This document shows positions 1 to 25,247 of a DNA stretch of 25,247 nucleotides, piece after piece (the first letter of the stretch is position 1; the number at the start of each line of letters is the position of its first letter). Under the pieces are notes generated by a model. It had not been told where the DNA came from, ran no database searches, and worked only from the letters and a program-made list of their open reading frames with translations. The position numbers were made by a program, and so were the translations under genes. The stretch covers positions 1-25,247 of IMG/VR virus record IMGVR_UViG_3300045107_000045, one strand, 5' to 3'. This stretch comes from a virus.

Positions 1-111
1 CTTTGGTGCAAACCGGCCGTGCTCATCACGGGGTTGTCCGGTTTCCTGAGCTTGCGGCTCAGACGCATCAGTCATAGCGGAATCAAACAAAGCCTCATCA
101 TCGTCGGCCAT
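1..111 (-). CDS. Scaffold-like phage head protein, N-terminal part (runs off window)
   Basis: This is the first 37 codons of a minus-strand gene that continues past the left edge. The visible product starts MADDDEALFDS and ends in an acidic, Q- and P-rich stretch with RDEHGRFAPK. That disordered acidic start and its place right after the portal gene are typical of scaffolding proteins in P22-like head modules, but the diagnostic part is outside the window. A purine-rich AAAGGACG lies about 10 bases before the ATG. It follows the portal gene after an 83-base gap. The scaffold role is inferred from position. Confidence 0.6.
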   Translation of the reverse strand, partial: MADDDEALFDSAMTDASEPQAQETGQPRDEHGRFAPK

Positions 112-130
112 AAGCCTACGTCCTTTCGCT

Positions 131-200
131 TATCGTGCGATTTACGATCCACCCCCGTGACGGCGGGGCGCCCCGATACCGCGTATCGTGCGGCTTACGA
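131..200. repeat. 17-bp direct repeat around the portal gene's stop codon
   Basis: TATCGTGCGATTTACGA at 131-147 recurs as TATCGTGCGGCTTACGA at 184-200 with two mismatches. The second copy contains the portal stop codon and the first lies in the gap before the next head gene. Each copy has TCGT and ACGA at its ends. No function is known; it could be a short duplication of the portal 3' end. Confidence 0.5.
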
Positions 201-2171
201 AACTCGTTGCAGGAATTGCTGCGCTGTCAGCGCGCGATCTTCCTCGGCATTGCGAGCGTCCTGCGCCATCTTAATGGGCGCCATTAACGCATCCTGTTCT
301 GTCTTGCGCGCCGCAGCTCGAGCCTGATCGACCTTCGCATAAATCGCATCAATCTCTGCCATAGCCTTGGCATTCTGCAATTCAGGCGGCAATTCGTACC
401 CGCTAGGCTGCAATGGCCTCATTTCAGGACGCCACGCCTCACCAGCCTTTGCAAGGTTGAGTGCGGTTTTTGACTTGGTTTCCTCAATCTTGGCGGCCTC
501 GCCTTCGATCAAGAGTTGCTGTTGCGGTCCCGGCTGCTGCGCCTGCTGGATCATTTCCAGCACCTTCTTTTTCGTGCGGCTATCAATGCCGGGCGAAAGT
601 TCGATCAAGACCGCAGGAGGCACGTTGCCGCCAGATTGAGCCAACGCCAGCAACGCATCATACGTATCAGCCATCATGTTAATCGTATCAGGCCCTTCGT
701 CGATGATAATATCGACATCGAGAGAACCGATACCGTTAATAACGGTAGGCAGACCAGTTGTCGGATCAACACCAATGCCATTGATCTGGATAAACTGAGC
801 TACGTTATCATCGTCGGTCACGCGAATCCAACGCTCAGCGGACCAATGACGTTGGATTGCATTCCAGATTGCGCGGTAAACCCTGATTTTCCATCCACGA
901 TAAGCAGAGATGTACGGTCCTAGCTCAGCAATACCCGCCTGCTGCAAAAGCTGGATCGCACGTCCTGATTGCTTTTCGACGCCCTGCCCAAGAACCGCAG
1001 GATTAGGCCCGAAATTCTCAATTTCCGCCTTGTCCTGCGAGAGCAATTTATCCCAGCCGGCAAAGTCAAAGCTCTGATCGTCCGCTTTGATTTCACCACC
1101 TGGATTAGCGATCACAACTCCATCGGGACGCGCCCATTCAGCGCGGACTTTCTCAACATCCGAGACCGCGCCGTTCGTCATAATCAACCGGCGCGATGCA
1201 AGAATGTGGTTAAGCTTCATCTCCTTGAAGTTGATCGAATCCTGCTTGGACCGCATGTTGCGGACAAAGCCATAACGATCACCATCGTGATCCACATTGC
1301 AAGAGTACATGATGTACTTGCAGAGCGTCTTGCCTTTTTCGTCGTGTAGGTAAGACTTACCTTCCATCAACACCGTCGATCCGGTGAAGATTGAGTAGCA
1401 CCATTCTCCTTTGTGCTTGTACCAGCAATCGACAAGACGGACGCTCTTGCGCGTCGAATCAAACCACTTATTCTCGCGATCCGGGCTCGTCGTCAGTTCG
1501 GTGCCGTCCTCAATCGAGGCATCAATTTCGTCAGCCTTGTCTGGAAACAGTTCCTTCGCTTCATCAACATCAAGCCATTTCGACACACCCATATAGCGCG
1601 CGTCAGAAAAGTCAGCCCGATAGCTGCGCGGATCGTAGAAGAACGTGTCCGGTTCTACGATTTCAAACCCAATGTCCTTGTCCGTTCCGGTGTCACCTTC
1701 GACAAGCTCAATTTCAATTCCGCCGATGCCATCGATTGCACCGTCGCGTGCAACTTCGGCTGATTTCATCTGCCATTCTTGCTGATCGAGAACATACCTA
1801 ATGCAGGCCGTTGCGAGGTCAGCACCATCCTCATGCCGAGGCGTGCGAGGGAACGCTTTAGGGTCTTGTCGTAACCGATCAAGCAATCCGACGACGCCAT
1901 CGATCTTTCGGCCGATACGATTGACCGTCTGTATCGGTTGCTTACGCTTTTTCAGAATTTTGATCTGTTCGGCTGTCCATTGCGCGCCATGATAATAACG
2001 GCGCGCAACCTTGGCCTCATCAATTTCCTCGCGCTTATTCCCGAGATAATCGGTATAGGCACGTTTCAGCTTATCCAGACCCCAATAATCCCCAGCAATG
2101 GTCTTGCGCTGCGAATTGCCCGGCTTAGCGTCTGCCGTTGGCGTGCCCGCGCTGTAATCAGCTTGCATCAA
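195..2171 (-). CDS. Portal protein (P22-type)
   Basis: A 658-residue protein forming the dodecameric ring at the head vertex through which DNA is packaged and ejected. The length, the position directly after the large terminase (4-base ATGA overlap at 2168-2171) and the composition fit the P22-like portal family: an early helical segment with KRREEIDEAK-type charge, a middle part rich in aromatic and aspartate residues (for example VEPDTFFYDPRS), GPNPAVLGQG near the centre, and a long Q/A/E-rich helical C-terminus with repeated AQQPGPQQQ and AEIDAIYAKV. No Walker or nuclease motifs are present. It would be expressed late, with the terminase and the scaffold-like gene downstream. The call is by family resemblance and context. 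Confidence 0.88.
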   Translation of the reverse strand: MMQADYSAGTPTADAKPGNSQRKTIAGDYWGLDKLKRAYTDYLGNKREEIDEAKVARRYYHGAQWTAEQIKILKKRKQPIQTVNRIGRKIDGVVGLLDRLRQDPKAFPRTPRHEDGADLATACIRYVLDQQEWQMKSAEVARDGAIDGIGGIEIELVEGDTGTDKDIGFEIVEPDTFFYDPRSYRADFSDARYMGVSKWLDVDEAKELFPDKADEIDASIEDGTELTTSPDRENKWFDSTRKSVRLVDCWYKHKGEWCYSIFTGSTVLMEGKSYLHDEKGKTLCKYIMYSCNVDHDGDRYGFVRNMRSKQDSINFKEMKLNHILASRRLIMTNGAVSDVEKVRAEWARPDGVVIANPGGEIKADDQSFDFAGWDKLLSQDKAEIENFGPNPAVLGQGVEKQSGRAIQLLQQAGIAELGPYISAYRGWKIRVYRAIWNAIQRHWSAERWIRVTDDDNVAQFIQINGIGVDPTTGLPTVINGIGSLDVDIIIDEGPDTINMMADTYDALLALAQSGGNVPPAVLIELSPGIDSRTKKKVLEMIQQAQQPGPQQQLLIEGEAAKIEETKSKTALNLAKAGEAWRPEMRPLQPSGYELPPELQNAKAMAEIDAIYAKVDQARAAARKTEQDALMAPIKMAQDARNAEEDRALTAQQFLQRVS

Positions 2172-3619
2172 GCAACCATCCAGAGATTGTCAGCATCTTC
2201 TGTTTCGCGCTCGCTGTATCCGCTCTGATCTTCCTTCGGCGGGGTCTTCTTTATAGGCTCGCCCGCCAACATCATGTCGAGCAGTTGCCCGACAAGACCC
2301 AGCGCGTCCACCTGGTCGTCATGCTTGCCGGCGGGGAAGCTAAGAAGCTCTGACCGCAGATTTGGAAACCACGGCGCAAACTGATCGACGTATAGTCCGT
2401 TCATCGCCATCATGCCGCGAATGGACTGCGCACGTTGTGCCTTGTCGCCCCGTGTCGGAAACGTTTCGCGATACACAAACGCATTGCGCTCACGCATCCG
2501 CCGATCAAGGAATGGCCCCACACCTGCCTTGATCTGCCCCTGTTCTTCTGCCCAGCCTATCGGCTTCCATTTCAGGACCAGATCACAGAATGCATCAATC
2601 CAAACATCGGACGACGCCTGCCTGCGCCACAAGTCCAGCAAATACATTCGGCCATCTGGATCGAGCCCAACAACGACATGGACTGTGTAGTCGCCGCCGT
2701 CCGATGTGACGGCATAGTCCGAACCGCCGTAAACCCTGAGCGTGCGCAAGTCCGGCAACTTGTCTACATGCCGCAGCCATTCGGCCCTGAAGTAGTCGCC
2801 TTCTTCTGGTGCTGGCCGCTGCTGATAAAGCGCGGACCATGTTCGCGCTGGCGTTGTCTTGCGCAATTCTATTAATTGCTGGCCGTAACCGTAATCATCA
2901 TCCCATAGTGGCGTGCCAGGAGCGCGTCCTAGCGGATCGTTATCCTCGGCTATCGCGGGAAGACTTAGAACCTCCCATTGGGAATGATTGAGTGCACGAC
3001 CTGCAAGATCATCTTCGTGCCAGCGCGTTTGAATCAAAACCTCACGCGCTCCTGGCACAAGTCGCGTACGAAAATCGTTGATGTACCAATCCCAGATACG
3101 ATCCCGTATCAGTTCCGAATCTGCATCCTGTCTTGACCTGATCGGATCGTCGATGATGCCAAGCTTGGCGCGAAATCCAGCGATACCAGTTCCAACGCCG
3201 GCCGCGTAATATTCATCTCCGTTTGAGAGTGACCATCGCCCAGCTGCTTGGCTGTCCGGCGACAGCGATAATCCGAGAACAAACGAATGTTCGGAAATCA
3301 GGTTGCGAACGCGCCGTCCCCACTTTTCGGCAAGCTCAGTCGTATGCGACGCGGCGATGATATTGCCGCCGTCTTGTGCCAAGAGCCACGGCGGGAACAG
3401 CACGCTGGCGTAAGTGGACTTGGCAGAGCCTGGCGGCATAAAAATAGCGAGCCTTTTGATCTCGCCACGCGCGACAGCCTCCAGCTTGTCGATAACCAGT
3501 TTATGATGCGGGGCGGGGTTAAACCCGCAATAGCGGCTCCACTCAGTGAGTGACCGGCGAATCGCCCGTCTCGAGAGCAGCTCCTTCGCCGCCTCCGAGC
3601 GCGATATGCGCGAGCTCAT
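2168..3619 (-). CDS. terL: Terminase large subunit
   Basis: ATPase and nuclease motor that cuts concatemeric phage DNA and pumps it into the prohead through the portal. The 483-residue length is normal for TerL. The N-terminal ATPase has a Walker A motif at about residues 62-69 (PPGSAKST) and a Walker B-like strand at LGIIDDPI. The C-terminal RNase H-like nuclease starts at GGSDYA, has an acidic EEQ segment, and ends with HDDQVDAL, supplying the expected metal-binding aspartates. The ATG at 3619 lies 77 bases inside the upstream gene. A start much further in would lose the SLTEWSRYCGF segment that usually precedes the ATPase, so the long overlap is accepted. The 3' end overlaps the portal start by 4 bases. 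Confidence 0.95.
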   Translation of the reverse strand: MSSRISRSEAAKELLSRRAIRRSLTEWSRYCGFNPAPHHKLVIDKLEAVARGEIKRLAIFMPPGSAKSTYASVLFPPWLLAQDGGNIIAASHTTELAEKWGRRVRNLISEHSFVLGLSLSPDSQAAGRWSLSNGDEYYAAGVGTGIAGFRAKLGIIDDPIRSRQDADSELIRDRIWDWYINDFRTRLVPGAREVLIQTRWHEDDLAGRALNHSQWEVLSLPAIAEDNDPLGRAPGTPLWDDDYGYGQQLIELRKTTPARTWSALYQQRPAPEEGDYFRAEWLRHVDKLPDLRTLRVYGGSDYAVTSDGGDYTVHVVVGLDPDGRMYLLDLWRRQASSDVWIDAFCDLVLKWKPIGWAEEQGQIKAGVGPFLDRRMRERNAFVYRETFPTRGDKAQRAQSIRGMMAMNGLYVDQFAPWFPNLRSELLSFPAGKHDDQVDALGLVGQLLDMMLAGEPIKKTPPKEDQSGYSERETEDADNLWMVA

Positions 3620-3830
3620 CGTCTGCGAGTTCTTTCGCGATTGCCTTGCGCACCGTCATATCGACGGTCTGCGACGGCTTGCCCCAGCCACGGTCGAGCA
3701 AGGCTGTAGCGGCGGACACGCGAGCGGCAGGAGGGGCCTCAGGCTGTTGCATGATGCCGGCAAGCGTTTTGATCGCGCTTTCGGTGTAGCTGCGCGCTAA
3801 AGATCGGATATCTGTCGGTGCTTTAGCCAT
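3543..3830 (-). CDS. Small terminase-like protein
   Basis: A 95-residue protein directly upstream of terL. It is mostly helical: an N-terminal segment (ARSYTESAIKTLAGIM), a PPAARVSAATALLDRGWGKP element, and an acidic, Gly/Ala-rich tail. The AATALLDRGWGKP element is common in small proteins encoded before terL in alphaproteobacterial phages, where they are treated as small terminase or packaging-site recognition proteins. DNA binding is not proven here. There is no strong ribosome binding site before the ATG, and an intrinsic terminator ends only 32 bases upstream, so expression probably needs read-through. The last 77 bases overlap terL. Confidence 0.75.
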   Translation of the reverse strand: MAKAPTDIRSLARSYTESAIKTLAGIMQQPEAPPAARVSAATALLDRGWGKPSQTVDMTVRKAIAKELADDELAHIALGGGEGAALETGDSPVTH

Positions 3831-3861
3831 TTACGCTAATTTGGTTGTCTGATCTGATTTA

Positions 3862-3898
3862 CAAAAATAGGCCGCCAGGTCTGGGCACCTGACGGCCT
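3862..3898 (-). terminator. Intrinsic terminator at the end of the early leftward operon
   Basis: Arms at 3869-3880 (AGGCCGCCAGGT) and 3887-3898 (ACCTGACGGCCT) pair over 12 positions with one mismatch around a 6-base loop. On the minus strand the stem is followed by TATTTTTG, a proper U-tract. It sits between the 3926-4156 gene and the terminase genes, so it would separate early leftward transcripts from late genes. Confidence 0.85.
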
Positions 3899-3925
3899 TA
3901 AATCTGAACTCGGGTGTCACTTGTC

Positions 3926-4156
3926 TTATACCGTTTTCATCCCTCTGCGCAGGATCGTATTGCGGACTTGGATGCCCTCCGAACTGTCGGAATCGACCCA
4001 GCGATGGCCGTCCCAAATCACAACGTAGGTCACAGCATAAGAGGTTTCATATGGTTTGGCAGTCGCCGCGCGATAATGGTGGGCCACCTCACCGTAGATC
4101 GGACTGTGTTGCGGCAATTGGTCATCCGGCGCAGCGGCCGCTTCTTTCGCGATCAT
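3926..4156 (-). CDS. Hypothetical phage protein, last gene before the terminase terminator
   Basis: A 76-residue protein I do not recognise. It starts with a short A/P-rich part and then has a beta-rich core with conserved-looking aromatic positions (SYAVTYVVIWDGHRWVDS) and a basic end (RNTILRRGMK). There is no alternative start, because a TAG lies seven codons upstream in frame; the ribosome binding site is weak. The amino-acid composition looks like a real protein rather than a shadow. It is the last gene of the leftward early operon, immediately upstream of the terminator and terminase genes, the place where lambda carries Q. That is only a positional analogy. Confidence 0.6.
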   Translation of the reverse strand: MIAKEAAAAPDDQLPQHSPIYGEVAHHYRAATAKPYETSYAVTYVVIWDGHRWVDSDSSEGIQVRNTILRRGMKTV

Positions 4157-4247
4157 CGCAGCGGTCGGCGCAGCCTAGGCGCATTCCCCCACCTACCCGA
4201 ATATGGGGTGTTTGCTCGCGAGTCGTCAAGCCCCTCTGACTCGCGAC

Positions 4248-4814
4248 CTAACTTTTCCTGCCATTCGCGAGACCCCAAAACTCCGCCAATTCGTCCAAGC
4301 AATCGAAGAACATCCTCCGGACGAAGGCAACCTCACGTTCGGCGCCTCCGCTTGTGAGCGTTTTGAACCTGTCGCGGTTGACGAGCACACGCCGAACCAG
4401 CGCCTCCCCGCGCCGCCCAAGCACTCGGCCAGCCTCCGACAATTGACGCACGGCGTCAATCTGACGATCCGTGATTGCCTCGGCCATTCCGCCGCCGTCA
4501 ACGGGCTCCATGGTCGTGTCCATGGCCCTGACGCTGCCGATCTGTGATAGCTCGACGTAGCGTTCGTAACGCCTTCCGGCCTGGAACTGGGCCTCATCGA
4601 TCTCGCCTCGCACCCGCAGGTGGCGCAGGATGTCGTCGCGGAGCGAGACGGTGACCTCCAACCTCTTGCCTGGTTCCAGCGGATCATCGACGATGGCCGA
4701 TGCGGTTGAAGCGCCGCCGATGCGGCGGTCGTAATCGGCGGCGCCGTGGTCGTAGGCGTTCTCACGGCGTGCTGGTTTTGATTTGCGCATTCCCGTTCCC
4801 GTCATGGCGAGCAT
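4248..4814 (-). CDS. DUF6456-like phage protein
   Basis: A 188-residue mostly helical protein. The stretch from about residue 70, with EAQFQAGRRYERYVEL, an internal SVRAMD, then a helical segment ending in LAEFWGL, resembles the C-terminal domain of alphaproteobacterial DUF6456 proteins, which carry an EAQFEAG(R)R-type motif. Function is unknown; DNA binding is plausible because family members often carry a helix-turn-helix. The first 40 residues are basic and disordered. The start at 4814 is supported by AGGAG six bases before the ATG. It lies downstream of the primase/helicase and the iteron-like repeats, near the end of the early leftward operon. An ORF in another frame (4226-4765) is its shadow. 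Confidence 0.75.
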   Translation of the reverse strand: MLAMTGTGMRKSKPARRENAYDHGAADYDRRIGGASTASAIVDDPLEPGKRLEVTVSLRDDILRHLRVRGEIDEAQFQAGRRYERYVELSQIGSVRAMDTTMEPVDGGGMAEAITDRQIDAVRQLSEAGRVLGRRGEALVRRVLVNRDRFKTLTSGGAEREVAFVRRMFFDCLDELAEFWGLANGRKS

Positions 4815-4847
4815 TGCCTGCTCCTGGTTGCCGTTTGTTTCGTTTGC

Positions 4848-4889
4848 GCCGGGGCCGCGCCAAGCGGCCCGGCGCTATACGTAGTATAG
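4848..4889. other. GC-rich hairpin plus 15-bp palindrome beside the iterons
   Basis: Positions 4848-4858 and 4864-4873 form a 10-bp stem with one bulged G and a 5-base loop. It is followed at once by CTATACGTAGTATAG (4875-4889), a perfect 6+3+6 palindrome. Neither strand has a U-tract after the stem, so it is not a standard terminator. Its position beside the TTCCGCA repeats suggests part of a replication origin or a protein binding site. Confidence 0.6.
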
Positions 4890-4893
4890 GGAG

Positions 4894-5026
4894 ACTTCCG
4901 CAAGCCAACCTCCGCAATGATTTCAATGACTTACGAGGCAACTTCCGCAACTTCCGCAAACACTTCCGCATAATGATTTCAATGACTTACAAGGCAACTT
5001 CCGCAACTTCCGCAACAACTTCCGCA
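4894..5026. repeat. Iteron-like ACTTCCGCA repeats and 44-bp direct repeat
   Basis: ACTTCCGCA occurs exactly at 4894, 4941, 4950, 4962, 4997, 5006 and 5018, with a variant (ACCTCCGCA) at 4908-4916. A 44-bp segment at 4916-4959 recurs at 4972-5015 with one mismatch (period 56 bp). The copy at 4972-5026 contains the stop codon of the primase/helicase gene and encodes its last VAEV-type residues; the other copy lies past the stop. This is either an origin with iterons or a tandem duplication of the gene's 3' end. Confidence 0.8.
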
Positions 5027-7038
5027 ACGGGAACCTTGGCTTTTTGGACCACTTTTAGGCCCTTGAGCTTGGAGTTTCTATTGGCGGTTGCAGTGGTGAG
5101 GACGCCGTTGATGAGCCATGTCTGGATCATATGTGCGGCAGTTTTCGCCTTGATCCCGAATTTCACCTTCAGGTGCTCGGGGGCGTATCGGCCCTCGCTT
5201 CTGGTCTGGGCCGCATTGGACCACGGTACCCCTGACGCCCACGCTTCTGCGATGGCGTCCAGGATTTGCTGACACACCTCTCTAGATGGCCAGCCTTCGC
5301 CCTCGGCTGAGGCTTCTGCCATGCCGGTGACGACGAGACTGCTTTTCGGTTTGTTGAGGTCGATTTGTTCGCTTGCTTCTGTGGTGATCTGGATTTTTTC
5401 GATTGTCAGGATTCTTTGCCAGCCGTCTTCTTCGTCTTTGAGCTTTTCGCAGGTTATGGTGATGGGTTTTACGCCTTTGTCTTTTTCGAGTTTGAATACG
5501 AAGTCACCGGCTCCTCTGAGCACGGTTGATCCTCGCAGGTCGCCACTTTTCCCGGCGTGGTGAACACCGATAACGCCCGCCTCTGTGGCCCTTCTGAGCC
5601 TGTCGCAAGCCTGGATGAAGATGGTCATCTCCTTCTGGAGATTTTCGTCTGCACCAGGCAGGACGCGAGAGACGGTATCGACTACGATGAGCCGATAGTT
5701 TTTGCCGCGTGCTTTGACGGTTGAAACCAGCGCTTCTACGCAAGCCTCATCCATAAAGGACAACGCGGCGGTTACGATCTCAAACCCTTCAGGGTCGTCG
5801 ATCAATCCGTGATGTTGTTTGAAGGCATCAACGCGGTCAACGATGCCGCGTCCGCCTTCTTGCAGGATGTAGAGAATCGGGCCGGGCCGTTTGATCGGGA
5901 CGCCATGCCAGGCAGTCATGCCGTAGGCAAGATGCAGGCACCAGTCGAGCACGGTGAATGATTTTCCGCAGCCAGGGTCGCCATAGACAAAGCCGAGTGA
6001 ATCGGCCGGAAGCCAGCCATCGAGAATCCATTCCAGCGGCGGCAATGAGCGCAGATCGCTGATCTGAATGACCGGGATCGGTGTTGCGGCGGGCTTGGCT
6101 GGTTCGGTTGCCGTTTTGATGATGTCGTGTGGGTCGCCGCCTTGCGCGATATGGTCTGCGGCATCCCATTTGTCGGGGCGGCCAGAAACGTCGATAACGG
6201 TGATTTTGCAACCGATGGCTTGCAGGTGCGGCCGGACGCGCTCCATAAGGGCACGGCCTGGTTCGTCATTATCGGGCCATAGCGTGACGTGTTTCCCGGC
6301 GAGCGGTGTCCAGTCGGTTTTGTCGAGCGGCGCATTGGAGCCGCCCATGATCGTTGTAGCTTCGATGCCGCAGGAGGCGAGCGCGTCGGCGCATTTTTCA
6401 CCTTCACACAGGACGACGTGCGAGGCTTCGATGATGTTTTTGATCCGGTATAGCGGACGGACGGGTGGCGCTTTCGGGCGAATACGGAATGTCTTGCGGC
6501 CCTCGTTTTCAAACCGTTGGACGACGGCTGTAATATTCCCGTCCCTGTCGTAGTAGTGATAATTGTTGGTCGGAATGCCGAGTTCGGCATCTTCCTTACG
6601 TGGCTTATCTCCGAGCTTTTCTTTTTTCTGCGCGATTCGCTCGGATGCCGAGGGCTGCCATGACGGGCGGCTGATGGCTATGGTCTTGTCTCCAAGAAAC
6701 TCGCTGGCGATTTCTTTAAGCGCGAGGCCAAAGCTTGAGCGGCCATAGCCCATGTATTCTTGATAGAGCTTGATGAGGTCGCCGCCTTCGTTTGTCGCGA
6801 AGTCATGCCATAGGCCGGCATCGGCGCCGGTCAATGCGATGCGCAGCGACATGCCGGGGTTTCCGTATTTGTCGCCTATGCGCGCTTCTTTGTTGTTTAT
6901 GAGGGCGCGGCCTGAGAACAGCCATTGGACGAATGCCGCGGCGTCAGCATTCAGCCGCTGGCGCAAGGCGTCCGCATCAATCTGGCCGTTCTTTTGCTCG
7001 CCCTGGCGGGCGGCATTGTTGAAGTCGATGACGCTCAC
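4987..7038 (-). CDS. TOPRIM primase / RepA-type replicative helicase
   Basis: A 683-residue replication protein expected to prime and unwind phage DNA. Residues 20-120 resemble the primase-associated N-terminus (WLFSGRALINNKEARIG, GDLIKLYQEY). A TOPRIM domain follows, with CEGEKCAD at 211-218 and DNDEPG at 256-261. The C-terminal RecA-fold ATPase (AAA_25/RepA type) has Walker A GDPGCGKS at 353-360, Walker B LIVVDT at 450-455, and GVHHAGKSGDLRGS near 491-504. The start is GTG at 7038 and the first residues (IDFNNA) also occur at the start of the 8295-8885 product. The last dozen residues, rich in VAEV, are encoded by the iteron-like repeats. It lies in the early leftward operon downstream of the recombination genes. 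Confidence 0.9.
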   Translation of the reverse strand: MSVIDFNNAARQGEQKNGQIDADALRQRLNADAAAFVQWLFSGRALINNKEARIGDKYGNPGMSLRIALTGADAGLWHDFATNEGGDLIKLYQEYMGYGRSSFGLALKEIASEFLGDKTIAISRPSWQPSASERIAQKKEKLGDKPRKEDAELGIPTNNYHYYDRDGNITAVVQRFENEGRKTFRIRPKAPPVRPLYRIKNIIEASHVVLCEGEKCADALASCGIEATTIMGGSNAPLDKTDWTPLAGKHVTLWPDNDEPGRALMERVRPHLQAIGCKITVIDVSGRPDKWDAADHIAQGGDPHDIIKTATEPAKPAATPIPVIQISDLRSLPPLEWILDGWLPADSLGFVYGDPGCGKSFTVLDWCLHLAYGMTAWHGVPIKRPGPILYILQEGGRGIVDRVDAFKQHHGLIDDPEGFEIVTAALSFMDEACVEALVSTVKARGKNYRLIVVDTVSRVLPGADENLQKEMTIFIQACDRLRRATEAGVIGVHHAGKSGDLRGSTVLRGAGDFVFKLEKDKGVKPITITCEKLKDEEDGWQRILTIEKIQITTEASEQIDLNKPKSSLVVTGMAEASAEGEGWPSREVCQQILDAIAEAWASGVPWSNAAQTRSEGRYAPEHLKVKFGIKAKTAAHMIQTWLINGVLTTATANRNSKLKGLKVVQKAKVPVAEVVAEVAEVAL

Positions 7039-7060
7039 GTTTGCCCCGTAGCGTGTTTAT

Positions 7061-7783
7061 TTAGTCTTGCGCCCAACACCGTTCTTTGTGACCGCACACT
7101 TTGCAGCGCCAATCGGTCGGCTCCTTGGCTATTCTGTCGAGAAGCTCACCTGCTCTTGTTGCTTTAATGATGAGAACGGCACGGTCTGACGCTGCTTGTG
7201 CCGCCTCGGCGTCGAATGGCACTTGCAGGTGGAGAATTTCGCAGTTGTCGGAATTGACCGCAGTGAACAACGCCGGGTTATCGGTCAAGTCGAGATAGGC
7301 CATATAGAGCTGGCACTGGTCGTAGTATTGCGGATACGCCGTGCGGAGCCCGTCTTTTTTAAGCTTGCGCCAGCCGGATGAACCGAGCGCTTTGTGCTCC
7401 CACAGGCAAGGGTAAGACATGACGGCCGGCCCACCCCAAATAATGCCGTCTGCATGGCCACGGAATGCGCCATCTACCGCTTCAAATTGTGTGGCGTCAG
7501 TATTGCGCTCGATGCGGAATCCGGCGGCTAGTAAAGCTTTGACAGTGATGTCCTCAAACGCATGGCCACGCGCAAAGATACGCTTGGTTCGTGCCGGGTG
7601 CGTGGAATCGCATTGCCAATCGTATTGAATACGGCGCAGACATTCGGAGCCGATGCTGGACGCGCCAAGATAATCCCGGCGCGCTTCGCGTTGTTCCGTC
7701 AACGCTGCCTGGTCGAGCAGTGCATTGATGGACGTATTGATTTCCGATTCCGCAAGGTTTGCGCGGTTGAGGTCGATTGACAC
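7061..7783 (-). CDS. PD-(D/E)XK nuclease (phage exonuclease-like)
   Basis: A 240-residue nuclease probably acting on DNA ends in phage recombination. The PD-(D/E)XK signature is visible as SSIGSECLRR (N-terminal helix), RGHAFED, FRGHADGIIW (motif with the metal-binding Asp) and LWEHKALG (E-x-K), followed by YYDQCQLYMAYL, the QxxxY-type helix seen in Cas4/RecB-like nucleases. The C-terminus has WRCKVCGHKERCW, a three-Cys cluster like that of RecB/Cas4-type iron-sulfur or zinc ends. The GTG start at 7783 has GGAGG nine bases upstream. It is grouped with a DUF669-like protein and a Sak4-like recombinase, a common exonuclease, SSB and annealase set. Confidence 0.88.
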   Translation of the reverse strand: MSIDLNRANLAESEINTSINALLDQAALTEQREARRDYLGASSIGSECLRRIQYDWQCDSTHPARTKRIFARGHAFEDITVKALLAAGFRIERNTDATQFEAVDGAFRGHADGIIWGGPAVMSYPCLWEHKALGSSGWRKLKKDGLRTAYPQYYDQCQLYMAYLDLTDNPALFTAVNSDNCEILHLQVPFDAEAAQAASDRAVLIIKATRAGELLDRIAKEPTDWRCKVCGHKERCWAQD

Positions 7784-7784
7784 G

Positions 7785-8294
7785 TTAGAACGCCTCCCCC
7801 ATTTCGTCTTGCGTCATCAGTGGCCCGCCATGCGCTGAATTATATTCGCGTTCGGTTTCGTCAAGCGATCTTCTGACCACGTTCGGCATGTTTTCGTTGA
7901 TCTCTGCCATCGCGGCATCGACGAGCTTGTGCGCTGCCCATGCGAGACGGATCATTTCGTCCTTGGTCCAGTCGGTAACAGGCTTATCCCAAGGCACGTC
8001 TGTCTCTGCGAGCTTTGACATAATTGATGCGGCTGCACCGGCTTCGTGTGGTTCCGGGTCTCTATTCATGGTTCTGATCGCCTGTTCCACGGACGCTATG
8101 CCGTAGCGCATATAGGCTTCTGCCTTGGCCTTGATCCACGCGAACACGGCGGATGTAACGATGAGTCCGATTTCTGTTTCGGACAGCGTACCGACCATGG
8201 CGCGTGGATTGATGCCATTGTTAATGAGCGAACGCACGGAGGCGATTGCCGCCTCCGTGGCGTCGCGAATGGCCTGATCGTCCTCTTTGGCCAT
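7785..8294 (-). CDS. Hypothetical protein in recombination operon
   Basis: A 169-residue acidic, helical, soluble protein that I cannot assign. It has no signal peptide, membrane segment or clear catalytic motif. The ATG at 8294-8292 directly follows the TAA of the upstream DUF669-like gene with no gap, and the stop lies just before the nuclease's GTG, so the three are translationally coupled. Visible segments are INNGINPRAMVG, FAWIKAKAEAYMRYGIASVEQAI, and a C-terminal NSAHGGPLMTQDEMGEAF. Its place between nuclease and ssDNA-binding-type genes suggests an accessory role in replication or recombination. Confidence 0.85.
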   Translation of the reverse strand: MAKEDDQAIRDATEAAIASVRSLINNGINPRAMVGTLSETEIGLIVTSAVFAWIKAKAEAYMRYGIASVEQAIRTMNRDPEPHEAGAAASIMSKLAETDVPWDKPVTDWTKDEMIRLAWAAHKLVDAAMAEINENMPNVVRRSLDETEREYNSAHGGPLMTQDEMGEAF

Positions 8295-8885
8295 TTATGC
8301 CGCCCAACTTGGCTTGCCGGCAGGCTTGGCGGCTTGCGCAACGGAAGCCGCTGCGGCTCCGATGGTCGTTTGACCGGGCGCCAGAGCTGGTGATGTAACC
8401 TGCTCTACCTTGACCCAATCCTTACGGTCAGGCGTGATGGCGGCCCAAAGCGTGTTCTTGTCCTTGTAGCCGTCCTTGCCCTTCTCGATACCGATCTTGC
8501 CGATGAATCTGATACCGTCGAGGTCTCCCCAATTATTTAGCCTGCGGCCTGCCTTTGCGGCTTCGCTGTCATCGTCCGGTCTGATGCCGCGTGCCGATTC
8601 CACGATAGCGCGGATTTGCGATGCGCTGATCTCAGCCGCTTTCTGATGGCCTTCGGTTGCTCCTTCAACGGTATAAAGCTTCCAGAATTTGCGCTTGGCG
8701 AACGGGCCTTCGACGACCGTAAATTCAGCGTCGATTGCGAGCGACGATCCATCTTTGCTGCGCTTGAGCCACCCGCCCTCGCCAGCCCCGCCAGGACGGA
8801 TTGTCATGTGGCATACGGCAATGGTGTTCTCAGGAATAAGCCCGCCTTCACGCTGCGGTTCGGCATTGTTGAAGTCGATTGTCAT
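8295..8885 (-). CDS. DUF669-like protein, probable phage ssDNA-binding protein
   Basis: A 196-residue protein with the layout of the DUF669 family: IDFNNAEPQREGGLIPENT at the start, a beta-rich core (AVCHMTIRPGGAGEGGWLK, DAEFTVVEGPFAKRKFWKLY), a helical middle (AEISASQIRAIVESARGI), a second beta part (FIGKIGIEKGKDGYKDKN), and a disordered Ala/Pro/Lys tail. Such proteins sit beside Sak4- or Erf-type recombinases and are thought to bind single-stranded DNA. The ATG has AAAGGACC seven bases upstream. A 19-bp stretch covering the first codons (8861-8879) is identical to 7011-7029 at the start of the helicase gene. Confidence 0.8.
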   Translation of the reverse strand: MTIDFNNAEPQREGGLIPENTIAVCHMTIRPGGAGEGGWLKRSKDGSSLAIDAEFTVVEGPFAKRKFWKLYTVEGATEGHQKAAEISASQIRAIVESARGIRPDDDSEAAKAGRRLNNWGDLDGIRFIGKIGIEKGKDGYKDKNTLWAAITPDRKDWVKVEQVTSPALAPGQTTIGAAAASVAQAAKPAGKPSWAA

Positions 8886-8899
8886 CTGTGCTGGTCCTT

Positions 8900-9400
8900 T
8901 CAGGCTGCTTTGGTTGGTTTGCGTCTATTGTTGGCTTGCTCTTTTGGAGTTGCCCAACGACAGTTCCCTGGCTCGTAGTCTCCATCGTTGTTGATACGGT
9001 CTAGCGAATGATTGGCGCTTGGCCGAGGTCCCATGTCGGCAAGGAAGTTTTCGAAGCTGTCCCACCGGGCACAAACTTTTATTCCACGAGCCCCATACAT
9101 GGAGTAGTTGTGAGCATTCGGATTGTTGCAGCGCCAACGCATGTTGACCCAAGTTCGATGCTCTGCCGTAAAACAGCGGCCATGCTTTTTATTCGCAGAA
9201 CCGACAGCGGCGCTTGCTTCGGCAATACGGCACCCACATGACTTAGTGTTGCCACTCCTCAACCAAGCCGCTGCCACTATGGATTGGTTCCCGCAGTTGC
9301 ATTGGCAAAGCCACATAACGTTTCCGATTTTGTCTCGGCCAACTTCTCGAATGACAGTCAGGCGCTCAAATTGTTGACCAACAAGATTATGTTTTCTCAC
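8900..9400 (-). CDS. HNH-type homing endonuclease-like protein
   Basis: A 166-residue protein of a widespread phage type. It begins with an [12 protein letters not shown]-type strand, then a zinc-like WLCQCNCGN and TKSCGCR (Cys at about 32, 34, 36, 54, 56), then the body [27 protein letters not shown] and LADMGPRP, and ends with the HNH-like [21 protein letters not shown] and EQANNRR. Members are usually free-standing homing endonucleases. It uses GTG at 9400, overlapping the stop of the Sak4-like gene (GTGA), and splits the recombinase from its DUF669 partner, which suggests it was inserted into a pre-existing operon. Confidence 0.85.
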
Positions 9401-10242
9401 GCCGCCTCTCCTTGTGGCAAAGAATGGTCAAGCGATTTGCGCTTCCCTTTACTGACAAGCTTTGCAAGCAACTTGCCAAGGTGCGGCTCTTCGTACATTT
9501 CAAGACGGCCAGACCGGTCTTTCGCTGGGTAATCATGCGGATTTGGCTGAGTACAGATAAACGCCCGGTGCTTTTGTCCGTCGAAATCAACAAAATTGAG
9601 CGTTATGACCTGATCGACGATGCCCGGCAGTTCTTTGCCGGTCTTGCTGCCTTCGATCTGCAATTCCCACGATACGCGGCTGAAATCGTCGGTGTGCTTT
9701 TCGAGAATGCCGACGAAGATCACGTTTTTGCCTCGACAATGCTGGAGTTGCGTCAGCCACGCGATCATTTCACGGCCCATCAATCCGTATGCCGCGCGCG
9801 TGTCTTTCTTGCCTTGCGCTGTTGTGGCCTCTGGTTGCTGTTCGGCCCATTTGAAGCAAAGACGGCCCGCGACCGTGATGGAATCGACGAAGATGGTCTC
9901 GTACTTGTCGAGCGCCGATGGCGATCCCATGGACTCGACCACGGCATCGTAATGGGCTTGCGAATAGCAGGCCGTTGGCGGCAGGGCCGGGTTAGGGCCG
10001 GAAATGTAAGCCGCAATGTGCTGACACTCCTCCCATGTGCGAGGGCGCAACGAATCGACGTTTACGTCCTGCACGGCGAGGTCGCCAGCTTCCAGGTCGA
10101 TAAAGAGCGTTGTCTTTGGATCGAGTGTGCGCAGCAAAGACGTTTTGCCGACGCCCGCCGGTCCGACTATGAGGGCCTTGACGCCCTTGTCCTGTTTCAT
10201 CCGCTCGTCGGCGGAAATGATTTTGATCTTTCTTTCGGTCAC
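9397..10242 (-). CDS. Sak4-like single-strand annealing recombinase (RecA-fold ATPase)
   Basis: A 281-residue RecA-core ATPase without the extra domains of RecA. Walker A is GPAGVGKT at 27-34, Walker B is TIFVDS at about 116-121, and [12 protein letters not shown] follows the first helix. The segments [25 protein letters not shown] and [13 protein letters not shown] fit the phage nucleotide-binding (AAA_24) group that includes Sak4 annealases. It would pair homologous single strands during phage recombination with the DUF669-like protein and the PD-(D/E)XK nuclease encoded downstream. A long plus-strand ORF at 9412-10299 is its antisense shadow. Confidence 0.87.
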
Positions 10243-10259
10243 TTGCTTTGCTCCTTTGC

Positions 10260-10730
10260 TTACGCTGCTTGCTTGCTCAGAATCGTTTCCGCCGCGTAGC
10301 GCGCGATGAGCGCTGCTTCGGCGCGGCCGTGGTCTTTCTTGCGGGCGAAGTGTTCAGGTGTCTTGGCGAACATGCGAAGCGCGAGTTCGCGGGCGCATTC
10401 TTTGTCTGCGGTCAAGTTGAAGTGCCGTTTCCACTTGGCAGGCGTCACGAAATGCAGCGGGATGCCTGCCGCCTGGACAACACCGATTACGGTCCCGAAC
10501 GAACGGCCAAATTTGAATGTGCTTGATACGCCCTGCTTTGGCATTGCGGATACAAGTTCGATCACGGCCACGTCAGGATTCATTTGCTTGATGCGGTCAA
10601 ACAATGTGGCCGCCGCAATCTGGTCGTATACGGTCGGAACGTCCTCTGCGAGGACGCGATCCGGCACGTCTGGAAAATAGAAGGCGATGGCGCCGCTAAT
10701 GCCGGGGTCAATGCCAAGGATGCATTTCAC
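10260..10730 (-). CDS. RuvC-like Holliday junction resolvase
   Basis: A 156-residue RNase H-fold resolvase that would cut branched recombination or packaging intermediates. The start chosen is GTG at 10730, which gives (V/M)KCILGIDPGISGA with the first acidic residue D8. It has GAGGGG eight bases upstream and overlaps the stop of the preceding small gene (GTGA). Further catalytic acids are E58 in VAVIELV and D133/E138 in KKDHGRAEAALIA, the usual RuvC-like spacing. The longer reading to 10901 only adds a basic, unstructured extension that overlaps two upstream genes. It is part of the early leftward operon. Confidence 0.87.
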   Translation of the reverse strand: MKCILGIDPGISGAIAFYFPDVPDRVLAEDVPTVYDQIAAATLFDRIKQMNPDVAVIELVSAMPKQGVSSTFKFGRSFGTVIGVVQAAGIPLHFVTPAKWKRHFNLTADKECARELALRMFAKTPEHFARKKDHGRAEAALIARYAAETILSKQAA

Positions 10731-10873
10731 GGTTCGCGCCCCTCTTGATTGCATTCGCAGGCCCACATGATCGCGGAATAGTCGGAGGCGAGCACGCCGG
10801 GAATCCAGCCGGCCGCGATGTAGCGTTCGATATCGCGCCACGTCACATAGCGATACGTGCCAGTGCGTATCAT
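10727..10873 (-). CDS. Small hypothetical protein between GcrA-like and resolvase genes
   Basis: A 48-residue protein beginning MIRTGTYRYVTWRDIERYIA and ending CECNQEGREP. Support comes from overlaps at both ends: its ATG shares ATGA with the stop of the GcrA-like gene and its TGA shares GTGA with the resolvase start. The pattern RDIERYIAAGWIPG is typical of short phage proteins, but no function is known. Confidence 0.75.
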   Translation of the reverse strand: MIRTGTYRYVTWRDIERYIAAGWIPGVLASDYSAIMWACECNQEGREP

Positions 10874-11493
10874 CGCGGCCTCGGCGCCCGTTCGTGGGCA
10901 TCGGCGGGGCGGTAGTTGATGAAAGCGCAAGCCTCGCAATACGGTAGCGTGCCGAATACGGGCTGACCGCAATACGTCATCGCGCGCGGATCGTCGCACA
11001 TCGGATTGGGGTTGCGGCAAGTCTTGGACGTGAGTGCGAAAATATCGATTCCGAGAAACTCTGCCGGCAATGGCCGCGGCTTCAGCGGCTTGGCCTTTTT
11101 CATTTTTGGCGGCACGTCGAAAGGCAGCTTGAGTTTCTTGGGCTCGCCTTTGCGGCGTAATCCGGTCGTGCGCTTGATGCCGGTCATGCGTGTTTTCAGG
11201 ACACCGGCCCGAAACAGAATGCCACATGCGGCGTTGCGCGTTATGCCGAGTTTGCACCCGATTTGCGTGTAGGATGCGCCCGACTTGTAAAGATCGATCA
11301 CGCGCGCCTTGAAATCATCTGTCCACTTGTTGGCGCGCGGCTGTTTGCGTACCGGGATGCCAAGGCGGCGTCGCGCAGCTTCAACGCCTTTTGCGGTCAT
11401 GCCCACATCGCGCGCAATGTCCGCAATAGAGACACCTGCGGTGTAGGCCTCAATAATGCGAAGATCGCGCGGTCTGAATGCGTTAGCGTTCAT
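10870..11493 (-). CDS. GcrA-family regulator with extra N-terminal HTH
   Basis: A 207-residue DNA-binding protein related to GcrA, the alphaproteobacterial cell-cycle regulator that works with sigma70 at promoters carrying CcrM-methylated GANTC. Residues 57-98 (WTDDFKARVIDLYKSGASY, GITRNAACGILFRAGV) match the GcrA helix-turn-helix, and the C-terminus (TYCGQPVFGTLPYCEACAFI, about 173-192) matches the Cys-rich GcrA end. A second HTH-like region, IADIARDVGMTAKGVEAARRRLG at 23-45, lies upstream of it, which the host protein normally lacks. The ATG at 11493 overlaps the upstream stop (ATGA). Roles could include hijacking host cell-cycle promoters or timing phage transcription. Confidence 0.82.
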   Translation of the reverse strand: MNANAFRPRDLRIIEAYTAGVSIADIARDVGMTAKGVEAARRRLGIPVRKQPRANKWTDDFKARVIDLYKSGASYTQIGCKLGITRNAACGILFRAGVLKTRMTGIKRTTGLRRKGEPKKLKLPFDVPPKMKKAKPLKPRPLPAEFLGIDIFALTSKTCRNPNPMCDDPRAMTYCGQPVFGTLPYCEACAFINYRPADAHERAPRPR

Positions 11494-11834
11494 GGCGTTT
11501 CCTCTCCCACCACAGCCTGAGCCTTAACCACAACAGCGTTAGAAGCCCCGGCGATTGCTTTTGTGATTTCAAGTTCGTGCTCCAGGCGCCGCATTTGCCG
11601 CTCGCATTCGGCCTGATATGCGGCCTGCAAGCGCATGTAGATTGAAACGGCGATGTCTTGGGGTTTGCGATAACGCAATGACCAGAACGTATGAGCCGAG
11701 ATGCCATAACGTGCCTCAAGGCGCCGCCATGCGTTAGGCTGGTCGCCCGGCCCTCTGGTCTCGGAGCGGGTCAGCTCCTTTGCCCATTCGGCCGCTTGGT
11801 CAACGTAAGTCATCGGCAAAACCTTTTTGCTCAT
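11490..11834 (-). CDS. Small HTH-like phage protein
   Basis: A 114-residue helical protein. The part ARYGISAHTFWSLRYRKP looks like a DNA-binding helix pair, followed by a long helix rich in R/E (RLQAAYQAECERQMRRLEHELEITKA). The start at 11834 is preferred because GAGG lies eight bases upstream; another ATG at 11870 would add 12 residues and has a weaker site. It overlaps the GcrA-like start (ATGA). Similar proteins are common in rhizobial prophages; the function is unknown. It follows the leftward early promoter region after a gap with two strong hairpins. Confidence 0.75.
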   Translation of the reverse strand: MSKKVLPMTYVDQAAEWAKELTRSETRGPGDQPNAWRRLEARYGISAHTFWSLRYRKPQDIAVSIYMRLQAAYQAECERQMRRLEHELEITKAIAGASNAVVVKAQAVVGEETP

Positions 11835-11923
11835 TTGCAAACCCTCATGTGCGATTGGATCAACCGACATGAAGGCACTTCCAACACAGCTACAAAGACG
11901 CCTTCTTCGCCGTTGGCGCGGCG

Positions 11924-11941
11924 AACTCGTTACGAGTTTTT
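11924..11941 (+). terminator. Weak plus-strand terminator-like hairpin
   Basis: AACTCG-TTA-CGAGTT (11924-11938) is a 6-bp stem with a 3-base loop followed by three more T residues. It would act on rightward transcripts, which are not expected here, so it may be incidental. Confidence 0.3.
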
Positions 11942-11983
11942 GGAATTGGCTGGTTCATCGCGATGCCCCGCGCGATGAAAGAG

Positions 11984-12019
11984 GCCGGGCGGACAATGGG
12001 AGAATGTTGTCCGCCCGGC
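11984..12019. other. Strong 13-bp perfect hairpin in the early leftward leader region
   Basis: GCCGGGCGGACAA (11984-11996) and TTGTCCGCCCGGC (12007-12019) form a perfect 13-bp stem with a 10-base loop. No clear U-tract follows on either strand; the minus strand continues CTCTTTC. It lies between the Cro-like gene and the rest of the leftward operon, where lambda has tR1, so a conditional terminator or protein-binding RNA hairpin is possible. Confidence 0.65.
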
Positions 12020-12056
12020 TCAATTGCGCGTGCCAAAGGGGGGGGACGCACGCGCA

Positions 12057-12081
12057 CCGCTCGGGTCGAACATGCGAGCGG
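12057..12081. other. 7-bp inverted repeat
   Basis: CCGCTCG (12057-12063) and CGAGCGG (12075-12081) pair perfectly around an 11-base loop. It lies just before the small plus-strand membrane ORF and 38 bases from the larger hairpin. Its function is unknown. Confidence 0.4.
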
Positions 12082-12089
12082 GTAACTGA

Positions 12090-12215
12090 ATGAAATGGAT
12101 TATTGCGATTGCCGCCGTATTGCTGGTCGCGGCTGTGATCTACTTCGCGCCACGTTGTCAGCCGGGAGACGACGCGATCCGAATCGGCGGGGTAATCGTG
12201 GCGGGGTGCAAGTGA
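12090..12215 (+). CDS. Small single-span membrane protein on the opposite strand
   Basis: A 41-residue ORF: MKWIIAIAAVLLVAAVIYFA forms one membrane segment, followed by PRCQPGDDAIRIGG and VIVAGCK. The hydrophobic N-terminus and the two cysteines make it look like a genuine small phage membrane protein, and short proteins ending in a similar DAIR..G....GC pattern occur in related phages as I remember them. It is convergent with the Cro-like gene and antisense within the leftward operon. The ribosome binding site is weak (GGGT). It might be expressed from the prophage. Confidence 0.45.
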   Translation: MKWIIAIAAVLLVAAVIYFAPRCQPGDDAIRIGGVIVAGCK

Positions 12216-12223
12216 GCGTTGCG

Positions 12224-12475
12224 TCATGCCGCGCTCTCCTGTTCGGATTGCGCGGGCTCGACCATGCCCCAGAGCGAGGCGGGAGCCGTCTTGCCTCTGG
12301 CGGCAAGGGCTCTTGTCAGCGTGACATATGTATTGGGTGGGAAGCGGCCGGATGCGTGCCAGTTATGAACCGCAGCATATTTACGGCCGGTCATTTCGGC
12401 CACCGCATGAATGCCGCCGAGCGCGTCAATCACTTCGGTCGCGGCGTTATCTGGAATTGATCGGGGTCTCGCCAT
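12224..12475 (-). CDS. Cro/YdaS-like helix-turn-helix regulator
   Basis: An 83-residue DNA-binding protein. Residues 16-57 (EVIDALGGIHAVAEMTGRK, AAVHNWHASGRFPPNTYVTL) give the helix-turn-helix of Cro/YdaS-like proteins: an ALGG entry, the turn at MTGRK, and a recognition helix with VHNWHASG. The C-terminus (APASLWGM) is also typical of the group. It is divergent from the CI-like gene with an operator-filled gap, so it should act as the Cro of this switch and be the first gene of the leftward early operon. GAGGGG lies only 4 bases before the ATG. Confidence 0.85.
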   Translation of the reverse strand: MARPRSIPDNAATEVIDALGGIHAVAEMTGRKYAAVHNWHASGRFPPNTYVTLTRALAARGKTAPASLWGMVEPAQSEQESAA

Positions 12476-12481
12476 GACCCC

Positions 12482-12560
12482 TCTATAATCTAACGTGGCT
12501 AGATAATCAAGACCCTAAAATGCTTAGGTTGAGCGAATATCTAACGAAATGCGATATTCG
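12482..12560. promoter_or_regulatory. Operator/promoter region between Cro-like and CI-like genes
   Basis: Three palindromes fill the gap: ATAATCTA-N7-TAGATAAT (12485-12507), CCTAA-N5-TTAGG (12514-12528) and CGAATATC-N11-GATATTCG (12534-12560, perfect 8-bp arms). The leftward strand reads TTGATT (12510-12505), 17 bases, TATAGA (12487-12482), a possible promoter for the Cro-like gene, although its expected start is almost at the ATG. Rightward, TTGAGC (12529-12534) and GATATT (12553-12558) with an 18-base spacer could drive the repressor. ATCTAAC occurs at 12488 and 12539 and again at 13113. Confidence 0.7.
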
Positions 12561-12565
12561 TAACG

Positions 12566-12862
12566 ATGGGACGCCCGATAGAAAAAGTGGGACCGCCAGG
12601 GTCACAAGCCGAGCGAATGCGGATACTGCGGGAGGCTATGGGTTATCAGACCCAAGCCGCCTTTGCTAAACGGTATGGCCTCGATCCGAAACGGTGGAAC
12701 CACTACGAAACGGGCCGGATCGAGGTGCCGCTTAATGTTGCCCGGATGCTGGCGCGTCAGATACCGGGCCTATCGCCCGGCTGGATCACGGACGCCGCAA
12801 CGGGCGATCTGTCGTTAGAAATGGCCCGTAAGTTGGGCGTCCTGCCTCCCGGCGCGTCCTGA
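12566..12862 (+). CDS. CI-like XRE-family repressor
   Basis: A 98-residue XRE-type repressor candidate. Residues 15-62 form the helix-turn-helix: RMRILREAMGYQTQAAFAKR, then YGLDPKRWNHYETGRIEVP with the conserved YE.GR recognition pattern. The C-terminal helix (VARMLARQIPGLSPGWITDA) fits the family; there is no LexA-like protease domain, so induction would not be by self-cleavage. No ribosome binding site precedes the ATG, and the best promoter would start about 2 bases before it, so a leaderless message is likely, as for lambda cI made from PRM. The gene is flanked by operator blocks at 12482-12560 and 13111-13166. Confidence 0.85.
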   Translation: MGRPIEKVGPPGSQAERMRILREAMGYQTQAAFAKRYGLDPKRWNHYETGRIEVPLNVARMLARQIPGLSPGWITDAATGDLSLEMARKLGVLPPGAS

Positions 12863-12987
12863 GACAGGAACGTGTCAATCAGTTCACGGGCATAAGCCAG
12901 AACAATCCGGGCGTCCGCCACGTCTGCCGGGAGCTGGGCGACTAGCTCAACCGCATGTCGGCGTAGCTGACCGTCATTCGCGCGCAT
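12757..12987 (-). CDS. Possible small protein antisense to the repressor 3' end
   Basis: A 76-residue ORF convergent with the repressor and overlapping its last 106 bases. The N-terminal half (QLRRHAVELVAQLPADVADA, ARELIDTFLS) has the look of small rhizobial proteins in which a helical segment is followed by QLP.D..DA and an A..L...FL end; the C-terminal part, which lies antisense to the repressor, is low quality (PGGRTPNLRAI). A G-rich AGTGAGG stretch lies upstream of the ATG. If real, it may have ended earlier before the overlap arose. Confidence 0.4.
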   Translation of the reverse strand: MRANDGQLRRHAVELVAQLPADVADARIVLAYARELIDTFLSQDAPGGRTPNLRAISNDRSPVAASVIQPGDRPGI

Positions 12988-13110
12988 TCCCTCGCCCCCC
13001 TCACTGTGATTTCTATCCTAACGCTAGCATTTTAATCCTATCGTGTCACGCTCTTTATTATGGCGAAATTTTTGCGGCCGTGGCGGGGGGTGCGGCATCC
13101 TGCCGCACCA

Positions 13111-13166
13111 TTATCTAACAAGATAAGAAAATATGGCTTGATTATCTAAAGCATTTAGATTAGTGT
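13111..13166 (+). promoter_or_regulatory. Second operator and rightward early promoter
   Basis: Two palindromes are present: TTATCT-AACA-AGATAA (13111-13126) and ATCTAAA-GCA-TTTAGAT (13144-13160). TTGATT (13138-13143) with TAGTGT 17 bases on (13161-13166) is a possible promoter overlapping the second palindrome. The string TTGATTATCTA-N7-TAGATTA at 13138-13162 matches the leftward promoter (12510-12486, minus strand) with identical spacing. It should control the rightward operon starting at 13194. Confidence 0.7.
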
Positions 13167-13193
13167 CTCCCCATCGAGCACGGGAGACGACAG

Positions 13194-13385
13194 ATGACCA
13201 ATTACGAAACAGTGTGCATCACTCGCTGCGGCTTCAACTTCCTGCATAGCGAAGGCGTTGACCTCGCCGCCCGTGTTGTTCGGCATCGTTATGAAAAGCG
13301 CGAGGACGGCAGCACCTTCCAATCTCTGCAAGACCAGCGTGATGCGCAGGTTCTGTTTATCCCCCGTTTTGGGGTGTGGGGGTGA
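13194..13385 (+). CDS. Small hypothetical protein, first gene of the rightward early operon
   Basis: A 63-residue protein starting MTNYETVCITRCGFNFLH. It has alternating hydrophobic residues and a charged middle (VVRHRYEKREDGSTF), with no membrane segment. GGGAGA lies eight bases before the ATG. As the first gene behind the rightward early promoter, it is placed where lambda has N, but no arginine-rich N-like motif is evident. The function is unknown. Confidence 0.7.
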   Translation: MTNYETVCITRCGFNFLHSEGVDLAARVVRHRYEKREDGSTFQSLQDQRDAQVLFIPRFGVWG

Positions 13386-13404
13386 TGCTGCACCGCAGGG
13401 GTGA

Positions 13405-13440
13405 ACGCTAGCAACCCTGCAACGCCGGCCGGGGCGTTCG
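13405..13440. other. Two short hairpins in the gap before the Ala-repeat gene
   Basis: In the gap between the first two rightward genes, GCAGGG (near 13395) can pair with CCCTGC (near 13415), and AACGCC-GGCCGG-GGCGTT (about 13421-13438) forms a 6-bp stem with a self-complementary loop. No T-run follows. They may act in RNA processing or be chance GC-rich pairing. Confidence 0.3.
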
Positions 13441-13499
13441 TCAAAATACCGGCCGCCTAACCGCCACAGGAACACAAAGCCGAGCACGGGAGACGACAG

Positions 13500-14278
<779 letters not shown>

Positions 14279-14282
<4 letters not shown>

Positions 14283-14473
14283 CCGCCCCCGACAACTTCG
14301 CCAAGTTCTCCCCACGCGAATTGCGCGAATTGAAGCCACGCCTTTCATTCAATTGGCGATGCCCGGAATGCAAATGCGAATGGGTGGGCGGCGTCACAAC
14401 TGCCTATCACTGCGGAGTGTACGCGGTCGAAATCGACTATGAAATCGACGACGACGAACAGGAGGACAACTAG
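14279..14473 (+). CDS. Small Cys-containing acidic-tail protein
   Basis: A 64-residue protein. The start at 14279 is chosen because ACGGAGG lies just upstream and the ATG overlaps the previous stop (ATGA); the longer reading from 14249 would run inside the preceding gene. It contains FNWRCPECKCEWVGG and AYHCGVYAVE, a half zinc-ribbon with CPEC, C and HC, and ends in an acidic EIDDDEQEDN tail. Small zinc-binding proteins of this type are frequent in phage early regions; the target is unknown. Confidence 0.8.
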
Positions 14474-14542
14474 ATGGACTCTATCATCGGGGCCATTGGC
14501 TTCCTGCTCGTATGCTCAATCCTCGCATGGGGGATGTTCTGA
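14474..14542 (+). CDS. 22-residue membrane microprotein
   Basis: The ORF starts at the base after the previous TAG and encodes MDSIIGAIGFLLVCSILAWG plus MF, a single hydrophobic helix. AGGAGG lies eight bases before the ATG, one of the best ribosome binding sites in the window. Its stop overlaps the next start (TGATG). It is too short for standard gene callers, but the signals argue that it is translated. Confidence 0.65.
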   Translation: MDSIIGAIGFLLVCSILAWGMF

Positions 14543-14673
14543 TGACCCTTTCAGAGATTTACGAGCGCGTGCTGGCGCAATGCCTTGACGCCGGGATCGG
14601 CTACGACGAGGCGCACAAGATCGCGACGGACATCGCAGAGCAGATCGCACGTATCAAGCAGGAGGCCGCGTGA
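14542..14673 (+). CDS. Small hypothetical helical protein
   Basis: A 43-residue protein: MTLSEIYERVLAQCLDAGIG continuing into YDEAHKIATDIAEQIARIKQ. It is helical with no membrane segment. TGATG overlaps on both sides (14540-14544 and 14671-14675) show that it is part of a coupled chain of genes. Its function is unknown. Confidence 0.7.
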   Translation: MTLSEIYERVLAQCLDAGIGYDEAHKIATDIAEQIARIKQEAA

Positions 14674-14822
14674 TGAATTTCCGCGCCGCGATCAAGCGCC
14701 ACGAGGATTTGGCGAACGCCTTCGCCCGCATCGGCAAGGCAAAGCTCGCTCGGATGCATATCCTCCGCGCAGAACAGCTCCGCAAGGCCAAGCAGATCAG
14801 GAAAGAAGCGAAAGCGTCATGA
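14673..14822 (+). CDS. Small basic helical protein
   Basis: A 49-residue, very basic protein (MNFRAAIKRHEDLANAFARI, ending AKQIRKEAKAS). It may bind nucleic acid, but no family is recognised. GGAGG precedes the ATG by six bases inside the previous gene's last codons, and its TGA overlaps the Gp157 start (ATGA). Confidence 0.7.
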   Translation: MNFRAAIKRHEDLANAFARIGKAKLARMHILRAEQLRKAKQIRKEAKAS

Positions 14823-15319
14823 ATCCGCGCCTCGACCCGCAAATCATCCAGCAGCAGATCGCCGGGCTTCTTATCGAATTTCCGGAACTAGCGGAGGACG
14901 ACATTCTGCGCGCCGATATGATCGAAGGCGAGACGCAGGCCATCGAGTTTCTTGCCGAGATCGTCCGACGCATCGAGGACACCGCGGCTCTGCGGGATGG
15001 TGTAGCCGAGCGCATCCGTGAACTAGCCGAGCGCAAGTCCCGCTTCGAACGGCGCGTCGAAGCGCTGCGCAGCATGGCGTTCAAGGTGATGAATACGGCC
15101 GATCTGAAAAAGGTCGAACTGCCGACAGCGACGCTTTCAATCAGAAACGGCGCGCCGCAGGTCGTCATCCATGACTCGAACAGCCTGCCGGCCGACTGCC
15201 TTCGGATCAAAACCGAGCCCGACAAGACAGCCATCAAAGAGAAGCTGAAGGCCGGGGGGGTCGTGCCCGGAGCTTACCTGAGCAATTCCGAGCCAACCCT
15301 TTCTATTCGGGTGAAGTGA
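14819..15319 (+). CDS. Siphovirus Gp157-like protein
   Basis: A 166-residue protein matching the Siphovirus Gp157 family. A long N-terminal coiled coil (FLAEIVRRIEDTAALRDGVA, ERIRELAERKSRFERRVEA) leads into MNTADLKKVELPTATLSIRN, then the end DKTAIKEKLKAGGVVPGAYL and LSIRVK, all in family order. The Gp157 role is not settled; members sit in phage early or recombination modules next to annealase genes, as here, where a Rad52-like gene follows (TGATG). The ATG overlaps the previous stop. The longer reading from 14585 is in the same frame but runs through two coupled small genes. Confidence 0.87.
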   Translation: MNPRLDPQIIQQQIAGLLIEFPELAEDDILRADMIEGETQAIEFLAEIVRRIEDTAALRDGVAERIRELAERKSRFERRVEALRSMAFKVMNTADLKKVELPTATLSIRNGAPQVVIHDSNSLPADCLRIKTEPDKTAIKEKLKAGGVVPGAYLSNSEPTLSIRVK

Positions 15320-15768
15320 TGTTTGACGCGACCCAAAATAAGGAATTGAACGCGCCTCTCAACCGTTCGCACGTCAAGTCGCGGTCACAGGGCGGTCGGC
15401 AGGTCAGCTACATCGAAGGCTGGCACGTCATAGCCGAGGCGAACCGCATCTTCGGCTTCGATGCCTGGTCCCGCGAGACGATCGACGTGAAATGCGTGTC
15501 AGAACGCGAGCGCGAGATCGGTCCAAGCAAGCAACCTGGATGGGCCGTCACCTATATCTGCCGCGTCCGCATCAAGGTCGGCGACGTGATCCGCGACGGC
15601 AAGCTGAAACGATGCCCCTGCACCATCTGCGGGACCACGAAGCACGTTCACGCGCACCACAAGGATTATTCGAAGCCCCTCGATGTGACCTGGCTCTGCG
15701 CCCGGTGTCACCATCGGCTGCATTCGGCGTTCCCCGAACTCGGCGGGCACGCGGAGAAATCGGCATGA
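15319..15768 (+). CDS. Truncated Rad52-like annealase fused to an HNH/zinc-finger segment
   Basis: A 149-residue chimera. Residues 8-94 match the N-terminal half of phage Rad52/Rad22 annealases (LNAPLNRSHVKSR, SYIEGWHVIAEANRIFGFDAW, GWAVTYICRVRIKVGDVIRDG). At about residue 95 this stops, where the family normally continues to the helix with AIKEAETDAMKRAL, and a zinc/HNH segment takes over: CPCTICG, HVHAHHKDYSKPLDVTWLC, CHHRLH. The latter resembles small free-standing phage HNH-type proteins. The second half of Rad52 is not found downstream. A deletion that joined two genes in frame is the simplest explanation, near 15600. Annealing activity is doubtful. Start ATG at 15319 overlaps the Gp157 stop (TGATG). 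Confidence 0.8.
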   Translation: MFDATQNKELNAPLNRSHVKSRSQGGRQVSYIEGWHVIAEANRIFGFDAWSRETIDVKCVSEREREIGPSKQPGWAVTYICRVRIKVGDVIRDGKLKRCPCTICGTTKHVHAHHKDYSKPLDVTWLCARCHHRLHSAFPELGGHAEKSA

Positions 15769-16169
15769 ACGTCCGCGACAACGCCATGCACTGCGAAGCA
15801 AAGAAGCACGCCTTCCGACAAACCCAAGATGGCGTTGTTGTATCCTTTGTCCTGCATCCGCAGGAGGTGCCGAGTGGCCTGACCCTCGCCGCGCTTGGTA
15901 CTCGCTACATGCTGGCGCTTGTAGAGATTGGCGACAACGACCAGCCAGTTGCAGGAGCCGGATGGCGACCGGCAAGCCGCTCAATCGCGAACGAACAGAG
16001 AGCGGAGCAACGCCACCCAGGAGGCGACGGCGACCCCGCCAGATGCGTGCGGGAAATCTGCGGCGTCACGTCCAGATCACAGATCGTGCCGGGCACCGGA
16101 GCCGCTGCGACATGGCGGATTCTTGCCGCCGACTACCGCGCATGGATGCGCGAGCCGGAGGTGATCTGA
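15765..16169 (+). CDS. Hypothetical phage protein following Rad52-like gene
   Basis: A 134-residue protein starting MNVRDNAMHCEAKKHAFRQT and continuing GVVVSFVLHPQEVPSGLTLA, LGTRYMLALVEIGDNDQPV. The C-terminus (CGVTSRSQIVPGTGAAATWR, LAADYRAWMRE) resembles proteins placed after Rad52 in other alphaproteobacterial phages, as I remember them; the region between (ANEQRAEQRHPGGDGDPA) is low quality and may mark a rearrangement. The ATG at 15765 overlaps the previous stop (ATGA); the longer ORF upstream is a shadow of the Rad52 fusion. It overlaps the next gene by TGATG. Confidence 0.72.
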   Translation: MNVRDNAMHCEAKKHAFRQTQDGVVVSFVLHPQEVPSGLTLAALGTRYMLALVEIGDNDQPVAGAGWRPASRSIANEQRAEQRHPGGDGDPARCVREICGVTSRSQIVPGTGAAATWRILAADYRAWMREPEVI

Positions 16170-16567
16170 TGTCCCGATCGCTTCCCGAGTGGATCGGCAA
16201 GACACCCGACCAGCGCGTCCCTCCGCGCGTCCGTGCCCGCATCTTCCTCCGCCACCACGGCATCTGCCATCGCTCCGGACGCAAGATCGGCCCCGGCGAC
16301 AAGTGGGACTTGGACCACATCATCGCGCTCATCAACGGGGGCGAGCACAAGGAAAGCAATCTTGCCCCGATCCTCCGCGACAAGGCCCACAAGGAAAAGA
16401 CCGCAGAGGACATGCGCATCAAGAGCAAGACGGCTCGGATGCGCGCGAAGCACCTCGGCATCCGCAAGCCTCGCAAGATCACTCGCTGGCGGAAGATGGA
16501 CGGCACGCCGGTTTACGCCGGCAGCGAGCGGTCTGCAATGATCACGACCACGCCGGAACGCACTTGA
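16169..16567 (+). CDS. HNH endonuclease
   Basis: A 132-residue HNH nuclease. The core is HHGICHRSGRKIGPGDKWDL, then DHIIALINGGEHKESNLAPI, then a helix ending DKAHKEKTAEDMR, giving the His-Asn-His arrangement (DHI, SNLAP, AHKEKT). The first cysteine has no CxxC partner, as in several phage versions. A basic C-terminal part follows (ARMRAKHLGIRKPRKITRWR). The start at 16169 overlaps the preceding stop (TGATG). It may be a free-standing homing or nicking enzyme, or a helper of DNA processing. Confidence 0.85.
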   Translation: MSRSLPEWIGKTPDQRVPPRVRARIFLRHHGICHRSGRKIGPGDKWDLDHIIALINGGEHKESNLAPILRDKAHKEKTAEDMRIKSKTARMRAKHLGIRKPRKITRWRKMDGTPVYAGSERSAMITTTPERT

Positions 16568-16595
16568 TTTCTACTTAACTACGAAGGGGATGGAC

Positions 16596-16919
16596 ATGGC
16601 CGATAAGACAAAGGTGCCAGGCAACAAGAGCGACGCAGCGGCCTATCACACGATGGTTGGGCTGGTCATGGCGCTTGAAGCGCTCGGTGGGGACAAGCCC
16701 AAAAGCACTATGCCGGGCTTCGCCATGGCGATTGCCTTGGTGGAACGGGAGATCGCAGAGCAGCGCGCCAGGAATTGCGCCGCCGCGTATCGAGCCGCAG
16801 CCCGCGCCGGCTTTGACGTTTCCAAGGTCACACAGATTCACACGCTCGTCATCGACGGCGATGTCTGCTTTGAGGTTACGGAAGGCGACCTGATCGACCG
16901 TGCCGAGATGGGCGAATAG
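16596..16919 (+). CDS. Hypothetical protein
   Basis: A 107-residue protein starting MADKTKVPGNKSDAAAYHTM. The ATG at 16596 is preferred over 16590 because AAGGGG ends right before the latter and would sit at proper distance for 16596. A central helix (AIALVEREIAEQRARNCAAA) is followed by a beta-like end (IHTLVIDGDVCFEVTEGDLI). No family is recognised. Confidence 0.72.
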   Translation: MADKTKVPGNKSDAAAYHTMVGLVMALEALGGDKPKSTMPGFAMAIALVEREIAEQRARNCAAAYRAAARAGFDVSKVTQIHTLVIDGDVCFEVTEGDLIDRAEMGE

Positions 16920-16937
16920 CAGTTAATGGAGCATAAC

Positions 16938-17081
16938 ATGCTGACACGTCGCGGATTGATTACCGGGCTTTCTGCCCTGATCGCAGCTCCGGCCATCGCG
17001 TCGTTCTCGCCTGCATGGTCCCGCCCGAGTTCTGAAATCACATACCGCCGTTTAACGAGGTTGAGAAATGCGCTGCCCTAA
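16938..17081 (+). CDS. Small protein with twin-arginine-type signal
   Basis: A 47-residue product: MLTRRGLITGLSALIAAPAI then ASFSPAWSRP and a short basic end. The TRRGLI motif followed by a moderately hydrophobic stretch and APAIA is a textbook Tat-like signal, with almost no mature protein after it. Similar short TRRG.I.GL proteins occur in alphaproteobacterial phages. An ATG at 16926 would add four residues. It overlaps the next gene by 14 bases and is too short for standard callers. Confidence 0.65.
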   Translation: MLTRRGLITGLSALIAAPAIASFSPAWSRPSSEITYRRLTRLRNALP

Positions 17082-17301
17082 ATGCAACACGGAATGCGCC
17101 CGCAATGCAGTTCATGACGGCGTCGCGATGCTTTACGGCCCTTGGGGTTGCCCCGGCTGCGCGTGGTCTGAGTGGGCTGAATATGACCTATCGACCGGCA
17201 AAGACCCGCGCGATGAACGCGGCGGCATGATTGACCAGTACGGCGGCTATCACCCGCCCGGATCGTTCACGGTTGAGGAAGGCCCGGATTTCGCAGCATA
17301 A
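17068..17301 (+). CDS. Zinc-ribbon phage protein
   Basis: A 77-residue protein with MRCPKCNTECARNA at the start and GPWGCPGCAWSEW at about 25-37, two CxxC pairs forming a zinc ribbon. The rest is acidic and Gly/Tyr-rich (QYGGYHPPGSFTVEEGPDF) and probably unstructured. GAGG lies about eight bases before the ATG. It may bind DNA, RNA or a host protein; no specific function can be read. Confidence 0.78.
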   Translation: MRCPKCNTECARNAVHDGVAMLYGPWGCPGCAWSEWAEYDLSTGKDPRDERGGMIDQYGGYHPPGSFTVEEGPDFAA

Positions 17302-17340
17302 CCCGCCACACCATCCCGCCCGGCTCCTATGGAGGGTTAG

Positions 17341-17754
17341 ATGACACTGACTGCTGAGGTGATTGGAAGGCCTTGGCGCGCAGAGCGCAGCAAGCGCGAT
17401 CATGGCCGCGTAATCGTGCGCCGCGCAGATGGCGCTTGGATGGTCGATTTGGATGGCGAAAACGCCGAACCGCTCGCGGAATTGATCGTTAGCGCCGTCA
17501 ATGCTCAGGGCAGACAGTTTGAGCCCGAAGAAGGCGAAATTCTCGAGGCCATCGGCCAAAAATACCGCGGGGACCACAACATTGAGACGCTGCTCGTCAT
17601 CCTGACGCGCGTGGCATTCGAGCGACTCCAATTGTTGCAGGCACTCAAAGAGTTGATCGAAGCGTCCGGGAGCATGGCGCCCGTTGGCGGGGAAGCAAGA
17701 TACGAGGCGGCAGTAGAGCGGGCTGAGGCCGCAATCGCGAAGGTGAAGGTCTGA
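17341..17754 (+). CDS. Hypothetical protein
   Basis: A 137-residue protein. The first 60 residues look beta-rich (HGRVIVRRADGAWMVDLDG), with DGENAEPLAELIVSAVNAQ in a helix; the C-terminal half is helical (ERLQLLQALKELIEASGSM, EARYEAAVERAEAAIAKVKV). TGGAGGG precedes the ATG by six bases. No family is recognised. It sits in the chain of small rightward genes. Confidence 0.8.
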   Translation: MTLTAEVIGRPWRAERSKRDHGRVIVRRADGAWMVDLDGENAEPLAELIVSAVNAQGRQFEPEEGEILEAIGQKYRGDHNIETLLVILTRVAFERLQLLQALKELIEASGSMAPVGGEARYEAAVERAEAAIAKVKV

Positions 17755-17757
17755 GCC

Positions 17758-18066
17758 ATGACGCTTAAGAGCACGTCTGACAGCTTTTCGTGCGCTAAAG
17801 AGCACGTCGCGGGCGCAGCCCCGCTGGTTGACCCGCAACCCCACCAGATGAACGACCGGGCCCTGCTGATGGACGAGATCGAAAGGCTGGCGTCCGAATT
17901 GAGCGCCGCGTGCGGCTACATGCGCAACGCCTCGATTGACCTATCAACTGGATGCCCGAAATCGACCGCGATCCGAACAATCGAAGGCGGGCTGAAACGG
18001 TTTGAATCCGCGCTCAATTACTCAGCCTCACTGAGCAACCCGCCACAGACGCAAACCCCGCGTTAA
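17758..18066 (+). CDS. Hypothetical protein
   Basis: A 102-residue protein with a disordered first 30 residues, a helix at about 37-55 (LLMDEIERLASELSAACGYM) and a second helical part (AIRTIEGGLKRFESALNY). AAGG lies eight bases before the ATG. It starts three bases after the preceding gene's stop. The function is unknown. Confidence 0.7.
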   Translation: MTLKSTSDSFSCAKEHVAGAAPLVDPQPHQMNDRALLMDEIERLASELSAACGYMRNASIDLSTGCPKSTAIRTIEGGLKRFESALNYSASLSNPPQTQTPR

Positions 18067-18081
18067 TTCCCCATTACACAC

Positions 18082-18192
18082 ATGATCGCAGCCACGCTCT
18101 TTTCCGGGATCGGCGCTCCAGAGGTCGCAATGCCTCATTGGGATTGGGCGTGGCGACGCCGCCAACGATTTCAATGGGCCAGTGCCGCATGA
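18082..18192 (+). pseudogene. Remnant of a C5 cytosine DNA methyltransferase (N-terminus only)
   Basis: The 36-codon ORF starts MIAATLFSGIGAPEVAMPHW and continues DWAW. LFSGIGAPE is motif I (F-G-G) of Dcm-type cytosine-C5 methyltransferases in phage form, and AMPHWDW is the expected sequence after it. After DWAW the reading changes to RRRQRFQWASAA and stops, where a full enzyme would continue for several hundred residues with the PCQ, ENV and target-recognition parts. No later methyltransferase motif is found nearby. A deletion has removed nearly the whole gene. There is no ribosome binding site, and its stop overlaps the next start (ATGA). Confidence 0.75.
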
Positions 18193-18635
18193 ACAAGTTG
18201 CGCCATACAAGGATCACGCTGGACGAGGCGAACGCCTTCGTTACTCGCTTGCACCGGCATCACAAGCCGGTCGTGGGGCACCTGTTCTCGATAGGCGCTG
18301 TTCTGAATGACGAACTGGTCGGCGTGGCCATCGTCGGCCGCCCAGTCTCGCGGATGCGAGACGACGGACTGACGGCCGAAGTCACCCGCCTCTGCACGGA
18401 CGGCACCCCGAACGCCTGCTCCTTCCTTTATGGAGCCGCAGCTCGAGCTGCGTTCGCTCTCGGCTTCCAACGGATCGGGACTTACATCCTCGCACGCGAA
18501 AATGGCGTGACGCTGAAAGCCGCCGGCTGGCGCTTGATCGGTGAGACCAAGGGCGGTTCCTGGTCGCGGCCGTCGCGCGGACGCACCGACAAGCATCCGA
18601 CCGAGCCGAAGTTGCTTTTCGAACTTAGACGCTAA
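18189..18635 (+). CDS. XF1762-family (GNAT-like) phage protein
   Basis: A 148-residue protein of the XF1762 family: RITLDEANAFVTRLHRHHKP, VVGHLFSIGAVLNDELVGVA, IVGRPVSRMRDDGLTAEVTR, LCTDGTPNACSFLYGAAARA and RIGTYILARENG all match the expected order. The fold is related to GNAT acetyltransferases, and ARAAFALGFQRIGTYI would be the cofactor region. The substrate is unknown. The start at 18189 overlaps the stop of the methyltransferase remnant; the longer ORF from 18138 reads through that remnant in another frame. It is usually found next to DNA methyltransferase genes, as it once was here. Confidence 0.87.
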   Translation: MNKLRHTRITLDEANAFVTRLHRHHKPVVGHLFSIGAVLNDELVGVAIVGRPVSRMRDDGLTAEVTRLCTDGTPNACSFLYGAAARAAFALGFQRIGTYILARENGVTLKAAGWRLIGETKGGSWSRPSRGRTDKHPTEPKLLFELRR

Positions 18636-18648
18636 TGGGAAATCAGCG

Positions 18649-18804
18649 ATGACACACAGAAGCGCCGTGGAATTTTGGGCTGACTGGATTGTCGATGCGG
18701 TGGCTGCCGCTACGCAGGACCGTCGCTTTCTTCGCGGCGATGAACATGTCCCTGATCCCACCGAAGAGCAGATAGCTTCCGGAACTGACGAAAACCGCCG
18801 TTAA
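18649..18804 (+). CDS. Small acidic hypothetical protein
   Basis: A 51-residue protein (MTHRSAVEFWADWIVDAVAA, then RRFLRGDEHVPDPTEEQIAS). GGGA lies near the right distance from the ATG; a longer reading from 18541 overlaps the XF1762 gene and is rejected. The function is unknown. Confidence 0.65.
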   Translation: MTHRSAVEFWADWIVDAVAAATQDRRFLRGDEHVPDPTEEQIASGTDENRR

Positions 18805-18818
18805 GGCAGAAGACCCCC

Positions 18819-19538
18819 ATGGCAGAAAACAGCAAAATCGAATGGACGCACCACACCTTCAACCCGTGGGTCGGGTGCGCGAAGGTCAGCCCGGCGTGCG
18901 ACCGTTGTTACGCTGAGGGCTGGGCCAAACGGTCTGGTCTGGTGGAGTGGGGGCCACACGCGGAACGCAGGCGGACATCGGCGGAAAACTGGAAGAAGCC
19001 GCACGCGTGGAATCGCGCGGCGGCGAAGGCCGGAACCCGCGCCCGCGTGTTTTGTGCGTCCTTGGCTGACTGGCTGGACAATCAGGTCGATATGGACTGG
19101 CGCGACGATCTGGCAAACCTGATCGAAGCGACACCTCAACTCGACTGGCTCCTGCTCACGAAGCGCATCGGCAATTGGGACAAGTACGCCCCTTGGCCCG
19201 ATGACGACGTGCCGGGCAACGTATGGCTCGGAATCACCTGCGGTTCTCAGGAAGAATACGACCGCGACTGGCCAAAGCTGCTGGCGGTCCAGAACAGCAA
19301 CGTGAAGTTCATCAGCTATGAGCCGGCAATAGGACCGTTGCGTATCCAGTCCGGCCCAACGCCGGACTGGATCATCTGCGGCGGCGAGAGCGGCCATGGC
19401 GCGCGCCTGATGGACCCACAATGGGCGCGGGACCTTCGTGACGACTGCAAGGACGAAGGCATCGCATTCTTTATGAAGCAGATGACCGGAAAGAAGCCGA
19501 TTCCCGACGATCTGCTGATCCGGCAGTTTCCGCGCTAA
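18819..19538 (+). CDS. Phage Gp37/Gp68 (DUF5131) protein
   Basis: A 239-residue protein. SKIEWTHHTFNPWVGC, then C20-x6-C27-x2-C30-Y (CAKVSPACDRCYAE), is the family signature and resembles an iron-sulfur site of radical-SAM-like enzymes. It continues with VFCASLADWLD, QLDWLLLTKRIGNWDKYAPW, VWLGITCGSQEEYDRDWPKL, KFISYEPAIGPLRI and WIICGGESGHGARLMDPQWA, all in family order; the end is FFMKQMTGKKPIPDDLLIRQ. Length is normal. It is frequently carried by phages and mobile elements; a role in nucleic-acid modification or repair is suspected but not proven. A 271-codon minus-strand ORF over it is a shadow. Confidence 0.92.
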   Translation: MAENSKIEWTHHTFNPWVGCAKVSPACDRCYAEGWAKRSGLVEWGPHAERRRTSAENWKKPHAWNRAAAKAGTRARVFCASLADWLDNQVDMDWRDDLANLIEATPQLDWLLLTKRIGNWDKYAPWPDDDVPGNVWLGITCGSQEEYDRDWPKLLAVQNSNVKFISYEPAIGPLRIQSGPTPDWIICGGESGHGARLMDPQWARDLRDDCKDEGIAFFMKQMTGKKPIPDDLLIRQFPR

Positions 19539-19554
19539 TTCCCCAAGAGCACCT

Positions 19555-19833
19555 ATGACTGACACACCGACCATGACCCGCAAGACTGAGCGCCGGCACC
19601 GCGCAAAGGCGGGCATGGGCGTCTATGTCACCGATCAGGAATTGATCGAGTACCTGGGCCTGCCTGCCGACATTGCGCGCCGGGCGATCCAGCACCTTGA
19701 CCATAATCCACGGCTAGGTTTCCCCCGGAAACAGCCTTTTTGGGGGGATAGGCGCTACCTGCCAGCTATCCAGAAATGGCTTGACGCGCACAATGGGCTT
19801 AAAATCGACGACCCAAAACGGAGATCGTCATGA
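19555..19833 (+). CDS. Excisionase-like winged-helix protein
   Basis: A 92-residue basic protein immediately before int, with a 4-base overlap (ATGA). TDQELIEYLGLPADIARRAI is a helix-turn-helix, followed by the wing region LGFPRKQPFWGDRRYLPAIQ and a final helix. Small proteins of this form placed before the integrase in rhizobial phages are taken to be Xis-type directionality factors. The start is uncertain: ATG 19555 has a weak ribosome binding site, while ATG 19615 has AAAGG five bases upstream and would remove the basic N-terminal tail (RKTERRHRAKAG). Confidence 0.8.
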   Translation: MTDTPTMTRKTERRHRAKAGMGVYVTDQELIEYLGLPADIARRAIQHLDHNPRLGFPRKQPFWGDRRYLPAIQKWLDAHNGLKIDDPKRRSS

Positions 19834-21065
19834 ACCGCAAGCCACCCAAGATTACGAACGCGCCGGGCATCAATTGGATGCCGCGCAAAGACGGGCAATG
19901 GAAGGCGCTATGGCGAGCGCGGGCCGATCTGGTAGAGCGCGGCTACCGTCCAAAGTCTGTCGGCATCTGGATCGGCACACCGGACGAATTGGACGAGCCA
20001 AACATCCTATGGATACAGCAACGCGCCAACGATCTGCAAAATGACATGCTGGTGTGGGGCCGCGGTGGACTGCCGACGATCGCCGGCACGTTTGATGGAT
20101 CGCTGGATTCGCTGGCGATGGCCTACCGGATGGACCCGGATTCGCCCTACCACAAAAAGCGGTATGTCACCCGCAAGTTTTACGACCGCCTGATCGGAGT
20201 CCTGTCGGACCGTCACGGCTCGGAAATGATTGAGGACATCAAAGGCCGCACCGTCCTGCGCTGGCATGAAGAATGGTCAGCCGGCGGGCGTGTCGCGATG
20301 GGTCATGCACTCGTCGGGATGCTGCGCACTCTCGTCAATTTCGGCGTTACGATCCTTGAAAGCGAGGAATGTGAACGCTTGGCGCTGGTCTTGTCCAAGC
20401 AACGCTTTGCGATGGCGAAGCCGCGAAGCGAGGCGCTGACGGCGGACATGGCGAACGCGATCCGCGCGAAGGCGCACGAGACGGGGCGGCCGTCGATTGC
20501 TCTTGCTCAAGCTCTGCAATTCGAGCTGATGCTGCGCCAGAAGGACGTAATCGGGGAATGGGTGCCGATTGCCGAGCCCGGCGTGTCCGACGTTACAAAC
20601 GATGTCGGCTCGAAATGGCTGCGCGGGCTGCGCTGGGAGGAGATCGACCAGAATCTGGTGTTGCGCCACGTCACCAGCAAACGCGGCAAGCCGATTGAGG
20701 TCTGCCTACGCGACGCACCGATGGTGATGGAGGAGCTGACAAAGCAATTCCCGAACGGCCTGCCCGCGTCGGGCCCGGTGATCCTCTATGAAAAAACCGG
20801 CAAGCCGTGGAACCAGACCTATTTTAGGCAAGCATGGCGTGACATCGCCAACGAGTGCGGCGTTCCCAAGACGGTGCGGAATATGGACTCGCGCGCCGGA
20901 GCAATTACTGAGGCGACCGATGCCGGGGCCGATCTTGAGCATGTCCGGCACGCGGCGACGCATAGCGACATCGGCATGACGCAGCGGTACTCCCGAGGCG
21001 ATGCCGGGAAGACCGCAAACGTGATGCGGCTGCGGTCAGAATATCGGAACAGGAAGCGAACCTGA
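19830..21065 (+). CDS. int: Tyrosine-type integrase
   Basis: A 411-residue site-specific recombinase that integrates the phage at attB and, with Xis, excises it. The C-terminal catalytic domain has the first Arg in LMLRQKDVIGEW (about 233), Lys in TSKRGKP, R355 in MDSRAGAIT, H378 in AATHSD and nucleophile Y387 in TQRYSR. At the position of the usual HxxR His there is Asp (DSR), as in the rhizobial-phage branch that typically has DARAGGITEA. The N-terminal 90 residues contain a DNA-arm-binding type fold (WMPRKDGQWKALWRARADLV). GGAG lies six bases before the ATG. The integrase is followed directly by a nested inverted repeat that could be attP. Confidence 0.95.
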   Translation: MNRKPPKITNAPGINWMPRKDGQWKALWRARADLVERGYRPKSVGIWIGTPDELDEPNILWIQQRANDLQNDMLVWGRGGLPTIAGTFDGSLDSLAMAYRMDPDSPYHKKRYVTRKFYDRLIGVLSDRHGSEMIEDIKGRTVLRWHEEWSAGGRVAMGHALVGMLRTLVNFGVTILESEECERLALVLSKQRFAMAKPRSEALTADMANAIRAKAHETGRPSIALAQALQFELMLRQKDVIGEWVPIAEPGVSDVTNDVGSKWLRGLRWEEIDQNLVLRHVTSKRGKPIEVCLRDAPMVMEELTKQFPNGLPASGPVILYEKTGKPWNQTYFRQAWRDIANECGVPKTVRNMDSRAGAITEATDAGADLEHVRHAATHSDIGMTQRYSRGDAGKTANVMRLRSEYRNRKRT

Positions 21066-21091
21066 GACGCAAGAACGTAGTGCGAAACTGA

Positions 21092-21198
21092 TGATACACT
21101 GGCTTACACTTTGGCCTTGATCCATCTGCGGAATTTCCGACCAAGCGTTAATAATTGGTTAAAAAGTAATCCAATCGGATCAAAGGCTCAGTGTATCA
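21092..21198. repeat. Nested inverted repeats after int (attP or structured element candidate)
   Basis: TGATACACTG (21092-21101) pairs perfectly with CAGTGTATCA (21189-21198). Inside them, GCCTTGATCC (21114-21123) pairs with GGATCAAAGGC (21177-21187, one bulge), and ATTGG (21154-21158) with CCAAT (21171-21175). The inner part is AT-rich. It fills the non-coding gap between int and the RNA methyltransferase gene. It could be the phage attachment site with integrase-binding arms or a folded RNA; no host tRNA-like sequence is visible. Confidence 0.6.
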
Positions 21199-21228
21199 AC
21201 CGGCGCTAAGGAACGGAAAGGAAACAGA

Positions 21229-21765
21229 ATGATTGCGGGCGGGCCTGCGCAAGAGGGATATGGAGCGATGAGCGGCGACCTTAACAGGGCATGGCCCTAT
21301 CAGCGCGGCTATGCCGCCATCGGGCTCTGGCGTCCAAAGGACAAGGCCAACATCGGCGGTGTGATCCGCGCCGCGTGGTGCCATGGAGCGTCCATGGTGG
21401 CGGTCGGCCTTCCGCGCGGGAACGCAAACGAAGGCATCCGTCACAGTGCCAACACGCCGTCGGCATGGAAACACATTCCGGTCATCACTGGCAACGACCT
21501 GCACCCTCTGATTCCGTTCGATTGCGTGCCAGTAGCGGTTGACCTTGTACCGAACGCCTGCCCGCTGCCAAGTTACCAGCACCCGCAGCGCGCATTTTAC
21601 GTGTTTGGTCCCGAGGACGGGACGCTCAGTGAGGCCGTTCTTGATTGGTGCCGAGACCGTGTGTCGGTGCCGACGCGAACCTGCATGAATTTGGCCGCGA
21701 CCGTGAACGTCGTGCTCTACGACCGAATCGCGAAGGCGATGCGATCGGCCCGCAAGGCGGCCTGA
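21229..21765 (+). CDS. TrmH/SpoU-like RNA 2'-O-methyltransferase
   Basis: A 178-residue SPOUT-fold enzyme expected to methylate ribose 2'-OH in tRNA or rRNA using S-adenosylmethionine. Motif 1 is ANIGGVIRAAWCHGASMVAV (with the IRAA Arg), motif 2 is AFYVFGPEDGTLSEAV, and motif 3 is VSVPTRTCMNLAATVNVVLY, which forms the knotted cofactor site. It lacks an extra RNA-binding domain, so it is a minimal version. AAAGGA lies seven bases before the ATG at 21229; the next ATG (21268) is closer to the conserved start but has a badly spaced site. It is a separate gene between int and the lysis region, a typical place for acquired genes. Confidence 0.85.
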   Translation: MIAGGPAQEGYGAMSGDLNRAWPYQRGYAAIGLWRPKDKANIGGVIRAAWCHGASMVAVGLPRGNANEGIRHSANTPSAWKHIPVITGNDLHPLIPFDCVPVAVDLVPNACPLPSYQHPQRAFYVFGPEDGTLSEAVLDWCRDRVSVPTRTCMNLAATVNVVLYDRIAKAMRSARKAA

Positions 21766-21808
21766 CCGCAATGCCGCCGCGAACTATGTTGATAGGACGG
21801 CAACGCAC

Positions 21809-22534
21809 ATGACCAAGCCAACCCGTAAGAGTCAGTCGGCAAAGGCTGCCCGCGCGGAAGAAAAGAGAATGGCGAAGATTGAGGCCGAACGTACGGTCCG
21901 CGCTGAGCGCGTCGCCAAGGTCTGGCGCAACGATCTGTCGCACAAGGACTGGCTACTCGACGGCCGACCAGTGCGCGGGACGTTCCTGCTGGAAAAGTTC
22001 AATAATCTTGACTGGGACAAAGCCTGGGTAGACCTTGGGCCGTCGATCGCTGGGAATCTTGGTCCGTACTGGCATGTTCCGATGAAAGAGGGGCATGGCG
22101 ACACCACGCACCGCCTGTACCCGAAGGTGCTGCAATCGAAATGGGCGATGCTGATCCTGCACGCCTGCAATGAAGTGAAACGCGCCGCGCGCTCACCGCA
22201 AAAGAGCGTGCGGCAAAATCTCGGGTCGATATGTCCGCCCTCAGCACCTACGGGTCCGAGCGGTTCGAGGCGCGCGATGTCTCGTGAGCGTGGACGGCGT
22301 CGAAGTCCGATGGATTATCCAGTGACCGGCCGCCAATTCGCTTCCATCCGCAAGCGCCTCGGCCTCAGTCTCTACGACTGGGGCCGTGCGCTCGGCTACG
22401 CCGGCAACCGCAACACGATCCAAGTCGCCATACACCGCTACGAGACCGGCGAGCGCGACATCCCGCCGTGGATTGGCAGACTAGCCAGCATGTTCGACCT
22501 GCACGGGGTGCCGCCTGAGTTCATCGAATGCTAA
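21809..22534 (+). CDS. Fused ORF: hypothetical phage protein plus HTH, probably joined by a frameshift
   Basis: As read, this encodes 241 residues. Residues 1-125 are a charged helix (KSQSAKAARAEEKRMAKIEA) followed by DLSHKDWLLDGRPVRGTFLL, LGPSIAGNLGPYWHVPMKEG and WAMLILHACNEVKRAA. Then comes an unnatural stretch (RSPQKSVRQNLGSICPPSAP), and from about 157 a helix-turn-helix. In the other forward frame from about 22189 the sequence reads LTAKERAAKSRVDMSALSTY, GSERFEARDVS and stops at 22285-22287, which looks like the true end of the first protein. Loss of one CG from GCCGCGCGC near 22185-22192, or gain of one base, restores it. So this is probably two genes with a frameshift, a sequencing error, or a slippery site. 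Confidence 0.7.
   Translation: MTKPTRKSQSAKAARAEEKRMAKIEAERTVRAERVAKVWRNDLSHKDWLLDGRPVRGTFLLEKFNNLDWDKAWVDLGPSIAGNLGPYWHVPMKEGHGDTTHRLYPKVLQSKWAMLILHACNEVKRAARSPQKSVRQNLGSICPPSAPTGPSGSRRAMSRERGRRRSPMDYPVTGRQFASIRKRLGLSLYDWGRALGYAGNRNTIQVAIHRYETGERDIPPWIGRLASMFDLHGVPPEFIEC
22277..22534 (+). CDS. HTH (XRE-like) regulator, likely native start of the C-terminal part
   Basis: An 85-residue protein if started at ATG 22277, which has GAGG six bases upstream and lies inside the end of the first gene's restored frame. An internal ATG at 22311 (MDYPVTGRQF) is a second option with a weaker site. The body is FASIRKRLGLSLYDWGRALG, YAGNRNTIQVAIHRYETGER, DIPPWIGRLASMF, a helix-turn-helix with a long loop (GNRNTIQV) common in rhizobial phage regulators. 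It would be translated independently even if the first gene is broken. Confidence 0.72.
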   Translation: MSRERGRRRSPMDYPVTGRQFASIRKRLGLSLYDWGRALGYAGNRNTIQVAIHRYETGERDIPPWIGRLASMFDLHGVPPEFIEC

Positions 22535-22540
22535 GCGCAA

Positions 22541-22575
22541 ATAAAAAAGCCCGGCGCACCGTGAGGTGGCCGGGC
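22541..22575 (-). terminator. Intrinsic terminator for leftward late/lysis genes
   Basis: GCCCGGC (22549-22555) pairs with GCCGGGC (22569-22575), extended inside by CACC/GGTG around a GTGA loop. On the minus strand the stem is followed by TTTTTTAT. It lies right after the 22604 gene's stop and so ends the leftward lysis-region transcript; it also faces the end of the rightward HTH gene. Confidence 0.92.
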
Positions 22576-22603
22576 CAGTCTGATACGCCACGCGGGAGAA
22601 AGG

Positions 22604-23065
22604 CTATCGCGGCAACGGATTAAGCTGCCCACGCAAATAGTCGAGTTGTGATTTTGTTTCTCGTATCTGATCCCACATGCGCCGGTCGCGATCATTCAAT
22701 TCCGCCAGCGCCCGAAGCCTATCGTCCTTGGCCTCGCGGATATAGCCGCGCAATGTCTCCTGATCTCCACGGATCGGCAGGAGCGCCATTGTGCCCAAGC
22801 CGCCGACCAGGGTTAAGATGAACATCAGGAACCCGATGGCCGGGGCCAGCATCCATTTGCGATCATCCTTCGCATCGATCTTGGAACTGATCCGATCAAG
22901 AGCGGCTGACACTTCTTGCCGCAGGCTGGCGATGCTTTGATCGACTCGGACGCCAAGCGCGTTGACGTTAGTGCCAAGCGCCTGAACATCGCTTTCAAGG
23001 CCAAGAACCTTCTGGTTCAGGGCGGCGATATTCGTTCCGCGCGAGCCATTGGTATCCTCGCTCAT
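22604..23065 (-). CDS. Coiled-coil membrane protein (lysis region)
   Basis: A 153-residue protein with a soluble coiled coil at about 14-66 (QKVLGLESDVQALGTNVNAL), one membrane segment at 71-96 (WMLAPAIGFLMFILTLVGGL) and a second coiled coil at 105-148 (RGYIREAKDDRLRALAELND). The layout is compatible with an inner-membrane spanin-type or holin-associated protein, but the long N-terminal part is unusual for a spanin. ATG 23065 is preferred; a TTG at 23074 is too near the AAGGGG site. It is the last gene of the leftward region before the terminator. Confidence 0.78.
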   Translation of the reverse strand: MSEDTNGSRGTNIAALNQKVLGLESDVQALGTNVNALGVRVDQSIASLRQEVSAALDRISSKIDAKDDRKWMLAPAIGFLMFILTLVGGLGTMALLPIRGDQETLRGYIREAKDDRLRALAELNDRDRRMWDQIRETKSQLDYLRGQLNPLPR

Positions 23066-23070
23066 CGGCG

Positions 23071-23283
23071 TCAATTCCCCTTGCAGGTTGCGCTATAAGC
23101 CGCGGCGAGCCGGTTCATGTAGCGGGCTGATTCCGGCGTGTCCTGGCGCGATGGACGAAGCACCCCGCCAGCCTGCCGCACCACCTCACAAAACGGGGCC
23201 TTGCCGGTCGGGGCCGGCTGAACCGGCTGTGTGCAGGTCAGATAGGCGATGCCGAGCGCGAAGCCGATGCAGGTTGAGATCAT
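23071..23283 (-). CDS. Small secreted protein, o-spanin-like candidate
   Basis: A 70-residue protein with a hydrophobic start (MISTCIGFALGIAYLTC) and a possible lipobox Cys17, then C32 in KAPFCEVVRQAGGVLRPSRQ and C67 near the end, with NRLAAAYSATC. The FC...DT...N....C spacing resembles LysC-type outer spanins, which contain two conserved cysteines. The weak lipobox (YLTC rather than LAGC) makes this uncertain. AGGA precedes the ATG by 10 bases. It starts next to a divergent palindromic promoter region for the rightward cassette. Confidence 0.6.
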   Translation of the reverse strand: MISTCIGFALGIAYLTCTQPVQPAPTGKAPFCEVVRQAGGVLRPSRQDTPESARYMNRLAAAYSATCKGN

Positions 23284-23312
23284 AGGACGCCGTTCCTGTA
23301 ACAATTCGTGAC

Positions 23313-23342
23313 TTGATTTGTCCGATAAAGTCGGACTACTTT
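23313..23342 (+). promoter_or_regulatory. Palindromic promoter/operator of the rightward two-gene cassette
   Basis: GTCCGA-TAAAG-TCGGAC (23320-23336) is a perfect 6-bp inverted repeat. TTGATT (23313-23318) is a possible -35 and TACTTT (23337-23342) a weak -10 at 18-base spacing, so the palindrome would lie between them and could block RNA polymerase. It precedes the 23394 gene by about 50 bases; the HTH protein encoded second in the cassette is the obvious candidate ligand. Confidence 0.55.
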
Positions 23343-23393
23343 CTCACATGAAGCGACGGGATGGCCCGACGCAGAAGCTCACAGGGGCAGAAC

Positions 23394-23816
23394 ATGACCG
23401 CTTACACCCTCAATTTCTGGTCCAAAAATTGCGGCGCCACGCAAATCCGCCGGGTCTATGTCAACGCTGCCGACCGGTCCTCTCTCGGATACTTTGAGGA
23501 ACGGATCGGATTGTCCGGCCGCGGCGAGAGCTATTATGATCAGCACCGGCTCGCGAAGGGCGACGCGACGGCTGAGACAGGCCGCACCTATGCCTGCACG
23601 GTTCCGGCTGAGGCCGCAGCGGCGATCTATGCCGCCCCGTCCATCGCCGCTCATATCGCAGCCGCGAAGTCCGATGACGATTTTTCCAAATTCGACGCCC
23701 TCGTCCATCACGCGCGCGGCGTTGACATTATGCCGTATCACCCGGCGAAGTCCGCTGCAGGCCGCGCCGAGCGGAAGGCGATCAAGGAACGTCAATCGTT
23801 CATGATTGAACTGTGA
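23394..23816 (+). CDS. Hypothetical protein, first gene of an acr/aca-like cassette
   Basis: A 140-residue protein I do not recognise. It begins MTAYTLNFWSKNCGATQIRR, contains FEERIGLSGRGESYYDQHRL and an Ala-rich helical part (VPAEAAAAIYAAPSIAAHIA), and ends RAERKAIKERQSFMIEL. It has no membrane segment or known catalytic motif. ATG 23394 has AGGGGC upstream; 23361 would add a basic extension. It is transcribed opposite to the surrounding lysis genes, behind its own palindromic promoter region, and overlaps an HTH gene (GTGA). That layout matches anti-CRISPR operons, but nothing in the protein itself proves this. Confidence 0.8.
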   Translation: MTAYTLNFWSKNCGATQIRRVYVNAADRSSLGYFEERIGLSGRGESYYDQHRLAKGDATAETGRTYACTVPAEAAAAIYAAPSIAAHIAAAKSDDDFSKFDALVHHARGVDIMPYHPAKSAAGRAERKAIKERQSFMIEL

Positions 23817-24184
23817 CGATGACCATCATATCCCTTATGATTGAACGCTGCGGCCTCTCTCAGTCTGAGGCCGCAGACTTCTTGAAGATCAGCCCGTCAT
23901 ATATCGACAAGATGTGCCGGGGCGTCCGGTCCACGCCGGACGGCATCATCGCCGAATTGTGCGATCTCTACGCGCGGATCGACGCGACGGCCGCCGGAAT
24001 TATGCGGTCGGTATCCGCCCTGGCACAAAAGGGCGTTGAGCCCGAGGACCGCATTGTCTGTACGATGACGGACGCTCAGGCCCGCGAGCGGGGATGGCCG
24101 TGCGCGTCGGCAGCCAATGCGGCCGTAGCAATCGCTATCGCGCTCTGCGAACACGATTTTATCGTCGAGCCCCTCGACGGCTAA
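23813..24184 (+). CDS. HTH protein, Aca-like regulator candidate
   Basis: A 123-residue protein. Residues 8-50 contain a helix-turn-helix (MIERCGLSQSEAADFLKI, SPSYIDKMCRGVRSTPDGII), followed by a helix (ELCDLYARIDATAAGIMRSV) and a C-terminal domain ending AVAIAIALCEHDFIVEPLDG. The length and two-domain layout are like Aca2-type autorepressors, but I do not claim sequence homology. It starts at GTG 23813, overlapping the previous stop, or at ATG 23819; neither has a clear ribosome binding site, suggesting translational coupling. Its stop overlaps that of the convergent 24181 gene, so the cassette fits tightly into the lysis region. Confidence 0.78.
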   Translation: MTMTIISLMIERCGLSQSEAADFLKISPSYIDKMCRGVRSTPDGIIAELCDLYARIDATAAGIMRSVSALAQKGVEPEDRIVCTMTDAQARERGWPCASAANAAVAIAIALCEHDFIVEPLDG

Positions 24185-24378
24185 TCCCGATACTCGATGT
24201 CCGCCTCGTCCATTGCGGCCTGCGTGCGCTTCAAGGCATCGTCCTCAAGCTTGCGCCCCGCATTGATCGCAGCATCGGCCCCGGCCTGCCGGTCATCCGC
24301 AGATCGCTTCCATGAGAAGAAATCGCGGATGAGGCCGACGAAGGTGGTGATAGCCGATAGGATCGCGGTCCAGCTCAT
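24181..24378 (-). CDS. Small membrane protein, i-spanin-like candidate
   Basis: A 65-residue protein: one membrane segment at about 3-23 (WTAILSAITTFVGLIRDFFS), then a charged helical stretch (RQAGADAAINAGRKLEDDAL, KRTQAAMDEADIEYRD). An N-terminal anchor followed by a periplasmic helix is the layout of inner-membrane spanins, although this one is short. ATG 24378 overlaps the stop of the holin-like gene (ATGA). Confidence 0.7.
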   Translation of the reverse strand: MSWTAILSAITTFVGLIRDFFSWKRSADDRQAGADAAINAGRKLEDDALKRTQAAMDEADIEYRD

Positions 24379-24539
24379 GCGGACTTGCGCTGCTGGTAGA
24401 GCCACCAGCCGAAGGTGGCGAGCGCGACGATGCCGCTGATGGCAGCCTGCGTCATTTCACCATCGGCAACGCTCTTGCCGAGCCACATCCCGGCGCCATT
24501 GTAGAGAAGGATTCGCAGAACCTGTTCCCATGTACCCAT
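24375..24539 (-). CDS. Holin-like small membrane protein
   Basis: A 54-residue protein: MGTWEQVLRILLYNGAGMWL is the first hydrophobic segment, and AAISGIVALATFGWWLYQQR the second, ending in a basic tail (QQRKSA). Two short membrane segments and a basic C-terminus match small holins in alphaproteobacterial phages, where a similar VLRI.LY..G start and W...QRR end are frequent. AAGG precedes the ATG by eight bases. It would time lysis by opening the inner membrane. It is followed by the spanin-like gene with an ATGA overlap. Confidence 0.72.
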   Translation of the reverse strand: MGTWEQVLRILLYNGAGMWLGKSVADGEMTQAAISGIVALATFGWWLYQQRKSA

Positions 24540-24560
24540 AGTATGGCCTTTCATTGTGAT

Positions 24561-24577
24561 GCCGGATTCCGTCCGGC
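24561..24577. other. Short hairpin between lipoprotein and holin-like genes
   Basis: GCCGGA-TTCCG-TCCGGC forms a perfect 6-bp stem in the short gap between the lipoprotein stop and the holin-like start. No U-tract follows, so it is not an intrinsic terminator; it may shield the message or be incidental. Confidence 0.4.
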
Positions 24578-24582
24578 GCGGA

Positions 24583-24696
24583 TTACTTCTTCGGACACAG
24601 GACGTGCGCCGATTGCTTGCAGGCCAGTAGCCGTGACTGGACGCAGGCCGCCAGAGCGAAGCCGATCAGGATCAGTACGACAGCGGTGCGGATCAT
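24583..24696 (-). CDS. Small lipoprotein
   Basis: A 37-residue product: MIRTAVVLILIGFALAAC is a signal peptide with lipobox LAAC (Cys18 lipidated), followed by VQSRLLACKQSAHVLCPKK with two more cysteines. It starts three bases after the hydrolase stop (TAG-GCC-ATG) and so is coupled to it. It could be part of the lysis cassette or an entry-exclusion lipoprotein; too short to tell. Confidence 0.68.
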   Translation of the reverse strand: MIRTAVVLILIGFALAACVQSRLLACKQSAHVLCPKK

Positions 24697-24699
24697 GGC

Positions 24700-25215
24700 C
24701 TATAACTTCGCCACCTCTGCGATCACGCGATTATGCACAACCGGCGCGTCGTCAAGCCACGTATGCCCGCCGTCCATTAGAAGGTCGGTTATGCGCGGCG
24801 TTCCTGTCGGCTTAAGCTGCCCTCGTCCGATCGCGCCCTGCGCCTGCCGGATACCGATTGCGCGCTGAATATTTCCTGGCACGGTCAGATCGTATTGTGC
24901 AGCCGGGTCAATTGCGATCAGGAGCGCGATCCTGATGTTTGGAATAAGACGCGCTGCCATTAGTAACACGTTCGCGCCGAACGAATGCCCAACAAGTACG
25001 ACGGTCTGGCCGTTGTCCCGGAGCCGCTTGATTTCATCTGCGATGACTTGCTTGTTCGCGAACCACGCGAGAAAGAAAAACGAGTGGTTCCAGACCTGCG
25101 TGTTGTAGCCGAGGCTGCTTAGCTTACCCGCAAGCGTGTCCATGCCGCGCGAATAAATCATCCCAAGCAGACCGCGAACGAGGATGACAGTGATTTGCTT
25201 TGCCGGTGTAGTCAT
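24700..25215 (-). CDS. Alpha/beta hydrolase (lipase/thioesterase-like)
   Basis: A 171-residue minimal alpha/beta hydrolase. VILVRGLLGMIYSRGMDTLA is the first strand and loop, LVGHSFGANV (S78) is the nucleophile elbow GxSxG, IAIDPAA (D103) the probable acid, and DGGHTWLDDAPVVH (H151) the catalytic His. Proteins with the same VRGL....S.G.D.L start and H....D..P..H end are common in rhizobia and their phages. The substrate is unknown; cleavage of outer-membrane or capsule lipids during lysis is possible but not shown. The ATG at 25215 is preferred to a GTG at 25230. It heads the visible leftward lysis region. Confidence 0.82.
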   Translation of the reverse strand: MTTPAKQITVILVRGLLGMIYSRGMDTLAGKLSSLGYNTQVWNHSFFFLAWFANKQVIADEIKRLRDNGQTVVLVGHSFGANVLLMAARLIPNIRIALLIAIDPAAQYDLTVPGNIQRAIGIRQAQGAIGRGQLKPTGTPRITDLLMDGGHTWLDDAPVVHNRVIAEVAKL

Positions 25216-25247
25216 GAGCGCGCCGCCCACTTGATTGCCGTTGCCCT
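25212..25247 (-). CDS. Possible 3' end of an upstream gene
   Basis: The frame ending in TGA at 25214-25212 overlaps the hydrolase ATG (ATGA) and is open to the window edge (RATAIKWAARS). The 11 codons visible cannot identify a product. Confidence 0.25.
   Translation of the reverse strand, partial: RATAIKWAARS

Follow-up and report, generated by a model that had tools for sequence, protein, structure and literature searches.

A predicted lambda-like switch with matched operators at two early promoters in a viral genome record and in related alphaproteobacterial phages

In phage lambda the cI mRNA made from PRM is leaderless. Among alphaproteobacterial temperate phages, Rhizobium phage 16-3 has a single repressor (C) which controls both PL and PR (PMC3694467). 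The telomere phage PY54 (PY54/N15 immB) carries divergent cI and cro genes with mapped leaderless mRNAs for both; its Cro occupies just one site, OR3, does not bind OL, and is not considered a repressor of its own promoter (PMC4488713). For the alphaproteobacterial temperate phage BiPBO1 of Brucella the authors could not predict operators (PMC4729917), and a paper on Bradyrhizobium prophages nowhere mentions a repressor or operator (PMC10127595). The operators reported here are undescribed in the papers on related or similar phages, which is weak evidence of novelty because coverage of the literature was partial.

We analyzed a window of 25,247 bases, which is an entire virus record and possibly a fragment. 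Judging from the sequence it very probably contains the immunity and control region of a temperate phage, in which a CI-like and a Cro-like protein would bind one palindrome and both early promoters would be repressed. The genes concerned are the following.

12224..12475, minus strand: cro-like gene, 83 aa, heading the leftward (PR-like) operon; family profile, homologous and divergent from ci in relatives
12566..12862, plus strand: ci-like repressor gene, 98 aa; Pfam HTH_31 (1.6e-7, residues 15–64)
12757..12987, minus strand: g3, 76 aa, undescribed; position conserved across about a dozen loci, family matches weak or absent
13194..13385, plus strand: first gene of the rightward (PL-like) operon, 63 aa, with GGGAG before it; no family match
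19830..21065, plus strand: tyrosine integrase on the PL side; PHROG integrase (6e-15)

The left-hand gene had been called Cro-like in a first-pass annotation made from the letters of the window, and the profile of its family bears this out: against the whole PDB it matched only three sequences, namely two Cro proteins (3bd1, 7.5e-5; 1rzs, P22 Cro, 0.03) and XPH1 (5w8y, 6.6e-4). For the window protein itself Pfam YdaS_toxin and P22_Cro both stayed below the cut-off, with 20.5 bits for PF15943 (YdaS toxin) at a cut-off of 30. From its relation to the solved Cro proteins the product appears to be a Cro of the P22/Xfaso1 type. The match of the Cro-like family to YdaS_toxin, sub-threshold for the window protein, would also suit a divergent toxin-antitoxin or defence pair of the YdaS/YdaT kind, whose operators would serve autoregulation. 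We consider this very unlikely, since P22 Cro was matched as well, the pair heads a replication and packaging operon, and a second set of operators lies at the integrase-side operon. YdaS is itself Cro-like.

The sole domain found in the CI-like protein is HTH_31, a helix-turn-helix of the XRE type; the Pfam search returned no C-terminal dimerisation or peptidase domain of the LexA/S24 type. RecA-triggered self-cleavage is unlikely for a protein of 98 residues lacking a peptidase domain, and induction probably differs from the RecA-dependent cleavage of lambda. The ci proteins of relatives are 28–30% identical, encoded at the same position and short too.

Gene order fits the mirrored lambda arrangement that had been proposed for this region. 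Left of the left operator block follow, in order, the cro-like gene, an unknown gene, and genes for a GcrA-like protein, a RuvC-like resolvase and a Sak4-like annealing protein; the leftward genes continue with a Cas4-type exonuclease, primase/helicase, terminase and portal. Recombination, primase, terminase and portal functions are thereby on the left, PR-like side. To the right of the right block lie small genes, a phrog_2045 protein and the integrase, on the PL-like side, as is the integrase in the related phage loci L114 and L180. The GcrA-like gene (10870–11493, minus strand; Pfam 6e-17) encodes a phage-borne cell-cycle regulator, homologues of which are annotated also in pUSDA31-2 and Pam5. 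The gene matching phrog_2045 (18819–19538, plus strand; 2e-80) belongs to a phage family of unknown function.

The promoter and operator elements between and beside these genes are listed next.

12482..12487, minus strand: candidate −10 box TATAGA of PR; sequence
12488..12504, minus strand: OR1 operator ATCTAGCCACGTTAGAT, filling the 17-bp PR spacer; sequence, scans and relatives
12505..12510, minus strand: candidate −35 box TTGATT of PR; TTG upstream of operators across the family
12529..12534, plus strand: candidate −35 box TTGAGC of the ci promoter (PRM-like); sequence
12535..12559, plus strand: OR2, a GAATATC-N11-GATATTC palindrome with the degenerate operator ATCTAACGAAATGCGAT at 12539–12555; 2 mismatches to ATCTA-N7-TAGAT
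12553..12558, plus strand: candidate −10 box GATATT of the ci promoter; sequence
13113..13129, plus strand: OL2, degraded operator ATCTAACAAGATAAGAA, 31 bp upstream of OL1; 2 mismatches
13138..13143, plus strand: candidate −35 box TTGATT of PL; as for PR, compare TTGCAT, TTGCAC and TTGACG in relatives
13144..13160, plus strand: OL1 operator ATCTAAAGCATTTAGAT, filling the PL spacer; sequence, scans and relatives
13161..13166, plus strand: candidate −10 box TAGTGT of PL; TAGGTT, TACGCT and TAGAAC at the same place in relatives

Two blocks on opposite strands with identical spacing had been claimed, and sequence, mismatch scan and shuffles all confirm them. The left block on the minus strand (12510–12486) reads TTGATTATCTAGCCACGTTAGATTA and the right block on the plus strand (13138–13162) reads TTGATTATCTAAAGCATTTAGATTA, the differences between these 25 bases being confined to the 7-base centre. 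With up to three mismatches allowed the 25-base block has two matches in 25,247 bases and none in 100 dinucleotide shuffles. Exact ATCTA-N7-TAGAT occurs in the whole record at the two blocks only, and the composite of TTGATT, ATCTA-N7-TAGAT and a hexamer is present in exactly two copies, which face outward and flank the block with the CI-like gene. As had also been noticed, each TTGATT is followed 17 bases on by a possible −10 box, TATAGA at 12487–12482 and TAGTGT at 13161–13166. In the leftward arrangement, TTGATT-ATCTAGCCACGTTAGAT-TATAGA, as in the rightward one, TTGATT-ATCTAAAGCATTTAGAT-TAGTGT, the 17-base spacer is exactly the operator. TAGTGT is weak when compared to the E. coli consensus. 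A scan for promoters of the E. coli consensus type detected neither PR nor PL, which we regard as uninformative; the sole site that it flagged lies on the minus strand inside OL.

Distant relatives were found by tblastn on phages and plasmids and by alignment (profile) scans; when viral contigs were scanned with the ci or cro sequence by itself there were no matches. The Cro-like protein led to about 25 loci in phages, a plasmid, viral contigs and alphaproteobacterial genomes, in which the divergent cro/ci pair is kept. These are Bradyrhizobium phage ppBeUSDA76-1 (L114), the B. elkanii plasmid pUSDA31-2 (L115), IMG/VR contigs (L116–L122), a Bradyrhizobium genome (L123) and about 15 more loci from genomes of the order and class of the latter. 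With g3 as the sole query two further loci came up, in Bradyrhizobium phage ppBdUSDA122-1 (L180) and in Pseudanabaena phage Pam5 (L181). In L185 and L186 ci and g3 are present and cro was not recognised. The Cro-like profile also matches inside open frames of 450–530 residues in L151, L153–L156, L158–L160 and others (small alphaproteobacterial genomes). A search of IMG/VR for TTGATTATCTA-N7-TAGAT gave 111 stretches, which were set aside: none of those fetched encodes a relative of the Cro-like protein, the CI-like protein or the neighbours tested, and they look like chance occurrences.

A search for the motif next to cI/cro pairs of related phages had been suggested as a check of the first-pass annotation. 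We therefore determined at each of 22 loci the best palindrome common to the cro-ci gap and the first kilobase downstream of ci and compared its score with 300 dinucleotide shuffles. Matching the OR of each locus with downstream DNA from a different one was tried as a null and dropped in favour of the shuffles; it is poor because words of the TTCAC/ATCAC type are common to many relatives. In the window the common palindrome scores 22 with a maximum of 20 in the shuffles (p about 0.003). Over all loci it is significant (p<0.05) in 14 of 22 and not significant in the other 8, with a Fisher combined p of 2e-17, although L138, L139 and L142 are near-identical and the 22 loci hence not all independent. 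A resemblance of AT-rich promoter words by chance could draw on the observation that the ATCTAAC half-sites alone are not enriched (with one mismatch allowed the 7-mer is no more frequent than expected), but these p values and the absence of the block from all 100 shuffles make it hardly credible.

The operator words are CGTCAA-N5-TTGACG, TTCAC-N5-GTGAA, TACAC-N5-GTGTA, TTCAGA-N3-TCTGAA, TCTCAC-N5-GTGAGA, CAACAT-N5-ATGTTG and others, and the word is usually specific to the locus. In ppBdUSDA122-1, which was retrieved by g3 and not by cro, the common palindrome is TACAC-N5-GTGTA (p 0.015). Relatives repeat what had been proposed for the window, an operator common to two outward promoters on either side of the CI-like gene, with mostly different words on the two-sided palindromes and the layout kept. 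This conserved layout with changing words, seen in more than a dozen related phages and prophages, strongly supports a real lysis/lysogeny switch of a familiar kind. Going by the sequence alone, the palindrome could also be bound by some regulator of the host, or be a DNA element that has nothing to do with the regulators of the phage, close to two promoters; we hold this to be highly improbable, as its two positions stay fixed and the word is mostly a different one in each phage, which fits a regulator/operator pair carried by the phage itself and not a single host protein.

For Pam5 the common-palindrome score did not reach significance (p 0.14). By eye its two blocks have AGTTGCGCAWCT in common, and neither of the two HTH genes beside this motif is matched well by the cro or ci profile. 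At about 2900–3900 of this locus g3 and the OR/OL motif are retained next to unmatched HTH regulators, which suggests that in Pam5 the regulator pair may have been replaced within a fixed layout.

Promoter geometry is likewise kept across the family. A TTG located 6–11 bases upstream of the 15-bp operator core is found on the predicted strand in 24 of 29 operators and on the opposite strand in 3 of 29 (p 2e-16), where PL cores were picked by hand if tandem copies occur. The count is conservative, since the PR operator of L133 was scored as having no TTG from the wrong copy and TTGCGAAC precedes the right one. The weak −10 box of PL in the window is supported by similar PL boxes in L119 (TTGCAC-N17-TAGGTT), L116 (TTGCAT-N17-TACGCT) and L120 (TTGCAT-N17-TAGAAC). 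From the operator core to the ATG of cro we counted 13 bases in the window, L115, L116, L121, L132, L137 and L180 and 10–16 bases in L114, L120, L134, L138 and L150; in L119, by contrast, the cro leader is longer. Because the ATG lies only 10–16 bases past the operator, transcription of cro is predicted to begin on or close to the A of the ATG (12475 in the window), implying a nearly leaderless cro mRNA.

On the PL side a 22-bp ribosome-binding/start cassette, CGAGCACGGGAGACGACAGATG, is repeated exactly at 13175–13196 and 13481–13502, preceding the first two genes of the operon; no such repeat occurred in 100 shuffles. PL leaders of the window (13173–13178), L115, L116 and L132 have (cag)ATCGAG or ATCGGG ahead of their first start codon, which could be a translation or antitermination signal.

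Extra ATCTAAC half-sites had been placed at 12488, 12539 and 13113. The first was a misreading, as these bases form an arm of the left operator itself. The other two sites are present; rather than loose half-sites they are better described as degraded second operators with two mismatches each. The site at 13113 is best read as a degraded OL2, because its distance of 31 bp to OL1 corresponds to the spacing of the tandem OL operators in relatives (about 28–32 bp in L114, L116, L121, L133, L134, L137–L139 and L180). A second OR operator near ci is found also in L120, L138 and L139. In the window the site at 12539 lies within the candidate ci promoter and may be an OR2 controlling ci. This candidate promoter, TTGAGC-N18-GATATT, ends 7 nt before the ATG of ci and has the same geometry as PR; going by the position of its −10 box the ci mRNA is probably leaderless.

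The CI-like gene had been placed between the blocks. It does lie there, together with g3, which had been missed. g3 is convergent with ci, overlaps its 3' end and points away from the PL operon. About a dozen loci have a g3, with the pattern LxLAxQLPxxxxEAxxVL..., between ci and OL; instances are L115:5316–5501, L116:2422–2550, L180:2965–3600 and L181:3025–3120. In ppBdUSDA122-1 it is annotated as a DUF4118-domain protein, and ppBeUSDA76-1 and its kin have an enlarged g3. Its product is possibly an antirepressor or exclusion protein. As a matter of speculation, g3 or another small early protein might be the antirepressor of the switch.

We propose that dimers of the CI-like and the Cro-like protein would compete for one palindrome. 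A dimer on ATCTA-N7-TAGAT would sit between the −35 and −10 boxes and block RNA polymerase. At PR this would keep the leftward cro, recombination, replication and packaging genes off, and at PL the rightward early genes and the integrase; in a lysogen the CI-like protein would hold both promoters shut. OR2, the degraded copy over the ci promoter, could let Cro and/or high levels of CI switch ci off. OL2 lies about three helical turns away from OL1 and probably aids binding, perhaps through cooperativity. The mRNA of cro, and probably that of ci, would start at or next to the start codon.

Which of the two proteins binds the palindrome was approached by comparing operators with recognition helices. 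Operator distance correlates with the distance of the Cro helix at r 0.23 and of the ci helix at r 0.04, neither being significant in Mantel tests over 14 loci (p 0.11 for cro, 0.40 for ci). L114 and L138 both have TTCAC-type operators and near-identical Cro helices (KPPAISNA and KSPAISNA) with different ci helices. The palindrome might on these grounds be bound by the Cro-like protein alone, the 98-aa HTH protein binding elsewhere or acting as, for instance, an antirepressor or activator; that PY54 Cro binds just one of its sites (PMC4488713) points the same way. We nevertheless judge this unlikely. A conserved HTH gene flanked by operators which it does not bind would be unusual, and the three loci with half-sites ending in A (the window, L116 and L119) have an arginine in the ci helix that the other compared loci lack, an observation made post hoc and confounded by kinship. 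Binding of both proteins to the shared palindrome is the reading we retain.

Predicted operators and promoters are now available for a group of alphaproteobacterial temperate phages. Their fixed geometry and changing word provide a natural panel for how repressor, Cro and operators shift specificity together. The locus also raises the question of how a 98-residue repressor lacking a cleavable domain gets switched off, and g3 is an undescribed conserved gene and a candidate third part of the switch. It is possible, though on balance rather doubtful, that these loci represent an undescribed and widespread variant of the lambda switch in alphaproteobacterial phages, with g3 as a conserved third component, small single-domain regulators, one main spacer-filling operator per promoter, leaderless regulator mRNAs, operator specificity that diversifies within a fixed geometry and, in Pam5, regulators apparently replaced by other HTH proteins.

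Compared to the systems described, the window resembles lambda in that repressor and cro genes are divergent with operators between them, the same operator recurs at the early promoter on the far side, operators lie over PR, PRM and PL, cI lies between the blocks, the integrase is on the PL side and operators are 17 bp long. By sequence they overlap the core promoters, being placed in the −35/−10 spacer. Lambda has three operators per block, a number not required of all lambda relatives, whereas the window has one perfect and one degraded copy in each. It further differs from lambda by the 98-aa repressor without cleavable C-terminal domain, by g3 in the place of rexA/rexB, by recombination genes on the PR side, by a Cro of P22/Xfaso1 type and by the predicted leaderless cro. 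The two-sided repression by one repressor proposed for the window is shared, by its published description, with phage 16-3, and the predicted start geometry of cro and ci is like that of the mapped cro and cI starts of PY54 (PMC4488713). Also close are ppBeUSDA76-1, ppBdUSDA122-1 and pUSDA31-2, which have homologous cro, ci and g3, the same arrangement and palindromes common to OR and OL, and differ in their operator words (TTCAC-, TACAC- and ATCAC-N5, respectively).
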